Below, piece by piece: positions 1 to 64,000 of a stretch of DNA of 64,000 bases; within the stretch, counting starts at the first letter, position 1; each line of letters starts with the position of its first letter. Position numbers and translations under genes: made by a program. The notes beneath the pieces were generated by a model. The model had not been told where the DNA came from. It searched no databases and saw only the letters and a list, made by a program, of their open reading frames with translations. The DNA comes from Actinomadura sp. NBRC 104412 (GTDB taxonomy: Bacteria > Actinomycetota > Actinomycetes > Streptosporangiales > Streptosporangiaceae): NCBI RefSeq assembly GCF_030269515.1, contig NZ_BSTM01000008.1, forward strand, positions 1 through 64,000, in the 5' to 3' direction.

Positions 1-114
1 GGCCGCTGGCGCATCCTCCAGCACATCACCACCAGCCCCAGCAGAATCGGCGACATCACCCGCGCAGCACTCGTCCTCACCCATTTCGAGCATGGCCACC
101 TACCCGAAACTCGG
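1..114 (+). CDS. C-terminal fragment of an IS5-like DDE transposase (partial)
   Basis: Frame 1 is open from the window edge to a TGA at 112-114 and encodes about 37 residues. It contains the motif WRILQHITTSPSRIGDITRA followed by LVLTHFEHG, which resembles the C-terminal helix region of IS5/DDE_Tnp_4-type transposases. No start is inside the window, so I cannot say whether the element is intact to the left. No terminal inverted repeat was found between 115 and 182. It sits directly beside the defence genes, as mobile-element scars often do. The assignment rests on a short motif and could be wrong. Confidence 0.5.
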
Positions 115-182
115 TGAGATCACCTCATTGCGCTCCGGGAAGGTGACCGCCCACGGACACACAGGACGCCCATGGCTTGTGA

Positions 183-1265
183 TCAGCTGGTTTCGGCCAG
201 GCTCGTCAGAGGCCCGGGATCGTCGTGAAGCGCGTGAGAACCGAGCCGCTCCTGGGGTATCCGCTTACGCGACTCGAGAAGTTCCCTCACGGCAGGGCGC
301 AATCGCTCGGGGAACCACGCACAGAGAGCGGCGCGTCCGGCACCGGACCCTGAATTGCTGGAGTCGGGCCCGCTCCACGCGTCCTTGCCGGCGAGGAGAA
401 AGGCATAGCAGCCGAGCGCCGGAAGCAACGGCGGCAATCCGAGGATCGCCGACTCGGCGGCCGCCTTCACCGCGGTGTCGATTCCGGCCACGTCCAGATC
501 GCCGAAGTAGTAGAGCCTGGCCGGTGCCGGGACCAGGAGGGGGACGCTCCGAACACTTCGGTTGAATTCGCGGCCGTGGCCCCAGGCGATGTGCAGGTCG
601 GGGCGTTCTCTCTCGGGAAGACGGCGAAGGGCCGTGATGAACGACGTGTAGGTGGCCAGGTTCTCCACCACGAGCAGGGCGGTCCGGCCTCGCCCGGGAA
701 TGTGCTGGGACGCGAAAGGCAGTGGCGGCTGGTAACAGGCAAGAAGTTCGAGACTGAGCGCGCCCGAGGCGAACAGCCGGGTCTTGGCATAACGGTCGAG
801 TGCCTTCTCGTCGCCGAAGAGTTCGAGCGATCGCTCCTGGACCGGGACCTCGACGGGCCGGGGATCGTCTCTGAGCCATGCCGCGATGCGCTCCAGCACC
901 ATGTACTCGTCCTCCCTGGTGGCCAGCCGCCCCGCTTCCTCGAGAGCATGCGGCCACACTCGTGCTCGTGGCTTCGCGCGGGCGGGTGGCGCGGGGGTGT
1001 TCCGCATCACCCAGCGGGGGATCGCCGGGACGGCCCTGCGGTCCCAGCCGGTCCTGGAGCCCTGGGCGGGAAAGGTCACCAGCCCGTCGGCCAGCAACTC
1101 CTCCAGTGCGGCGCGGAAGCGGGCCGAGCCCTCCGGGTCACCGACCAGGCCGGGATCGATCCTGCGGGCGTGGCCGAGCAGAACCTCGATGTCGACGCGC
1201 TTGCCGGTCAGCTCACCGAGCCGCTCCGCGAGGCCGAGCGCGAGCCGGGACGGCGCGTTCGTCAT
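183..1265 (-). CDS. jetD: Wadjet JetD-like Toprim nuclease (DUF3322/DUF2220 type)
   Basis: This 360-residue protein is the predicted nuclease of a Wadjet-like anti-plasmid condensin; in characterised systems JetD cuts circular DNA once the SMC complex has extruded it. The C-terminal half carries a Toprim fold: LLVVENLATY with the metal-binding Glu near residue 201, and YYFGDLDVAGID with the DxD aspartates near 256 and 258, a hallmark of JetD. The N-terminal third is a winged-helix-like accessory region. The ATG start overlaps the stop of the SMC gene (ATGA), so it is the last gene of a four-gene translationally coupled operon. Residues needed for metal binding are present, so it looks functional. 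The exact Wadjet subtype was not determined. Confidence 0.85.
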   Translation of the reverse strand: MTNAPSRLALGLAERLGELTGKRVDIEVLLGHARRIDPGLVGDPEGSARFRAALEELLADGLVTFPAQGSRTGWDRRAVPAIPRWVMRNTPAPPARAKPRARVWPHALEEAGRLATREDEYMVLERIAAWLRDDPRPVEVPVQERSLELFGDEKALDRYAKTRLFASGALSLELLACYQPPLPFASQHIPGRGRTALLVVENLATYTSFITALRRLPERERPDLHIAWGHGREFNRSVRSVPLLVPAPARLYYFGDLDVAGIDTAVKAAAESAILGLPPLLPALGCYAFLLAGKDAWSGPDSSNSGSGAGRAALCAWFPERLRPAVRELLESRKRIPQERLGSHALHDDPGPLTSLAETS

Positions 1266-4200
1266 GTGGGCTCCTCCGCCGGATCGCGCCCGTGGTCGGT
1301 GTGGGCGACCCGGATGCCGGTCACCGTCCCGCCGGGCGGTTCGTCCTGCTCGTCCCCTCGGTTCTCCTCGTGCACGATGAAACGGCGGTTGCGGGTGCGT
1401 CCCGCCCGGTTGTCCAGCCGGATGATGTTGGGAAACTGGATGACCGCGGCCGGGTCCTTGACACCCGTGGTGTAGATGAGCTGGACGCCATGTGCGGCGG
1501 CGACGTCCCGCTGCAGGCGCACCAGCGGGGCGGACGAGGCGCGGCCGATGGGGTTGTCGAGCAGCAGCACGCCGCCCGACCTGCCTCTGCGGCCCGTCCC
1601 TGTGGCACGAAGCGCGGCCAGCGTGCAGTACAGCGCGACGCACACGGTCAGCTTCTCGCCGCCGGACCACTTCGCGAGCCGGCTGATGTCCTCGGTCGTG
1701 GAGACCCGGTCCGTGGTGGGCTTGACGACCTTGACCGTGAATCCGCGCGGCCCGGCGGCCTCATGCAGTGTGGTCTTGAGCAGGGACATGCCGTCCGGGC
1801 GCAGCCCCTTGACGATCAGCTGGTCGATGATCCGGTCGGCATAGGTGCTCAGGTCCCCGTCATGGGGACGGTCGAAGGAGATCCTCAGCACCTTCTTCCC
1901 GGCCCACGCTCCATGTGCGGTGGGCATCAGCGAGGCGCGTTCGGCCTTGCCGAGCATCTCGAAGCTCTGCTTCACCAGGTCGGCCAGGGCCTCGCTGATG
2001 ATCTGCTGGTCCTTGGCGATCGCGTCGAGTTCGTCGGTGAGCGTCTGCGCCCGCAGGCGCAGCCGCGCCGCGAGATCGGAAGCGTGCGGCCCCAGCGCGG
2101 TGACCGGGTCGTTGGCCACCCGGTCCTTCACCGGGCCCGTGACCGCGGGGTGCCTCGTCGCCGTCTGGCGGAGCGCGTCGACCGCCACGGTGAGCCGGCG
2201 TTCGCCCTCTGTACGCCGCTGGACGGCGGCGGCCAGCCGCTCCTTGGCGTCGCGGGCCGCGACCCGTCCCGCCTCTCTGTCACCGGTGAACGCGGGCTCG
2301 GCCACGTCCGGAAGAGTGGGCAGGTCATCCAAAAAGGTGGCGAAGTATTCGGCCCGTTCCCGGTAATGCCGGTCTTCCGTTTCGATCTCACGGATGACGC
2401 CTTCGGCGCGGCTACCGCGTTCCTGTGCCTGCTGGGCGAGAACGTCCTGTTCGGCGGCGAGGGCGGCGGCGTGGTCGGCATCGAGCGGGACGGTGGGCAA
2501 CGCCCTCCGTGGCGGCTGGCGATGCCGGCGCTCGATGTCCTCGAGTTCGCGTTGTCGCACCTTCAGGTCGCTTTTGGCTCTCCCACGGTTTTCCACCGCT
2601 GCGTTCGCGGCGGTGTGTGCGGCCTGGCGTGCCGCCGCGCGCCTTGCCGGTTCCTGGCCTTCGGGGGAGGCCAGGAGCTGCCGCGCCCGTTCGAGGTCAT
2701 CCGGATCCAGACGGGCGAGTTCGCCTGCCGCATCCTCGACGTCCGCCGTCAGGCGCTGTACGCGGTCGGCGAAGACGGACTGGGAGGCGCGGTTCTCGAC
2801 CGCCCGTTCGGCCCGTTCCCAGCCGTCCCGCAGGACGTCCAGCGGAACGGACGGGTCGTCCTCGACCGCCTGATCGAGCGCTGTCACCGAGAGCGCGGCC
2901 GCTTCCGAACGGTGAGCGCGGGCTCTTTCGTCCTCGTCCTCGGCCCGCCGCGCCTGCTCGTGAGCGATCCTGTCGGCACGGCGGGACGCGGCGGCATGTC
3001 GGGTCTGGCGTTCGCTCGCCGCCCTTTTACGGGCTTCCGCGTCCTCCTTGCGAGCCTGCCATTCCCCTCGTTGTGCCAGCACGGGCACCATCTCGTCGAG
3101 CCATGAGAGAGCCTTGTCGATACGGGTGCGTTCGCTGTTCAGAGAGTCGCGTTCGGAACCGTCGAGGTCATCGGCGTCGTCCAGGCCACGCAGTTCGGAC
3201 CGGTTGGCCTCCTGCTCCCGCCTGATCTCTTCAAGGGCCTCGTCCAGCCGGACGATCTCTCGGCTCAGCAGCTCCAGATGCCCGGCCGGACACTCGTCCA
3301 GGAAGTCCTCCAGCTCGCGGCGCAGCTCGTCGTCCGCCGCCCGGCGCGCCTCCAGTTCCTTCTCGCGCAGCAGATGGGACCTGACACGTTCCTTGAGCCG
3401 CCGGACCGCGGCCTCGGCGAGATCTGGATCGACCAGTCCGGGCTCGAGACCCAGCCAGCCGGGCCGGACACCGGCGCCGCCCTCGTCGTGAATGCGGAGC
3501 AGCATCTCGACATCGGAGGTGGTGAAGACGCCCACGAGGGACGTTGTCACCGTCGACTGTGACTCCAGCAGCCGGATAGCGTCCTGCATCGATCCGGTGG
3601 GAACGATGACCCCACAGCCGATCTGAACGATTCCGGGCTCGTCGATGGCCGCCAGAAGCCGGTCGGCCGGGAGTACTCCGCGCAGATATGCCCATCCGGC
3701 CTCCGCCGCGATGCCCGATCCGATGAGCAGCCGCTCGACTCGTTCGGCGTCGAGCGTGGTCGGCAGCACGGCGTCGCGCTCCTGCGCCTCGATGGTCCGC
3801 TCGTCGGCGTGCAGCTCGGCACGCCGTCGTACCCTTTCGTTGTCCGCGGCGATGACGCCGTCTTGGAGGCGGCGCAGAAGGGCGGGGCCTTCACCCCACG
3901 GGTCCAGCGGGTCCTCGGGCGTGGCCTCGGCGAGTTCACGCAGGCGCGGGGACGCCGTCAGCTCTCCCAGCCGTGCGGTCAGCGCGGAGTGACGCGCGGC
4001 GGCGTCATCCCGTTCGCGTGCGGCGGCTCCGCGCTCCTCGTTCAGTTTCTGATTCCGGTCGGCGATCTCCGACCGCCGGTTCCTGCGATGCTCCCACCTG
4101 GCCGCCAGCTCCCGGAGCCGGTGGTCGCACGTGCGCAACTCGACTGTCAGCGCCTCCCGGTGCGCGATGAGATCGGTGTTCTCCGAGGGCAGATGGCCCC

Positions 4201-5701
4201 GCTCGACGCCGGTGCGGAGGCGCTCGGCCATGGTGGACAGCTTCGTGTCCGCCTGGACCGCATCGCTCGTCGCCGTCTCGATCTCGGCGGCCGCCTCGTC
4301 GGCGAGCCGGTCATATCTCTCCACGTCGGCGCTCGCCGTCTCACTGGCGGCACGAGCCTCGGACGCCGCTCCCTCCGCGTGCTGGGCGAGTGTGAGCAGC
4401 CGTTGCCGCAGCCGCACGGCGTGACGGTCACGCTCAGCCCGGAGCGGTGCGATCTCCTTCTCCTCGGTGGCGGCCTCCAGCCGGGCCTGTGCCAGTTCTT
4501 CCCGCAACGAGACGAGCGCGCCCAGTCGCTGGGCGATCTCCCATGCGGTCACCTGTGCGGCCGACGAGAGGACATGCTCTTCGGCCGCCTCCAGGGCGGC
4601 CTCGGCGTCCTGCACACGCTGCCGAGCGGCCGCGCGCCGGTAGAGGTAGGCCAGGTCGTTGGCCGTGGACTTGTCGTTGTTGGCCCTGGTCAGCTCCTGC
4701 GCCACAGCCTCCCGTTGCTCGGCCAGGCTCTCGCGCCTGGCCTTGGCCTCGTCGATGGTCGCGCGGAAGGACGACGCCAGCCGCGCGGAGTCGGCCGTGC
4801 GGGCCTCCACTTCGGCGCCTGCCGCCAGGAGCCCGTCGTGGCAACTGGACACCTCGTCGAGGTCTTCGGCCGCGGCGAGGCAGAAGTCGTGTTCGGCGAG
4901 TTTGCGCGGCTTGGCGCGCAGCAGGGCGGTCACGTTCTCCAGGCGCTGCGCGACGCTGGTGACGGCGTCGGGCGGCGTCGTCAGGTCGAGCAGGAAGTCG
5001 ATGAACTCCCGGGCCGACGCGAACGTGAAGAGGTCCTCCACGCCGCCCTCGACATGGTTCATCTGCTTCTGGATGCGGAAGATCTCGGGATCGAGATGGC
5101 GGTCGGACAGCACGCCGGCCCAGGTGTACTGCTTGTGCGTGATGGCCAGCTTCGCCTGGCGGTCGTACGGTGCCGCCATCGCGCGTAGCGCGTCGAGATA
5201 GCCGGCGAGCCGGTACGGTCGCCCGCTCTCGTCAACGAACGGGAGCGTGTCCAGCCCGATCACCCCGGGCACGGCGTGGCAGGCGTAGAAGTAGCTGGTC
5301 AGCCGCTCCCGGGCGGCGGCCGGCTGTGCGGGCCTGCGCAGGTCGGCCCACTCGTGCACGGCTCCGGTGATCAGCACCTCGTCCGGCTCCCCGAACAGGC
5401 TGCGCGCGGCGCCGCGCGGCTCCCAGACGGCGACGACATGGGACGTGTCGCCCGAATCGATGTAGTCGGTGAGGCTGCGTTTGACGGCGCGTCCCATGAA
5501 GTCGTTCGCCGCCGGCAGCAGCATCGCGTACAGGAGCGACAGGATGCTGGACTTGCCGCCGCCGTTGCGCAGCCAGACGACCGAGTCATGAGCGGTCCGC
5601 GTGTCGTCGACCGGGGCGGTCAGATCGAGGGTGAGGTCGGCGAACCGCGCGGACCGCTCTCCGATCGAGCGGAACCTGAGGGCGCTGAGCTGGAAGGTCA
5701 T
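1262..5701 (-). CDS. jetC: Wadjet JetC-like SMC/MukB-type ATPase, 1479 aa
   Basis: This is the motor ATPase of the predicted condensin-like complex. The N-terminal Walker A is WLRNGGGKSS at residues 43-52. A very long middle section, roughly residues 380-1180, is rich in Glu, Arg, Ala and Leu and reads as two coiled-coil arms around a hinge-like region containing a DPWG element and an ATP-like loop. The C-terminal head has the ABC signature WSGGEK near 1345 and the Walker B GVLLLDNPIG with Asp 1382. The residue after that Asp is Asn, not the usual catalytic Glu of SMC proteins. The open frame extends upstream to 6058, but the ATG at 5701 overlaps the stop of the MukE-like gene (ATGA) and gives the expected N-terminus, so I chose it. 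Confidence 0.85.
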   Translation of the reverse strand: MTFQLSALRFRSIGERSARFADLTLDLTAPVDDTRTAHDSVVWLRNGGGKSSILSLLYAMLLPAANDFMGRAVKRSLTDYIDSGDTSHVVAVWEPRGAARSLFGEPDEVLITGAVHEWADLRRPAQPAAARERLTSYFYACHAVPGVIGLDTLPFVDESGRPYRLAGYLDALRAMAAPYDRQAKLAITHKQYTWAGVLSDRHLDPEIFRIQKQMNHVEGGVEDLFTFASAREFIDFLLDLTTPPDAVTSVAQRLENVTALLRAKPRKLAEHDFCLAAAEDLDEVSSCHDGLLAAGAEVEARTADSARLASSFRATIDEAKARRESLAEQREAVAQELTRANNDKSTANDLAYLYRRAAARQRVQDAEAALEAAEEHVLSSAAQVTAWEIAQRLGALVSLREELAQARLEAATEEKEIAPLRAERDRHAVRLRQRLLTLAQHAEGAASEARAASETASADVERYDRLADEAAAEIETATSDAVQADTKLSTMAERLRTGVERGHLPSENTDLIAHREALTVELRTCDHRLRELAARWEHRRNRRSEIADRNQKLNEERGAAARERDDAAARHSALTARLGELTASPRLRELAEATPEDPLDPWGEGPALLRRLQDGVIAADNERVRRRAELHADERTIEAQERDAVLPTTLDAERVERLLIGSGIAAEAGWAYLRGVLPADRLLAAIDEPGIVQIGCGVIVPTGSMQDAIRLLESQSTVTTSLVGVFTTSDVEMLLRIHDEGGAGVRPGWLGLEPGLVDPDLAEAAVRRLKERVRSHLLREKELEARRAADDELRRELEDFLDECPAGHLELLSREIVRLDEALEEIRREQEANRSELRGLDDADDLDGSERDSLNSERTRIDKALSWLDEMVPVLAQRGEWQARKEDAEARKRAASERQTRHAAASRRADRIAHEQARRAEDEDERARAHRSEAAALSVTALDQAVEDDPSVPLDVLRDGWERAERAVENRASQSVFADRVQRLTADVEDAAGELARLDPDDLERARQLLASPEGQEPARRAAARQAAHTAANAAVENRGRAKSDLKVRQRELEDIERRHRQPPRRALPTVPLDADHAAALAAEQDVLAQQAQERGSRAEGVIREIETEDRHYRERAEYFATFLDDLPTLPDVAEPAFTGDREAGRVAARDAKERLAAAVQRRTEGERRLTVAVDALRQTATRHPAVTGPVKDRVANDPVTALGPHASDLAARLRLRAQTLTDELDAIAKDQQIISEALADLVKQSFEMLGKAERASLMPTAHGAWAGKKVLRISFDRPHDGDLSTYADRIIDQLIVKGLRPDGMSLLKTTLHEAAGPRGFTVKVVKPTTDRVSTTEDISRLAKWSGGEKLTVCVALYCTLAALRATGTGRRGRSGGVLLLDNPIGRASSAPLVRLQRDVAAAHGVQLIYTTGVKDPAAVIQFPNIIRLDNRAGRTRNRRFIVHEENRGDEQDEPPGGTVTGIRVAHTDHGRDPAEEPT

Positions 5702-6459
5702 GGCGTCGGGTCCCCCTGGTGCGATGTGTCGTGGTGCTGGTCCCGGCGCCGCCGGACCTCGGCGATGAACGAGTAGGCGCGTTCGAGCGCAACCTCGCGG
5801 GCGTGGATGCGGAACCTCTCGGTCAGCGTCCAGCCGCCCTCCGAGGACGTGTCGGGACGGGCCATGGCCTGGCCTTGCAACCAGGTCAGGACGTTGCGGA
5901 CCCAGTAGCGGCTGCAGGTTTTGCGCAGCTTGCCGCTGCCGCGTCCCCTGTCGCCGTACTCGATCGGCTTCATGTTCAGGTAGATCCGCCATGCCTCGTC
6001 GAGGCCGTGTTCCGGGATCTCCTCCCCTGCCGCGTCGTGGGAGCGCAGCCGCTCGCACAGGTCGCGGAGCCAGTCGTCGAAGTCGCGTTCGGAGACGTGC
6101 CTGACCCTGTCGTCCTCCAGTTCGTCCGCGCTGGGGTAGGCGAAGGCCACCAGGCCGGTGAGGACGAGCCCGGCGATCAGTCTGTACCGCTCGTCCTGCG
6201 CGTTGGCCATGTCGGAGATCCGGAAGGCCAGCGGGGACTCCGGTTCCACGCCGAGGATGAGCCCGTAGTCGCCGTCCGAGAGCACCCGGACGCTCAGGCC
6301 GTGCAGGAAGGCGTCGGTGGCCGAACGGAGCTCGCGCTCCCCGCGGTACCGGGAGAGGACGCGCTGGTACTCGGGATTGCGGCCGGGGCGCTGCGCGGGC
6401 CGCATGGCGAACGAGATCAGTGTCCCGATGTCGGTGAAGTCGCTCTGGACGAGACTCAT
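5698..6459 (-). CDS. jetB: Wadjet JetB-like (MukE-type) subunit
   Basis: A 253-residue soluble protein sits between the kleisin and SMC genes, the position of JetB/MukE in Wadjet and MksBEF operons. It has no catalytic motif that I can see. The composition and size (winged-helix-rich, about 25-28 kDa) fit the KITE-type subunits that bind the kleisin. The C-terminal part is basic and ends in a His-rich tail (RRRDQHHDTSHQ). Both ends overlap the neighbouring genes by four bases (ATGA), implying fixed stoichiometry by translational coupling. The assignment depends mostly on gene order and size, since sequence conservation in this family is low. Confidence 0.75.
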   Translation of the reverse strand: MSLVQSDFTDIGTLISFAMRPAQRPGRNPEYQRVLSRYRGERELRSATDAFLHGLSVRVLSDGDYGLILGVEPESPLAFRISDMANAQDERYRLIAGLVLTGLVAFAYPSADELEDDRVRHVSERDFDDWLRDLCERLRSHDAAGEEIPEHGLDEAWRIYLNMKPIEYGDRGRGSGKLRKTCSRYWVRNVLTWLQGQAMARPDTSSEGGWTLTERFRIHAREVALERAYSFIAEVRRRRDQHHDTSHQGDPTP

Positions 6460-8081
6460 CGGTGTCCTCCGGGGAAGTCGTGGGAGGCGGCCGGGGCCGG
6501 TGCGGCGTCGGCCAGTGCGTCCTGCTCGGGTGCGACGATCACGTCGTCGCCGACCCAGCCGGGAAGGCTGAGGCGAGTGCCGTCGGTGTCGACCGCGGCA
6601 CGCGGGCCGAGGACACGGTCGGCCAGGTCGTCGGTCATGGGGATGTCCTCGTCGTAGGTCTCGGGGGAGTAGGCCCAGAGCACGGCGAGGCTGAGGATCT
6701 CTGCGCCGACCCGTCTGATCGAGGCCGAGGGCTCATCCGCGTCGTGGTGGCACGCATCGATGAGAGTGGACAGACGGGCGGGCAGACCCACCGTCCGCAC
6801 CGCGCGGATCGCGACATCGATGGCCTCGGGCGCGAGGGAGGGCGGTGATGGGGCCGCGAGCTCGGTCTCCTCTGGTTCCTCGCCGGTCTTCCGGCGCTGC
6901 TCCGGACGGGCCCAGAGGTCGTTGATCAGGCGGTAGAGGCGCGGGAGCCGGGGGACGTGCGGGCCGCACATGTCGGTCAGGAGCCGCCGTGTCATGGCGG
7001 ACGCGTCCTCGTACGCCAGCTCGATGCCCGGCAGCAGGACGTCCCGGTGCGGGTCGGGGAGGTCGATCGCGGCCGGGGGACGGAAGGACTGCCGTTCCTG
7101 CTCGTCGAGGAAGACCCCGCGGGCGCCGATGACCCTCCGGTGCAGATCCTCGTGCCGGCGGCGGCATTCACGCAGCAGCGCGTCGATCCGCGTCGCGGCG
7201 GCCAGAACGGCGGAGTCGTCGCTCCCGAAGGCGGTGTGGATGCGTTCCAGGAGCTTGCGTTCCGCCCTCAACCTCTCCTGGATATGCGTGCGTGCGGACT
7301 CCAGCCGCTCCGGCACGGCCGCGATCCAGTCGCCTTCGACCGCCCGCAGGTCGCGCCGGGTCTGCTTGATCACCTGGTCGAGGTCGTCGGCGAGCCGCAC
7401 CGACAGCAGCCGGGCGCGCTCGGCCGACTTGCGCGCGGAGTCGAAGGCGTTGCGCGCCAGCTGGCGTTCCAGCATCAGCTCGGTCGCGACCTGCTCGTCC
7501 TCCACGTCGAAGTCGAGACCGCCGATCAGCGCGTTGATCGCGTCCGGGGTGGCCCGCAGCACGTTCTCGTCCCTGACCGCGTCGTCGCGCTCGACCAGCA
7601 GCGAGAACGGGACCTCGCGGCGCCGGTGACGACCGTCCTCAGCGGTGTAGTCACTGGTCACATAACGGAACGGGCCATCGCGGCCGTTGCGGTTGAGCAG
7701 CGAGTCGATCACGAACGAGGCCACCTGCCGGTGCTCCTCGGCAGGGCGCTCGGCGGCCGCGCGGTAGGCGAGCTCGCGAAGCGCCACGGCGACGTCGTCC
7801 CGTGTCGCCTCGAGGTCGAGACCTTGCCTGGCCACCACCATGTCGATGGCGGCCAGCGCCAGCGTGACGATGTCGTAGGTGTCGGCCGGCCAGTCTCTGC
7901 GCCGTGCGGACTGGGCCATCTCGATGATCGGAGAAAAGCGGAGAAAAGCGGCAACCCGGGCAGGAAAGGACGATTCAGAGGCGCTCAACCCCGCGGGATC
8001 GGCATCGACCGGCATTCCGTCGCCGTCCGGCTCGTTGCGATCTTCGTCAGGGAGATCCGGCCCCTCGATGAGAGATGTCAT
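6456..8081 (-). CDS. jetA: Wadjet JetA-like (MukF/kleisin-type) subunit
   Basis: The first gene of the coupled operon encodes 541 residues. It has an acidic N-terminus and a segment reading RATPDAINALIGGLDFDVED, typical of the condensin-like kleisins found with MukE and MukB homologues in actinobacteria. A helical, Arg-rich stretch around residues 215-310 is likely to contact the SMC neck. The ATG at 8081 is preceded by an AAGGAC ribosome site. The gene overlaps the MukE-like gene by four bases. In Wadjet the kleisin bridges two SMC dimers and recruits the JetD nuclease. Family membership is inferred from pattern and operon position rather than from catalytic residues. Confidence 0.75.
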   Translation of the reverse strand: MTSLIEGPDLPDEDRNEPDGDGMPVDADPAGLSASESSFPARVAAFLRFSPIIEMAQSARRRDWPADTYDIVTLALAAIDMVVARQGLDLEATRDDVAVALRELAYRAAAERPAEEHRQVASFVIDSLLNRNGRDGPFRYVTSDYTAEDGRHRRREVPFSLLVERDDAVRDENVLRATPDAINALIGGLDFDVEDEQVATELMLERQLARNAFDSARKSAERARLLSVRLADDLDQVIKQTRRDLRAVEGDWIAAVPERLESARTHIQERLRAERKLLERIHTAFGSDDSAVLAAATRIDALLRECRRRHEDLHRRVIGARGVFLDEQERQSFRPPAAIDLPDPHRDVLLPGIELAYEDASAMTRRLLTDMCGPHVPRLPRLYRLINDLWARPEQRRKTGEEPEETELAAPSPPSLAPEAIDVAIRAVRTVGLPARLSTLIDACHHDADEPSASIRRVGAEILSLAVLWAYSPETYDEDIPMTDDLADRVLGPRAAVDTDGTRLSLPGWVGDDVIVAPEQDALADAAPAPAASHDFPGGHR

Positions 8082-8187
8082 GTGTCCGTCCTTCGCTGCG
8101 TCAGTGCCGCGGTCAGGAGCGTAAGCGGGGGCTCCGACACTTTCGGAGAATGGGCAAGAATGACCTTTTCCGGTCGTGGAGCACCGG

Positions 8188-9648
8188 TCAGAAGATCGTC
8201 GTCGCCCGGCGTCCCCTGGTCAGGGCCACGTAGAGGCGCCGGTGGCTCTCGTGTTCCGAACTCAGCCCGGCCTCCAGCAGGGCGGCCTCGTTGTCCGTGA
8301 GCCGTACACCGACGTCATTCCACTCGCGGCCCTTGGCCTGATGGATCGTGAGTCCGGGGATGAATCCTTGCCTGTCCGCCAGCAGGCGGGCATGCATCCC
8401 TTCCAATTTCCGAATATGTGTTCGATGTTTCCGCTTGAACGGCCGCTTCGTCGCTACGCCCACCGCTCTGATCAGCCGCTGGTAACAGGCGTCGATGTCG
8501 CCGGTTCCGCGCATCGATTCCAGGACCTCGCTGAGCGGACCGGCGAGACGGTCCAGCGTGTCCTCGTCGAGCTCGAGAGTGCCCAGCGCGTCCGAGAGGA
8601 AGACGGCGTGCTCTCCCAGCGCCATGGTGGTCAGGCGGTCGAGCAACAGGAGTATCGCCGCCGCGTTCGTGGTGTCCGGCATGCCGAAGGAGAGGGGCAG
8701 AACGGTGTGGGGGCATTCCCACAGCTGGTCCCAGGTTCCGGCGAGGACGATGTCCGGCCGTGTGAACGCCTGAGCGGAGAGGCGGACCGTGCGCCCCTGG
8801 CGCAGTTCGGTGGACAGCATTCTGGATTCCACCGTGCTGAATCTGAACGACCGGGTCAGGGGCAGTTTCGCGAACCCCTGCCCGGCGACCAGTCCTGGTA
8901 CCAGATTCGGGTCGGCGCCGCGGAAGCCGTACAGGGCCTGCCAGGGGTCACCGATGATGGTGACACGGATGTCCTGGAGGCAGGCGAGTTCCACCAGCCG
9001 AAGATCGAGCCGGTTCGCGTCGAAGATCTCATCGACGACGAGCGCGCCGATGGACTCACCGAGCAGCCGCGCGACCGCGTTCCGCGCCTCGTCGCGGTCG
9101 AGTGCCGCTTCGAGCACGGCGCGGACGTCGTCGTGGGTGCACTCGCCCTCGTTCACCCGTGCGACGAAAGCGTCGTGCCGGACATGGCTGTCCTGCCTCG
9201 CCGACCGCATCCTCACGACGACGTCGCGGCCGTCGAGGGCAAGGAACGGGCGTCGTTCACCCCATCTGTGCTCGGCTTTGCCCTTCCAGGTGTCGTGCAC
9301 CGTGATCGCGGTCAAACCGCCGGGCCACTGGACCAGGCCCAGCTCCAGGAGATGGCCCAGAACCCGTTCCAGCAGGGTGTCGAAGGTCATCACGCGATGC
9401 GGCCGGGTCAGAGCGCGTCCGCCCCATTTGAGCCGGATGCGCTGCCGGAGTTCGTTCGCCGCCGACCTGGTGAAACTCAATCCGATGACCGTGCCGTCCG
9501 CCGTCCCGGTGAACCGGTGCAGGCCGAAGCGCATCGCGGCGACCGTGGTCTTGCCCGAGCCGGGCGCCGCCTCGATATAGGCACGCCGAGCCGGGGAGCA
9601 CACCGCCGTGATCTGCTCCTCCGTCAGGTCGCCGCTATTCCCGCTCAT
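8188..9648 (-). CDS. UvrD/Rep-like superfamily 1 helicase, Gabija GajB-like
   Basis: A 486-residue SF1 helicase with every core motif present: Walker A AAPGSGKTT at residues 27-35, motif II VVDEIFD, motif III IIGDPWQALYGFRGA, motif V TIHQAKGREW and motif VI RRLYVALTRGRR. At under 500 residues it is much shorter than UvrD or PcrA and matches GajB of the Gabija defence system. The ATG at 9648 is chosen because GGAG lies eight bases upstream (9657-9660); a GTG at 9657 is possible. It overlaps by 14 bases the preceding Toprim fragment, the gene order of gajA-gajB. A 106-bp gap separates it from the Wadjet-like operon on the same strand, so co-transcription is plausible. Confidence 0.8.
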   Translation of the reverse strand: MSGNSGDLTEEQITAVCSPARRAYIEAAPGSGKTTVAAMRFGLHRFTGTADGTVIGLSFTRSAANELRQRIRLKWGGRALTRPHRVMTFDTLLERVLGHLLELGLVQWPGGLTAITVHDTWKGKAEHRWGERRPFLALDGRDVVVRMRSARQDSHVRHDAFVARVNEGECTHDDVRAVLEAALDRDEARNAVARLLGESIGALVVDEIFDANRLDLRLVELACLQDIRVTIIGDPWQALYGFRGADPNLVPGLVAGQGFAKLPLTRSFRFSTVESRMLSTELRQGRTVRLSAQAFTRPDIVLAGTWDQLWECPHTVLPLSFGMPDTTNAAAILLLLDRLTTMALGEHAVFLSDALGTLELDEDTLDRLAGPLSEVLESMRGTGDIDACYQRLIRAVGVATKRPFKRKHRTHIRKLEGMHARLLADRQGFIPGLTIHQAKGREWNDVGVRLTDNEAALLEAGLSSEHESHRRLYVALTRGRRATTIF

Positions 9649-10201
9649 CGACCTCACTCCAGGACGCGTCCGCGGAGGTGGCGTCCAGGTCGGCCTCGTC
9701 CAGCAGGACGTAGGGCTCTTCGGAGCCTGGAGAGCCGGTGTAGAGGAACTCGAACAGGTCGCTCATGTGGTCGGGTACATGGACGGGCTCCCCCTCGTCG
9801 AGCCGGCGGCGCAGCTCGTCCGCGAGCTGGAGAGCGAACCGGCCCTTGAGCCTGGCCGCCGGTCCGGCGCTCGCGGGCGCCGAATCGGAGGTCTTGACCG
9901 CACTGTGGAAGTGCGCATGGACGGACGAAGGAGTGATCGGCTCGGGCAGGGGCACCCCCAGCCTCGCGAGAACCTCGCCGATGGCGGCCTCGTTCTTCAG
10001 CGTGATCGCTGGTTCCAGCGTGGGATGGCTCGCGAAGAAGCCGACCACGTCCGGATCATGTTCCTCCAGCCAGCCGGGCTCGCGTGGCGTCTCGTCCCAT
10101 GGCTGGTCACTGTCGCGCAGGACTGCCACCTTGGCGGCGCACTCATGTCCCCGCGTGGCGAGCAGGCGCATGGTCCAGGGCCCGACCTTCGTCCCGATCA
10201 C
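9635..10201 (-). pseudogene. C-terminal remnant of an OLD-family (GajA-like) Toprim nuclease
   Basis: The 188-residue frame starting at a GTG matches only the end of an OLD/GajA-type ATP-dependent nuclease. It has a Toprim strand VVIGTKVG, then VAVLRDSD with the DxD metal ligands, then TLEPAITLKNEAAIGEVLARL and a final helix-rich tail ending PDHMSDLFEFLYTG. The ABC-type ATPase domain and the first Toprim Glu motif are absent. The frame stays open upstream through about 80 bases (10202-10280) reading EHRAWAGADRARSAFIEALT, then runs into the end of the DUF1330 gene, whose stop is at 10278-10280. No ribosome site precedes the GTG. I read this as a gene cut by a deletion; a short expressed Toprim protein is the alternative. 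Confidence 0.7.
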
Positions 10202-10277
10202 GACGATGGTGAGCGCTTCAATGAACGCCGAACGCGCCCGATCGGCGCCCGCCCACGCGCGGTGTTCGCGCGTTTGT

Positions 10278-10625
10278 TCAGGGCTGTTGCGCTGCGCGCA
10301 TGGAGGCGGCGGTTTTGGCGGGGTCGTAGTTCGGGGGGACGCCCTGGAGCAGGACGGCGGTTCCTTCGATGTGGTCGGTTCGCATGGGGAGGATCTCCTG
10401 GTAGGCGTCCGAGGCGTACCAGGCGCGGGCGGTGTCCATGTCCGGGAACTCGATCAGGACGTAAGTGCCCTCCGTTCGGCCTTCGATCTGTTCCGGTGCC
10501 GTGCCGTGGACGAGGAAGCGGCCACCATACGGGTCGAGGGTGTCCTGGATTCGCTCCATGTAGGTAAAGACGTTCTCGTGCAGCGGTGGCTGGGGGCGCA
10601 GGTTGGCGAGGGCATAGGCGGTCAT
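10278..10625 (-). CDS. DUF1330 family protein
   Basis: A 115-residue dimeric alpha-beta barrel type protein of the DUF1330 family. The segment TYVLIEFPDMDTARAWYAS followed by YQEI and the RTDH element are typical of the family, whose members are small ferredoxin-like fold proteins without an agreed enzymatic role. The ATG at 10625 follows a good GGAGG ribosome site. The gene ends at the point where the truncated OLD nuclease frame begins, so the deletion that removed the nuclease N-terminus probably joined this gene to the remnant. It is divergent from the alpha/beta hydrolase gene across a 186-bp promoter region. Confidence 0.85.
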   Translation of the reverse strand: MTAYALANLRPQPPLHENVFTYMERIQDTLDPYGGRFLVHGTAPEQIEGRTEGTYVLIEFPDMDTARAWYASDAYQEILPMRTDHIEGTAVLLQGVPPNYDPAKTAASMRAAQQP

Positions 10626-10811
10626 CGTTGCCTCCGTTGGCTAGCACATGGTGGTCTCGGCTCTTTCAGCCTGGCGGGTTGAAGGAACGCTCACCATTAC
10701 CTCAGGCGTAGCCCCTCCGGCGGTACGCTGCCGGACGCCGATGCGTGCGGCTCGGCTGTTGCCGGTGCCGTCATCTTCGCGCCGACGCTATAAGGGCTAT
10801 GAGGAGTGACA

Positions 10812-11612
10812 GTGGCGGTTGAGCGGCAGGTTGAGATTCGTGGGCTGCGGCTGGCCTACGTTGATTTCGGTGGGTCTGGTAGGCCGCTGCTTGCCTTGCA
10901 TGGCCATTTCGGCCGGGCCCGGATGTTCGCCTCGCTCGCCGGCATGCTCGCGTCCGGCCACCGGGTCGTCTCCCTGGAACTGCGCGGTCACGGCCATAGT
11001 TCACGGGGCGGGAGCTATAAGCCGGATGAATATCGCGAGGATGTCGCCGAGTTCGTCCGGGAGATGGGCCTGGCTCCGGTCGATCTCCTAGGGCACTCGA
11101 TGGGCGGTGTTGTCGCGTTCCGTGTGGCGGCCCGCTATCCGGAACTGGTACGCGCACTGGTCGTGGAGGAGGGCGGCGCCTGCAACCGTCGGCCTGAGGT
11201 GCCCAACCCGGTTTTGGACGTGCGCTCCTGGCCCCGCCGTGCTCCTACCCTCTCCGACCTGCGCCGACAGATCGAGGCGCGCGGCATACCGGACGCGAGC
11301 TATTTCATGGAGAGCGCCGCCGAATTCGACGATGGCTGGGGCTTTCTGTTCGATCTCGACGACATGATGGAATCCCAGGAGGCGCTTGTCGGCGATTGGT
11401 GGCCGGACTGGCTCGCCTCGACGTGTCCCGCGTTGCTCATCCATGGAAGGGACAGTTTCGTCCTCCCCACGCCGATGGCCAGGGAAATGGCCGCCCGTCG
11501 TCCCGGCACCGGGCTTCAGGAGTTTCCCGGCTGTGGACACTGGGTTCACGACGATGCCCCGGAACGCTTTGCCGAAGTCGTCGGAACTTGGCTCGGTGGC
11601 AATTCGGGCTAG
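10812..11612 (+). CDS. alpha/beta hydrolase
   Basis: A 266-residue alpha/beta-fold hydrolase. The oxyanion region is LLALHGHFGRA, the nucleophile elbow is LLGHSMGGVVAF (Ser of GxSxG), the acid is in LLIHGRDSF and the catalytic His is in GCGHWVHDD. The substrate cannot be told from sequence; esterase, lactonase or C-C hydrolase are all possible. An in-frame GTG at 10806 overlaps the GAGGAG ribosome site (10801-10806), so the GTG at 10812 is preferred. Its stop codon overlaps the stop of the convergent inositol monophosphatase gene by three bases, leaving no room for a terminator between them. Confidence 0.88.
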   Translation: MAVERQVEIRGLRLAYVDFGGSGRPLLALHGHFGRARMFASLAGMLASGHRVVSLELRGHGHSSRGGSYKPDEYREDVAEFVREMGLAPVDLLGHSMGGVVAFRVAARYPELVRALVVEEGGACNRRPEVPNPVLDVRSWPRRAPTLSDLRRQIEARGIPDASYFMESAAEFDDGWGFLFDLDDMMESQEALVGDWWPDWLASTCPALLIHGRDSFVLPTPMAREMAARRPGTGLQEFPGCGHWVHDDAPERFAEVVGTWLGGNSG

Positions 11613-12406
11613 GTTTCGGCGTCGTGGAGCAGGGCGGCGATGTCGTGGGTGAGTGCGGGCGCGGTGGCGATGGTGGCGGAGGAGTCGAAGGTGTGGTCCG
11701 TGCCGTCCTGGTCGATCACGTTGGCTCCGGCCTCGCGGGCGATGATGATACCGGCCGCCATGTCCCAGGGTTTGTTGGACAGCGTGATGCCGGCGTCCAG
11801 CTTGCCTTCGGCGACCCACGCTAGATCGATGGCCACCGTTCCCAGCATCCGCACTCGCTGGACGCTGGCGGCGAGGTGTTCGGTGAGGGCGATGCGTCGG
11901 CGGTTCTTGGCCTCGGCGCCCTCGCCTACGGCGTAGTCCCCTATGGCGACGATCGCGTCCTTCAGGTTGGTGGTCATGCTGGCACGGATGCGGCGGTCTC
12001 CGAGGTGGGCGCCGGTGTGCTGGGCTGCGTGGTAGCGCGCGCCCAGGAAGGGCAGATCGATGACGCCCACGATGGGGCGGCCTTTGGCGATCAAGCCGAT
12101 CGAGATGCCGCAAAGCGGGATGTCGCGCACGAAGTTGGCGGTGCCGTCCACCGGGTCGATGGCCCACAGGAGATCGCCGGTGGTGTCCCCGCTGATCCCT
12201 TCTTCCTCGCCTAGTACGGCGATGTCGGGCGTTCGCTCTTCGAGGTAGTCCCGGACGGCGCGTTCCACCGTGTAGTCGACTTCGCTGGCCATGTCGCGGT
12301 CACCCTTGGCGGTGAGCAGGCCGGGCACGCGCGTGCGCACCAGCTCGCTTGCCATCTCCGCGGCCTTGAGGGCGACGGGGAGCAGAGCCGCGGGTGCGTC
12401 GTTCAT
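11609..12406 (-). CDS. inositol monophosphatase family phosphatase
   Basis: A 265-residue Mg-dependent phosphatase of the IMPase/FBPase superfamily. It carries the metal-binding Glu motif LGEEEG, the core motif WAIDPVDGTANF and the C-terminal WDMAAGIIIAREAGA. These are the three standard motifs, so it should be active on myo-inositol-1-phosphate or a related sugar or nucleotide phosphate such as histidinol phosphate or PAP. The open frame extends to 12478, but the ATG at 12406 has a GAGG ribosome site in the right place and gives a family-length protein. It is monocistronic as far as the window shows. Confidence 0.88.
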   Translation of the reverse strand: MNDAPAALLPVALKAAEMASELVRTRVPGLLTAKGDRDMASEVDYTVERAVRDYLEERTPDIAVLGEEEGISGDTTGDLLWAIDPVDGTANFVRDIPLCGISIGLIAKGRPIVGVIDLPFLGARYHAAQHTGAHLGDRRIRASMTTNLKDAIVAIGDYAVGEGAEAKNRRRIALTEHLAASVQRVRMLGTVAIDLAWVAEGKLDAGITLSNKPWDMAAGIIIAREAGANVIDQDGTDHTFDSSATIATAPALTHDIAALLHDAET

Positions 12407-12733
12407 GTGATCCGACCTCGTTCCCATAGACGCTTGCGTTCCCGCGATCGTGCTTTCGGACGCGAAGGAGCACGTCAAGAAGTGTGCCCAGACGGGCCGA
12501 GCGGCTCTGGAAACGGTCGGGTCGGTTGGGGTGGTACGGATTGGCCGTAATTCGGGGTTGTGAGGTGATCTTGGGGGAGGTCATGCTCTGACGGATGATC
12601 TGCTTGGAAGTGGGATAAAGGTCGATTCAATGGCGAAAGATGACGAAAGTTGCTGATCAGGTTGAGGCTTCATTAAAACGTGCGCGGGGTATGAGTGATG
12701 TAGGACACATCGCAACGCCCCACGGAGTGCGAA
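12407..12733. other. divergent intergenic region with promoters of the phosphatase and esterase genes
   Basis: 327 bases between two divergent starts. AT content rises toward the esterase side (12600-12690), as expected for a promoter, and an ACGGAG ribosome site precedes the esterase ATG. I see no convincing reading frame, repeat or RNA gene. Confidence 0.4.
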
Positions 12734-13558
12734 ATGTATGTCTCCCGCCTTTGGGCGATCACTGTCGGTGCCATTACAGTTACTACGGGTTTGGTCGCGG
12801 GGGCGGGGTCGGCCGCCGCGGCCGCGACCAACTACGTCGCCCTCGGGGATTCCTACTCCTCCGGGACGGGGGCGGGAAACTACGACCCCGCTTCCGGTAA
12901 CTGCCTGCGCAGTGCCAATGCCTATCCGCGGCTGTGGGCGGCGGACCGGTCGCCCGACTCGTTCAAGTTCGTGGCCTGTTCCGGTGCGACCACCTCGTCC
13001 GTGACAAGCGGGCAGTTGAGCGCGCTCGAGTCGTCCACGACCCTGGTCAGCATCACCGTGGGGGGTAATGACGCGGGCTTCGCGAGAGTGATGGAGACGT
13101 GCGTGCTCCAGTCGACGGCAAGCTGCGAGACCGCGGTGGCGAACGCCGAAAGCTTCATGCGCAACACGCTTCCCGGACGGCTCGACTCGCTGTATTCGTC
13201 GATTCGTTCCAAGTCGCCTTCGGCGCGTGTCGTGGTGCTCGGTTACCCGCGGCTCTACATCCAGAACAGCAGCGGGTGCATCGGGCTCAGCCAGACCAAG
13301 AGGGCCGCGCTCAACCGGGCCGCCGACACCCTCAACACCTCCATCAGCGGAGCCGTCTCGCGGGCGGGGTTCACGTTCTCGGACGTCCGGGACGAGTTCG
13401 CCGGGCATGAACTGTGCTCTGGGGACGGATGGCTGCATTCGCTGACCTATCCGATCGGCGACTCCTACCACCCGACGGCCCGCGGCCACGCCAACGGGTA
13501 CTACCCCGCGCTGCGGTCAAGCACCAGCGGTGTATTGGCGCGGCACGCCGACTCCTGA
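12734..13558 (+). CDS. secreted SGNH/GDSL-family esterase or lipase
   Basis: A 274-residue exported hydrolase. Residues 1-30 form a Sec signal peptide with a hydrophobic core and an AAAAA cleavage region. Block I is ALGDSYSSG with the nucleophile Ser, block II SGATT, block III VGGNDAGF with the oxyanion Asn, and block V DSYHPTARGH with the Asp-His pair. The spacing and the even number of Cys residues match the secreted Streptomyces lipases of the SGNH type, where disulfides stabilise the fold. The start is fixed by an ACGGAG site and by the signal peptide. A strong hairpin terminator follows the stop. Confidence 0.9.
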   Translation: MYVSRLWAITVGAITVTTGLVAGAGSAAAAATNYVALGDSYSSGTGAGNYDPASGNCLRSANAYPRLWAADRSPDSFKFVACSGATTSSVTSGQLSALESSTTLVSITVGGNDAGFARVMETCVLQSTASCETAVANAESFMRNTLPGRLDSLYSSIRSKSPSARVVVLGYPRLYIQNSSGCIGLSQTKRAALNRAADTLNTSISGAVSRAGFTFSDVRDEFAGHELCSGDGWLHSLTYPIGDSYHPTARGHANGYYPALRSSTSGVLARHADS

Positions 13559-13568
13559 CAAAGATAAG

Positions 13569-13599
13569 CGGCCGCCGTTCCTCTCCGGGACGGCGGCCG
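13569..13599. terminator. bidirectional hairpin terminator
   Basis: Perfect 10-bp stem CGGCCGCCGT / ACGGCGGCCG with an 11-base loop, followed by TTTCC. It lies between the convergent esterase and GIY-YIG genes and can serve both. Confidence 0.75.
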
Positions 13600-13606
13600 T
13601 TTCCGT

Positions 13607-15898
13607 TCAGGGGGCCGGGTTGCTGGAGCGCCACTCCTGGGCTTCCGGGGTCTCGGTGTATTCGAGCAGGTGGTTGCCGGCTATGCGTTCCAGGACGGCG
13701 CGGACCTCGGACGGGGTGGCGTAGAAGAACTCGCGGCGCTGGTTGACCCGGTTGACGCGCCGGTCCGCGAATTCCTGGTGGAGGCGGTTCTCCAGGCCGA
13801 CGGCGTCCTCGCTGAAGATGAGCGCGTGCACGTCGAAGTGGAAGGGGACCGAGGCGTCGCCGAGCTCGCGGACCCGTTCGGTGGGATCGAGACGGCGGGT
13901 CATGCCGATCTTGACCATGCGCTCGCCGAACGCGCCGATGTTGGAGATCACGTAGACATGGCCGGTCCGGGTGTTGGCGGCGCGTCCCTCGACATCGCTG
14001 ATGGCGTTGGCCACGTCGGCGAGTTTGGCGCGCAGCTCGGCGGCTCCCGCGGTGTCGCCGTTGGCCTCCAGGCGCGCCAGGGCGGTCTGCACCTGTGACT
14101 GTGCCTTGAGGAGGCGTGCCTTTTCGCGTTCGAACTCCTTGCGGGCCTTCTCCTCTTCGCGTTGCCGTTCGCGTTCCGCCCGGATCCGCTCCTTCTCCTC
14201 CTCGGTCTTGGCGAGGTGGTCGGCGGTGAGCCGCAGTTCCTGGATCCGGAGCCTGCGGTAGTCGGGGCTGACCCGGATGTTCATCGTCTTGCCGAGCCGT
14301 TCGATGGTCTGGGCCGTCTTGTCCAGCCGTTCGATCGAAGAGCGCAGCTTGTACGGGCGCATCGTCCGGATGAGATTGTCTGCCTCGGCGTTGTAGGCGC
14401 GCAACATGAGCTTGGAGAAGTCGCGCACCATTTTCCGGCCCTGCGCGAGCGAGCCGTTCACGGACCAGTCGGTGGCGCCGACGACGGCGCGGTCACCGCG
14501 CGCCATCGTCTTGATCCTGTCCTTGATCTTCGCGAGTTCGGCCTTGTAGGCGACGGCGTCGGCGAGGGGGTGCTGGTATTCGTAAACGCCGGCTTCCTGG
14601 AGGAGCGCGACGTCCTGGGTTTCGACGATGCTTTGGCGGATCCGATCGAGCTCTTCCCGCTTGGTCCTGATCTCGTCGGCCAGGGCGGCGGCCTGCCGAC
14701 GGTGCCGCTCGTTCTCCTCGGCGAGCCGTAGCGGCTCCAGCGCGCCCACCCGCTGCAATTCCCGGAGGAGGCGGGCGTTCTCGGCCTCCAGTTCCTCGAT
14801 GCGCTGCTTCTTGCCGCCGAAGGCGGGACGGCGTTCGGGTCGTGCGGGAGGTGAGGTCGCCGGGGCGGCGGCGAATTGCACGGGACGTCCGCGGGTGACA
14901 AGGCGTTCGGCGAGTTGGAGAACGGTGGCCGCGTCGGTGTCGTTGAGATCGCCGAAGTCGACGTCGGCGGCGTTGTGCAGATGGGCGACCAGTCTGGGCG
15001 TGTGGGTGAATCCGGAGCGCAGCTCGACCGCGGAGATCGTGCCGAGCTCGGCCGTCAGCCTGAACCCGGAGGCGTTCAGATCATGGATGGAGAAGGCCGC
15101 GATCCGGCGATCGGTGATGACGAGATGGTTCAGCGCCGGGCGCATCTTCGCGGTTCTCGTGAGCGCGAGAAGTGTTTCGTCCTGGTGGAGGTGCCGAGCG
15201 AGCCTGATGAGGAGGTCGCGGACTTTGTCGGGCTTCAGTTTCGCGCCGACGTACTGCGGCCAGGCAACGGGCGGCTCGGGCGGCTCGGGCGGTGAGGCAG
15301 GCGCGGGAGGCGGTGGTGCCGCAGGCGTCCAGAACTGCCAGCCCGGCGGAGCGGGCGGCCATGAGGGGGCGGGCTGCCAACCGGGCGGTGGCGTCCAGCC
15401 GATGGGCGGGGCGGGCCATCCCGGGGGAGAGTTGTAGAGCCAGGCCGAGGTGTTGCTGGGTCTGGGCGGCGGTGCGGCGGCACTTGGCACGGGAACGGGT
15501 GGCGTGGGCGTGGCTATCTGGGTTCGTATGAGTTGCAGGATCTGCGGAGCGTCCGTGTCGTGCACGTCGCCGAAGTCGGATTCCTCGCCGGAGTCGTGCT
15601 TCACGACCAGGAACCAGCGCTGCTGGTACGACTTGCGGGTCTCGACATCGGTGATGGCGCTGAGCGGGAGTTCCTGACGTGGGCCCTCGCGGCTGAGGTC
15701 GGGCGCGGAGAAGCCGATTACTCGGGTGTCGGTGACGGCGACGTGGGTGAGCTTGGGCAGCGCCTTGGTGGTCGTCACCAGGGCCAGAAGGCGCTCCTCG
15801 CCCTTCACGAAGAAACCGAGCACCTTCAGGAGATGGGCGGTCTCACCCGGGTCCACATCTGCGCCGATGTAAGGGGTGGTGTGCGGCTGAACCGTCAT
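13607..15898 (-). CDS. two PH-like repeats, DUF4041 coiled coil and C-terminal GIY-YIG (T5orf172/MUG113) nuclease domain
   Basis: A 763-residue multidomain protein. Residues about 20-135 and 240-345 are two copies of one domain: both have LLALxxTxK, a central (V/I)TD(T/R)R(V/I) strand and a DFGD(V/L)(H/N)DTDA motif. A Pro/Trp-rich linker with PPGW repeats joins them. A long coiled-coil follows, resembling DUF4041, with many charged residues near 560-610. The C-terminus is a T5orf172/MUG113-like GIY-YIG domain: GHVYVISN, VKIGMTRR, the Arg of ERVRELGD and the Glu of LENRLHQEF. Related DUF4041 plus GIY-YIG proteins occur in phages and defence loci, so a nucleic-acid role is likely but unproven. 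The ATG at 15898 has a GGAG site five bases upstream. Confidence 0.8.
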   Translation of the reverse strand: MTVQPHTTPYIGADVDPGETAHLLKVLGFFVKGEERLLALVTTTKALPKLTHVAVTDTRVIGFSAPDLSREGPRQELPLSAITDVETRKSYQQRWFLVVKHDSGEESDFGDVHDTDAPQILQLIRTQIATPTPPVPVPSAAAPPPRPSNTSAWLYNSPPGWPAPPIGWTPPPGWQPAPSWPPAPPGWQFWTPAAPPPPAPASPPEPPEPPVAWPQYVGAKLKPDKVRDLLIRLARHLHQDETLLALTRTAKMRPALNHLVITDRRIAAFSIHDLNASGFRLTAELGTISAVELRSGFTHTPRLVAHLHNAADVDFGDLNDTDAATVLQLAERLVTRGRPVQFAAAPATSPPARPERRPAFGGKKQRIEELEAENARLLRELQRVGALEPLRLAEENERHRRQAAALADEIRTKREELDRIRQSIVETQDVALLQEAGVYEYQHPLADAVAYKAELAKIKDRIKTMARGDRAVVGATDWSVNGSLAQGRKMVRDFSKLMLRAYNAEADNLIRTMRPYKLRSSIERLDKTAQTIERLGKTMNIRVSPDYRRLRIQELRLTADHLAKTEEEKERIRAERERQREEEKARKEFEREKARLLKAQSQVQTALARLEANGDTAGAAELRAKLADVANAISDVEGRAANTRTGHVYVISNIGAFGERMVKIGMTRRLDPTERVRELGDASVPFHFDVHALIFSEDAVGLENRLHQEFADRRVNRVNQRREFFYATPSEVRAVLERIAGNHLLEYTETPEAQEWRSSNPAP

Positions 15899-16106
15899 CG
15901 CTTCTCCGCTCCTCGTCACGCGTGGCCTTCGCGGAGACCGGGCCGGGCGTGCTGGGAGCGTTCACCGGCGAGGATGTGTTCGTTGGCGTGGCGGTCCCCG
16001 TTTTCTTAGCGGGACGCCCCGTCGGAGGGCTGCGTTTACCGGTGGCCGGATGTGGAGAAGGCGCCGGATCGAGTGGCGCAAAGCCCGATCGAGTGGTGCG
16101 AAGGGG

Positions 16107-16433
16107 TCAGCGGCACATGCCGCCCCCTCCTTCTGTCTCGTTGTCCTGGTCGATGCTCGGTTCCATGTCGAGGTATTCGTCCTCGGGCCAGAGTTCGTTG
16201 GCGAGGAAGGCGAGGTACTCCTCGTCCAAGGGATCCAGCTCGGTGGTGAGTGATTCGGGATAGGGGCCAGGGTCGGCAGGGCTGGGCGCGGATGGAACAG
16301 GGGACGAGGACTTGGCGTCGGCGGGCCGTGATGAACGGCGCTCGCGAGAGCGACGGCGCCTGCGCGGCAGCGCGAGTGGCAGGCTCAGGACGAGCAGGCC
16401 GCCCAGGCAGGCGAGGACGAGGGCCGCGATCAC
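16107..16433 (-). CDS. small membrane-anchored protein with a DEYLD motif (paralogue A)
   Basis: A 108-residue protein I cannot assign to a named family. It begins with one hydrophobic helix (VIAALVLACLGGLLVLSLPL), then a basic RRRRRSRERR stop-transfer stretch, a Pro/Ser spacer and an acidic motif EEYLAFLANELWPEDEYLD. The protein at 20333-20932 has the same layout: N-terminal helix, basic stretch and PESLT-x8-EEYLA-x7-WP-x-DEYLD. The GTG at 16433 is chosen because AAGGA lies nine bases upstream; no ATG is available. Orientation would place the motif in the cytoplasm. It is divergent from the YdcF-like gene. Confidence 0.6.
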   Translation of the reverse strand: MIAALVLACLGGLLVLSLPLALPRRRRRSRERRSSRPADAKSSSPVPSAPSPADPGPYPESLTTELDPLDEEYLAFLANELWPEDEYLDMEPSIDQDNETEGGGGMCR

Positions 16434-16478
16434 ACCACGCTGTCCTTCCGTAAGAGCCTTTCGTAAGGAGCAAAGCAG

Positions 16479-17195
16479 TTGAAAGCTACTAGCCGGATGT
16501 TTCGGATGGGCGACGACATGCCGCGCGAGGGGGAGAGTGATGCCGTGAAGTTTGGTCCCTCTTGGCCGGAGGTCCGGGAACTGGGACGGCTCGTTTGGGA
16601 CTACCTGGTCTACGTCACGCCGATGGCGCCGAGCGAGGTCATCGTGGCCATGGGCTGCCACGACATACGTGTCGCCGTACAGGCCGCGCGGCTCTGGCAC
16701 GAGGGCTGGGCGCCCTTGGTGGTCGCCACGGGGGGCAACGGGAAGGTCACATCGGATTGGGCGGAGACGGAGGCGAAGGCGTTCGCCCGTGTGATGCGGG
16801 AACACGGCGTACCGGACGAGGCCATCCTTCTAGAGGAAACGGCGACCAACACGGGTGAGAACATCGCCGCGACGCGTCGCTTGCTCACCCAACGCGGAGT
16901 GCGTGTGAGCCGCGGGATCCTTGTGGCGAAGCCGTACATGACCAGGCGCTCCCTGGCGACGGCCCTCCGCCGATGGCCGGGTGTGGAGTGGCTGACCTCC
17001 GCCCCGGAGGTCGCGTACGACGCCTACCTCGACGACGACCCCCGTCAGGTCTTGGAACTCATGGTCGGCGACCTGCAACGCATGGTGGTGTACGCGGAAC
17101 GCGGCTTCCAGGCCCCTACGGAGGTCGATGAGGCGGCTTGGGCGGCCCATGAGCGGCTCGCGCGGTTGGGGTACGACCGCTATGTGATCTCCTGA
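16479..17195 (+). CDS. YdcF-like DUF218 protein
   Basis: A 238-residue protein of the DUF218/YdcF family, a Rossmann-like fold linked to envelope glycan metabolism and SAM binding in a few studied members. Features are VIVAMGCHDIRV, VVATGGNGK, LLEETATNTGEN and the C-terminal strand-helix unit RGILVAKPYMTRRSLAT. There is no signal peptide or membrane helix, unlike SanA/ElyC-type members, so it is probably cytosolic. The TTG at 16479 is preceded by AAGGAG at a good distance. In-frame ATGs at 16497, 16506 and 16518 and a GTG at 16545 are alternatives, and the true start is uncertain. Confidence 0.75.
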   Translation: MKATSRMFRMGDDMPREGESDAVKFGPSWPEVRELGRLVWDYLVYVTPMAPSEVIVAMGCHDIRVAVQAARLWHEGWAPLVVATGGNGKVTSDWAETEAKAFARVMREHGVPDEAILLEETATNTGENIAATRRLLTQRGVRVSRGILVAKPYMTRRSLATALRRWPGVEWLTSAPEVAYDAYLDDDPRQVLELMVGDLQRMVVYAERGFQAPTEVDEAAWAAHERLARLGYDRYVIS

Positions 17196-17282
17196 GCGGT
17201 CTCGGCCCGTCCCGAAATTGTCAGACCCCCCGCGTAGCGTTCTTGGTGGAGCCGGAGGCCACCGCTGGGAGAGAAGGCCATC

Positions 17283-17528
17283 ATGAACGCCTCGGATCTG
17301 GCGCAGGTGCTGTACACCACGACGCTGCAGGCGTCCGATCGCCCGACGGCGGCGCGGGTGCGGGCGGCCATAGGGGAGCGGCTGCTCATGGCCGGTCCGG
17401 ACGTCTGCGCCGCTCATGTCGCGCAGGAGGCCGGTGACCATCCGGAGGTCTACAGGGAGAGGATGCGCTGGGCTTTGGATGCTGTGAACCGCGCTTACGC
17501 ACCGTGCCGGCTCCTCGCGGCGGCCTGA
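17283..17528 (+). CDS. small helical protein, unknown function
   Basis: An 81-residue protein with a good GGAGAGAAGG ribosome site before its ATG. It is predicted to be all-helical, contains two Cys (GPDVCAAHVA and APCRLL) and no membrane segment. I do not recognise a family. Codon usage is typical for the genome (strong GC3), which supports real coding. It lies between the YdcF-like gene and a tandem repeat and may be transcribed alone. Confidence 0.6.
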   Translation: MNASDLAQVLYTTTLQASDRPTAARVRAAIGERLLMAGPDVCAAHVAQEAGDHPEVYRERMRWALDAVNRAYAPCRLLAAA

Positions 17529-17604
17529 CGCGTCGTCCTTCACAGGGGCGAGGACGACGCGCATCCCAGCCGGCGCGGGTGCTCGGCTGGAGCCGCCTCT
17601 GAAC

Positions 17605-17655
17605 CGATATCCCTGACAGGCCGATATCCATGACAGGCCCATATCCATGACAGGC
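17605..17655. repeat. three tandem 17-bp repeats
   Basis: The unit CGATATCCATGACAGGC occurs three times head to tail, with one substitution in the first copy and one in the third. The array starts 106 bases before the molybdopterin oxidoreductase ATG, in otherwise non-coding DNA. It could be a multi-copy operator or simply an unstable short repeat. Confidence 0.85.
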
Positions 17656-17760
17656 GTCCGGTGAGCGCGTTGGCTCCGGCCCCGCCGCCGCGTGCCACAA
17701 AACTTCCCCGAGGCCCGCCGTACTCGGGTGCGAACGAGCGGTTGGGGGCATAATCGGCGC

Positions 17761-19938
17761 ATGGGTCGTACGCAAGCGTCCACTTACTGCCGGATCTGCG
17801 AGCCCCTGTGCGGGCTGGAGGTGACCGTCGAGGACGGGGCGGTGCGGCGGATCCGGGCGGATCGGGAGCATCCCCTGTCCAAGGGGTTCGCATGTCCCAA
17901 GGGCATCGCGATGGCGGAGATCCAGAACGACCCGGACCGGGTGGTGCGGCCGTTGCGGCGACGGGCCGACGGGGAGTTCGAGGAGGTGGGGTGGGACGAG
18001 GCGCTCGATGACATCGCGTCCAGGCTGCGGCGCATCCGCGAGGAGCACGGCGGGGACGCGATCGGCTGGTACTTCGGGAATCCCGCGACGTTCTCCTACA
18101 GCCATCCGGTGTGGCTGAGCGCCTTCATGGCCGCCCTCAAGTCGCCGCACCTCTATTCGGCCGGGTCGCAGGACGTCAACAACCGGTTCGCGGCCAGCGC
18201 GCTGCTGTACGGGTCGCCCGCACTGGTGCCGATCCCGGATCTCAAACGGACCGACCTGCTGCTGATGCTCGGCGCCAACCCGCTGGTCTCGCACGGGAGC
18301 GTCATCACCGCGCCGCGGATCAAAGAGGACCTGACGGCGATCGTCCGGCGCGGCGGCCGGGTGGTGGTGGCCGATCCCCGGCGTACCGAGACGGCACGGG
18401 CGTACGAGCATCTGCCGGTGGCGCCCGACGGTGACGCCTGGCTGCTGCTGTCCCTGCTCAACGTGATCTTCGAGGAGGGGCTGGAGGACGCCGAAGCCTG
18501 CGCGGCGCAGGCCCGTGGTGCGGGGACGCTGCGCAAGGTCGCGAAGGACTTCCCGCCCGAGAGCACGCAGGGACGCAGCGGAGTGCCCGCGCGGACGGTG
18601 AGGGACCTCGCGCGGGATCTGGTCTCCGCCGAACGGGCGGTGGTGTACGGCAGGACGGGCACCTGCCTGGGACGGTACGGGACGCTCACCGCGTTCCTGA
18701 TCGACGCGGTGACGCTGGTGACGGGCAACCTCGACCGGCCCGGCGGAGGGATCTTCGGGGCGGCGCCCATGCGGCTCGACGAGCTGCTGCGGGTGTCGGG
18801 GCTGGCCACGTACGGGAAGACGCGGTCACGGGTGGGCGGGTACCCGGACGTGCTGGGCACCTTCCCCGCCGGGGTGATGGCCGAGGAGATCACGACGCCG
18901 GGGCCCGGACGGATGCGGGCGCTGGTGGTGTCGGCGGGCAACCCCGTCCGGACCGTGCCGGGGAGCGCGGCCCTTGAGGCGGCGCTCGACGAGCTGGACC
19001 TGCTGGTCTGCATCGACCTGTACGTGACGGACACCGGGCGCAAGGCCGACTACGTGCTGCCGGCCACGACCTTCCTGGAACGGGAGGATTTCCCGCTGCC
19101 GTTCCTGCAGAACCATCTGACGCCCTACGTGACCTGGACGGACGCGGTGGTCCCGCCGCGAGGAGAGGCCCGCCAGGAGTGGCAGATCATCGACGACCTC
19201 GCACGCCGCATGGGCCTGGCCCTGGGCGCGGTCGCCCTGCAACGGCTCGCGTACCGCATGGGCATACGGCCGTCGCCGCGGTTCTTGGTGGACCTGCTGC
19301 TCCGCACTGGGCCGAAAGGGGATTGGTACGGGCTGCGGCGAGGTGGCCTGAGCATCCGCAAGCTCCGGACGCATCCGCACGGCATCGTCCTGGGCGAGCA
19401 TCACCGCACCGGGACGTTGCGCCGCAGGATCCTGCACAAGGACAAGCGGGTGCGCCTGGACCCGCCGGAGATCGTCGCCGAGATCGAGCGCCTCGCCGCC
19501 GAGCCCGCCGAAGCGGAGGAGCGGGACGAGGCGTACCCGCTAAGGCTGATAGGGATGCGGGAGCTGCGTTCGCACAACTCCTGGATGCACAACGTCCCGG
19601 GACTGATGCGGGGCAAGCGCCGGCACGCGGCCCGCGTCAATCCCAAGGACGCCGCTGAATACGGGCTTGAGGACGGTGCTCTGTGCAGGATCACGTCCGA
19701 GCATGGGGCCGTCGAGCTGCCCGTCGTCGTGACCGATGAGATGACGCCGGGCGCCGTGGCCGTACCGCACGGGTGGGGCCATCAGGGCGGAGGATGGCGA
19801 GTCGCCAACGCGGCGGGCGGCGCGAACGTGAACCTGCTGGCCTCACCCAGGCCAGGCGACCTGGAACCGCTCGCGGGGATGGCTCACCTCAACGGCGTTC
19901 CGGTCGCCATCGCGCCCGCTACCGGCCCCGAACGCTGA
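17761..19938 (+). CDS. molybdopterin-dependent oxidoreductase (formate dehydrogenase-like)
   Basis: A 725-residue member of the DMSO reductase family. The N-terminal [4Fe-4S] ligands are in YCRICEPLCG and KGFACPKG, followed by the Lys-containing region typical of this class. Mo-bis-MGD binding segments include LLMLGANPLVSH and VVVADPRRTETA, and the C-terminal domain has the dinucleotide-binding VNPKDAAEYGLEDG. There is no Tat signal, so it should be cytoplasmic. No selenocysteine is apparent. Members of this subgroup include assimilatory and formate-type enzymes; the substrate cannot be fixed. No electron-transfer partner is adjacent. The frame is open from 17692, but the ATG at 17761 starts just before the cluster motif. 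Confidence 0.82.
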   Translation: MGRTQASTYCRICEPLCGLEVTVEDGAVRRIRADREHPLSKGFACPKGIAMAEIQNDPDRVVRPLRRRADGEFEEVGWDEALDDIASRLRRIREEHGGDAIGWYFGNPATFSYSHPVWLSAFMAALKSPHLYSAGSQDVNNRFAASALLYGSPALVPIPDLKRTDLLLMLGANPLVSHGSVITAPRIKEDLTAIVRRGGRVVVADPRRTETARAYEHLPVAPDGDAWLLLSLLNVIFEEGLEDAEACAAQARGAGTLRKVAKDFPPESTQGRSGVPARTVRDLARDLVSAERAVVYGRTGTCLGRYGTLTAFLIDAVTLVTGNLDRPGGGIFGAAPMRLDELLRVSGLATYGKTRSRVGGYPDVLGTFPAGVMAEEITTPGPGRMRALVVSAGNPVRTVPGSAALEAALDELDLLVCIDLYVTDTGRKADYVLPATTFLEREDFPLPFLQNHLTPYVTWTDAVVPPRGEARQEWQIIDDLARRMGLALGAVALQRLAYRMGIRPSPRFLVDLLLRTGPKGDWYGLRRGGLSIRKLRTHPHGIVLGEHHRTGTLRRRILHKDKRVRLDPPEIVAEIERLAAEPAEAEERDEAYPLRLIGMRELRSHNSWMHNVPGLMRGKRRHAARVNPKDAAEYGLEDGALCRITSEHGAVELPVVVTDEMTPGAVAVPHGWGHQGGGWRVANAAGGANVNLLASPRPGDLEPLAGMAHLNGVPVAIAPATGPER

Positions 19939-20205
19939 TCAGGCGGGCGTAGGGTTCTGCACCGGATTCCGGGCGGGATCCTGAGCCGGATTCCGCACCG
20001 GAGTCTGGACGGGACGGTGCGGGTCGATGACACGGCCGTCCGGGAGCAGCTCACCGGTGTCCTCGAAGAGGACGATGCCGTTGCAGAGCAGGCTCCACCC
20101 CTGTTCGGGGTGGGCCGCCACGATGCGCGCGGCCTCCCGGTCCGTGTCGTTGGGCGTGGGGCAGGGCGGGTCGTGCGGGCACGTCGTCGTGCGTTGAACG
20201 GACAT
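19939..20205 (-). CDS. DUF5999 family protein
   Basis: An 88-residue actinobacterial protein of the DUF5999 type: CPHDPPCP near the N-terminus, then DREAARIVAAHPEQGWSLL and CNGIVLFEDTGELLPDG. The two or three Cys near the N-terminus could bind metal, but no role is established. The C-terminal tail consists of degenerate NP(A/V)(Q/R) repeats. The ATG at 20205 lies nine bases from GGAGG; a second ATG at 20211 would be too close to it. Its stop abuts the stop of the convergent oxidoreductase gene with no gap. Confidence 0.85.
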   Translation of the reverse strand: MSVQRTTTCPHDPPCPTPNDTDREAARIVAAHPEQGWSLLCNGIVLFEDTGELLPDGRVIDPHRPVQTPVRNPAQDPARNPVQNPTPA

Positions 20206-20332
20206 CGGCATCTACCTCCACTGCGTCCCAGTTTAGGACACGATGCAGCCTGCCGAGTGCTGACCGTAATAGGCAAGTAGATGGGGAATTCTTTACTTTC
20301 CCGTTGTGGTGCGATCCGCCCCGGCGGTCCGG

Positions 20333-20932
20333 TCAGCGCCGGAGGTCGTCGTCCGCCTCGTCCCCATGGTCGACATCGAGTCCGACGACCGACAGGCAGC
20401 CCGTGCAGAGCCATTCGGCGATGACCGCCTGGTGGTTGGTGGCGTGGGTCCGGTACGGGTGGGCCAGGCGGCGCCGCCGCATGCCGTGGCCGCAGGAGGA
20501 GTGCAGGAGCCTGCCGCACTGGGGGCAGGGCCACACGTCCTCGCGGCGCTGGCCGCAGTGCGGGCACATCGGCGTCTCATAGGTCTCGGCGAGGTCCAGG
20601 TGTCCGTGCAGGTCGGCCAGGCCGTGGTGGCCGGGCAGCCCCGGATGGCCGGGGAGCCCCGGCAGGTCGGGGAGGTCGGTCACGGCCAGCTCGTTCCGCC
20701 ACTCCAGCTCCAGGTCGAGGTACTCGTCGGCGGGCCAGTGGTGGTCGGCGAGCCAGGCCAGGTACTCCTCGGAGCCGGAGTCCAGGACCGCGGTGAGCGA
20801 TTCGGGATGGGCGGTGGGGGCGGCGGGGGTGGTCGCCGGCGTGCGGGGGCGGCCGCGACCGCGCCGCGCGACGGCCAGCAGCGCCAGCAGGCCGATGAAC
20901 GCGGTGGCGGCCAAGCCTGTCGCCGTGGCCAT
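20333..20932 (-). CDS. membrane-anchored protein with DEYLD motif and zinc-finger-like tail (paralogue B)
   Basis: A 199-residue protein related to the one at 16107-16433. It has an N-terminal hydrophobic helix (AATAFIGLLALLAVA), a basic stretch, and the shared motif EEYLAWLADHHWPADEYLD. It then adds a GLPGHPGLPGH collagen-like stretch and a zinc-finger-like segment: CPHCGQ, CPQCGRLLHSSC, H residues and CTGC, giving at least seven Cys in CxxC pairs. That resembles a RING or double zinc ribbon. The ATG at 20932 follows AAAGGA. It could be a membrane-tethered adaptor. No family name is known to me. Confidence 0.65.
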   Translation of the reverse strand: MATATGLAATAFIGLLALLAVARRGRGRPRTPATTPAAPTAHPESLTAVLDSGSEEYLAWLADHHWPADEYLDLELEWRNELAVTDLPDLPGLPGHPGLPGHHGLADLHGHLDLAETYETPMCPHCGQRREDVWPCPQCGRLLHSSCGHGMRRRRLAHPYRTHATNHQAVIAEWLCTGCLSVVGLDVDHGDEADDDLRR

Positions 20933-21281
20933 CGTGGGGTCCTTTCATGATCTTGCCGGGAGGTTGTCCGATCATGAATTCGCTTCACAAAACGCTGCGC
21001 ACGCTACAAGAAAGGCTCTTTACGGAAAAGTCGCTCACAAAAGAATCTTCGTCGTGTTTCCGGCGTCCGGCATGTCCGAAACCCCCGTCCGCGCACCGCC
21101 CTGTCACGGTCCGTCACGGCCGGCCGGGGCGCCGGTCCGGACCTCGCCGCGACGCGCCTTGAGATCGTCCGCGAGGGTCAGGCTCGGTCCTTAATTCCGC
21201 TTTCGCTCCGGATTGATGTGATCGGTGCTGCCGGCCCGGAACGCCGGGCGGCGGCATGACAGTCACGGAGGGATACGAGCT
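20933..21281. other. divergent intergenic region upstream of the MoxR operon
   Basis: 349 bases between paralogue B and the small secreted protein. The first 110 bases are relatively AT-rich and probably hold promoters for both directions. A GGAGGG ribosome site is at 21268-21273. Open frames here lack ribosome sites and normal codon bias, so I call none. Confidence 0.4.
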
Positions 21282-21536
21282 ATGGCTCTCAGCGGACGAA
21301 CCAGGATCGCCGTCGCGGTGGCGGGGGTCGCCGGGGCCGCGGCGCTCGGGCTGGGCGGCGCGGCGCTCGCCGATCCGGGCGGCGGCCGGACCGAGCTGCG
21401 GATCGTCACCGGACACCAGGACGGCGGCCCGGCGGTGTCCCACGGCAACGCCGGGTGGACCGGCAAGGCGCCGGGCGAGGACTGCCCCGAGCGTTCCGGT
21501 GGCGCCGATCCCGCGCAGGCGGCGGACGGCCGATGA
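21282..21536 (+). CDS. small secreted or membrane-anchored protein, first gene of the MoxR operon
   Basis: An 84-residue protein with a clear N-terminal signal or anchor: basic start, hydrophobic core IAVAVAGVAGAAALGLGGAAL and an ALADPG cleavage-like site. The mature part is short, acidic and has a single Cys (GEDCPER). I know no family for it. It starts nine bases after GGAGGG and its TGA overlaps the ATG of the MoxR gene (ATGA), so it is translationally coupled to that operon and may work with it in the envelope. Confidence 0.65.
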   Translation: MALSGRTRIAVAVAGVAGAAALGLGGAALADPGGGRTELRIVTGHQDGGPAVSHGNAGWTGKAPGEDCPERSGGADPAQAADGR

Positions 21537-22615
21537 CCCCACCGTCCCCGGACGCCGACAGCGCGCTCGCCGAGCGGGCCCTCTTCGAGATGAAGAGGAT
21601 CATCGTCGGCCAGGACCGCATGATCGAGCGCATGCTGGTCGCGGTCCTGGCCGGGGGCCACTGCCTGCTGGAGGGCGTGCCCGGCGTCGCGAAGACGCTG
21701 GCCGCCGAGACGCTGGCCACCGTGGCGGGCGGGACCTTCGCGCGGATCCAGTTCACCCCCGACCTGGTGCCCTCGGACATCATGGGCACCCGCATCTACC
21801 GGCCGTCCACCGAGACCTTCGACATCGAGCTCGGCCCGGTGATGGCCAACGTGGTGCTGGCGGACGAGATCAACCGGGCCCCGGCCAAGGTGCAGTCGGC
21901 GCTGCTGGAGGTCATGGCCGAGCGGCAGGTCAGCATCGGCGGCCGGACATTCCCCGTTCCGGCGCCGTTCCTGGTGCTGGCGACGCAGAACCCGATCGAG
22001 TCCGAGGGCGTGTACCAGCTCCCCGAGGCGCAGCGCGACCGCTTCCTGCTGAAGATCGACGTCGGTTATCCGACGGAGGCGCAGGAGCTGGCGGTGCTCT
22101 ACCGGATGAGCGTGGACCCGCCCGAGCCGCACGCGGTCCTCGACACGGCCATGCTGTCGCGGCTGCGGCGCTCGGCCGAGCTGGTGTTCGTCCACGACGA
22201 GGTGGCCCGGTACGCGGTACGGCTGGTGGCGGCCACGCGGGACCCGCTGGCCTACGGGGTGGAGGACGTCGCGCGGTTGATCGCCTACGGGGCGGGGCCG
22301 AGGGCGACCCTGGGGCTGGTCGCGGCGGCCCGTGCGCTGGCGCTGCTGCGCGGCCGCGACTACGTGCTCCCTGCGGACGTGCGGGACCTCGCGGTGGACG
22401 TGATGGCGCACCGCCTCGTTCTGTCCTTCGACGCCCTGGCCGACGGGGTGGACGCCAAAACGATCGTCGCCCGCGTGGTGTCGTCCATCCCCGCGCCCCG
22501 GATCGCGCCGCGCGAGGACAGCCATGTGGCGGGGGCCGACATCGAAGCCGATCCCGATGCCGGACAGCCCCCCGGCGCGCAGGGACCGCCGTCCGGGAAG
22601 GAGGCCGCGGCGTGA
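21533..22615 (+). CDS. MoxR-family AAA+ ATPase
   Basis: A 360-residue AAA+ chaperone-like ATPase. Walker A is LEGVPGVAKT near residues 47-55, Walker B VVLADEINRAP, sensor 1 ATQNPIE and the arginine-finger region LPEAQRDRF. MoxR proteins act with DUF58 and VWA-domain proteins in metal insertion or assembly of envelope complexes. The next two genes are exactly these partners, each overlapping by four bases, so the trio is a classical MoxR-DUF58-VWA unit. The C-terminal 35 residues are a disordered acidic tail. Confidence 0.93.
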   Translation: MTPPSPDADSALAERALFEMKRIIVGQDRMIERMLVAVLAGGHCLLEGVPGVAKTLAAETLATVAGGTFARIQFTPDLVPSDIMGTRIYRPSTETFDIELGPVMANVVLADEINRAPAKVQSALLEVMAERQVSIGGRTFPVPAPFLVLATQNPIESEGVYQLPEAQRDRFLLKIDVGYPTEAQELAVLYRMSVDPPEPHAVLDTAMLSRLRRSAELVFVHDEVARYAVRLVAATRDPLAYGVEDVARLIAYGAGPRATLGLVAAARALALLRGRDYVLPADVRDLAVDVMAHRLVLSFDALADGVDAKTIVARVVSSIPAPRIAPREDSHVAGADIEADPDAGQPPGAQGPPSGKEAAA

Positions 22616-23628
22616 CACCGTCGGGCGCCCCGGAGCGGGGCATCCCCGTGGGGTTCCGCGAGCTGGCGCCGGAGCGGGCGCTGAAACGTCTCGAACTGGT
22701 GATCGTGCGGCGGCTCGACGGGCTGCTGCAAGGCGATCACCTGGGGTTGCTGCCGGGCCAGGGAAGCGAGGCGGCGGAGGGCCGGGAGTACCAGGCGGGC
22801 GACGACGTGCGCGCCATGGACTGGAACCTGACCGCCCGCACGACCGTCCCGCACGTCCGGGACCGGATCGCCGACCGGGAGCTGGAGACCTGGGCGCTGG
22901 TGGACGCCACCGCGAGCATGGACTTCGGCACGGGACGCGCGGAGAAGCGGGACCTGGCCGTCGCCGCGGTCGCCGCCGTGGCGTTCCTGACCGAGCGGAC
23001 GGGCAACCGGATCGGCGCGCAGGTGCTGCATCCGAGCGGGCCGCGGCACGTCCCGGCGCGGACGGGCCGCGCGCACCTGCTGGCCCTGCTGCGGTCGCTG
23101 CTGGCCCTGCCCCGGTCGGAGCCGGGTGAGCAGGGCGGCGGGGACACGCTGGGCGAGGGGATCGGCTTCATGCTGCGGACGGCGGGACGCAGGCGCGGCC
23201 TGGCCGTGGTCGTCTCGGACTTCCTGGAGGACGTGGGGTCCTGGGAGCGGCGGCTCACGCAGCTCGCCCACCGGCACCAGGTGCTGGCGGTCGAGGTCGT
23301 CGATCCGCGCGAGCTGACCTTGCCGGACGTGGGGCTGCTCGCGGTCGTCGATCCGGAGTCGGGCCGCCGCAGGGAGATCTCCACCGCGAACCCGCGGCTG
23401 CGGCTCCGGTACGCCGAGGCGGCGCGGGAGCAGCGGGCCGCGATCGCGGCGGCGCTGCGCCGGGCGGGCGCGGCCCACCTGCGGCTGCGCACCGACCGGG
23501 ACTGGATCCGCGACATCGTCGAGCACGTGCTCACCCAGCGCCGGATCGCGCGGGCGGCCAATCCGCCGCCGCGCCGGTCCGGCATGGCGGCGGCGCCGAC
23601 CGGGGCGCCCGGGGGAGGTGCGGCGTGA
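22612..23628 (+). CDS. DUF58 domain protein (VWA-like), MoxR partner
   Basis: A 338-residue cytosolic DUF58 protein. The signature GSEAAEGREYQAGDDVRAMD followed by WNLTART is typical, and a VWA-like region follows with LVDATASMDFG in the MIDAS position. The C-terminus is rich in Pro and Gly. The GTG start overlaps the MoxR stop (GTGA) and a GGAAGGAGG site precedes it. DUF58 proteins are thought to link MoxR with its client; the specific client is unknown here. Confidence 0.9.
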   Translation: MTPSGAPERGIPVGFRELAPERALKRLELVIVRRLDGLLQGDHLGLLPGQGSEAAEGREYQAGDDVRAMDWNLTARTTVPHVRDRIADRELETWALVDATASMDFGTGRAEKRDLAVAAVAAVAFLTERTGNRIGAQVLHPSGPRHVPARTGRAHLLALLRSLLALPRSEPGEQGGGDTLGEGIGFMLRTAGRRRGLAVVVSDFLEDVGSWERRLTQLAHRHQVLAVEVVDPRELTLPDVGLLAVVDPESGRRREISTANPRLRLRYAEAAREQRAAIAAALRRAGAAHLRLRTDRDWIRDIVEHVLTQRRIARAANPPPRRSGMAAAPTGAPGGGAA

Positions 23629-24572
23629 ACTTCCTGGCGCCTTCCAGGCTCCTCCTGCTGCTCGCGTTGCTCGCTCTGGTGGGCCTGTACGTGGCGGTGC
23701 AGGTGCGGCGCGGGCGGTACGCGGTGCGGTTCACCAACCTGGCGTTGCTGGAGAAGGTGGCGCCGGTGACGCCCGGCTGGCGTCGGCATGTTCCGGCGGC
23801 GGCGTTCCTGCTGATGATGGGGCTGTTCGTGACGGGGTTCGCGCGTCCGGCCACCGAGGTGCGGGTGCCACGCGAGCAGGCGACGATCATGCTGGCGCTG
23901 GACGTGTCCGCGTCGATGGAGGCCGACGACGTCCCGCCGAACCGGCTGGAGGCGGCCAAGCGGGCGGCGGTGTCGTTCCTCGACGGGGTGCCGTCCCGCT
24001 TCAACGTGGGCCTGGTGTCGTTCTCCGGCACCGCGACGGTGAACGTCCCGCCGACCACCGACCGGCGCGCGCTACGGGCCGGGATCGAGGGGCTGACGCT
24101 GGGACCGCGGACCGCGATCGGGGAGGGCGTGATCGCGTCCCTGGAGGCGATCAGCTCGTTCGGCGCGCAGTACGGGGAGTCCGCGCCGCCCGGCCGGATC
24201 GTGCTGCTGTCCGACGGCACCAACACGGCGGGACGGAACCCGCAGGTGGCGGCCGAGCGGGCGAACCAGGCGCGGATCCCGGTCTCGACGATCGCCTACG
24301 GGACGCCCGAGGGCGTGTTCTACAACAACGGCGCCGCGGTCCCGGTGCCGGTGGACGGGCCCGCGCTGGAACGGCTCGCCCGGGACACCGGCGGCCGGTT
24401 CTACGAGGCGGCGACGGGCGGCGAGCTGCGGCAGGTCTACCAGGACATCGGCAGCAGCATCGGGTACCGGACCGAGACCCGTGAGGTGTGGGTGTGGTTC
24501 ATCGGGGCGGGGCTGCTGCTGGCCTGCGTGACCGCCGCCGCGTCCCTGCTGTGGTTCTCACGGCTTCCCTGA
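23625..24572 (+). CDS. VWA-domain membrane protein (BatA-like)
   Basis: A 315-residue inner-membrane protein. Two N-terminal hydrophobic segments (about residues 5-25 and 58-72) precede a von Willebrand A domain with an intact MIDAS motif DVSASM, the threonine of GPRTAIGEG and the aspartate of LLSDGTN. A final membrane helix (WFIGAGLLLACVTAAASLLWF) closes the protein. This is the BatA/YfbK-like topology of aerotolerance operons. Its GTG overlaps the DUF58 stop by four bases. The extracytoplasmic or cytoplasmic side of the VWA domain was not determined. Confidence 0.9.
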   Translation: MNFLAPSRLLLLLALLALVGLYVAVQVRRGRYAVRFTNLALLEKVAPVTPGWRRHVPAAAFLLMMGLFVTGFARPATEVRVPREQATIMLALDVSASMEADDVPPNRLEAAKRAAVSFLDGVPSRFNVGLVSFSGTATVNVPPTTDRRALRAGIEGLTLGPRTAIGEGVIASLEAISSFGAQYGESAPPGRIVLLSDGTNTAGRNPQVAAERANQARIPVSTIAYGTPEGVFYNNGAAVPVPVDGPALERLARDTGGRFYEAATGGELRQVYQDIGSSIGYRTETREVWVWFIGAGLLLACVTAAASLLWFSRLP

Positions 24573-24587
24573 GGCTTGAGGAGTGTC

Positions 24588-25529
24588 ATGAGTCGGCATG
24601 GCGAGGACTCGCGTTACGGGCTCGGCGAGCCGCGCGGCCCGGACTTCCAGCCGGCGCGGCTGCCCGCCGCCTGGCTGTCGCCCTCCAACGGCATCCCGCG
24701 CCCGGACGGCGGGCGGCCGGCGGCGTTCACCGTCACGTCCGACCCCTGGACGGCGAGGGGCACGGCCACCACGACGGTCGGGAGGGGCCCGCGGCTGCTG
24801 ACCGCGGGGTTGCTGGCGGCGGCCCTGGCGGGCGGGGCCGTGGGCGGCGTGGCCGGATGGGTGAGCGCGGGCCGCGCCGTCGCCCCGATCACCCAGTCCA
24901 CGGCCGGTCCCGCCAACGGGCCGGGCGATCTCAGTGATGTCGCGGCGCGGGTGCAGCCGAGCGTGGTCTCGGTGGAGACGCGGACGGGGTCGGGCGGCGG
25001 AGGCACCGGTTCCGGCTTCGTGATCGACCGGAACGGCCACATCCTGACCAACGCGCACGTGGTGGAGGGCGCCGTCGAGGTCGACGTGGTGCTGTCGGAC
25101 CGCCGCCGGCTGACCGCGCGGGTGCTCGGCGAGGACCGGGCGCAGGACCTGGCGGTGCTGGCGATCAGCCCGTCCGACAGCCCGTCCCCGCTGGTGTTCG
25201 GGCGTTCGGCGGACGTGCGGGTCGGCGATCCGGTGATGGCGCTGGGCTCCCCGCTCGGCCTGGCCGGAACGGTCACCGGCGGCATCGTCAGCGCGCTGAA
25301 CCGCGAGGTGCGGCTCGGCGACGGCGAGCGGCGCAGGGCGGTGCAGACCGACGCGTCCATCAACCCCGGCAACTCCGGCGGGCCGCTGGTGAACGCGCGC
25401 GGCGAGGTGATCGGCGTGAACACCGCGATCGCCACGCTGAGCCGGGGCGGCGGTGGCGGATCCATCGGCATCGGCTTCGCGATCCCGGTGGACACGGCCG
25501 TGGACGGTGCCAGGCGCATCATCCGCTGA
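24588..25529 (+). CDS. HtrA-like S1C trypsin-type serine protease lacking PDZ
   Basis: A 313-residue membrane-anchored protease. A roughly 60-residue cytoplasmic segment is followed by one transmembrane helix (LLTAGLLAAALAGGAVGGVAG), then the protease domain with His in TNAHVVEG, Asp in AQDLAVLAI and Ser in NPGNSGGPLV. Most HtrA/DegP proteins continue into one or two PDZ domains, but this one stops right after the last protease strand (GFAIPVDTAVDGARRIIR). A GAGGAG site precedes the ATG, which lies 15 bases after the VWA gene stop. It probably acts in envelope quality control with the MoxR trio and the following two-component system. Confidence 0.88.
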   Translation: MSRHGEDSRYGLGEPRGPDFQPARLPAAWLSPSNGIPRPDGGRPAAFTVTSDPWTARGTATTTVGRGPRLLTAGLLAAALAGGAVGGVAGWVSAGRAVAPITQSTAGPANGPGDLSDVAARVQPSVVSVETRTGSGGGGTGSGFVIDRNGHILTNAHVVEGAVEVDVVLSDRRRLTARVLGEDRAQDLAVLAISPSDSPSPLVFGRSADVRVGDPVMALGSPLGLAGTVTGGIVSALNREVRLGDGERRRAVQTDASINPGNSGGPLVNARGEVIGVNTAIATLSRGGGGGSIGIGFAIPVDTAVDGARRIIR

Positions 25530-25623
25530 CACGATGGAGGCGCCAGGTGCATAGCCGACGAAAGACCGAAATAAGCCGACAAAGGCGACAGCGCCCGCGC
25601 CACAACGGGACTGAGGAGGCGCG

Positions 25624-26388
25624 ATGCGGATCCTCGTGGTCGAGGACGAGGAGGACCTCGTCGAGGCGCTCCGGTACGGGCTGGTCCGTGCCGACTACGC
25701 GGTCGACGTGGCCTACGACGTCGAGCAGGCGTCCGAGAAGCTGTACGCGGCCTCCTACGACCTGATGATCCTGGACCTGTCGCTGCCGGACGGGGACGGG
25801 TTCGACCTGTGCCGGTCGATCCGGCAGGGCGAGCTGAACGGGGAGAGCGACCCCGGCCTGCGCATCCTGATGCTGACCGCCAGGGACCGCCTCGCCGACC
25901 GGGTGCGCGGGCTCGACCTGGGCGCCGACGACTACCTGGTCAAGCCGTTCGCGTTCCCCGAACTGCTGGCCCGCGTCCGCGCGCTGCTGCGCCGCGACAC
26001 GGTCCGGCCCGGCGGCGCGGCCTCGGCGGTGTGGCGGGTCGGCCCGCTCCGCCTGGACACCGGGCGGCACGAGGTCTTCAGGGGCGACCGGCGGTTGCAG
26101 CTCACGCCCAAGGAGTTCGCGGTGCTGCGCTACCTGATGAGCCGTCCCGGGCAGGTGGTCTCCTCCGAGGACCTGCTGGAGCACGTCTGGGACGAGAACG
26201 CCGACCCGTTCACCAACACCGTCCGGGTCACCATCGGGACGCTGCGCCGCAAGCTGACCGTGGACGGCGAGGAGCAGCTCATCGAGACCGTCGTCCGCCA
26301 GGGCTACCGCCTGCGCGAGCACGACGGGCCTGGTCCGGACGGCCCCGAGCACGGCACCGCCCCGCGAGTACGAGAGATGTCCGACTGA
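25624..26388 (+). CDS. OmpR/PhoB-type response regulator
   Basis: A 254-residue two-component regulator. The receiver domain has the acidic pair VVEDEED, the phospho-acceptor Asp in LMILDLSLPDG, the Thr of MLTARD and the Lys of LVKPFAF. The C-terminal winged helix has LTPKEFAVLRYLM and TVRVTIGTLRRKL, typical for OmpR-type DNA binding. A GAGGAG-like site precedes the ATG. The sensor kinase gene starts two bases after its stop. Upstream genes suggest the pair senses envelope stress and controls this operon, but no binding site was identified. Confidence 0.93.
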   Translation: MRILVVEDEEDLVEALRYGLVRADYAVDVAYDVEQASEKLYAASYDLMILDLSLPDGDGFDLCRSIRQGELNGESDPGLRILMLTARDRLADRVRGLDLGADDYLVKPFAFPELLARVRALLRRDTVRPGGAASAVWRVGPLRLDTGRHEVFRGDRRLQLTPKEFAVLRYLMSRPGQVVSSEDLLEHVWDENADPFTNTVRVTIGTLRRKLTVDGEEQLIETVVRQGYRLREHDGPGPDGPEHGTAPRVREMSD

Positions 26389-26390
26389 TC

Positions 26391-27686
26391 ATGCGCCTGC
26401 GCCTGCCGTCCCGCCCGCCCCGTACGCCACGCCGCCTGCTGCCCGGCGGGCGACGGCTGCCGGCCTTCGTCCACTCGATCCGGTTCCGGCTCACGGTGAT
26501 GTACTCGACGCTGCTGTTCGTCCTGACCGCGATGGTGCTCGGCGGCATCTACGCGGCGGTGGCGGCCAGCACCGAGGCCGAGCCGATCACCCAGACCTAC
26601 CGTGCCGACAAGTACTACCGTCTGCCCGACGGCACGGAGATCAAGCAGGGCGAGGTGGACGTCGTCAAGCTCCAGCAGGTGGAGCAGGCGGTCAACTACG
26701 AGACCCAGCAGGCGCTCCAGCACTACTCGCTGATCATGCTGGCGGGCCTGTTCCTGGCCAGCCTGGGCATCGGCTGGGTGCTGTCGGGACGGGCGCTCAA
26801 GCCGGTCAGGGCCATCGCCCGCACCGCCGAGGAGATCCAGGCCACCGACCTGTCCCGGCGGATCCGGCTGAGCGGGCCGAAGGACGAGCTGCGCTACCTC
26901 GCCGACACGATCGACTCGATGCTGGACCGGCTGGACGAGGCGTTCGGCGCGCAGCGGCAGCTCATCGACGACGCCTCGCACGAGCTGCGCAGCCCGCTGG
27001 CGATCATCCGGGCCAACCTGGACACCGTGCTGACCGCGCCGGACGCCGAGGACGCCGACCGCCGCCGGGCCGTCCAGGTCGTGGACCGCGCCACCACCCG
27101 GATGACGCGGCTGGTGGAGGATCTGCTGGCCACCGCGCGCCGGTCGGCCCCCGCCTTCCACGACACCGACGTGGACCTGGCGGTGGTCGCCCGCGAGGCC
27201 GCCGAGGAGTTCGACTCCCTGGCCGCCGCCCGCCGCATCGCCATTCAGCGCGACCTGAGCCGCGGCCTGCTCATCATCGGCGACCATGACGCGCTGCGCC
27301 GCGCCGTGGGCAACCTGCTGTCCAACGCGGTGCGGCTGGCGCCCGCCGGCTCGCGGATCAGGGTGGCGGCGGGCCGGTCCGGCGGCTGGCAGTGGATCGC
27401 CGTCCAGGACGAGGGGCCGGGACTGGACGCCGACGCGCAGGCCCGGGTGTTCGACCGGTTCTGGCGCGGCCAGGACGCCCGCCGTTCCCGCGACCGCCGC
27501 ACGGGGCTCGGCCTGGCCATCGTCCGGCACATCGTGGAGGCGCACGGCGGTCATGTGCGGCTGTTCTCGACCCCGGGGGTGGGCAGCACGTTCGTGCTGT
27601 GGCTTCCGGTGACCGATGGCGACGCCGCCACCCCGCAGGCCCCGCCGGGAGATGACCCGTTGCCCCGCGACGGCGGCTCGTCCTGA
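26391..27686 (+). CDS. sensor histidine kinase
   Basis: A 431-residue membrane kinase. After a basic N-terminus come two transmembrane helices (about residues 35-58 and 117-136) around an extracytoplasmic sensor of about 55 residues, then a HAMP linker (LSGRALKPVRAIARTAEEI), the phospho-acceptor DASHELRSPL and a full HATPase domain (N box NLLSNAVRLAP, G1 DEGPGLD, G2 TGLGLAIV). The frame is open from 25809 but the real ATG at 26391 sits two bases after the regulator stop. A Pro-rich tail ends the protein. It is the cognate partner of the preceding OmpR-type regulator. Confidence 0.93.
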   Translation: MRLRLPSRPPRTPRRLLPGGRRLPAFVHSIRFRLTVMYSTLLFVLTAMVLGGIYAAVAASTEAEPITQTYRADKYYRLPDGTEIKQGEVDVVKLQQVEQAVNYETQQALQHYSLIMLAGLFLASLGIGWVLSGRALKPVRAIARTAEEIQATDLSRRIRLSGPKDELRYLADTIDSMLDRLDEAFGAQRQLIDDASHELRSPLAIIRANLDTVLTAPDAEDADRRRAVQVVDRATTRMTRLVEDLLATARRSAPAFHDTDVDLAVVAREAAEEFDSLAAARRIAIQRDLSRGLLIIGDHDALRRAVGNLLSNAVRLAPAGSRIRVAAGRSGGWQWIAVQDEGPGLDADAQARVFDRFWRGQDARRSRDRRTGLGLAIVRHIVEAHGGHVRLFSTPGVGSTFVLWLPVTDGDAATPQAPPGDDPLPRDGGSS

Positions 27687-27791
27687 CTTCCGCGCCGGTG
27701 GCCTTCCGCCGAGGCCCGGACGGCTTCCGCGCGATCTCATCAGCTTCGGTTATCAGTGACGGCTTCGTGGGCTTCTGGTATCTATGACGGC

Positions 27792-28718
27792 GTGCTGCTG
27801 CGTCAGTTGGAGTACCTCGCCGCCTTGGCGCGCGAAGGCCATTTCGGCCGTGCCGCCCAGGCGTGCGACGTCTCCCAGCCCGCCCTGTCGGCGGGCATCC
27901 GGAAGCTGGAGACCGAGCTCGGAGTGCAGATCGTCCAGCGCGCGCAGCGTTTCGAGGGGTTCACCCCTGAGGGGACCGAGGTGCTGCGGTGGGCGCAGCA
28001 CGTGCTCGCCGAACGGGAAGAACTGAAGCGCACGCTCGAAAGCAGAAGGGGCGGACTGTCCGGCGTCCTGCGGATCGGCGCGATCCCCACGGCGCTGAGC
28101 GTCGCGGCGCTGCTGACCACCCCGATGCGGCGGAGGTATCCGCTCGTCCGGTTCTCGCTGCGGTCGATGTCGTCCCGGGAGATCGTGAGCGGGCTCAACG
28201 ACTTCGACATCGACGTGGGCATGACCTACGTCGACGGCGAGCCGCTCGGCCGGGTGCGCGTGGTGCCCCTCTATCGGGAGCGCTACATGTTCCTGACCGC
28301 GGACGAAGGCGAGATCGCCGGGCAGCGGTCGATCACCTGGGCGCAGGCCGCGGCGGCGCCGCTCTGCCTCCTGCCGCCGGTGATGCAGAACCGGCGGATC
28401 CTGGACGGGTACTTCGCCGAGGCCGGTGCCGTGGCCGAGCCCGTGGTCGAGGCCGACACCGTCTCGGCGATCTACGCGCATGTCGCGTCCATGCGCCTGT
28501 CGAGCGTCATCCCGCACGCCTGGCTGCACGGTCACGGCGTGCCCGACGGCGCCCGCGTGATCCCGCTGCCGCCGCCGGAGCGCACCTATCACGTCGGGCT
28601 CGTCCTGGCGGGTGGCGGACCCGAGCCGCTGCTCGCGCGGGCGCTGGTCGACATCGCCCGCCAGGTGGACCTCCCGCACGAGCTGGAGCAGGTGGCGAGC
28701 AGGATCGCGCACGGCTGA
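27792..28718 (+). CDS. LysR-type transcriptional regulator
   Basis: A 308-residue LysR protein. The winged helix-turn-helix is LRQLEYLAALAREGHFGRAA with the recognition part VSQPALSAGIRKLE, followed by a linker helix and a two-lobe effector domain (GVLRIGAIPTALS to the end). The GTG at 27792 gives the usual short N-terminus; an in-frame GTG at 27756 is possible. It lies 295 bases upstream of the oxalate/formate-type antiporter on the same strand. A CynR- or formate-responsive activator of that gene is plausible, but the ligand is unknown. Confidence 0.88.
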   Translation: MLLRQLEYLAALAREGHFGRAAQACDVSQPALSAGIRKLETELGVQIVQRAQRFEGFTPEGTEVLRWAQHVLAEREELKRTLESRRGGLSGVLRIGAIPTALSVAALLTTPMRRRYPLVRFSLRSMSSREIVSGLNDFDIDVGMTYVDGEPLGRVRVVPLYRERYMFLTADEGEIAGQRSITWAQAAAAPLCLLPPVMQNRRILDGYFAEAGAVAEPVVEADTVSAIYAHVASMRLSSVIPHAWLHGHGVPDGARVIPLPPPERTYHVGLVLAGGGPEPLLARALVDIARQVDLPHELEQVASRIAHG

Positions 28719-29013
28719 CCGGCCGTCCGCGCGACCATGTTTCCACCAGGGGAAAACGGGCTTCCACTTTCGTGGCCCTGGGGATATGAAGGCATGGGGC
28801 ACGGGACGTTCGGCGGTCGTGGGCGAGACCTGTCCGCCGGCGTGGGCCCCGCCGGCGCTCCCGGCCGGCTGTCCACCGTCCGCTCACCCCTCGGGGGGAT
28901 TGGCCTTGATCAGTGTCGCTGACGTGCTCCGGCAAGCGCCTCGCGCGGCGTCGCTCAGCCTTCGGGTCAGTTGAGACGGAGACCACCACACACCACTCAC
29001 CAGGAGGTGCACA
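28719..29013. other. intergenic region upstream of the antiporter
   Basis: 295 bases between the LysR gene and the OFA antiporter. It ends with a clear CAGGAGG ribosome site. No coding frame was convincing. LysR T-N11-A boxes may be here but I could not single one out. Confidence 0.35.
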
Positions 29014-30447
29014 GTGGCTGCGTTGACGTTTCTCGACCGGGCGCATACGGTCGCCCCGCCCGGCTACAGCAGGTGGCTGATCCCGCCGGCCGCCCTGGCC
29101 ATCCATCTTTGCATCGGGCAGGCGTACGCCACGAGCGTGTACAAGGAGCCGCTCGTCGCCCACTTCGACACCAGCCTGACCGCCATCGGAGTGATCTTCT
29201 CCATCGCCATCGTGATGCTCGGCGTGTCCGCGGCGGTCTTCGGCACCTGGGTGGACAGGGTCGGGCCGCGCAAGACGATGTTCACCTCCGCGTGCTGCTG
29301 GGCGGCGGGGTTCCTGATCGGCGCGGTGGGGATCGCGTCCGAGCAGCTCTGGCTGGTCTACCTCGGCTACGGATTCGTCGGCGGCATCGGCCTCGGCCTG
29401 GGCTACATCTCGCCGGTGTCGACGTTGATCAAGTGGTTCCCCGACCGGCCCGGCCTCGCCACCGGCATGGCCATCATGGGCTTCGGCGGCGGTGCCGCGG
29501 TCGCCGCGCCGCTGTCGCGCGAGCTGCTGTCCTTCTACGGCGGTGACGAGCCGGGCGGCGACGCGGTGATGAAGCTGTTCCTCACCCTGGGAGTGGCCTA
29601 CTTCCTGGTCATGATGCTGGGCGTGTTCACCGTCCGAGTCCCGGCGCCGGGGTGGAGGCCGCCGCATTTCGACCCGGCCAAGGTCGCGGCCAAGCCGCTG
29701 GTGACCACGGGCCACGTCGCGGCCGGCAACGCGATCAAGACGCCGCAGTTCTGGCTGCTGTGGACGGTGCTGCTGTGCAACGTCACCGCCGGCATCGGGA
29801 TCCTCGAACAGTCGGGCCCGATGATCCAGGACTTCTTCCGGGACGCGGCCACGAACACCTCGACGGTGAACGCGACCGTCGCCGCGGGCTTCGTCGGCGT
29901 CCTGTCGGTGGCCAACATGGCGGGCCGCTTCGTCTGGTCGTCCACCTCGGACTACATGGGCCGCAAGCCCACCTATGTGATGTACCTCGGCGTGGGCCTC
30001 GTCCTCTACCTGCTGCTGGCGCTGGCGGGATCGAGCTCCACCGCGCTGTTCGTCCTCATCTGCGTGGTCATCCTCTCCTACTACGGAGGCGGTTTCTCCA
30101 CGGTCCCCGCGTATCTGCGTGACCTGTTCGGCACGTACCAGGTGGGCGCCATCCACGGGCGCCTGCTCACCGCCTGGTCCACGGCCGGCATCCTCGGCCC
30201 GCTCATCGTCAACCGGGTCCTGGACGCCCAGGGCACCCCGGGAGAGCTGGTCGCGTCCGACTATCGGCCGGCGCTGTTCATCATGGTCGGCGTCCTGGCG
30301 ATCGGCTTCGTCGCGAACCTGCTCATCAAGCCCGTCTCCGAACGCTGGCACGAGGACGCGGCCGTCGTGGCGGCGGCGGAGGCCGGTCACCATCCCGCGG
30401 AGGCACCCGAGAAGGCCACCGCGGGTGACGCCCGGCAGTCGTCGTAG
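29014..30447 (+). CDS. OFA-family MFS antiporter (oxalate:formate type)
   Basis: A 477-residue twelve-helix transporter. The N-terminal half has GQAYATSVYKEPL and LGVSAAVFGTWVDRVGPRK, the OFA form of the MFS A motif, and GGIGLGLGYISPVSTLIKWF, the family-defining stretch of OxlT-like proteins. Such carriers exchange oxalate, formate or other small carboxylates. The GTG start follows AGGAGG. The stop is 52 bases before the ATG of the 52-residue small partner, and both precede a perfect hairpin terminator, so they form a two-gene operon. Substrate identity is inferred from family only. Confidence 0.88.
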   Translation: MAALTFLDRAHTVAPPGYSRWLIPPAALAIHLCIGQAYATSVYKEPLVAHFDTSLTAIGVIFSIAIVMLGVSAAVFGTWVDRVGPRKTMFTSACCWAAGFLIGAVGIASEQLWLVYLGYGFVGGIGLGLGYISPVSTLIKWFPDRPGLATGMAIMGFGGGAAVAAPLSRELLSFYGGDEPGGDAVMKLFLTLGVAYFLVMMLGVFTVRVPAPGWRPPHFDPAKVAAKPLVTTGHVAAGNAIKTPQFWLLWTVLLCNVTAGIGILEQSGPMIQDFFRDAATNTSTVNATVAAGFVGVLSVANMAGRFVWSSTSDYMGRKPTYVMYLGVGLVLYLLLALAGSSSTALFVLICVVILSYYGGGFSTVPAYLRDLFGTYQVGAIHGRLLTAWSTAGILGPLIVNRVLDAQGTPGELVASDYRPALFIMVGVLAIGFVANLLIKPVSERWHEDAAVVAAAEAGHHPAEAPEKATAGDARQSS

Positions 30448-30499
30448 GGGTCGCAGGAACGCAGGGAACAGCAAACGTAGGGACGAGGAGTAAGCACCC

Positions 30500-30658
30500 A
30501 TGACCGCACCCGCATCCGCACCGGCTCCCGGTACGGAAGAGCACGCGTCCGGCAAGTACAAGGCACAGCTCGTCATCGCCTGGACGATCGTCGGGATCCC
30601 GCTCGCGTACGGGGTCTACAACGCCGTCAAGGCCGCCCTGAAACTCTTCGGCGGCTGA
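30500..30658 (+). CDS. MFS transporter small subunit, 52 aa single-span protein
   Basis: A 52-residue protein with an acidic Pro/Ala-rich cytoplasmic N-terminus, one membrane helix (LVIAWTIVGIPLAYGVYNAV) and a short KAALKLFGG end. Proteins of this size and pattern occur right after OFA-type MFS genes in actinobacteria and are annotated as MFS small subunits, where they are thought to stabilise the carrier. The ATG at 30500 follows GAGGAG. The terminator at 30666 comes eight bases after the stop. Confidence 0.85.
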   Translation: MTAPASAPAPGTEEHASGKYKAQLVIAWTIVGIPLAYGVYNAVKAALKLFGG

Positions 30659-30665
30659 TCCGGAT

Positions 30666-30711
30666 CCAGGGTGTCGCACCCGCCGAGCGCCCGCGCGGTG
30701 CGACACCCTGG
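30666..30711 (+). terminator. strong hairpin terminator after the antiporter operon
   Basis: A perfect 15-bp stem, CCAGGGTGTCGCACC paired with GGTGCGACACCCTGG, closes a 16-base GC-rich loop. No T-tract follows, as is usual for actinobacteria. Confidence 0.85.
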
Positions 30712-30773
30712 AACCGGTCGCCTCATGTGACAGCGGGCACCGACACACACCGTTCCCGGGAAGGACCATCGCC

Positions 30774-31667
30774 ATGACGGACCGCGCCGGCGGCGTGCGG
30801 GACGCGGCCGGCGTCGTGGTCGCCGGCGGGCGCTCGACGCGGATGGGCACGCCGAAGGCGGCCCTGGAATGGCACTCCTCGACCCTCCTGCGCCGTGTGA
30901 CGGGTGTCGTCGCCCGCGCCGTCCGCGGCCCGGTGATCGTCGTGCGCGCCCCCGGTCAGGACCTTCCCGCCCTCGACCCGCGCGTGCTCGTCCGCGAGGA
31001 TCCGGAGGAGGGCGGCGGGCCCATGGTCGGGCTGGCCGTCGGCCTGGCGGCGGCGGCCGGGCACGCCGAGGTGGCGTTCGTCTGCTCCACCGACCTGCCC
31101 TTCCTGCACTCCGCCTTCGTCACCGCGGTCCTCCGTGGCTTCGACACCGCTCCCGCCCCCGATGTCGTGCTTCCCGTCGTCGGCGGCTTCCGGCAGCCGA
31201 TGGCCGCCGGTTACCGCACCGCCCTCGTGCCGCGGGTCGGGAAGCTGGTCGACGCGGGACGGGCGAAGCCGGCGCACCTGTTCGAGGAGGTCGCCGTGCG
31301 CCGGCTCGACGAGAACGCGCTGCTCGCCGACGCCCGGCTGGCGGAAGCCGACCCCGCGCTGGACTCGGTCGTCAACGTCAACACCCCCGGCGACTACCGC
31401 GCGGCGCGCGAACGCCCCGCGCCCGAGGTCGTCGTGGAACGTCACGGCGCACTCGCCACAGGGAACGGCGGCGCCGGGCCGCGACGGGTCCTGGCCGCGA
31501 CCGTGGGCGCGGCCGCTGAACGCGTCGGGCTGACCCTGGACGGGCACGTCGTGGCCGCGATCAACGGCGAGCGCGTCCACGGGGACGCGGAGTCGCCGCT
31601 GGAGGCGGGCGACATCGTGTCGTTCATTCCAGCCGTGTCGTTCAGTCCAGGGGACCTCGCCCACTAG
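30774..31667 (+). CDS. MobA-like guanylyltransferase fused to a MoaD/ThiS-like domain
   Basis: A 297-residue fusion. Residues 1 to about 205 form a MobA-type nucleotidyltransferase: VVAGGRSTRMGTPKAAL for GTP binding, CSTDLPFL with the metal-binding Asp, and FRQPMAAGYR. This domain attaches GMP to molybdopterin. Residues about 210-297 resemble a beta-grasp MoaD/ThiS protein (LDGHVVAAINGER, then SPLEAGDIVSFIPAVS). The C-terminal Gly-Gly needed for thiocarboxylation is missing; the end reads SFSPGDLAH. The domain may therefore be structural. Its location after the antiporter and the presence of a Mo enzyme at 17761 fit a formate dehydrogenase context. Confidence 0.78.
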   Translation: MTDRAGGVRDAAGVVVAGGRSTRMGTPKAALEWHSSTLLRRVTGVVARAVRGPVIVVRAPGQDLPALDPRVLVREDPEEGGGPMVGLAVGLAAAAGHAEVAFVCSTDLPFLHSAFVTAVLRGFDTAPAPDVVLPVVGGFRQPMAAGYRTALVPRVGKLVDAGRAKPAHLFEEVAVRRLDENALLADARLAEADPALDSVVNVNTPGDYRAARERPAPEVVVERHGALATGNGGAGPRRVLAATVGAAAERVGLTLDGHVVAAINGERVHGDAESPLEAGDIVSFIPAVSFSPGDLAH

Positions 31668-31706
31668 CCGAGCCGCGCTCAAGCGCCGTGCCATGGCGCC
31701 GGGATG

Positions 31707-31859
31707 TCAGAACGCCCGGCCTCCGCGACGGCGGGGACGACGGGCAGGACGGCGGCCCGCGCCGCCTCCGATCAGGCGTGACAGCACCCTGAACGGCAGC
31801 GTGACGATGCTGACGAGGGTGCCGATCACGGCCTGGAGGGCTGCTGCGATGCGGCCCAT
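31707..31859 (-). CDS. LPFR-motif microprotein, 50 aa
   Basis: A 50-residue protein too short for most gene finders. It begins MGRIAAALQAVIGTLVSI, has the LPFR motif (VTLPFRVLSRL) and ends with an Arg/Pro-rich tail. Short actinobacterial proteins with this LPFR signature exist, and their hydrophobic-amphipathic first half suggests membrane association. The ATG at 31859 is preceded by AAGGAG (on the minus strand) at ideal spacing, which supports real expression. Function unknown. Confidence 0.7.
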   Translation of the reverse strand: MGRIAAALQAVIGTLVSIVTLPFRVLSRLIGGGAGRRPARRPRRRGGRAF

Positions 31860-32009
31860 GATGTCTCAACTCCTTGGGGGTTGGGTTTGTCTTCCTTGGC
31901 GTAACCCGTACCCCCCGTGAGGTTTCTATGCATCCTCCGCGCACCTCCGCGCGGCCGTCCACGCCGTTCGGTGGACGCGTGACCGGGCTGAAGTCACGGT
32001 TTCCGGCTA

Positions 32010-32038
32010 TTGACGCGCTGACGAGCGCTTCCTTAAAG
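32010..32038 (+). promoter_or_regulatory. candidate promoter of the ABC importer operon
   Basis: TTGACG at 32010-32015 is followed after exactly 17 bases by TTAAAG at 32033-32038, about 70 bases before the ATG at 32107. A partial inverted repeat CGTTC-N9-GAACG at 32052-32070 just downstream could bind the IclR regulator encoded in the same cluster. Confidence 0.4.
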
Positions 32039-32106
32039 TTCCGTCTACGCTCGTTCCGTCCAACCGAACGACGTATCGCTCAGCCGAACAAACGAGGGTG
32101 CGATCC

Positions 32107-32541
32107 ATGGATGAAACCGGCTTCGACCGCCCAGGGGCGGCACGTGCCCTCGTCGACCGCTATCTACGGCTCTGCGAAGACCGCGAGCTGGACGAGGCGG
32201 GCGCGCTGCTCGTACAGGGCGCGCGCCTGGTGTTCCCGGGAAACCGGGTGCACGCCTCGCTCCCGGAGATGGCCGCGGCGTCGGCCACCCGTTACCGATG
32301 GGTCCGCAAGGAACGGGAGCGCTACTTCGAGGGAGCCGCGGACGGCGGGCTGACGACCGTCACCTCGCTCGGCACCCTCTACGGCGAGGACCTGGCCGGA
32401 CGGCCCTTCTCCGGCGTGCGGTACGCGGACGTGTTCGTCCTGCGCGACGGGCTGATCGTCGAACAGCACGTGTACAACGACCTCGCGCTCGCCGGCATCG
32501 CGGCATCGCCGGCGGCCGAGCAGCCCGGGACGCCCTCGTAG
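32107..32541 (+). CDS. SnoaL/NTF2-like protein
   Basis: A 144-residue protein with the cone-shaped NTF2 fold pattern: an N-terminal helix ARALVDRYLRLCEDRELDEA, a beta-hairpin region LLVQGARLVFPGNRVH and C-terminal strands GVRYADVFVLRDGLIVEQHV. SnoaL-like proteins are hydrolases, isomerases or ligand carriers; no catalytic pair is obvious here. The ATG at 32107 follows GAGGG. It is the first gene after the putative promoter and runs into the ABC transporter genes, so it may process the imported compound. Confidence 0.75.
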   Translation: MDETGFDRPGAARALVDRYLRLCEDRELDEAGALLVQGARLVFPGNRVHASLPEMAAASATRYRWVRKERERYFEGAADGGLTTVTSLGTLYGEDLAGRPFSGVRYADVFVLRDGLIVEQHVYNDLALAGIAASPAAEQPGTPS

Positions 32542-32592
32542 GGCGGAGCTCGGCGAGACCCCCTGTCAACCCATTCGATCGAGGTCCCGAAC

Positions 32593-33699
32593 ATGAAGAG
32601 CACCCTCCGTCCGAGCGTGGCGGCACTGGTCGTGTCCGCCGTCGCGCTCGCCCTCACCGCCTGCGGCGGATCGTCCGGCGGCGGTTCGGCCGACAAGGAG
32701 ATCACCGTCGCGTTCGCCGGCGCGGTCAACGCGCCGAAGGAGGACGTCGCCACCTACGCCGTGGCCAAGGATCAGGGCTTTCTCGACGCGAAGCTGAAGG
32801 TCAAGACCATCAACGCCGACGGGTCGTCGGCCGCGATCCAGGCGGTGACCTCGCGCAGCGCCGACATCACGGCGGCCGACATGGGATCCATCCTGGCCGC
32901 CAGGGAGAAGGGCGTGCCGATCAAGGCGATCGGCGGGCTCGTGCAGAACTGGCCGTGGCGGATCGCCGTCAAGCCGGACAGCCCGATCAAGACCGGGGCC
33001 GACCTCAAGGGCAAGAAGATCGGCGTGATCAGCCTCGCGTCGGGCTCGGCCCCGTACGCCCGGGCGTTCGCCAAGGACGCGGGCCTGGACGGGCAGAAGG
33101 ACATCGACCTGCTGCCGGTCGGCATCGGCACCCCGGCCGCGTCCGCGCTGAACAGCGGCAAGGTGGACGCGCTGGCCCTGTACACGGCGCCGTACGCGTC
33201 GATCGAGAACTCCGGCACCAAGCTGCGGTACCTGCCGAACGGCGCCGCCTTCCAGGGCATCCGCTCGCTCACCTTCGCCGCCCGCGAGGACACGATCAAG
33301 AAGAAGAAGGAGGAGCTGACCCTCTACCTGCGGGCCGCCTACCAGGGTCTGCTGTTCTCCTCGGTCCAGCCGGAGGGCGCCATGCGGATCGGGTTCAAGA
33401 CGTTCCCGGCGATGCTGTCCGGCCAGACGGTCGATCAGCGGCTGAAGGGCGACACCAAGGTGCTGACCAGCTTCGTCGACAGCGCCACCCCGGCCCAGGG
33501 CGAACCGGAGTCGTTCTCCAACTGGGGCGCGATCGGTGACGCCGAGTGGCAGAAGACCATGGCCTACACGCGGGCCGCGGGCCAGATCACCAAGGACATC
33601 CCGGTCTCCGAGATCTGGGACCCCAGCCTGCTCGCGGGCGCCAACCAGTTCGACGCCGCGCAGGTGATCGCCAAGGCGAAGGCGTACGCCCCGGCGTAG
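32593..33699 (+). CDS. ABC transporter substrate-binding lipoprotein (SsuA/NMT1 type)
   Basis: A 368-residue periplasmic-type binding protein. Residues 1-25 are a lipoprotein signal with the lipobox ALTAC, so it is anchored at the membrane outer face. The mature protein is a two-lobe SsuA/TauA/NMT1-like fold (SADITAADMGSILAAREKG, DLKGKKIGVISLASGS). Such proteins bind sulfonates, thiamine precursors or small aromatic acids. It is the first component of an SBP-ATPase-permease importer on one transcript. The ligand is not predictable from sequence; the neighbouring CoA transferase argues for a carboxylate. Confidence 0.9.
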   Translation: MKSTLRPSVAALVVSAVALALTACGGSSGGGSADKEITVAFAGAVNAPKEDVATYAVAKDQGFLDAKLKVKTINADGSSAAIQAVTSRSADITAADMGSILAAREKGVPIKAIGGLVQNWPWRIAVKPDSPIKTGADLKGKKIGVISLASGSAPYARAFAKDAGLDGQKDIDLLPVGIGTPAASALNSGKVDALALYTAPYASIENSGTKLRYLPNGAAFQGIRSLTFAAREDTIKKKKEELTLYLRAAYQGLLFSSVQPEGAMRIGFKTFPAMLSGQTVDQRLKGDTKVLTSFVDSATPAQGEPESFSNWGAIGDAEWQKTMAYTRAAGQITKDIPVSEIWDPSLLAGANQFDAAQVIAKAKAYAPA

Positions 33700-33734
33700 C
33701 GGCTCCCCGCCCCGGAACGTCCGAAGGAGAGTTC

Positions 33735-34571
33735 ATGGCCAGCAGAATCCTCGGCCGCCACCAGGCCACGCATGCCGCGAAGGCCCCGGAGTCCGATGAG
33801 GACTCCTGGATCGAGGTGGCCGGCCTGCAGAAGGTGTACCGGCCGCGCAGATCGGAACCGACCCACGCGTTGTCCGACATCGACTTCACCATCCGGCGTG
33901 GTGAGTTCGTCTCGATCGTCGGGCCCTCGGGGTGCGGGAAGACGACCCTGCTGAAGATCCTGGCCGGGCTGATACCGAAGACCGAGGGAACGGTGCGGGT
34001 GGCGAACCGCGACGTCACCGGCCCGCTGCCCGAAGTCGGGATGGTCTTCCAGGCGGCCACCCTGCTGCCGTGGCGCACCATCCTGCAGAACGTCATGGTC
34101 CCCGTCCAGGTGCAGCGGCTGAACGTCCGCGAGTACCGGACGCGCGCCGAGGAACTGCTGCGGATGGTCGGCCTGGAGACCTTCGCCGACAAGTATCCGC
34201 ACGAGCTGAGCGGTGGCATGCAGCAGCGCGCCGGGATCTGCCGGGCGCTCGTGCACAACCCCGCGGTGCTCCTCATGGATGAGCCGTTCGGCGCCCTGGA
34301 CGCGATGACCCGCGAGTATATGAACGTGGAGCTGCTGCGCATCTGGCGGGAGAGCGGGCAGACGATCGTGTTCGTCACGCACTCGATCTCCGAGGCGGTC
34401 TTCCTGTCCGACCGTGTCATCGTGCTCAGCCCCCGGCCCGGCCGCATCGCCGAGATCGTGGACATCGACCTCGGCCGCCCCCGCGACCTCGGCATGGTGT
34501 CCTCGGACGCCGCGGGCGTCCATGTGAAGCGAATCCGCGAGCACTTCAGCGCCATCGGCGCCATCGAATGA
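33735..34571 (+). CDS. ABC transporter ATP-binding protein (SsuB/TauB type)
   Basis: A 278-residue ATPase with Walker A GPSGCGKTT, Q-loop VFQAATLLPW, signature LSGGMQQR, Walker B LLMDEPFGALD and switch His in FVTHSISEAV. This is the SsuB/TauB subclass that serves the sulfonate/nitrate/taurine importers. GGAG precedes the ATG at 33735. Its stop overlaps the permease start by four bases (ATGA). About 40 extra residues precede the core domain. Confidence 0.93.
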   Translation: MASRILGRHQATHAAKAPESDEDSWIEVAGLQKVYRPRRSEPTHALSDIDFTIRRGEFVSIVGPSGCGKTTLLKILAGLIPKTEGTVRVANRDVTGPLPEVGMVFQAATLLPWRTILQNVMVPVQVQRLNVREYRTRAEELLRMVGLETFADKYPHELSGGMQQRAGICRALVHNPAVLLMDEPFGALDAMTREYMNVELLRIWRESGQTIVFVTHSISEAVFLSDRVIVLSPRPGRIAEIVDIDLGRPRDLGMVSSDAAGVHVKRIREHFSAIGAIE

Positions 34572-35449
34572 CGAGGTCCCCCATGGCATCCACACAGAAC
34601 ACGTCCACGAGCCCGGCGGCCGTGCCGGACGCGGCCCCACTCCAGAGCGCGGGCGGGTCCCGCGGCCGGCTCGATCCGCGGGAGCGGCCGGAGATCGTGC
34701 TCGTCCCGGCGGTCTTCGCGATCGTGATGCTCGGCTGGGAGTTCCTGGCCCGGCCGCTCGGGATCGACGAGTACACCCTGCCGCGGCCGTCGCAGATCTA
34801 CACGGCGCTCGAGGCCCAGCTCACCGACGGCCAGTTCTGGGGGCACCTGCGGGTGACCCTCCAGGAGGCGCTGCTCGGGTACGTGATCGGCGTCGGCGTG
34901 GCGATGCTGCTGGGCACGCTGATCTCGCAGGTCCGGCTGGTCGAGCGGACGCTCATGCCGTACATCGTGGCCTTCCAGACCGTGCCCAAGGTGGCGCTGG
35001 CGCCGCTGTTCGTCGTCTGGTTCGGCTTCGGGATCAGCAGCAAGATCGTGATGGCGGCGGTCATCTCGTTCTTCCCGATGCTGGTCAACGTCGTCGAGGG
35101 ACTGCGCTCCGCCGACGCGGACCGGATCCAGATGCTCACGGTGTTCGGCGCCGGGCGCTTCCAGATCTTCCGCATGGTGCGGCTGCCCACCGCGGTGCCG
35201 TTCATCTTCGCCGGGCTCGACATCGGGATCGTGTTCGCGATCCTCGGCGCGGTCGTCGGCGAGTTCATCGGCGCCAAGGAGGGGCTGGGCTATCTGCTGC
35301 TCCAGAGCAACTTCAACTTCGACATCGCGGGCATGTTCGCGGTGCTGGTGGTGCTCTCCGTGCTCGGGCTCATCGCGCACTTCCTGATCCGGCTCGCCCA
35401 GCGGCGGCTGGCGTTCTGGGCCGAGGAGAACAGGGTCATCGGTGCCTGA
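34568..35449 (+). CDS. ABC transporter permease (SsuC/TauC type)
   Basis: A 293-residue inner-membrane permease with about six helices. The coupling-helix EAA-like loop is VEGLRSADADRIQMLTVFGA, typical of the BPD_transp_1 family. It is translationally coupled to the ATPase gene. One permease gene is expected to form a homodimer in this class. Its final codons overlap a possible GTG start of the IclR gene. Confidence 0.92.
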   Translation: MTRSPMASTQNTSTSPAAVPDAAPLQSAGGSRGRLDPRERPEIVLVPAVFAIVMLGWEFLARPLGIDEYTLPRPSQIYTALEAQLTDGQFWGHLRVTLQEALLGYVIGVGVAMLLGTLISQVRLVERTLMPYIVAFQTVPKVALAPLFVVWFGFGISSKIVMAAVISFFPMLVNVVEGLRSADADRIQMLTVFGAGRFQIFRMVRLPTAVPFIFAGLDIGIVFAILGAVVGEFIGAKEGLGYLLLQSNFNFDIAGMFAVLVVLSVLGLIAHFLIRLAQRRLAFWAEENRVIGA

Positions 35450-35489
35450 CGTCCCCGCCGCCCACCCCGCCCACCCCGCCGAGGACCTC

Positions 35490-36335
35490 ATGACGACCGA
35501 CGACTCCGACTCCCGGATCGAGGCCGAGACCAAGGACGGCCCTGCCCGGTCGGGCATCGCCCGTGCCCTCGCCGTGATCGACGCGATCAGCCGGTCGCCG
35601 GAGGCCCAGGGGGTCTCCGTGCTCGCCCGGGAGATCGGCCTGTCGAAGGCGGTGACCCACCGGATCCTGCGCGAGCTGGTCGCCGGCCGGTTCCTGCGCT
35701 TCGACGAGACGACGAAGGTGTACCGGCTCGGCCCCGGCGCGCTGAGCATCGGCCTGGCGGCGCTGCGCGAGCTGGACGTCCCGGCGATCGCGCACCGCCA
35801 CCTGGTCTCGCTGTCGGAGCGAACCGGGGAGACGACCACGCTCTCGCTGCGCCAGGGCTGGTCGCGGGTGTACGTCGACCAGGTGCTGTCGTCGCAGGAG
35901 ATCCGCATGTCGGTCGCGCTCGGCACCAGCCACCCGTTGCACGCGGGGTCGTCGTCCAAGGCGATCCTGGCGGCGCTGCCCGACAGCGAGGTCGACGACT
36001 ACATCGCGCACCACCGGCTCGACAGCGTCACCGACGCCACCATCACCTCGGCGGACGAGCTGCGCGAGGAGATTCGCCGGATCCGGGCGGTGGGCTACGC
36101 GGTCAGCTCCGGCGAACGGCAGTCGGGCGCGGCGAGCGTCGCGGCGGCCATCCACGGCCCCGCGGGCCAGGCGATCGGGTCGATTTCGGTGTGCGGGGTG
36201 CAGCACATGTTCACCCGCGCCCGCAGCAGGTCGCTCGGCGACCAGGTGATCGCGACGGCCGCCGCGATCTCCGCCGATCTGGGCCGCGGCCCGTCCAGGT
36301 CCGAGGACGAGAGCAGGACGGCGTCCGAGCACTGA
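35490..36335 (+). CDS. IclR-family transcriptional regulator
   Basis: A 281-residue regulator with an N-terminal winged helix (GIARALAVIDAISRS, LSKAVTHRILRELV) and a C-terminal GAF-like effector domain (LHAGSSSKAILAAL, SGERQSGAASVAAAI). IclR proteins usually control catabolic operons for aromatic or small organic acids. The ATG at 35490 has a GAGGA site five bases upstream. A GTG at 35442, inside the permease gene, would add 16 low-complexity residues and is less likely. It likely controls the importer and the downstream CoA transferase genes. Confidence 0.88.
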   Translation: MTTDDSDSRIEAETKDGPARSGIARALAVIDAISRSPEAQGVSVLAREIGLSKAVTHRILRELVAGRFLRFDETTKVYRLGPGALSIGLAALRELDVPAIAHRHLVSLSERTGETTTLSLRQGWSRVYVDQVLSSQEIRMSVALGTSHPLHAGSSSKAILAALPDSEVDDYIAHHRLDSVTDATITSADELREEIRRIRAVGYAVSSGERQSGAASVAAAIHGPAGQAIGSISVCGVQHMFTRARSRSLGDQVIATAAAISADLGRGPSRSEDESRTASEH

Positions 36336-36419
36336 CGGCGGCGCGCCACCCGCCCGCGCGCCACCGCCCGCGCGGCATCGCCGCGCTGATCGAATCCAGT
36401 CTTCAGCAGGGGGAGATGA

Positions 36420-37622
36420 ATGCAGGACGGTCCACTCCACGGACTACGGGTCATCGACGCCTCGACGATCCTCGCCGGGCCGCTGTGCGCGCGGATTCTC
36501 GGCGACTTCGGCGCGGACGTCGTGAAGATCGAGCATCCGGTGACCGGCGACGGGATGCGCGGCCACGGCAGGTCCAAGGACGGCACGCCGATCTGGTGGA
36601 AGGAGATCTCGCGGAACAAGCGGGCGCTCGCGCTCAAACTGTCCGTCCCCGAGGGCGCCGAGATCCTGCTCAAGCTGGCCGCGCGGTCGGACGTGCTGAT
36701 CGAGAACTTCCGCCCGGGAACGCTGGAGCGCTGGGGCCTGGGGCCGGACCGGCTGCACGAGGTCAACCCGAGCTTGATCATCGTCCGGGTCACCGGCTTC
36801 GGGCAGCGCGGCCCGTACGCCGGACGGGCCGGGTTCGGCACGCTCGCCGAGGCGATGAGCGGCTTCGCGTACATGACCGGCGAGCCGGACGGGCCGCCCA
36901 CGCTGCCCGCGTTCGGGCTCGCCGACAGCATCTGCGGGATCGCCGCCTCGTCCGCGACGGCGATGGCGCTGTGGCACCGCGACCGCGACCCGGAACGGCG
37001 CGGCCAGGTCATCGACATGAGCCTGCTGGAACCGCTGATGACGGCGGTCGGACCGGCGCCCACCGTGTACGACCAGCTCGGCGTGGTCGAGGAGCGGCAC
37101 GGCAACCGGTCGACGAACAACGCGCCCCGCAACACGTACCGGACCGTGGACGGGCACTGGGTCGCGGTGTCGACGAGCGCGCAGCGGATCGCCGAGCGGG
37201 TGCTGCGGCTCGTCGGCCACCCCGAGGTGATCGAGCAGCCGTGGTTCGCGACCGGCCACGGTCGCGCGGAACACGCCGACCTGCTCGACAAGCTGGTCGG
37301 CGACTGGATCGCCGAGCGCACCCGCGAGCACGTCATCGCGGAGTTCACCGAGGCGGGCGCGGCCGTCGCCCCCGTCTACAGCGCGGCGGACATCGTCGGT
37401 GACCCGCACATCCGGGAGACGGAGATGCTGACCAGCGTCCCCGACCCGGACTTCGGGCCGATGCTGATGCACAACGTCATGTGGCGGATGTCGCGCACGC
37501 CGGGCCGGATCCGCTTCACCGGGCGCCCCCTGGGCGCCGACACCGAGGGGCTGCTCGTCGACGAGCTCGGCCTCGACCCGGCGGAAGTGGCGAGCCTGCG
37601 CGAGCGCCAGATCGTGGCCTGA
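36420..37622 (+). CDS. class III CoA transferase (CaiB/BaiF family)
   Basis: A 400-residue CoA transferase. Features are the N-terminal GLRVIDASTILAGPLCARIL and DFGADVVKIEHP, the substrate segment IENFRPGTLERWGLG, the catalytic Asp in VIDMSLLEPL and the hinge motif RNTYRTVDGHW. These enzymes move CoA from one acyl-CoA to a free carboxylate such as oxalate, carnitine or a bile acid derivative. No oxalyl-CoA decarboxylase or acyl-CoA dehydrogenase partner lies next to it, so the acid is unknown. A GGGGGAG site precedes the ATG. The next gene starts 21 bases after the stop. Confidence 0.9.
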   Translation: MQDGPLHGLRVIDASTILAGPLCARILGDFGADVVKIEHPVTGDGMRGHGRSKDGTPIWWKEISRNKRALALKLSVPEGAEILLKLAARSDVLIENFRPGTLERWGLGPDRLHEVNPSLIIVRVTGFGQRGPYAGRAGFGTLAEAMSGFAYMTGEPDGPPTLPAFGLADSICGIAASSATAMALWHRDRDPERRGQVIDMSLLEPLMTAVGPAPTVYDQLGVVEERHGNRSTNNAPRNTYRTVDGHWVAVSTSAQRIAERVLRLVGHPEVIEQPWFATGHGRAEHADLLDKLVGDWIAERTREHVIAEFTEAGAAVAPVYSAADIVGDPHIRETEMLTSVPDPDFGPMLMHNVMWRMSRTPGRIRFTGRPLGADTEGLLVDELGLDPAEVASLRERQIVA

Positions 37623-37643
37623 CCGTCGAGGAGAGGTGAACCG

Positions 37644-38456
37644 TTGAATCGGATCTGGTTCCAGAAGCACACGGTCGTCGGCCGCAACCCCTGGCTGGAC
37701 GAAGGGTACGAGCGGCACGCCCGCGACATCCTCGGCGACCGCGCGGCCGTGGAGTTCCACGCGCTGCCCGCCGAGGCGTACGCGACACGGATGCCCGCCG
37801 ACCACGTGAAGTACGGCCAGCTCGAAGTCTTCTTTTCCTGGTACTTCGCCGAGCGGGCGGTCGAGGCCGAGCGACGCGGCTTCGCGGCGTACGTGATCGG
37901 CACCAGCCAGGACCCCGGCCTGGACGCGGCGCGCTCGCTGGTGTCGATCCCGGTCGTCGGGTACGGGCAGGCGACCTTCGACTTCCTGCGCTCCCAGGGG
38001 CTGCGGTTCGGCGTCGTCGGGTTCGTCCCGGCGCTGGAGGAGGCGCTGCGGGCCAACCAGTCCCGCTATGGCTGCGCCGAGCTGTGCGTGGGTTTCCGCT
38101 ACCTGCCGGAGGGGCGCACGCTCATCGAGAAAGGGCTCCCGGACGACGCCCTGCCCGCCCTGCTGGAGAAGATCGAGGGGGCGGCGGCGGAGCTGCGCGA
38201 GGCGGGCGCGCAGACGATCGTCTCGGGCGAGGGCATCCCCTGCGAGCTGCTGTGGCGTGCCGGGATCCGCAGGGTCGCCGGTCTCCCGCTGATCGACTCC
38301 AACGGCCTCGCGCTCGCCACCGCGAACATGCAGGCGGACCTGCTCGCCGCGGGCGTGTGGAGCCGCGACGCCCCCGGCTACCTGACCGACCGCGCCCCGG
38401 CCGAGGAGGTCGACCGCCTGCGCGCCCTCTTCGGCCCCGCCATCGCCCACGGCTGA
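37644..38456 (+). CDS. Asp/Glu/hydantoin racemase-family protein with missing catalytic Cys
   Basis: A 270-residue protein with the two-domain racemase/maleate isomerase fold. The first active-site region reads YVIGTSQDPGLDAAR, where related hydantoin racemases have Cys in the place of the Thr. The second reads IVSGEGIPCELL, where the family usually has G-C; here Glu sits there and a Cys comes four residues later. The enzyme may therefore use another mechanism or substrate. The TTG start at 37644 follows GGAGAGGTGA. It is the last gene of the importer/CoA transferase cluster, so it probably acts on the same compound. Confidence 0.75.
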   Translation: MNRIWFQKHTVVGRNPWLDEGYERHARDILGDRAAVEFHALPAEAYATRMPADHVKYGQLEVFFSWYFAERAVEAERRGFAAYVIGTSQDPGLDAARSLVSIPVVGYGQATFDFLRSQGLRFGVVGFVPALEEALRANQSRYGCAELCVGFRYLPEGRTLIEKGLPDDALPALLEKIEGAAAELREAGAQTIVSGEGIPCELLWRAGIRRVAGLPLIDSNGLALATANMQADLLAAGVWSRDAPGYLTDRAPAEEVDRLRALFGPAIAHG

Positions 38457-38462
38457 CGTGCC

Positions 38463-40268
38463 TCATCCGTCCGCGAGCGCCGCGTCGGCGTTCCTGAGGG
38501 CCATCGCCATGATGGTGAGCTGCGGGTTCACCTCCGGGCAGGTCGGCAGGACGGACGCGTCCACCAGGTGCACGCCGCGTACTCCGCGCAGCCGCCCATG
38601 CGGGTCGGCGGGTGTGCCGGCGCCGCCCATCCGGGCCGTGCCGGTCGGGTGGAAACCGGCCAGGTGCAGGTCGGTGACCGGGCTGGAGGCGACGGCCTCC
38701 GACACCTCCTCCTCGGTACGGGCGATCGGGTGGCGGGGCAGGCCGGTGAGCACGTCGCGTGCCCCGGCGGCGAGCAGGATCCGGCCCATGGCGACCAGCG
38801 CCCGCCGGAGCCGCGCTGCGTCCCGGGCGGAGAGGTCGTAGCGGGGGAGCGGGCGCCGCCGCCCGTACACGCGCCCGGACGGGCCGTCGGCGATCATCGC
38901 GCCGAGCACCGCGAGCCGGCCGGACTCCGCCAGCCGCCGCCGCAGCTCCCGTCCCGTGCCGGGCAGGACGAACGAGCTCATGCCGTGCGGGCTCGCGGTC
39001 GCCTCGATCAGGATCCCGTCGCCGTGCGCCTCCTCGATCCCGGCGCTCTGCATCACGCCCGACCAGGACGTCACCGGCTCGTCGAACCGCCCGGCCATGC
39101 TCGTGGCCGGGTGGACGGCCATGCCGCGCCCGAGCCCGGGATGCCCGCCCAGACCGGAGCGGCGCAGCAGCGGTGGCGTCTGCGTCGCGCCCGCGGCCAC
39201 GACGATCCGGGACGCGAGGATCTCCAGATGCGTCCCGTCCGGGCGCCGCGCCCTGATGCCGGTGGCGCGGCCGCGTTCCACCAGGATGCGTTCGACCTTC
39301 GCGTGCGTGATGATGCGGGCTCCGGCCGCGCACGCCTGGGGCAGCGCGTTCAGGTGGACGCCGTTCTTCGCGTTGCGCGGGCATCCGGCGGCGCACTGGC
39401 CGCTGCCCGCGCAGCCGGGGGCGTTGCGGCGCAGCGGCGCGGCCTTCCAGCCCAGCCGCCGCGCGCCTTCCAGCGCGAGCAGCCCGTTGCGTCCCAGCAC
39501 GTCGATGGGCTGCGGCGCGACCCGCAGGGTCGCCTCCACCTCGTCCAGGTAGGCGTCGAAGCCGTCCATGGGAACGCCGAGCCGCGACCAGCGGCGCTGG
39601 ACGTGCGGAGGCGTCCGGTAGCAGGTGCCGCTGTTGACGACGGTCGTGCCCCCGACGGCGCGTCCCTCGGGCAGCAGGACAGGAGGACGGCCGAGCGCGA
39701 ACGAGGCCCCCGCGTCCCGGTAGAGCCGGGTGAAGCGTTCGAGTGGCGGGCGGTCGCGGAAGTCGGCGGCGACGAAGCGGCGCCCCTCCTCCACGACCAC
39801 CACGGACAGGCCCGCGCGGGCCAGCGTGCGCGCCGCCATCGCCCCGCCCGCTCCCGACCCGACGACGATCGCGTCGGCGGTCGCCCTGGACGGCCATGCG
39901 CTGGACGGCGTGCAGTCCAGGTCGGCGTCCGGCCGCGCCCCCTCGTACGGCACGTGCGGGGGAGCGGGGAGAAGCTCCGTGGCCGCCGCCTGAAGCAGGG
40001 GGATCTTCAGCGTCTCCAGCAGCCGGGCCGCCGCCGGCCGTCCTTCCAGCACCTTGCACAACGCCTCGCGCCGGTCGGCGTCCAGCGCGTCCAGGGGACG
40101 CCCGGTGAGAAGGCGGGACAGCGCGTCCACGGCCCCGGCGCCCGCGGTGAGCCCCAGGCGCGCGGCCGGCGCGGGGAAGGCATCGCGGGCGCGGGCGGCG
40201 ACGCGCCGCACGTCGTTCTCGTCCTCCAGGCCCAGGACGGCCGCCACCGTCCCGGTCAGGGCGTTCAC
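38463..40268 (-). CDS. GMC-family FAD oxidoreductase
   Basis: A 601-residue flavoenzyme. After a roughly 130-residue helical N-terminal extension comes the FAD-binding motif VVGSGAGGAMAARTLARAG, the GGTTVVNSGTCYRTP signature, a Cys-rich segment CAGSGQCAAGCPRNAKN and the C-terminal HPTGTARMGG / VHLVDASVLPT elements with the active-site His and Asn region. The Cys-rich segment and layout match the bacterial steroid/alcohol dehydrogenase branch of GMC enzymes. There is no signal peptide. The GTG start overlaps the stop of the upstream gene by four bases (GTGA), which suggests the two proteins work as a pair. Confidence 0.88.
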   Translation of the reverse strand: MNALTGTVAAVLGLEDENDVRRVAARARDAFPAPAARLGLTAGAGAVDALSRLLTGRPLDALDADRREALCKVLEGRPAAARLLETLKIPLLQAAATELLPAPPHVPYEGARPDADLDCTPSSAWPSRATADAIVVGSGAGGAMAARTLARAGLSVVVVEEGRRFVAADFRDRPPLERFTRLYRDAGASFALGRPPVLLPEGRAVGGTTVVNSGTCYRTPPHVQRRWSRLGVPMDGFDAYLDEVEATLRVAPQPIDVLGRNGLLALEGARRLGWKAAPLRRNAPGCAGSGQCAAGCPRNAKNGVHLNALPQACAAGARIITHAKVERILVERGRATGIRARRPDGTHLEILASRIVVAAGATQTPPLLRRSGLGGHPGLGRGMAVHPATSMAGRFDEPVTSWSGVMQSAGIEEAHGDGILIEATASPHGMSSFVLPGTGRELRRRLAESGRLAVLGAMIADGPSGRVYGRRRPLPRYDLSARDAARLRRALVAMGRILLAAGARDVLTGLPRHPIARTEEEVSEAVASSPVTDLHLAGFHPTGTARMGGAGTPADPHGRLRGVRGVHLVDASVLPTCPEVNPQLTIMAMALRNADAALADG

Positions 40269-41710
40269 GCGTCGCCTCTGCGGGCGGCCTCGCCGTGAGG
40301 CCGGAGGCCCACTTCCGCGTGGCCGGTGCCGTCCAGGCGCCATTCGCGTTCGACGCTCCAGCCGCGCGCCGCCGTCCGCCGCGACAGCGTGATGACCACA
40401 TCGGCGCGCTCGGTGTTGTGGCAGACCGCCGGGCGCCCGTCCGGATCGGCGTAGTCGACCGCCACCGTCTCCTCGGGACGCTGGGTGACCTGGATGTGGA
40501 CGCGGCGGTCGCCGACCCGGCCGTGGACCGTCCAGGTGGGCAGCATGGGCTCACAGCGCAGCCGGAACGCGGCGAGCAGCGGGTCGCCCGCGGGCCAGTC
40601 CTCGCCGTCCACGCGCAGCCGGACGAACGGGAGCGCGGGCAGCCGGTTCATCAGCGGGCGGGTGGAGACCGCGGCCACGACCTCGCACACGTCGCCGCCG
40701 CCCAGATCGGCGTGCAGCCACGCCCAGCGCTCGGCGTTGCCGTGCCCGTAGATGCGGGCCGAGCCGCCGCGCCCGCCGCGCACCTCGAGCTCCCGGTCAC
40801 CGAACCGCACCACGCCGTCGTAGGTGGCGGCCGGCATGGGGACGATCTGCGCGGCGGGAAGCACCTCCCGCTCCCAGGCCCAGCGCGGGAAGGTATAGAG
40901 CGGCTCACCGGTACCCGTCTCCGACAGCTCCCACGACAGGTCGCCCGCCTTCCCCGTGAGCCGTCCCGGCACGTGTTCCACCGGGCCTGCGGTGAAGCCC
41001 GGCCCGTCCCCGTCGTCCCAGCCGTACGGGCCGAACCGCCCGAACACCGGGGCCTCACCCGGAGGGAAGACCGCCGCCCACCCATGCGCCCGAGCCTTGC
41101 CCTCACCGGATGCCACGAGCTCGTGGTGGAGCCAGATCCCGGTGCCGGTCGCCGGGTCGGTCAGCGTCGTGTACCACACCTCGAGTCGGCCGGGCTGACG
41201 CCGCCACCGCGACCTCATCAGCGCGGGTGGCCCGGACGGAGCCGGAACGCGGGCCGTCCCGGGGAACCGGAAGGACGCGAGGAACCGGGCCAGGTCGCGG
41301 CGCAGGTCGAAACGCAACCGGGCCTCGCCGACCACCGTCCCGTCCTCATCGGTGACCGTGACCGGCAGGAACGTCAGGGAGTGCAGTGGCCGCCGTGGCG
41401 TGAGCGACTTCCAGCCGTCCAGGTGGAGACGCCGCCCGTCCAGCGCCGTGAAGCCCAGGGTGTAGCGGATCCGGCGCGCGGTGACCGGCGCGACGTGCAG
41501 CCGCCCCGTCGCGGCGCGGTCGTCCGCCCAGCCGGGGACGGTCACGCGGCCGGACACGCTTCCCTCCAGAGTCCTCCAGGGAAGCAGCACTCCGGGCAGG
41601 TCGGCGTCCAGCTCCATCCTCATCGGGCGCACGGGTTCGTCCCGCTCGCCCTTGAGGCGCACCGTCCCCTCCATGACCTCACTGAACGTCGTGCGGCGGC
41701 TGCGGTTCAT
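40265..41710 (-). CDS. AttH/lipocalin-like hypothetical protein paired with the GMC enzyme
   Basis: A 481-residue protein, rich in beta strands, made of two halves. The N-terminal half has FSEVMEGTVRLKGER, a family pattern seen as an extra domain beside bacterial GMC oxidoreductases (RRIRYTLGFTALDGRRLHLDG). The C-terminal half resembles lipocalin-like AttH proteins (LHHELVASGEGKARAHGWAA and YGHGNAERWAWLHADLGG). No catalytic motif is obvious. It may bind a lipid or sterol and hand it to the flavoenzyme, to which it is translationally coupled. The first 32 bases overlap the GntR gene on the same strand. Confidence 0.6.
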   Translation of the reverse strand: MNRSRRTTFSEVMEGTVRLKGERDEPVRPMRMELDADLPGVLLPWRTLEGSVSGRVTVPGWADDRAATGRLHVAPVTARRIRYTLGFTALDGRRLHLDGWKSLTPRRPLHSLTFLPVTVTDEDGTVVGEARLRFDLRRDLARFLASFRFPGTARVPAPSGPPALMRSRWRRQPGRLEVWYTTLTDPATGTGIWLHHELVASGEGKARAHGWAAVFPPGEAPVFGRFGPYGWDDGDGPGFTAGPVEHVPGRLTGKAGDLSWELSETGTGEPLYTFPRWAWEREVLPAAQIVPMPAATYDGVVRFGDRELEVRGGRGGSARIYGHGNAERWAWLHADLGGGDVCEVVAAVSTRPLMNRLPALPFVRLRVDGEDWPAGDPLLAAFRLRCEPMLPTWTVHGRVGDRRVHIQVTQRPEETVAVDYADPDGRPAVCHNTERADVVITLSRRTAARGWSVEREWRLDGTGHAEVGLRPHGEAARRGDA

Positions 41711-42398
41711 CGGCCCTCCCCAGCATCAGGGACTCGGTCTCGGCGTAGTAGGCGTCGGCGGCCTCGCGGGCCCGGACCGCGTCCCCCGCGCACAGGGCCG
41801 CCACCAGCGGGGCGATCCGCTCCGCGGCGCCCGGCGGGTCGGTGAAGGCGCCCGCGAACCGCTCCCGCACCGCCAGATAGGCGTTGAGCAGCGCGTTCAC
41901 CAGGAACCCGTACACCCGGTTGCCGGTGGCCGCGGCGATCACCCGGTGGATCTCGCACTCGGCGAGCTGGGCGGTGTCCGCGTCCGGCGCCGCGCGCAGC
42001 TCGCCGGCCAGCGCGCGCAGCCGGTCCCGGTGCTCGGGCCCCGCGTGCGCGGCGGCCGTGGCGGCGATCTGCGCGCCCACCTCGCGCCGCACCTGGAAGA
42101 TCTCCGCCGCCCATTCCGGTCCCGCGGTGCCGACCAGCATCGGCAGCAGCTCGGGGCCGCCCAGCCGCTCGTAGTCGCGGACGCGCGTGCCGACCCCGTG
42201 CCTGGTCTCCACCAGCCCGGCCTGCCCGAGGCGGACCAGCGCGTGCTTCACCGACGTGCGGGTGACCTGGTACGCGGTGGCGAGCTCGCGCTCGGGCGGC
42301 AGGTAGGAGCCGGGAGGGTAGCGGCCGCTGAGAATGTCGTCGCGCAGCCGCGCGGCCAGGGTGTCGACGAGGGTGTCACGGGGCAACGGGGTGGTCAC
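41679..42398 (-). CDS. GntR/FadR-type transcriptional regulator
   Basis: A 239-residue regulator with an N-terminal winged helix (DTLAARLRDDILSGRYPPGS, PPERELATAYQVTRTSVKHAL) and an all-helical FadR-like (FCD) effector domain. The GTG at 42398 is preceded by an AGGGCGG-type site; upstream codons to 42428 lack one. Its gene overlaps the lipocalin-like gene by 32 bases, so regulator, lipocalin-like protein and GMC enzyme form one operon. A 12-bp inverted repeat directly upstream (42426-42454) is a probable autoregulatory operator. Confidence 0.88.
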   Translation of the reverse strand: MTTPLPRDTLVDTLAARLRDDILSGRYPPGSYLPPERELATAYQVTRTSVKHALVRLGQAGLVETRHGVGTRVRDYERLGGPELLPMLVGTAGPEWAAEIFQVRREVGAQIAATAAAHAGPEHRDRLRALAGELRAAPDADTAQLAECEIHRVIAAATGNRVYGFLVNALLNAYLAVRERFAGAFTDPPGAAERIAPLVAALCAGDAVRAREAADAYYAETESLMLGRADEPQPPHDVQ

Positions 42399-42425
42399 GG
42401 CCCGCCCTTCGCTATGGTGCGGTCG

Positions 42426-42454
42426 CACAGTGGCTCAGTGGATGAGCCACTGTG
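42426..42454. promoter_or_regulatory. perfect 12-bp inverted repeat, probable GntR operator
   Basis: CACAGTGGCTCA and TGAGCCACTGTG are exact reverse complements separated by five bases. Half-site fragments (CCACTGTG, CACTGTGGCAGTG) repeat at 42450-42470. The array lies 28 bases before the GntR start and 115 bases before the divergent YbaK gene. Confidence 0.75.
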
Positions 42455-42569
42455 CCACTGTGGCAGTGTCGTCCGCCACGGTCAATGCCACCGTGTCGAT
42501 GGTCCTCGCGTTCGTGGCAGGGTGGAACGCGCGTACGCGTAACGACGCGCGAAACGGAAGGGGCATCGG

Positions 42570-43106
42570 ATGACGGCGAACGCGATGGGGACTTTGGACT
42601 GGCAGCCGGCCGCCGGGCGGGCCGACCTGCTCGCCGGCCCGGTCGCCGCGGCCATCGGGCGGCGGCCCGAGGCGAAGGTCGCCGAGATCGACCCCGAGTT
42701 CGCCGACACCGCGGCGTTCTGCGAACGGTACGAGGTGCCGCTGGAGGCGAGCGCCAACTGCGTCATCGTCGCGGCCAAGCGCGGTGGCGAGGTCTCCTAC
42801 GCGGCCTGCATGGTCCTGGCCACCGACCGCGCCGACGTGAACGGCGTCGTCCGCAAGCGGCTCGGCGCGCGCAAGGTGTCGTTCGCGCCGATGGCGGACG
42901 CGACCTCGCTGACCTCGATGGAGTACGGCGGCATCACCCCGGTCGGGTTGCCCGCCGGCTGGCCGGTCCTGGTGGACGAGGCGGTGGCGGCGGCGCCCCA
43001 GGTCGTCATCGGCAGCGGCCTGCGCCGTTCCAAGCTGCTGCTCCCCGGCAAGTCCGTCGCCGACCTGCCGGGCGCCGAGGTGCTGGCGCTCAGCCTCGCC
43101 CGATAG
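42570..43106 (+). CDS. YbaK/ProX-family aminoacyl-tRNA deacylase
   Basis: A 178-residue protein of the YbaK/ProRS-editing superfamily. It has the conserved EASANCVIVAAKRGGEV strand, the Lys-containing GARKVSFAP region and the glycine-rich MEYGGITPVGLP loop that binds the tRNA 3' end. Free-standing members hydrolyse mis-acylated Cys-tRNA(Pro) or Ala-tRNA(Pro). An AAGGGG-like ribosome site precedes the ATG. The HD-domain gene follows 11 bases later. The divergent GntR operator might also influence its expression. Confidence 0.88.
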   Translation: MTANAMGTLDWQPAAGRADLLAGPVAAAIGRRPEAKVAEIDPEFADTAAFCERYEVPLEASANCVIVAAKRGGEVSYAACMVLATDRADVNGVVRKRLGARKVSFAPMADATSLTSMEYGGITPVGLPAGWPVLVDEAVAAAPQVVIGSGLRRSKLLLPGKSVADLPGAEVLALSLAR

Positions 43107-43116
43107 GCGGTCCCCC

Positions 43117-43704
43117 ATGACCATGAACACATCCCCCGCGCTTCACCGTGCCCTGGAGGAGCCGGGCTTCCGCCCCCTGCCCGGCACCGTCGTCGTCCTG
43201 CTGGAGGCCGTTCAGGCGCCGCCGCGGCTGGCCGCGCACCTGCGCGCGGTGCACGACGTCGCGTGCGACCTGTCGGGCTGGGTCGGCGACCGCTATCCGG
43301 CCGCCGGAGCCGACCCGGGCGCGGTCGCGTTCGGCGCCGCCACGCACGACATCGGCAAGGCGCTGCACCCCGGCGAGCTGTCGGGGCCGGGTCAGGCGCA
43401 CGAGTTCGCCGGGTACGAACTGCTTCTCTCGTACGGGGTGGACGAACGGCTGGCGCGCTTCGCCCGCACCCACTCCTCCTGGCACGAGGACGGCATCGGC
43501 ATCGACGACCTGCTGGTCAGCCTGGCCGACAAGGTCTGGAAGGCCAAGCGCGTCCGCGACCTGGAACAGCTCGTCACCGACCGGCTGGCGGTCGCGTCCG
43601 GCGAGGCGCCCTGGCAGGCGTACGTGGCGCTGGACGACCGGCTCCAGCGGCTCGCCGAGGACGCCGACCGCCGCCTGGCCTACCAGTCCGCCTACCCGGT
43701 CTAG
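43117..43704 (+). CDS. HD-domain metal-dependent hydrolase
   Basis: A 195-residue HD-fold protein. The metal ligands are the His in RAVHDVACD, the HD pair in ATHDIGKALHPGE and distal His in THSSWHED, followed by an Asp in SLADKVWKAKR. HD hydrolases act on nucleotides or cyclic dinucleotides. The substrate is unknown. It is the second gene after YbaK on the same strand and its end overlaps the convergent FAD oxidase by four bases. Confidence 0.85.
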   Translation: MTMNTSPALHRALEEPGFRPLPGTVVVLLEAVQAPPRLAAHLRAVHDVACDLSGWVGDRYPAAGADPGAVAFGAATHDIGKALHPGELSGPGQAHEFAGYELLLSYGVDERLARFARTHSSWHEDGIGIDDLLVSLADKVWKAKRVRDLEQLVTDRLAVASGEAPWQAYVALDDRLQRLAEDADRRLAYQSAYPV

Positions 43705-44816
43705 CCGGTCCAGCCGCTTGGTGGCGCAGGGTAGGGGACGCCACCCGCTGCGCGGGCGCGTTCGTGGAAACGCTCGTTGGCGGACGCCATGGCCTCGGGG
43801 GAGGGGCAGCCGGGCGAGGCGGTGCGCAGCAGCCCGAACTGCACCGGATCGGCCACGTCCGCCAGGCCCGGCGTCCCCGTGTCGCCGGTGCCCTTCAGCG
43901 CCTTGACGAGGACGACACCGCTGAGGCCGATGTCCTCGGGCTCCATCGCGGCAAGGGTGCTCTCGATGAACCCGGCCGCGACCACCCCGGGCAGGAAGGC
44001 GATCGCCCAGGGGTGGGGCCGCCGCCACTCGCCGAGGGCGATCAGCTCGTCCACGTCCGGGGTCATCCGGTCCGCGAACTCCCAGTACGTGATCGTCTCG
44101 ACCTCGCTCGGGTCGAGCCCCCGCGGCGGCTTTCTCCCGTCGAACAGCACCGCCTTCGCCTCGTACCGCCATCCCGTCCCGGACGGCTTGGCCTGGCCGG
44201 AGAGATGGTCGGCCGGTGCCGTGGTCTGAACGCGCAGGAGCGCCGTGGCGTCCTTGCACGGCACCGTGCAGACCAGGACGTCGCGCGGGGCCGGCACGAG
44301 CCGGAGGACCGCCCTGGTGATGATCCCGTGCCGTCCCGAGCCGCCCCTCACCGCGTCGAACAGCCGCCGATCGAGCGAGGGCGAGCACCGCGCGATCCGC
44401 CCGTCCGGCGTGACGACCTCCAGCTCGGCCACGTTGCCCGCCTGGGTGCCGTGGACGTGGGACGTCCCGCCCACGCCCCCGGCGGACAGGGTCCCGCCGA
44501 CGGTGAGGTCGAGGTAGTCGGTGAGGACGGGAGGCGTGCGGCCGTGCGGCAGCGTCGCCTCCAGGACCTCGCGCCAGGTCGCGCCCGCGTCCACGCTCAC
44601 GCAGGCGTCCCGTACCTCGTGGACGGTGGCGAGGCCGCGCATGTCGATCGAGATGCCGCCGGTCAGGCAGCGCCCATCGGTGGAATGACCGCGTCCGCGA
44701 GGGACCACAGGGGTCCGCCCGTCCGCGCGCAGCAGCGCGGAGGCGACCTCACCGGCGGACGCGGGACACACCACTTCTCGCGGCGCGCCAAGAGCACTTC
44801 CCCCGAAATCCTGCAT
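43701..44816 (-). CDS. FAD-binding oxidoreductase (PCMH/cytokinin oxidase-like)
   Basis: A 371-residue flavoenzyme with the FAD-binding PCMH domain: VVPRGRGHSTDGR, the substrate and FAD segment VGGTLSAGGVGGTSHVHGTQ, and GRHGIITRAVLRLVP. This resembles the FAD-binding half of cytokinin dehydrogenase-like enzymes. The C-terminal cap is about 165 residues. There is no signal peptide, and a covalent attachment His is not certain. The ATG at 44816 has no obvious ribosome site. Confidence 0.85.
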   Translation of the reverse strand: MQDFGGSALGAPREVVCPASAGEVASALLRADGRTPVVPRGRGHSTDGRCLTGGISIDMRGLATVHEVRDACVSVDAGATWREVLEATLPHGRTPPVLTDYLDLTVGGTLSAGGVGGTSHVHGTQAGNVAELEVVTPDGRIARCSPSLDRRLFDAVRGGSGRHGIITRAVLRLVPAPRDVLVCTVPCKDATALLRVQTTAPADHLSGQAKPSGTGWRYEAKAVLFDGRKPPRGLDPSEVETITYWEFADRMTPDVDELIALGEWRRPHPWAIAFLPGVVAAGFIESTLAAMEPEDIGLSGVVLVKALKGTGDTGTPGLADVADPVQFGLLRTASPGCPSPEAMASANERFHERARAAGGVPYPAPPSGWTG

Positions 44817-45225
44817 AACTCAGCACGCTACCGCCCGGCCGCCAGGGGATGGCTCTTTGTAATGAACCCGCCCGGCCTCCGCCCGCCGGCACCGTAGCGC
44901 AGGGTGATCGACGCCCGTTGGCTGGTGACCTATCCGGGATTGGTGATGTCCGAAATGGACTGTCGGTGAGTGCACTGGTCAACGCGCCGCATCGTCCGGG
45001 GCGGTGCGGGAGTGGCCGCGACCGTAACCCCGGGGCCAGATGTCGGTGGCGGTGGGCGGCCATCCGCGCCACGGTCCGTGACCAGGTTCTACCGTCGTGT
45101 CGAGGGCGTGTCCCTTAGCGGCTTTCGCCATCCGGAAACCGGCGGTTAACGTCACTCTGACACAATGGCCTAACAGCTGTATTCCTGGGCATGGAGGTCG
45201 TTACTACTTCAGGAGGCGGTCGCGC
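44817..45225. other. 409-bp intergenic region upstream of otsA
   Basis: Between the divergent FAD oxidase and otsA. An AGGAGG ribosome site at 45211-45216 serves otsA. An 89-codon frame at 44849-45118 lacks a ribosome site and normal codon bias and is not called. I see no RNA gene or repeat. Confidence 0.4.
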
Positions 45226-46650
45226 GTGTCGCACGGCAGTGAGTTCGTTGTGGTGGCCAACCGGCTTCCGGTCGATCGGGTCCCCGGGACCGGGACCGGT
45301 GAGGGGGCGGCCTGGCGGAGAAGCCCCGGCGGCCTGGTGAGCGCCATCGCGCCGGTGATGCGGCGCCGGCAGGGCACCTGGGTGGGCTGGCACGGAGCGC
45401 CCGACGAGGTCCTGGAACCGTTCGAGACCGACGGGCTGAACCTTTACCCCGTGCCGCAGTCCGCCGACGACGTGAAGTACTACTACGAGGGCTTCTCCAA
45501 CGCGACCCTGTGGCCGCTCTACCACGACGTGGTCGCGCCTCCCGTCTACAGCCGCGAGATGTGGGACGCCTACGTCCGGGTCAACGAGCGGTTCGCCAAG
45601 GCCGCGTCCGAGGTGGCCTCGAAGGGCGCCGTCGTGTGGGTGCAGGACTACCAGCTCCAGCTCGTCCCGGCGATGCTGCGGCGGCTGCGTCCCGACGTGC
45701 GGATCGGCTTCTTCCTGCACATCCCGTTCCCGCCGCTGGAGCTGTTCTGGCAACTGCCCTGGCGCCGGCAGATCCTGGAGGGGCTGCTGGGCGCCGACCT
45801 GGTGGGCTTCCAGTTGCCCGGCGCCGCCTCCAACTTCGTCCGGCTGTGCCGCAGGCTGCTGGACGCCCGTTACAACAAGCAGGACGTGTACTGGGAGAAC
45901 CGCGTCGTCCGCGCCCGCTCCTTCCCGATCTCCGTGGACGTGTCCGAGCTGAACGAGCTCATCACGCGCCCCTCGGTGCGGGAGCGCGCCGAGGAGCTCC
46001 GCACCGACCTCGGCGACACCACCGTCCTGCTGGGGGTGGACCGGCTCGACTACACCAAGGGCATCACCCAGCGCCTGGAGGCGTTCGGTGAGCTCTTCCG
46101 GGACGGGCACCTCAAGCCGGGCCAGGCCGTGTTCGTGCAGATCGCGACGCCCAGCCGCGAGCGCGTCGAGCAGTACCAGCTCCTGCGCGACCAGATCGAG
46201 CAGCAGGTGGGCCGGATCAACGGCGAGTACGGCGAGATCGGCTTCCCGGTGGTGCACTACATGCACACCTCCTACACGAGGGACGAGCTGGTCGCGCTCT
46301 ACCTGGCCGCCGACGTCATGGTGGTGACGCCGCTGCGGGACGGCATGAACCTGGTCGCCAAGGAGTACGTGGCGTGCCGTTCCGACCTGCGCGGCACGCT
46401 CGTGCTCAGCGAGTTCACCGGTGCCGCGGCCGAGCTGCGCCGCGCCTACCTGGTGAACCCGTACGACATCGACGGGCTCAAGGACACGCTGCTCACCGCG
46501 CTGAACGCCGGGCCCGCCGAGCAGGCCCGCCGGATGCGCGCCCTGCGCAAGCGGGTGATCGAGCACGATGTCGACCGCTGGGCGCAGGACTTCCTGACCT
46601 CACTGGAGGAGGCCCAGCGGCGCCACGGGGTCCCGGCCGCCATGAGCTGA
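45226..46650 (+). CDS. otsA: trehalose-6-phosphate synthase
   Basis: A 474-residue GT20 glycosyltransferase that makes trehalose-6-phosphate from a nucleotide glucose and glucose-6-phosphate. It contains [32 protein letters not shown], the phosphate-binding [10 protein letters not shown] and the donor site [12 protein letters not shown]. The upstream frame is open from 45097, but the GTG at 45226 lies nine bases after AGGAGG and gives the normal N-terminus. No otsB phosphatase gene follows within the window, so that gene must be elsewhere. Confidence 0.95.
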
Positions 46651-46964
46651 CGGCGCCGGCAGGCGGCCGTTCGCTGAACGTTTGCTGAATATCGCGGCAG
46701 GTGCGGACGGCCCGGCGCCCGGACGATGACCGCGCCGGAACGGTCCAGACCGGAGTTAAGGGGCGTCCGGGGCGCTGATGCGCGGCGTCCGGATTGCCAA
46801 ATTTTTCGTGAGAGGTACGGTTTCCTGGCCTTGTCCCGGCGTGGAGGCGCCGCCGACCGCCCCGGCTTCCGCGGACACGTTTCGCCACCATTTGAAAACC
46901 GCGTGCAGCCGGTGGGGCCCGTCTCGGGACGGAACCCGTCGCGGGACGCCCTTGCGGGCGCGGG
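46651..46964. other. 314-bp convergent intergenic region, no gene seen
   Basis: Between otsA and the convergent anti-sigma-type ATPase. A short hairpin CGTTCGCTGAACG is at the otsA end; it is weak as a terminator. Overlapping open frames here have poor codon bias. Confidence 0.4.
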
Positions 46965-47588
46965 TCAGACCGGCTGCGGCGCGGTGGAGCGCACGTCGAA
47001 CGCCGCCCAGACGGCCTTGCCGCCGGTGGCGAGCGGGGCCCAGCCCCACGAGGCGCTGACCGCGCCGACGACCAGCAGGCCGCGCCCGCCCTCGCCGAAG
47101 CGGCCCGGGTCCTGCGCGATCGGCTCGGGCGTGCGGGCGCCCGGATCGGTCACGGCCGCGACGACGCGCCGGGGGTGACCCAGCAGGACGAGCTGGATCG
47201 GGCCTGCCGGCAGCGGCCTCGGCAGCCCACGCAGCCCGTGCTGGAGCGCGTTGGTGACCAGCTCGGACACGGCGGCGACGACGTCGTCCGCGGTCGCGTC
47301 CAGACCCCATTCGCGCAGCGTGGCCTGCGTGAACGCGCGCGCCTGCCGGGGTGAGCTGTTCTCGGCCGGCAGCACCTGCCGCGCGGTGCGCGGCACACCC
47401 GACGGCGGCGCGGGCCACAGGCCGGCCAGCCCTGGCACGGCCGCGGGAGCGCCCTGCGGGGCGTCCTCGGCGAACGACGTGCGGGGTTCCGGCAGGGAAA
47501 CGTGGTCCGGCAGCGGGTGCGGGCCCGGATGCCGCCGGCCGTTGGGGGCGGCCGGAGCCGCCACGTCGTCTGCCTGGTCAACGATCAT
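46965..47588 (-). CDS. HATPase-domain anti-sigma/SpoIIAB-like ATP-binding protein
   Basis: A 207-residue protein. The C-terminal 130 residues are a GHKL ATPase of the RsbW/HATPase_c_2 type: N box AAVSELVTNALQHG, D box VTDPGARTPE, and G box FGEGGRGLLVV. The N-terminal 75 residues are a Pro-rich disordered segment. In Streptomyces and relatives many such orphan ATPases pair with XRE regulators and DUF397 proteins; a DUF397 gene lies divergently 200 bases away. The ATG at 47588 is preferred over a TTG six bases upstream. Confidence 0.85.
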   Translation of the reverse strand: MIVDQADDVAAPAAPNGRRHPGPHPLPDHVSLPEPRTSFAEDAPQGAPAAVPGLAGLWPAPPSGVPRTARQVLPAENSSPRQARAFTQATLREWGLDATADDVVAAVSELVTNALQHGLRGLPRPLPAGPIQLVLLGHPRRVVAAVTDPGARTPEPIAQDPGRFGEGGRGLLVVGAVSASWGWAPLATGGKAVWAAFDVRSTAPQPV

Positions 47589-47647
47589 TGTCAAACCCCA
47601 GTGGCGTGCGGGTCGTTACGTGGCGGGCGTTCGCTATCTTGCTCCCC

Positions 47648-47773
47648 ATGTCGTGCAGATGCAAGACCGTCTGCATGGACGAATGCAAGAACGAATGCAC
47701 GTGCATCTCGTACCATGGCGTTGGGGTGGGGCGAGATCGCGGCCTCCCTGCGGGGAGGCGGAGTACGCCTTAG
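47648..47773 (+). CDS. possible Cys-rich microprotein, 41 aa
   Basis: The frame from an ATG at 47648 encodes 41 residues starting MSCRCKTVCMDECKNECTC. The six Cys form a mirror-symmetric pattern: CxC-x3-C-x3-C-x3-CxC. There is no ribosome site upstream and the same bases contain regulatory-looking repeats, so the reading frame may be accidental. It ends 13 bases before the DUF397 start. It could be a small metal-binding or peptide precursor if expressed. Confidence 0.25.
   Translation: MSCRCKTVCMDECKNECTCISYHGVGVGRDRGLPAGRRSTP
47652..47706. promoter_or_regulatory. TGCA-rich repeat cluster with a perfect 12-bp palindrome
   Basis: Within 55 bases TGCA occurs six times. ATGCACGTGCAT at 47695-47706 is a perfect palindrome, and ACGAATGCA occurs twice just before it. 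The cluster lies in the divergent region between the anti-sigma-type ATPase and DUF397 genes, so it could be an operator for both. Confidence 0.45.
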
Positions 47774-47786
47774 AGGGGGCAGATTG

Positions 47787-48017
47787 ATGGACGGCGCCAA
47801 GCTGTCGGACGTCCGGCGGGCCGAGCTCGCCTGGCAGAAGAGCCGCCGGAGCAACCCGAGCGGCAACTGCGTCGAGATGGCGGAGCTCCCGACGGGGGAG
47901 ATCGCCGTGCGCAATTCCCGTTACCCGGACGGGCCGGTCCTGATCTACACGCGAGAGGAGGTCGAAGCGTTCGTCGGTGGCGCCAAGGACGGTGACTTCG
48001 ATCACATCCTGGTGTGA
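47787..48017 (+). CDS. DUF397 protein
   Basis: A 76-residue DUF397 protein: AWQKSRRSNPSGNCVEMAEL, VAVRNSR-like IAVRNSRYPDGPVL and the C-terminal FVGGAKDGDFDHILV. DUF397 proteins are actinobacterial partners of XRE/DUF5753 regulators and behave as toxin- or anti-sigma-like switches in developmental control. The usual XRE gene is not adjacent; the divergent ATPase is. The ATG follows GAGGGGGC. Confidence 0.9.
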   Translation: MDGAKLSDVRRAELAWQKSRRSNPSGNCVEMAELPTGEIAVRNSRYPDGPVLIYTREEVEAFVGGAKDGDFDHILV

Positions 48018-48086
48018 GCCTGTTCGCTCCATCGGTAAACCGAATCTCATTCCAATTCGGCGATCCGCCCGGTAGCGTGCACTTTC

Positions 48087-49712
48087 ATGCATCCGGGGCA
48101 GATCGCCGAACAGGCCCCCGGCAAGCCCGCCGTGATCATGGCGGGCTCCGGGCGGGTCATCACGTACCGAGAGCTCGACGAGGAGTCCAACCGGCTGGCG
48201 CACCTGCTGCGGGCCCAGGGGTTGCGACCCGGTGACCACATCGCCTTCATGCTGGAGAACCATCCGCTGTTCCTCCCCATCGCCTGGGCGGCACAGCGGT
48301 CGGGGCTCTACTACACGGCCATCAGCTCGCGCCTACAGCCCGAGGAACTCGCCTACATCGTCGACAACTGTGAAGCCAAGGTCTTCATCACCAGTCACGC
48401 GCTCGCCCGTACGGCCGTGTCCATCGCCGAACGGACGCCCAATGTCCGGCTGCGCCTGATGGTGGACGGTGCCGCGCCGGGCTTCCTGCCTTACGAGCAA
48501 GAAGTGGCCCGGCAGCCAGTGACCCCTATCGCCGACGAGTGCGAGGGGGCGGACATGCTCTACTCCTCGGGCACCACGGGCCGTCCCAAGGGCGTCAAGC
48601 CGCCCCTGTCCTTGGCGCCGCTCGGGGAGGGGGGCTCGCTCTACCAGCTCATCTCACTGCTGTTCGAGGCGGACCGCGACTCGGTCTACCTTTCACCGGC
48701 GCCGCTCTACCACGCGGCCCCCCTGCGCTACAGCCTCACCTTCCTGCGCTTCGGCGCGACCGTCGTGGTGATGGAGAAGTTCGACGCGGAGGGCGCGCTG
48801 GCGGCGATCGAGAAGTACAAGGTCACCCACAGCCAGTGGGTGCCGACCATGTTCATCCGCATGCTCAAGCTCCCCGAGGAGACCAGGGCCCGGTACGACC
48901 TGTCGAGCCTGCGGTACGCCGTGCACGCGTCGGCGCCCTGCCCCGTCCCGGTGAAGGAGCAGATGATCGACTGGTGGGGTCCGGTACTGCACGAGTACTA
49001 CGCCGGCACCGAGGGCAACTGCTTCGTCTACACCAACTCGCAGGACTGGCTCGCGCACAAGGGCACCGTGGGACGTCCCCTGGTCGGCGAGATCCACGTC
49101 TGCGACGACGAGGGCAACGAGCAGCCGCCCGGCAAGCCGGGAACCCTCTACTTCGGCAACGGGCCCACCTTCGAGTACCACGGCGACGAGGAGAAGACCA
49201 AGTCGTCCCGCGACCCGTGGGGGCACGGCTGGACCACGCTGGGCGATGTCGGCTACGTGGACGAGGAGGGCTTCCTCTACCTCACCGACCGGCGCTCATA
49301 CATGATCATCAGTGGCGGGGTGAACATCTACCCGCAGGAGGCCGAGAACGTGCTGGCCGTCCATCCCGCGGTCGCCGACGTGGCCGTGTTCGGGGTGCCG
49401 GACGCCGAGATGGGCGAGGCCGTGAAGGCCGTCGTCCAGCCGCAGGACCCGGCCGCCGCGGGGCCGGAGCTGGCGGACGAGCTGATCGCGTACTGCCGGG
49501 AGCGGCTGGCGCACTACAAGTGCCCCCGCAGCGTCGACTTCCGGGAGGAACTGCCCCGCCACCCCACCGGAAAGCTCTACAAGCGCCTGCTACGGGACGA
49601 GTACTGGAAGGACCACCCCAGCAAGCCGGGCCCGCGGATCGCGCCCCAGCGCCCTCCTGAGGCCCGGGAGAGCCCGGCGGCGGGCACCGGCCGCCCGGGG
49701 CGGCGGCACTGA
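48087..49712 (+). CDS. acyl-CoA synthetase (AMP-binding, FadD-like)
   Basis: A 541-residue adenylate-forming enzyme. The P-loop is MLYSSGTTGRPKG, motif A5 EYYAGTEGNCF, A7 GDVGYVDEEGFLYLTDR and the C-terminal catalytic Lys in HPTGKLYKR. This fits a fatty or aryl acyl-CoA ligase; the chain length is not set. It shares the overall architecture and motifs EYY and LVISGGVNIYPQE-type with the enzyme at 58521-60104 and could be a paralogue. A hairpin terminator follows at 49776. Confidence 0.9.
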   Translation: MHPGQIAEQAPGKPAVIMAGSGRVITYRELDEESNRLAHLLRAQGLRPGDHIAFMLENHPLFLPIAWAAQRSGLYYTAISSRLQPEELAYIVDNCEAKVFITSHALARTAVSIAERTPNVRLRLMVDGAAPGFLPYEQEVARQPVTPIADECEGADMLYSSGTTGRPKGVKPPLSLAPLGEGGSLYQLISLLFEADRDSVYLSPAPLYHAAPLRYSLTFLRFGATVVVMEKFDAEGALAAIEKYKVTHSQWVPTMFIRMLKLPEETRARYDLSSLRYAVHASAPCPVPVKEQMIDWWGPVLHEYYAGTEGNCFVYTNSQDWLAHKGTVGRPLVGEIHVCDDEGNEQPPGKPGTLYFGNGPTFEYHGDEEKTKSSRDPWGHGWTTLGDVGYVDEEGFLYLTDRRSYMIISGGVNIYPQEAENVLAVHPAVADVAVFGVPDAEMGEAVKAVVQPQDPAAAGPELADELIAYCRERLAHYKCPRSVDFREELPRHPTGKLYKRLLRDEYWKDHPSKPGPRIAPQRPPEARESPAAGTGRPGRRH

Positions 49713-49720
49713 CGGGCAGA

Positions 49721-49759
49721 CCGGCGGACGGCACCGGCGGACGGCACCGGCGGACGGCA
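49721..49759. repeat. three tandem 13-bp repeats
   Basis: The unit CCGGCGGACGGCA occurs three times without change immediately after the acyl-CoA synthetase stop (49710-49712). Confidence 0.85.
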
Positions 49760-49775
49760 CTGACGAGAAAGGCGA

Positions 49776-49813
49776 GCGCCCCGCCCCTGAGCTCGTTCCA
49801 GGGGACGGGGCGC
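49776..49813. terminator. bidirectional hairpin terminator
   Basis: GCGCCCCG pairs with CGGGGCGC and CCCCT with AGGGG, with a single bulged A, around an 11-base loop. It lies between convergent genes. Confidence 0.8.
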
Positions 49814-49831
49814 ATGCCCGTGCGGCCGCCT

Positions 49832-51433
49832 CTAGTGCATCATCACCGGGGCGTCGACCGGGGCGTCGTCCTTGCCGTCCAGGCCGCTCTCGACCGGCTT
49901 CCTGCGCGGCAGCAGCAGCGCCGGGAGGAACGCCAGCGTCAGCAGGGCCAGCGACCACCAGTAGGTGGTCTGGAAGGCGTCGGCCATCTTGTTCATGATG
50001 TCGGCGATCATCTGCGGCGGGATCTGGGCGCCCGACGGCGCCTCGGCCGCCATGCCGCCGCCACCGCCGAGACCGCGGCTCTCCATCTGCGCGGTCAGCA
50101 GCACCGCGATGAACGCGGTGCCGATCGAGCCCGCCACCTGCTGGATGATGTTCAGCGCCGTGCTGGCCCGCGGCACCTCGTCGTGCGCCAGCGTCTGCAT
50201 GGCCGCCGACATGGTCGGCATCATCGTCATGCCCATGCCGAGGCCCATCACGAACAGCGCGGCGCCCAGGCCCCAGTACGAGGCGTCGACGGTGAGCTGC
50301 GAGGCGAACAGCGCCACGCCCGCCACCACGATCGACAGCCCGCCCAGGACCACCTTGCCGGGACCGACCCGGTCGGTGAGCTGGCCGCCGATCGGCATCG
50401 TGATCATCGCGCCGAAGCCCTGCGGGGCCAGCAGCAGGCCCGCGGAGAACGCCGACTCGCCCCGCACCACCTGGTAGTACAGCGGCAGGATGAGCATCGC
50501 GCCGAAGAACGCGCAGGCGAACAGCACCATCGTGCCGGAGGCCGCCGCCACCGAGCGCCGCCGGAACAGCCGCAGGTCGATCAGCGGGTTGGTGTTGCCT
50601 CGCTGCAGCGCCCTGACCATGAAGCCCAGCACCAGGACCACACCGCCGATCGTGGTGATCAGCACGTCGGTGCGCCCGAAGTCGGACTTCTCGGCACCGG
50701 TGGCCAGGCCGTAGATCAGCCCGGCGAGACCGGGGGACAGCAGCAGGAGGCCGGGGAAGTCCAGCCGCTCGGCCGGGCGCGGCTCGTCCCGCTTCAGAAC
50801 CCGCCAGGCCAGCACCAGGGCCAGCGCGCCGAGGGGCACGTTGATGTAGAAGATCCAGCGCCAGGAGACGTCGTCGACCAGCCAGCCGCCCAGGATCGGG
50901 CCGGCGATCGGGCCGAGCAGCATCGGGATGCCGACGATGCTCATCACCTTGCCGACCCGCGACGGGCCCGCCGCCTGGGTCAGGATCGTCATGCCGGCGG
51001 GCATGATCATGCCGCCGCCGAGGCCCTGGAGCACCCGGAACAGGATCAGCGACTCGGCGCTCCAGGCCATGCCGGCCAGCGCCGAACCGGCCACGAACAG
51101 GCCGATCGAGATCATGTACAGCCGCTTGGTGCCGAAACGGGCGGAGGCCCAGCCGGTCACCGGGATGACCGTGGCGAGCGCCAGGGTGTAGCCGGTGGCC
51201 ACCCACTGGATCGTGGACAGCGGCGCGTCGAAGTCCTCCGTCAGGTGCTTGAGCGCGACGTTGACGACCGTGATGTCCAGGATGGACATGATGGCGCCGA
51301 GGACGACGACCATGGCCACTGCGAGCACGCCACGATCAAGCCCTCCATCGGAGTCCTGGACCTTCGGGCCGTCCGCCGCGTGTGGTGACGCGGGTCCCTT
51401 CAACTGTGTGTTCCAATCGTCGTGCCCGGACAT
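49832..51433 (-). CDS. DHA2-family MFS drug exporter
   Basis: A 533-residue fourteen-helix MFS protein of the DHA2 (EmrB/QacA) type. The N-terminal motif D1 is LDITVVNVALKHL, motif A is GWASARFGTKRLY, and motif C is GPILGGWLVDDVSWRWIFYI. Such proton-driven pumps export cationic drugs, dyes or antibiotics. The ATG at 51433 has no ribosome site, so the mRNA may be leaderless. No regulator is adjacent. Confidence 0.92.
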   Translation of the reverse strand: MSGHDDWNTQLKGPASPHAADGPKVQDSDGGLDRGVLAVAMVVVLGAIMSILDITVVNVALKHLTEDFDAPLSTIQWVATGYTLALATVIPVTGWASARFGTKRLYMISIGLFVAGSALAGMAWSAESLILFRVLQGLGGGMIMPAGMTILTQAAGPSRVGKVMSIVGIPMLLGPIAGPILGGWLVDDVSWRWIFYINVPLGALALVLAWRVLKRDEPRPAERLDFPGLLLLSPGLAGLIYGLATGAEKSDFGRTDVLITTIGGVVLVLGFMVRALQRGNTNPLIDLRLFRRRSVAAASGTMVLFACAFFGAMLILPLYYQVVRGESAFSAGLLLAPQGFGAMITMPIGGQLTDRVGPGKVVLGGLSIVVAGVALFASQLTVDASYWGLGAALFVMGLGMGMTMMPTMSAAMQTLAHDEVPRASTALNIIQQVAGSIGTAFIAVLLTAQMESRGLGGGGGMAAEAPSGAQIPPQMIADIMNKMADAFQTTYWWSLALLTLAFLPALLLPRRKPVESGLDGKDDAPVDAPVMMH

Positions 51434-51736
51434 GCGGGCAGGTTTGCAAGGTCAGAGGGCTGGGGTGCGCCAGCAAGTTACTGCAGTCGCTGACGAGACT
51501 GCGAACGGTTTGTCCGGTGACGAGTATTCCGTCAGCCACCGACAATCCGCCGATCGCCCCCGGTGGAAGGCCGGATTCCGGCCCTGGTCAGGCGGGTGCC
51601 GCGCGAGTGTGACACACCTTACATTCCCCCGATTTCGTCGTTTTCCGTCTACGTGCGGATAGACCCATCCTGACCCGAAAACTCATCGGTGCGCGACGGG
51701 GCCGGTGGCGCGATGTGGCCGTGGCGCCGCAACACA
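51434..51736. other. intergenic region between the exporter and the acyl-CoA dehydrogenase operon
   Basis: About 300 bases. The exporter promoter must be here. The 51600-51690 stretch is AT-richer than average. No coding frame with a ribosome site was seen. Confidence 0.35.
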
Positions 51737-51768
51737 GTGACGCCGCGGCGATGTGGCCGCGGCGTCAC
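51737..51768 (-). terminator. perfect hairpin terminator of the leucine-catabolism operon
   Basis: GTGACGCCGCGGC pairs exactly with GCCGCGGCGTCAC around a six-base loop, 19 bases beyond the stop of the acyl-CoA dehydrogenase gene. Confidence 0.85.
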
Positions 51769-51786
51769 GAGGAGCGTGCGTGGGGC

Positions 51787-52938
51787 TCAGACGGAGGCGG
51801 GCAGGCCCAGGGCGCGCGCGATCAGCATCCGCTGGACCTCGGACGTGCCCTCGCCGACCTCCAGGATCTTGGCGTCCCGGTAGAAGCGGCCCACCGGGTA
51901 CTCGTTCATGAAGCCGTAGCCGCCGAAGATCTGCGTGGCCTCGCGGGCGTTGTCCATCGCGGCGTTGGACGCGGCCAGCTTGGCGATCGCCGCCTCCTTC
52001 TTGAACGGCTCGCCCGCGAGCATCCGCGCGGCGGCGGCGTAGTAGGCCAGCCGCGCGGTGTGGACGCGCAGCTCCATATCCGCGATCTTGAACTGGATGG
52101 CCTGGTAGCGGCCGATCTCCCGGCCGAAGGCGACCCGCTCCCGCACGTACCGCAGGCACTCGTCCACGCAGCCCTGGGCCAGCCCGACCGACAGCGCGGC
52201 GATCGCGATGCGGCCCTCGTCCAGGATCCGCAGGAACTGCGCGTAGCCGCGGCCCCGCTCGCCGACCAGGTTCTCCGCGGGCACCCGGACGTCGTCGAAC
52301 GACAGCTCGCGGGTGTCGGACGCCGACCAGCCCACCTTGGAGTACTTCCTGCCGACCGTGAAGCCCGGGGTGCCGTTCGGGACGAGGATCGTGGAGATCT
52401 CGCCGTCGCCGGTGAGCGCCGTGACGGTGACGAACGCGGTGATGTCGGTCCCGGAGTTGGTGATGAAGGACTTCGAGCCGTTGATGACCCAGTGGTCACC
52501 GTCCAGCCGGGCGGTGGTGCGCATGCCGCCGGGGACGTCCGAGCCGCCGCCGGGCTCGGTCAGCCCGAACCCCGCCAGCCGCTCGCCGGACGTGAGCCGC
52601 GGCAGCCACTCGGCCTTCTGCGCCTCCGAGCCGAACCGGTAGATCGGCATCGCACCCAGCGACACCGCGGCCTCCAGCGTGATCGCCACCGACGAGTCCA
52701 CCCGGGCCAGCTCCTCCAGGGCCAGGCAGAGGGTGAAGTAGTCCCCGCCCATGCCGCCGTGCTCCTCGGGGAACGGCAGGCCGAACAGCCCCATTTTCCC
52801 CATCGCCGCGACGATCTCGTACGGGAACTCCTCCCGCTCGTACAGGTCGCCGATCACCGGGGCCACCGACTCCCGGGCGAACCGCTCGACCGTGCGCCGC
52901 AGTTCCTCCTGCTCCTCGGTGAGCGTGAAGTCGATCAT
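51787..52938 (-). CDS. acyl-CoA dehydrogenase, probable isovaleryl-CoA dehydrogenase role
   Basis: A 383-residue flavoprotein. Features are the N-terminal LTEEQEELRRTVERFARE, the FAD-loop FGLTEPGGGSDV, WVINGSKSFITNSGTD, and the C-terminal signature IFGGYGFMNEYPVGRFYRDA followed by VGEGTSEVQ with the base Glu at about 363. Its genomic place beside HMG-CoA lyase and both methylcrotonyl-CoA carboxylase subunits points to oxidation of isovaleryl-CoA in leucine breakdown, though other branched or short chains are possible. It is the last gene of the minus-strand operon. Confidence 0.9.
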   Translation of the reverse strand: MIDFTLTEEQEELRRTVERFARESVAPVIGDLYEREEFPYEIVAAMGKMGLFGLPFPEEHGGMGGDYFTLCLALEELARVDSSVAITLEAAVSLGAMPIYRFGSEAQKAEWLPRLTSGERLAGFGLTEPGGGSDVPGGMRTTARLDGDHWVINGSKSFITNSGTDITAFVTVTALTGDGEISTILVPNGTPGFTVGRKYSKVGWSASDTRELSFDDVRVPAENLVGERGRGYAQFLRILDEGRIAIAALSVGLAQGCVDECLRYVRERVAFGREIGRYQAIQFKIADMELRVHTARLAYYAAAARMLAGEPFKKEAAIAKLAASNAAMDNAREATQIFGGYGFMNEYPVGRFYRDAKILEVGEGTSEVQRMLIARALGLPASV

Positions 52939-52969
52939 GAGTGCACTCCGTCCATGGTCGCGGCCCTCG

Positions 52970-53923
52970 TCACGTGCTCGCTCCTGTGCTCGTCCCTGTG
53001 CTCGCCTTTTCGCCGTCGTCCGCCGGGGACAGGGCCTGGACGACGCGGGACGGGCTGGGACGGCCGAGGCGGCCGGCCATCCAGCGGCTGGTGGCGACGA
53101 GCTTGTCCAGGTCGACGCCCGTCTCGATGCCGAGCCCGTGCAGCATCCACACCAGGTCCTCGGTGGCGAGGTTGCCGGTGGCGCTCTCCGCGTACGGGCA
53201 GCCGCCGATCCCGCCCGCCGAGGCGTCCACGGTCGTCACCCCGGCGCGGAGCGCGGCGAGCGTGTTGGCGAGGGCCTGGCCGTAGGTGTCGTGGAAGTGG
53301 ACGGCCAGCCGCTCGGTGCCGACGCCGGCCGCGACCATCGCCTCGATCAGCGTGGTGACCTGGCCGGGCGTCCCGACGCCTATGGTGTCGCCAAGGCTGA
53401 TCTGCGAACAGCCCAGCTCCGCGAGACGGGACGCGACGGACACGACCCGGTCGATCGGCACCTCGCCCTCCCACGGGTCGCCACAGGCCATCGAGACGTA
53501 CGCGCGCACCCACAGGCCGTCGGCGAGGGCGCGCTCGATGACCGGCGCGAACATCGCCAGGGACTCCTCGACCGTCCGGTTGAGGTTGCGGCGCGCGAAC
53601 GACTCGGTGGCGCTGGCGAACACGGCGATCTCGGTCACGCCGTTGGCCAGGGCCCGGTCCAGCCCGCGCTCGTTCGGCACCAGCGCGGGGTAGCGCGCCG
53701 ACGGCGAGCGCGGCAGCACGTCCAGCAGGTCCTCGGCGTCGGCGAGCTGCGGCACCCACTTGGGATGGACGAAGCTCGTGGTCTCGATCGTGCGGAGTCC
53801 CGCGTCGGCCAGGCGCACCACGAACTCGGCCTTGTCGGCGACCGGGACGATCGTCTTCTCGTTCTGCAGCCCGTCGCGCGGCCCGACCTCGTAGATCGTC
53901 ACCCGCTCCGGCAGCCCCTCCAT
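52970..53923 (-). CDS. mvaB: hydroxymethylglutaryl-CoA lyase
   Basis: A 317-residue TIM-barrel lyase that cleaves HMG-CoA to acetyl-CoA and acetoacetate. It has the metal-binding start VTIYEVGPRDGLQNE, IETTSFVHPKWVPQ, FHDTYGQAL and the signature with the catalytic Cys GGIGGCPYAESATGN. The ATG at 53923 is chosen from the family N-terminus; a GTG two codons earlier is possible, and the upstream open frame into 54856 is not real. A short Ser/Thr-rich tail ends the protein. Confidence 0.93.
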   Translation of the reverse strand: MEGLPERVTIYEVGPRDGLQNEKTIVPVADKAEFVVRLADAGLRTIETTSFVHPKWVPQLADAEDLLDVLPRSPSARYPALVPNERGLDRALANGVTEIAVFASATESFARRNLNRTVEESLAMFAPVIERALADGLWVRAYVSMACGDPWEGEVPIDRVVSVASRLAELGCSQISLGDTIGVGTPGQVTTLIEAMVAAGVGTERLAVHFHDTYGQALANTLAALRAGVTTVDASAGGIGGCPYAESATGNLATEDLVWMLHGLGIETGVDLDKLVATSRWMAGRLGRPSPSRVVQALSPADDGEKASTGTSTGAST

Positions 53924-54051
53924 CGGCACCCCCGTGTCTCCCCATCGCCTCCGGGGCGCCGTCCGGCGTCGCCTTCCCGCCTCGCTCCGGCCGCTCGTTC
54001 CTCGCTCTCCACGCTCGTCGGTCCAGGCGGCGCCGCGCCCCTCCGGCTCCC

Positions 54052-56019
54052 TCATCGCTCCTCCCCCTCGATGACGGCCAGGACGGCGTCCAGGGCGACC
54101 TGGGCGCCGGCCCTGGCCGGCAGCCGCGTGACCACGCCGGCGATCGGCGCGGTGACCGTGTGCTCCATCTTCATCGCCTCGACGACCACGAGCGGCTGGC
54201 CCGCCGCGACCCGGTCGCCCTCGGCCGCCTTGACGGCGAGCACCGTCCCGGGCATGGGGCTTCGCAGCACCCCGTCCCCGGCGACGGCCGCCGCCGCCGG
54301 ATCGTCGGCCCGGACGTGCTCGGCCAGCGCCCAGGCGTTCCCGTCCCGTCCCAGCCACAGCGTGTGGTCCTCGCGCGCCGCCGCGAACGTGACGGTGCGC
54401 CCCCCGTAGGTGAGGACGAGCGACGTGGGACCGCCCTTTCGCAGTGATACCCGCACCGGTGCCTCGCCGCCCACGGTCACGAGCGCGTCGTGCGCGCGGC
54501 CCTGGACGCGGACCTCCACCGGGTCCCCTCCGGCCGGCGTGATGATCCAGGGCGTCCAGGCCGGGGCGCCGGGACGCCAGCCGTCCGGGATGGCCCACGG
54601 GTCGGGATCGCCGGTCTCCAGGGCGAGCATGCGCTCCAGCGCGGCGGCGGCGAACGTTTCCGGCGGGACGGCGGAGGTCGGTGCCGGCTCGTCCAGGGAA
54701 CGTTCGACGAGGCCGGTGTGCAGGCGTCCGGCGATCACCTCGGGGTGGCGCAGCAGCTCGCGCAGGAAGGCGACGTTGGTCGGGACGCCCAGCAGCGTGT
54801 ACGAGGCGAGCGCCCTGTCCAGGCGGCGCAGCGCCTCGGCGCGATCCGGTCCCCATGCGATCACCTTGGCCAGCATGGGGTCGTACGACCCGCCCACCTC
54901 GGTGCCCTCGGCCAGCCCCGAGTCGACCCGGACGGAGCCGCCGGTGGACGGCTCGTCCAGGAGCAGGACCCGGCCTCCGGTGGGCAGGAAGCCGCGGGAC
55001 GGGTCCTCGGCGTAGACGCGGGCCTCGATCGCGTGGCCGTTCAGCCGTACCTCGTCCTGCGTGAAGGGGAGCGGCTCACCGGCCGCCGTACGGAGTTGCA
55101 GCTCGACGAGGTCGAGGCCGGTGACCTCCTCGGTGACGGGGTGCTCGACCTGGAGCCGGGTGTTCATCTCCATGAAGAAGTACTCGCCCGGCCGGTCGGC
55201 GGAGACGATGTACTCGACCGTCCCGGCGCCCACATAGCCCACGGCACGCGCCGCCGCGACCGCGTCGGCGCCCATGCGGTCCCGTGTCGCCGCGTCCAGC
55301 AGCGGCGACGGCGCCTCCTCGACGATCTTCTGGTGGCGGCGCTGGAGGCTGCACTCGCGCTCGCCCAGATGGACGGCGCCGCCCCGCGAGTCCGCGAAGA
55401 CCTGGATCTCGATGTGCCGGGGGTTCTCCACGAACCGCTCGGCCAGCAACGTCCCGTCCCCGAACGAGGCGATCGCCTCCCGGCGCGCGGCGGCGATCGC
55501 GTCGGGCAGGTCCGCGGCGTCGCGGACCAGCCGCATCCCCTTGCCGCCGCCGCCCGCGGACGGCTTGAGCAGGACGGGCAGCCCGATCTCCAGCGCGGCC
55601 CGCGCCAGCTCGTCGTCGGTCAGGCCCGGCTCGTCCCGTCCGGGCACGACCGGGACCCCGGCGGACGCGACGGTGCGCTTGGCGCGGATCTTGTCGCCCA
55701 TCGCCTCGATCGCCTCGGCGGGCGGGCCGACGAAGGCGATGCCCGCGGCGGCGCAGGCACGGGCGAACGCGGCGTTCTCGGCCAGGAACCCGTACCCGGG
55801 ATGGACCGCCTCCGCCCCGGTGGCGCGCGCCGCGCCGATCACCGCGTCGATGTCGAGGTGGGACGGGATGCGCACCGCCTCGTCCGCCGCCCGGACGTGC
55901 GGCGCCCCCGCGTCGGCGTCGGTGTGCACCGCCACCGGCCGGATCCCGAGCCGGCGCAGGGTACGGAACACCCGGAGCGCGATCTCACCCCGGTTGGCCA
56001 CCAGGACGCTCTCGAACAC
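54052..56019 (-). CDS. methylcrotonyl-CoA carboxylase alpha (biotin carboxylase + BCCP)
   Basis: A 655-residue biotin-dependent carboxylase subunit. The biotin carboxylase domain spans about residues 1-445 ([23 protein letters not shown]-grasp [35 protein letters not shown]). The C-terminal biotinyl domain has [14 protein letters not shown] with the biotinylated Lys at about 617. The operon with HMG-CoA lyase and acyl-CoA dehydrogenase argues for methylcrotonyl-CoA; propionyl- or acetyl-CoA carboxylases share these domains. It starts 18 bases after the beta-subunit stop. Confidence 0.9.
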
Positions 56020-56037
56020 GTCGTTCCCCCTGCTTCC

Positions 56038-57645
56038 CTACATCCGGAAGACGCCGTAGCCGACCGGCTCCAGCGGCGCGTTGGCGGCCACGGACAGGCC
56101 CAGCCCCAGCACCCGGCGGGTGTCGCGCGGGTCGATGACGCCGTCGTCCCAGATCCGGGCCGTCGAGTAGTACGGGTTGCCCTGCCGTTCGTACTGGTCG
56201 CGGATCGGGGCCTTGAACTCCTCCTCCGCCTCGGCCGGCCACGCGTCCCCGAGCTGGTCCCGGCGGACCGTCGCCAGGACGGCGGCCGCCTGCTCGCCGC
56301 CCATCACCGAGACGCGGGCGTTCGGCCACATCCACAGGAACCTGGGCGAGTAGGCCCGGCCGCACATGGCGTAGTTGCCCGCGCCGAACGACCCGCCGAT
56401 CACCACCGTGAACTTCGGGACGCGCGCGCACGCCACCGCCGTCACCATCTTCGCGCCGTGCTTGGCGATGCCGCCCGCCTCGTACTCGCGGCCCACCATG
56501 AAGCCCGTGATGTTCTGCAGGAACACCAGCGGGACCGAACGCCGGTCGCACAGCTCGATGAAATGCGCGCCCTTCAGGGCGGACTCGCCGAACAGGATCC
56601 CGTTGTTGGCGACGATGCCCACCGGGTGGCCGTGGATGCGGGCGAACCCGGTGACCAGGGTCGTCCCGTACTCCTTCTTGAACTCGTGGAGGCGGCTGCC
56701 GTCCACGATCCGCGCGATCACCTCGCGGACGTCGTAGGGGGTCCGCGGGTCGGGCGGGACCACCCCGTACAGTTCGGCGGGATCGGCGGCCGGCTCCTCC
56801 GGCTCGGCCATGTCCCAGGGCCGCGCGGCACGCGGCGCGAACGTGGCGGCGATGTCGCGGACGATCGACAGCGCGTGCGCGTCGTCCTCGGCCAGGTGGT
56901 CGGTGACGCCGGACGTGCGGGAGTGCAGCTCGCCGCCGCCCAGCTCCTCGGCGGTGACGACCTCGCCCGTGGCGGCCTTCACCAGCGGCGGCCCGCCCAG
57001 GAAGATCGTGCCCTGGCCGCGCACGATCACGGCCTCGTCGCTCATCGCCGGGACGTAGGCGCCGCCCGCCGTGCACGAGCCCATCACGGCGGCGATCTGC
57101 GGGATGCCCTCGCGGGACATGGTGGCCTGGTTGTAGAAGATGCGCCCGAAATGCTCCCGGTCGGGGAAGACCTCGTCCTGGAGCGGCAGGAACGCGCCGC
57201 CCGAGTCCACCAGGTAGACACAGGGCAGCCGGTTGTGGAGGGCGACCTCCTGCGCGCGCAGGTGCTTCTTCACCGTCATCGGGTAGTACGTGCCGCCCTT
57301 GACCGTGGCGTCGTTGGCGACCACCACGCATTCGCGGCCGGCGATCCGCCCGATCCCGGTGATGATGCCCGCTCCGGGCGCCTCGCCGTCGTACATGCCG
57401 TGCGCGGCGAGGGGCGACAGCTCCAGGAACGGCGATCCGGGGTCCAGGAGCGCGTCCACCCGGTCGCGGGGGAGGAGCTTGCCGCGCGCCACATGCCGCT
57501 CGCGCGAGCGCGGCGGCCCGCCCTTCGCGGCCTGGTCGAGGCGCTCGCGCAGCTCGGCGGCCAGCGCCTCGTTGTGCGCGGCGTTGCGCTTGAACGCCTC
57601 GTCGCCGGGGTCGGCGCGGGTCGCCAGGACCGGTGGTCCGCTCAT
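56038..57645 (-). CDS. methylcrotonyl-CoA carboxylase beta (carboxyltransferase)
   Basis: A 535-residue carboxyltransferase. Features are the N-terminal [14 protein letters not shown], the acyl-CoA oxyanion loop [20 protein letters not shown] and the C-terminal biotin-site stretch [18 protein letters not shown]. Length and motifs match MCC-beta better than PccB. The ATG at 57645 is the family-like start; upstream ATGs at 57684 add a non-conserved 13 residues. It is the first gene after the TetR operators, so it is the promoter-proximal member of the operon (beta, alpha, lyase, dehydrogenase). Confidence 0.9.
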
Positions 57646-57689
57646 CGCTCGCTCACCCGCCGTTCTTCGTACGGTCGCCGGCATCGCCG

Positions 57690-57730
57690 GTTAATGATGA
57701 TTAACAATGGCGATGTTAAGGCACATTAAC
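57690..57730. promoter_or_regulatory. two matching TetR operators GTTAA-N6-TTAAC
   Basis: GTTAATGATGATTAAC at 57690-57705 is a perfect six-base inverted repeat. GTTAAGGCACATTAAC at 57715-57730 has the same GTTAA-N6-TTAAC core, with centres 25 bases apart. They lie in the divergent region between the carboxylase operon and the TetR gene, and the AT-rich bases stand out from the surroundings. Confidence 0.8.
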
Positions 57731-57735
57731 AACGC

Positions 57736-57747
57736 CAGTCTAGACTG
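57736..57747. promoter_or_regulatory. 12-bp palindrome in the tetR leader
   Basis: CAGTCTAGACTG is a perfect palindrome five bases before the TetR ATG. It may be a further regulatory site or part of the TetR promoter. Confidence 0.45.
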
Positions 57748-57752
57748 TTCTC

Positions 57753-58388
57753 ATGACCCAGGCCACCGGCGAACCCCCGCACCCGCCCTCGTCCCCGCCC
57801 TCGGCGAGCGCGGCCGGCGCGCCGGGCCCGGTGAACCCGCGGAGGGCCGAGATCCTGGCGGCCGCCGCCGAGCTGTTCGCGCGCCGCGGCTTCCACGGCG
57901 TGTCGATCGGCGACCTCGGACGCGCCGTCGGGCTCACCGGCCCCGCCCTCTACCGGCACTTCCGCGGCAAGGAGTCCGTGCTCGCCGAGATGCTGCTGGA
58001 CATCAGCAGGCGGTTGCTGGACGAGGGCGTCCGTCGCGCCGCCGTCCCCGACCCGGCGGAGGCGCTGGACGGGCTGCTGCGCTGGCACATCGCCTTCGCC
58101 CTCGACAACCCGGCGCTGATCACCGTGCACGGCCGGGAGCTGGACAACGTTCCGGAGGCCGCGCGCAACCAGGTCCGCAGGCTCCAGCGGGCCTATGTCG
58201 AGGAGTGGGTCGGCGTCCTCCAGCGCCTGCGTCCCGAGGAGCCCGCCGACCGTACGCGGGCGGCCGTCCACGCCTGCTTCGGCCTGCTCAACTCGACCCC
58301 GCACAGCGCCACGGACCTGGACCGCGAGGCCATGGCCCGGCTCCTGCACGCCATGGCCCACGCGGCCCTCCGAGCGCCTCGCGGCTGA
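57753..58388 (+). CDS. TetR-family regulator of the leucine-catabolism genes
   Basis: A 211-residue TetR protein. After a Pro-rich N-terminal 27 residues comes the helix-turn-helix (ILAAAAELFARRGFHGVSIG, VGLTGPALYRHFRGKESVL). The C-terminal half is the helical ligand domain. It sits divergent from the carboxylase operon with two perfect operators between, so repression of both directions, relieved by an acyl-CoA, is the simple model. No ribosome site is visible near the ATG. Confidence 0.88.
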   Translation: MTQATGEPPHPPSSPPSASAAGAPGPVNPRRAEILAAAAELFARRGFHGVSIGDLGRAVGLTGPALYRHFRGKESVLAEMLLDISRRLLDEGVRRAAVPDPAEALDGLLRWHIAFALDNPALITVHGRELDNVPEAARNQVRRLQRAYVEEWVGVLQRLRPEEPADRTRAAVHACFGLLNSTPHSATDLDREAMARLLHAMAHAALRAPRG

Positions 58389-58520
58389 CCGTCCATGGGT
58401 GCCCGGGCGGGCGAGTAACCGCGCACTTATCTTTGGACCGTTCCCAGCCTTGACTTCGCGTACCGGACATAGCTGCATGGACTCCATCGGCGACCACGCC
58501 GTCCGGCACGAGGAGACCGC

Positions 58521-60104
58521 ATGGGAAGTACGGAAGTCGAAGGCGTCAGCTTCTACGAGATCGCGGCCGCGCACCCCGACCGTCCCGCGTTCCTGGGCGG
58601 GGACGCGCCCGCCACCTACGGCGCGCTGCACGCGCAGGTCAACCAGCTCTCCCACGCGTTCGGCGACCTCGGGCTCGAGCCCGGCGGCACGGTGGCCACC
58701 GTCGTCGGCAACCGCGCCGAGTTCCTGACCGTGATGCTGGCGGCGCTGCAATCCGGCCTCTACTTCGTCCCCGTCAGCCGGCACCTCACCGCCCCCGAGA
58801 TCTCCTACATCCTGTCCGACAGCGGCGCCCGGGCCGTGATCACCGAGGGGACGTTCGCGTCCACGGTGGCCGGTGCCGCCGCCGAGGCCGGCATCCCGCC
58901 CACCGGGCGGGTCACCATCGATGCGCCCGCGGACGACGGTTTCACCGGCCTTACCGAGCTGATGGAGGGACGCCCCGAAGAACCGCCCGCCGCGCGCAAG
59001 ATGGGCTCGGTGATGCTCTACACGTCCGGCACGACGGGCAAGCCGAAAGGGGTGCAGCGCCCGCTGCTGGACTACCCGCCCGAACTGCCGATGACCGTGC
59101 TCAGGCAGACCCTCGTCAAGCACCTCGAACTGGAGCCCGGCGACGAGGTCCACTTGGCCGTCGGGCCGCTCTACCACTCGGCCCCGTGCATCCACGCGCT
59201 GCTGGCGCTCAGCCTTGGGCACGCCGTCGTCGTGAGTGAGCGCTTCGACCCCGAGGGCACGCTCGGCCTCATACAGCGGTACGGCGTCACCAACTCCTTC
59301 ATGGTGCCGACGATGTTCCACCGGATGCTGGGCCTGCCCGCCGAGGTGCGCGCACGGTACGACGTGTCGTCCCTGCGGCAGGTGTACCACAGCGCCGCGC
59401 CGATCCCCGTGGACACCAAGCGGCGCATGCTCGACTGGTGGGGCCCCGTCCTGTACGAGTACTACGGCTCCACCGAGAGCGGCCCCGTGGTCGTCGCCCG
59501 CCCCGAGGAATGGCTCGACCACCCCGGCACGGTCGGCCGTCCCGTCGAGGGCGTCGAGATCAAGATCTTCGATGGGTCCGGCACGGAGCTGCCGCCCGGC
59601 GAGCCCGGCCTGATCTACGCGCGCGGCCAGGGCGGTTTCGAGTACCACGACGACCCCGACAAGACCGCCGCCAGCATGCTCGGCGACTACTACACGCCCG
59701 GCGACATCGGGTACCTGGACGCCGACGGCTGGCTCTACATGAGCGACCGCCGCACCGACCTGATCATCTCCGGTGGCGTGAACATCTACCCGGCCGAGAT
59801 CGAGGCCGCGCTGCTCCAGCACCCGGACGTCGGCGACGTCGCGGTCATCGGCGTACCGGACGAGGACTGGGGCCAGAGCGTCGTCGCCCTCGTCGAGCCC
59901 GCGGACGGCGCCGTCGCGGGCGACGAACTCGCCGCCGCGCTGCTGGCCCACTGCGAGCCACGGCTGGCCCGGCTCAAGCATCCACGGCGCATCGAGTTCC
60001 GCCCCTCACTCCCGCGTACCCCGTCCGGGAAACTGAGCCGCGCCCGCGTCCGGGAGTCCTACCTGCGGGAACTCGGCGACAAGGGGGAACAGCCGGTGCC
60101 GTGA
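58521..60104 (+). CDS. acyl-CoA synthetase (AMP-binding, FadD-like)
   Basis: A 527-residue adenylate-forming ligase: P-loop MLYTSGTTGKPKGVQ, EYYGSTESGPVV, GDIGYLDADGWLYMSDR, RTDLIISGGVNIYPAEIE and the catalytic Lys of RTPSGKLSRAR. A GAGGAG-type site precedes the ATG. It follows the TetR gene on the same strand and may feed acyl-CoA into the oxidation genes. It shares many segments with the enzyme at 48087, including LYHSAP/LYHAAP and LDWWGPVLYEYYG-like sequence. Confidence 0.9.
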   Translation: MGSTEVEGVSFYEIAAAHPDRPAFLGGDAPATYGALHAQVNQLSHAFGDLGLEPGGTVATVVGNRAEFLTVMLAALQSGLYFVPVSRHLTAPEISYILSDSGARAVITEGTFASTVAGAAAEAGIPPTGRVTIDAPADDGFTGLTELMEGRPEEPPAARKMGSVMLYTSGTTGKPKGVQRPLLDYPPELPMTVLRQTLVKHLELEPGDEVHLAVGPLYHSAPCIHALLALSLGHAVVVSERFDPEGTLGLIQRYGVTNSFMVPTMFHRMLGLPAEVRARYDVSSLRQVYHSAAPIPVDTKRRMLDWWGPVLYEYYGSTESGPVVVARPEEWLDHPGTVGRPVEGVEIKIFDGSGTELPPGEPGLIYARGQGGFEYHDDPDKTAASMLGDYYTPGDIGYLDADGWLYMSDRRTDLIISGGVNIYPAEIEAALLQHPDVGDVAVIGVPDEDWGQSVVALVEPADGAVAGDELAAALLAHCEPRLARLKHPRRIEFRPSLPRTPSGKLSRARVRESYLRELGDKGEQPVP

Positions 60105-60171
60105 GACGAAAGGGGCGAAATCGCCCCGCGATGCATCGAACGCCTCACGGCGCGCATGCGTACAACGGCAC

Positions 60172-61677
60172 ATGACGGACCAGAAGGTCGCTCCGCTCGG
60201 CGATGACGTCATCCCCGCTCGGACCGCTCGCGGCGCGGGGCCGACCTCGGCCCGCCATGCCCGCCGCTCCCCGACGGCCGCGCCCGAACCGGGCGGACCC
60301 GGGGGCACGGACCGCGGCACGCCGGCCGGTTCCCCGGCCGACGATGCGAGCGGCGCGGTCCGTGACCCCGCGGCCCCGCCCACGGAACCGGCCACGGGGA
60401 GCGGCGTGCCGGCCCCCCGCCACGCACGGCAAGAGAACACCGACCGTCCTTCGGATCCGGACGGCCACGCGACACCTGCCGCCCCGTCCACCATGACGGG
60501 AGCGAACCCGACCGTGCCGTTCTCCGCGCTCAACGCCTGGGCGAAGGCGCCGCTGGCGGCGAGGCAGCCCGACCCGGAGCCTCCCTCGGTGGTGACGCGG
60601 TGGGACACGCCCGTGATCCGCGACCTCGAGGACGCTCTCCAGCGCGATAACGAGCGCGATAAAGAGAAGGAGGAGACCGGGGAGCGGCCCGCCGACACCA
60701 CCGCGGTCTCACCGTGCGCCAACTGCGGACGTCCCGTCCCCCAGCCCGGCCACGGTTCCCGGACGGTCCGCTACTGCCAGGACAACGGCGGCGCGTGCGG
60801 CGAGGCGGCCCTTCGCCGCCGCGAGCAGAACCTCAACGCCCCCGGCGTGACCGGGCAGCTCGCCTGGGCGTGGGCCATGGTGGACCGGCTGGAGAGCATG
60901 ACCGAACGGCTCGCGGGCTCGCTGGCCTCCGAACTGAGCGTCGCCGGGGCCCGCGCGGAAGCCCTCACACAGGCCGTCACCGCTCACGAGGAACGCGACG
61001 CGGCGCGCGGCCAGGCCGAGACGGCGCTCCGCCAGGCCGCCGTCGAACGGGCGCGCGCCGAGGCCGCCGAACGGGACGCCGCCGCGGCCCGCGCCGCCGC
61101 CGAGCAGGCGATCGCCGACAGGGACGCCGCGCTCCGCGAGTCCGCGCGGGCCAGGGAGGCGTCCGAGCAGGCCGAGGCGGCACGGGCCGCGGCGGAGAAC
61201 GAGCGCGACCGGGTGCTCGGACGCGAACGCGACCTGCTCGAAGCCCTGGAGGACGCACGCTCGGAGCTGGTCGAGCTGCGCGCCCGCGTCTCCGAGTCCG
61301 AGAAGATCATCGAGGTGCGGCGGATCGAGGCCACCGAGGCGCGCCGGTCCACCGAGGACCTGCGCGCCGCCGTCCGCGAGGCCGAGACCAAGCGCGGCCA
61401 GGCGGTGGCCGACCGCGACCAGATCCAGGCGCGCCTCCAGGAGTGCGAGCAGCACAAGTGGCAGCTCGCCCGCGCCGTGGAAGACCTCCGCGCCGCCATC
61501 GCCACCCTCACCGTCGAACGCGACGCCGCCCGCGACGAGGCCGAACGTGCCCGCCGCCGGGTGGACGCGTACGCGCACATGACCACCCCCCACACCAGCA
61601 TCCGCCCACCGGTCGAGCAGGAGCCGCCTACCGGACTGCATCCGCTGAACGGTATGCACCTGCCCCCCGCCGGTTGA
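60172..61677 (+). CDS. zinc-finger and coiled-coil protein of unknown function
   Basis: A 501-residue protein. About 150 disordered Pro/Ala/Gly-rich residues are followed by a Cys motif near residues 182-209 (CANCGRPV, YCQDN, GGACGEAA) that could bind one zinc. A continuous Ala/Glu/Arg-rich coiled coil fills residues about 215-480. I do not recognise a family; the layout recalls actinobacterial DNA-associated scaffold proteins, which is only a resemblance. It is expressed from its own region between the ligase and the ABC transporter. The ATG has no clear ribosome site. Confidence 0.7.
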   Translation: MTDQKVAPLGDDVIPARTARGAGPTSARHARRSPTAAPEPGGPGGTDRGTPAGSPADDASGAVRDPAAPPTEPATGSGVPAPRHARQENTDRPSDPDGHATPAAPSTMTGANPTVPFSALNAWAKAPLAARQPDPEPPSVVTRWDTPVIRDLEDALQRDNERDKEKEETGERPADTTAVSPCANCGRPVPQPGHGSRTVRYCQDNGGACGEAALRRREQNLNAPGVTGQLAWAWAMVDRLESMTERLAGSLASELSVAGARAEALTQAVTAHEERDAARGQAETALRQAAVERARAEAAERDAAAARAAAEQAIADRDAALRESARAREASEQAEAARAAAENERDRVLGRERDLLEALEDARSELVELRARVSESEKIIEVRRIEATEARRSTEDLRAAVREAETKRGQAVADRDQIQARLQECEQHKWQLARAVEDLRAAIATLTVERDAARDEAERARRRVDAYAHMTTPHTSIRPPVEQEPPTGLHPLNGMHLPPAG

Positions 61678-61986
61678 GCCCAAAGGAGGTGGTGTCTCTC
61701 CCACACAGCTCTGGCCCTACGGCCGCCGCGCCGCACCGGGGTGGCGCGGCGGCCGGTCACACCCCCACTCAAGGCAACCAACACCTACACCGCCACACCA
61801 CACGCCCACCCGAACCGCGAGACCGCCCAACGTCCCCTCCTCATCTGCCCGCCGGAGAGGGTCGGGCGCCCATGGAGTCCGTGTTCAGTGCGTACGCGGG
61901 CGTCGGAATGCGCGTTGGCGTGCTGCCTGCGGCTGACTGGCGTGGAGAGATCATGTGGAGTTCGGTGACGTTCTCCTCTCGTGGTG
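61678..61986. other. intergenic region with a duplicated ABC-gene tail
   Basis: 309 bases between the coiled-coil gene and the convergent ABC ATPase. It contains the degenerate repeat at 61851-61910 and no other convincing feature. Confidence 0.4.
61851..61910 (-). pseudogene. degenerate duplicate of the ABC ATPase 3' end
   Basis: This 60-base segment matches 62011-62070, inside the 3' end of the ABC ATPase gene, at about 48 of 60 positions in the same orientation at an offset of exactly 160 bases. Read on the minus strand it encodes HSDARVRTEHGLHGRPTLS, matching EHFDARVRIEPGPDGRPILS. It is best seen as a partial duplication or the scar of a lost paralogue. Confidence 0.55.
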
Positions 61987-62769
61987 TCAGTTGGGTGTGC
62001 GTGTGCGGTCCAAGGAGAGGATCGGGCGTCCATCGGGTCCTGGTTCGATGCGTACGCGGGCGTCGAAATGCTCGGCGATGGCGTCCCGCGTCAGGACCTC
62101 ACCCGGCGGGCCCGCGGCGGCCACTCGTCCGCCCGACAGCAGCACCAGCGCGTCGGCGTACTGACCGGCCAGGGTCAGATCGTGGATCGTGGACAGCACG
62201 GTCAGCCCGTCGGCCAGCCGCAACTGGTCGATCAGCTCCATGACCTGCTGCTGGTGACCGATGTCCAGCGCGCTCGTCGGCTCGTCCAGCAACAGCACCG
62301 ACGTCTGCTGGGCGAGCGCGCGGGCCAGCACCACCCGCTGCCGCTCACCGCCCGACAACTGGTCCAGCGGGCGCGCCGCGAGCCCCGCGAGGTCGAGCCT
62401 TTCCAGCACCTCGGAGGCGACCGCCCGGTCACGGGCGCCCTCGCGGCCCAGATGCGGAATGTACGGGGAACGGCCCAGCAGGGTGTAGTCGAAGACCCGC
62501 ATCCCGGCGGGCAGTCCCGGGCTCTGCGGCGCGTACGCGAGCAGCCGTGCCCGTTCCCGCGGCTTGAGCGCGCGCGGATCGGTGCCGGCGACCGTGATCT
62601 CGCCCCGTCCCGACCGTAATCCCAGGATGGCGCGCAGCAGCGTGGACTTGCCCGCCCCGTTCGGGCCGATGACCGCCGTCCACGACCCGGACGGTACGTC
62701 CAGGGAGACATCGTCGAGCACCTTCCGTCCCCCCAGGGAGACGTCCAGCCCACGGATCGCGATCGTCAC
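61987..62769 (-). CDS. FecE/BtuD-type ABC ATPase (siderophore or B12 import)
   Basis: A 260-residue ATPase: Walker A VIGPNGAGKSTLLRAI, Q-loop AYAPQSPGL, signature LSGGERQRVVLARALAQ, Walker B VLLLDEPTSALD, switch His in TIHDLTLAG. This pattern belongs to the FecCD-linked importers for iron-siderophores, haem or cobalamin. Its ATG overlaps the stop of the permease gene by four bases. The 3' end is partially duplicated downstream. Confidence 0.93.
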   Translation of the reverse strand: MTIAIRGLDVSLGGRKVLDDVSLDVPSGSWTAVIGPNGAGKSTLLRAILGLRSGRGEITVAGTDPRALKPRERARLLAYAPQSPGLPAGMRVFDYTLLGRSPYIPHLGREGARDRAVASEVLERLDLAGLAARPLDQLSGGERQRVVLARALAQQTSVLLLDEPTSALDIGHQQQVMELIDQLRLADGLTVLSTIHDLTLAGQYADALVLLSGGRVAAAGPPGEVLTRDAIAEHFDARVRIEPGPDGRPILSLDRTRTPN

Positions 62770-63791
62770 GGGCCGACCTCCCTGCGGGTGGCGCGCAGCA
62801 CCGCCACGAAGAACGGACCGCCCACGAACGCCGTCACCACGCCCAGCGGCAGCTCACCGGGCGCGACCACGCTCCGCGCCACCAGGTCGGCCACGCCCAG
62901 GAACGCCGCGCCGCCGAGCAGCGACAGCGGCAGCACCACCCGGTACGAACCCCCTGCCAGGCGCCTCACCGCGTGCGGGACGACGATGCCGACGAACCCG
63001 ATCAGTCCGCTCACCGCCACCGCGCACGCCGTCGCCAGGGACGCGGCGACGATGACGACCAGCCGTACCCGCGGCGCCGGAACCCCCAGCGACTCCGCTT
63101 CCTCGTCGCCCACGCTCAGCACGTCCAGGAGCCGCCCGTGCAGGAGCAGCACCACGCTGGACAGCAGCGCGTACGGTGCCACCATTCCGAGCTGCCGCCA
63201 GTCCGCGGAGCCCACGCCGCCCAGGATCCAGGAGTAGATGCGCTGCAACTCCTCCGCCTTGGCCTGCTGCAGGAACGTCTGGACGGCCGCGAGGAAACTC
63301 GATACCGCCACCCCGGCGAGCACCAGCGTGGCAGCCCCTCCGGCGGCCATGCTCCCCAGCGCATAAGCCATGAGCACTCCGCCGATGGCCCCTGCGAACG
63401 CGGCCACCGGCACGGCGTACACAGGGTCGCCCGGCATCATCACGATGACCAGGGTCGCGCCCACACCGGCCCCTGCCGCCGCCCCCAGAAGGTACGGGTC
63501 GGCCAGTGGGTTACGGAACACTCCCTGATAGCCCGCGCCGGCCATGGCGAGCAGCCCGCCGACCAGCGCCGCCATCAACACCCGGGGCAGCCGCAACTCG
63601 AACAGCACGTTGCGCTCGATGACGCTGAGTCCCGAGTCGACGTCCACGAACGGCAGCCGATCCAGCAGCTCGCGCAGCACGCCGCTGACCGGCAGGCCGG
63701 CGGCGCCCACCACCAGCCCCGCGACAAGCGTCACCAGCAGAAGGACAAGTCCCACGCCCAGCGGCAGCGGCCGCAACCGCGCAGGCGTCAC
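62766..63791 (-). CDS. FecCD-family ABC permease
   Basis: A 341-residue permease with about nine membrane helices. Typical segments are LRLPRVLMAALVGGLLAMAG, FRNPLADPYLLGAAAGAGVG and GLIGFVGIVVPHAVRRLAGG. The frame is open upstream to 63968, but the GTG at 63791 overlaps the stop of the binding-protein gene by four bases and gives the expected short N-terminus. Single FecCD permeases work as homodimers. Confidence 0.92.
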   Translation of the reverse strand: MTPARLRPLPLGVGLVLLLVTLVAGLVVGAAGLPVSGVLRELLDRLPFVDVDSGLSVIERNVLFELRLPRVLMAALVGGLLAMAGAGYQGVFRNPLADPYLLGAAAGAGVGATLVIVMMPGDPVYAVPVAAFAGAIGGVLMAYALGSMAAGGAATLVLAGVAVSSFLAAVQTFLQQAKAEELQRIYSWILGGVGSADWRQLGMVAPYALLSSVVLLLHGRLLDVLSVGDEEAESLGVPAPRVRLVVIVAASLATACAVAVSGLIGFVGIVVPHAVRRLAGGSYRVVLPLSLLGGAAFLGVADLVARSVVAPGELPLGVVTAFVGGPFFVAVLRATRREVGP

Positions 63792-64000
63792 CGGTCGGCC
63801 GGGGCCTTCCGCACCGCGTCTGCGATGGCCTGGACGAACTCGGGCAGGCGAGGACCCCAGCGGGAGGCGATGGCATCGTCCAACTCCACGACGCCACCAC
63901 GCTTCACGGCCGTCAGGTCCTTCCACCCCGGCCTCTTGGCGACGGCCTCCGCGTTCTGTCCGCAGCACTTGGTGTCACCCAGGAACACCAGATCGGGGTC
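63788..64000 (-). CDS. periplasmic iron-siderophore/B12-binding protein (3' part)
   Basis: The last 70 codons of a class III binding protein; the rest lies beyond the window. The visible segment has DPDLVFLGDTKCCGQ, RPGWKDLTAVKRGGVVELDD and a final helix PRLPEFVQAIADAVRKAPADR-like, as in BtuF/FecB proteins. The KCCGQ element (two adjacent Cys) recalls the cobalamin-binding BtuF-like branch. The gene is the first of the three-gene importer operon. Confidence 0.8.
   Translation of the reverse strand, partial: DPDLVFLGDTKCCGQNAEAVAKRPGWKDLTAVKRGGVVELDDAIASRWGPRLPEFVQAIADAVRKAPADR

What the first reader, a model, noticed from the sequence alone, without database searches (positions are those of the whole stretch)
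9635..10280. GajA-like nuclease truncated exactly at the end of a DUF1330 gene
The frame keeps OLD/GajA-type Toprim C-terminal features up to about codon 10280 and then merges into the end of the DUF1330 gene in another frame. The ATPase domain and the first Toprim Glu are gone. The helicase gene next to it is intact and overlaps it as gajB overlaps gajA. This looks like a deletion that removed most of gajA and left an orphan GajB-like helicase.
Basis: partly seen in the sequence, partly recalled or inferred. Interest (0 to 1): 0.75.

Follow-up and report, generated by a model that had tools for sequence, protein, structure and literature searches.

The report
Broken Gabija defence operon, helicase intact
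A two-gene anti-phage defence system (Gabija) has lost the first two thirds of its nuclease gene, where a relocated unrelated gene now sits, leaving an inactive-looking stub beside an intact helicase gene; this is ordinary decay of a defence system.

Summary
The frame at 9635-10261 (-) is the C-terminal third of a GajA nuclease: it is 75% identical to residues 465-671 of an intact 671-aa GajA in another species of the same genus (G014). There, gajA overlaps a gajB that is 73% identical to the helicase at 8188-9657. DNA similarity (76.5% over 2.07 kb) stops at 10262, about 20 bp from the end of the DUF1330 gene. The ATPase domain and the Toprim Glu are missing here and nowhere else in the genome. 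The helicase is intact.

Correction: DUF1330 is not the old neighbour of gajA. In 14 relatives examined it lies in another locus, usually before an fmdB-like gene. That locus survives on contig C23 of this genome without DUF1330. So the junction joins a relocated gene to gajA and is not a simple local deletion.

The remnant shows no decay at 44 conserved positions, so the break is probably recent. Two other GajA loci in the same order are also broken, one of them again with gajB intact. A complete-looking type III Wadjet operon follows downstream. Ordinary defence-system decay; low novelty.

The parts
9635..10261 (-). gajA remnant: codons equivalent to residues 465-671 of the intact G014 GajA (end of Toprim domain and C-terminus), with stop codon
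   Evidence: 75% identity to an intact 671-aa GajA; dN/dS about 0.25
10262..10284 (.). junction: about 22 nt matching neither gajA nor the DUF1330 3' region; it supplies the last codon and stop of DUF1330
   Evidence: blastn limits and direct comparison with relatives
10278..10625 (-). DUF1330 gene, relocated here from a conserved locus whose remains lie on contig C23
   Evidence: Pfam DUF1330 8e-25; 75-83% DNA identity to orthologues at another locus in 14 relatives; C23 locus lacks it
8188..9657 (-). gajB: UvrD-like SF1 helicase, intact, ATG probably at 9648, overlapping the gajA stop
   Evidence: PADLOC GajB 2e-36; 73% identity to G014 GajB; conserved helicase stretches present
6456..8081 (-). 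jetA3 of a type III Wadjet operon, 106 bp after gajB
   Evidence: PADLOC JetA3 1e-116
5698..6459 (-). probable jetB (253 aa)
   Evidence: position between jetA and jetC; no PADLOC hit; lies in a stretch 70% identical to G027 over 7.8 kb
1262..5716 (-). jetC3
   Evidence: PADLOC JetC3 3e-286
183..1265 (-). jetD3
   Evidence: PADLOC JetD3 1e-75

Best explanation
This is a Gabija operon broken at its 5' end. A DNA rearrangement placed a relocated DUF1330 gene next to codon ~465 of gajA and removed everything before it: promoter, start, ATPase/dimerisation domain and the Toprim Glu (shown by comparison). The remaining ~208 codons cannot make a Gabija nuclease, because they lack the first catalytic acidic residue and the ATPase domain through which GajA tetramerises and binds GajB (inferred from published structures and mutants). 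gajB is intact and could still be transcribed from DUF1330 or upstream, but as an orphan it should not give Gabija defence (inferred). The break is probably recent, since the stub shows no sign of decay.
For: Intact gajA-gajB in the same genus, 75% and 73% identical to stub and helicase, with DNA similarity ending at 10262. Intact pairs also in G440, G284, G338, G246 and G486. No N-terminal part anywhere in the genome: the only other notable hit is a 30%-identical OLD-like ATPase on C36. DUF1330 orthologues sit at another locus in 14 relatives, and that locus on C23 of this genome has lost DUF1330. 0 of 44 invariant positions changed in the stub; dN/dS 0.25 for the stub and 0.22 for gajB; polarised changes 7 (window) against 11 (G014). 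Literature: the GajA C-terminal domain alone and E379A are inactive, and T7 resistance needs the whole cassette (PMC8136825); GajA-GajB contacts (K94, R97) and the GajA oligomer interfaces are in the ATPase region, and interface mutants lose defence (PMC10781630).
Against: Absence of decay in the stub would also fit continued selection on it. A draft-assembly error at the junction cannot be excluded without reads. A second OLD-like ATPase in the genome (C36) might conceivably pair with the helicase, though it is only 30% identical and has its own helicase neighbour.
Confidence: 0.92

Rival explanations
1. The short gene is functional: a C-terminal Toprim protein, or GajB alone or with it, kept for another role such as DNA repair or helping the adjacent Wadjet operon.
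For: No relaxation visible in the stub; gajB intact; a second family member, G676, also lost the gajA N-terminus while gajB stays intact; Wadjet lies 106 bp downstream on the same strand.
Against: No genome shares the same short form; the G676 copy breaks at a different point, against a kinase gene, and is frameshifted at its end. The Toprim Glu is missing; no convincing ribosome-binding site precedes the first in-frame GTG (10201). Wadjet in G027 occurs without gajB. The published C-terminal GajA fragment is inactive (PMC8136825).
Confidence: 0.06
2. The junction is an assembly artefact joining unrelated sequence to an intact gajA.
For: Draft genome of 131 contigs; both neighbours of the junction come from different ancestral loci.
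Against: The junction lies about 10 kb inside a 285-kb contig; the missing gajA part is found on no other contig, and DUF1330 occurs only here, so nothing is left over to explain.
Confidence: 0.04
3. The frame is a distinct short Toprim gene, unrelated to gajA.
For: Weak profile scores for the fragment alone.
Against: 75% identity to the C-terminus of a full-length GajA, followed by the same overlapping gajB.
Confidence: 0.01

Closest known systems
Gabija (GajA-GajB) anti-phage system
   Same: Same gene order with overlapping genes; helicase matches PADLOC GajB; stub aligns to the GajA C-terminus
   Different: GajA lacks its ATPase/dimerisation domain and the Toprim Glu, so the nuclease is not complete
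Intact GajAB locus of the same genus (G014:C59)
   Same: 75% (GajA C-terminus) and 73% (GajB) protein identity; 76.5% DNA identity over 2.07 kb
   Different: G014 has all 671 GajA residues and lies beside a pPIWI_RE locus, not beside Wadjet or DUF1330
Broken GajAB locus of G676 (same family, other genus)
   Same: gajA N-terminus lost, gajB intact
   Different: Breaks near residue 380 against an antisense kinase gene, and has a frameshift near its end

Membership tests
Gabija | GajA with N-terminal ABC ATPase/dimerisation domain | tested here: not met
   Absent upstream of 10262 and elsewhere in the genome
Gabija | Toprim catalytic site (Glu plus DxD) | tested here: not met
   Glu (E452 of G014) lost; DxD (RDSD) kept
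Gabija | Adjacent UvrD-like GajB helicase | tested here: met
   PADLOC GajB 2e-36; 73% identity to the GajB of an intact pair
Gabija | gajA end overlapping gajB start | tested here: met
   14-bp overlap, against 8 bp in G014
Gabija | Anti-phage activity | not testable with these tools
   Needs expression and phage challenge
Wadjet type III (neighbour) | jetA, jetB, jetC and jetD together | tested here: inconclusive
   jetA3, jetC3 and jetD3 match PADLOC; the gene in the jetB position has no profile hit but lies in a stretch 70% identical to the G027 operon

The most novel reading that the evidence does not exclude
GajB is kept by selection after loss of the GajA N-terminus, in at least two lineages, because the helicase (with or without the Toprim stub) does something useful on its own or with another system.
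Probability: 0.06. Interest if true: 0.5.

Novelty: new member of a known kind. Interest (0 to 1): 0.2.

Why it matters
It is a clear example of how a Gabija operon dies: three of the six related gajA places found in this order are broken, two of them with gajB still intact. Annotation by gajB alone would wrongly count these as Gabija. If the orphan helicase turned out to be kept by selection, it would open the question of what GajB does without GajA.

Tried and rejected
Profile search of the stub alone (Pfam nothing, PADLOC GajA 0.01, NCBIfam nothing relevant) could not settle it; comparison with relatives did. The genome-contig scan gave one weak haloarchaeal hit at 34%, which dropped out of the later blastp. 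A residual 5' piece of gajA beyond DUF1330 or elsewhere was sought and not found. The idea that DUF1330 is gajA's ancestral neighbour was rejected. A relaxed-selection test showed none in the window stub; in G676, 13 of 73 invariant positions changed, but four of these lie at the junction or behind the frameshift and intact relatives reach 8 of 52, so that is not clear evidence of relaxation either. The promoter/terminator scan was uninformative.

Full report
What is there. On the minus strand the order is DUF1330 (10625-10278), an open frame ending at 9635, a UvrD-like helicase (9657-8188) and jetA-(jetB)-jetC-jetD of a type III Wadjet operon (8081-183). The window starts at the end of its contig.

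The frame is the end of gajA. Profile libraries barely see it. A search of relatives found an intact copy in the same genus: G014 carries a 671-aa GajA (Walker A GGNNAGKTT, OLD-like Toprim; PADLOC GajA 2e-50) overlapping a 486-aa GajB. The window frame matches residues 464-671 at 75%, the helicase matches GajB at 73%, and DNA similarity (76.5% over 2,072 bp) runs from 8198 to 10262 and stops. Five further loci of the same class (G440, G284, G338, G246, G486) and two Streptomyces plasmids carry near-full-length gajA; gajB follows in the five loci. The lost part holds the ABC ATPase, the dimerisation insert and the Toprim Glu (E452 in G014); the kept part has the DxD motif and HPTLEP. The missing N-terminus is nowhere in the genome.

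The junction. In 14 relatives the DUF1330 gene lies at another locus, in nearly all immediately followed by a convergent fmdB-like zinc-ribbon gene (an insertion-sequence-like stretch follows it in G046). The flanks of that locus are present in this genome on contig C23, without DUF1330 and with the fmdB-like gene inverted among repeated sequences next to a short transposase-like remnant. DUF1330 occurs only in the window. So a relocated DUF1330 gene abuts gajA at about codon 465, with about 22 nt of unassigned sequence between, which supplies the last codon and stop of DUF1330 (inference). The next genes, an alpha/beta hydrolase and an inositol monophosphatase, are likewise found singly in other contexts in relatives, so this part of the window is a mosaic.

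State of the pieces. The stub has no internal stop, dN/dS about 0.25 against 0.22 for gajB, and no change at 44 positions invariant among six intact GajAs. This means a recent break or continued constraint; the data cannot separate the two. gajB keeps the conserved helicase stretches and changes at 2 of 105 invariant positions.

Other broken copies. In the same order, six genomes of 347 hold a match: three intact (G014, G284, G486) and three broken (this one; G676, N-terminus lost near residue 380 against an antisense kinase gene, gajB intact; G656, a 77-codon fragment without gajB). Deletions entering from the 5' side will hit gajA first, so two cases with gajB intact do not by themselves indicate selection.

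Mechanism. Published work shows that the C-terminal GajA domain alone is inactive, that the Toprim Glu is essential and that resistance to T7 needs the whole cassette (PMC8136825). GajA oligomerises and binds GajB through its ATPase region, and interface mutants lose defence (PMC10781630). GajB showed no helicase or DNA-binding activity in one study (PMC10681800). The stub therefore lacks a catalytic residue, the regulator and the GajB-binding surface. The locus should not give Gabija defence. This last step is inferred, not tested.

Verdict. It is a degraded member of a known kind.

Noticed in passing
window 183-8081 (-): Type III Wadjet operon directly after gajB; jetA3, jetC3 and jetD3 match PADLOC, the gene in the jetB position (5698-6459) matches nothing. 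Only one other genome of 65 in the genus (G027) has it.
   Followed up: partly
window 13607-15919 (-): 770-aa protein with DUF4041 and a T5orf172 (GIY-YIG-type) domain, matching PADLOC PD-Lambda-1 (2e-114); with Wadjet and the Gabija remnant it makes a defence island.
   Followed up: partly
L054 (G000:C23:3000-17500), near C23:9800-11000: Conserved locus that has lost DUF1330; the fmdB-like gene is inverted between inverted repeated sequences, next to a short transposase-like remnant (ANGKVERLNHTLPDG).
   Followed up: partly
window 10806-12478: Alpha/beta hydrolase and inositol monophosphatase genes are each found singly in other contexts in relatives, so several neighbouring single genes appear relocated into this region.
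   Followed up: partly
L088 4749-7241 (G676:C1): Second, independent gajA 5' truncation with intact gajB, fused to an antisense Ser/Thr kinase gene, with a frameshift near the gajA end.
   Followed up: yes
L091 3579-7558 (G000:C36): OLD-like ATPase (608 aa) directly after a 702-aa UvrD-like helicase; order reversed relative to Gabija.
   Followed up: no
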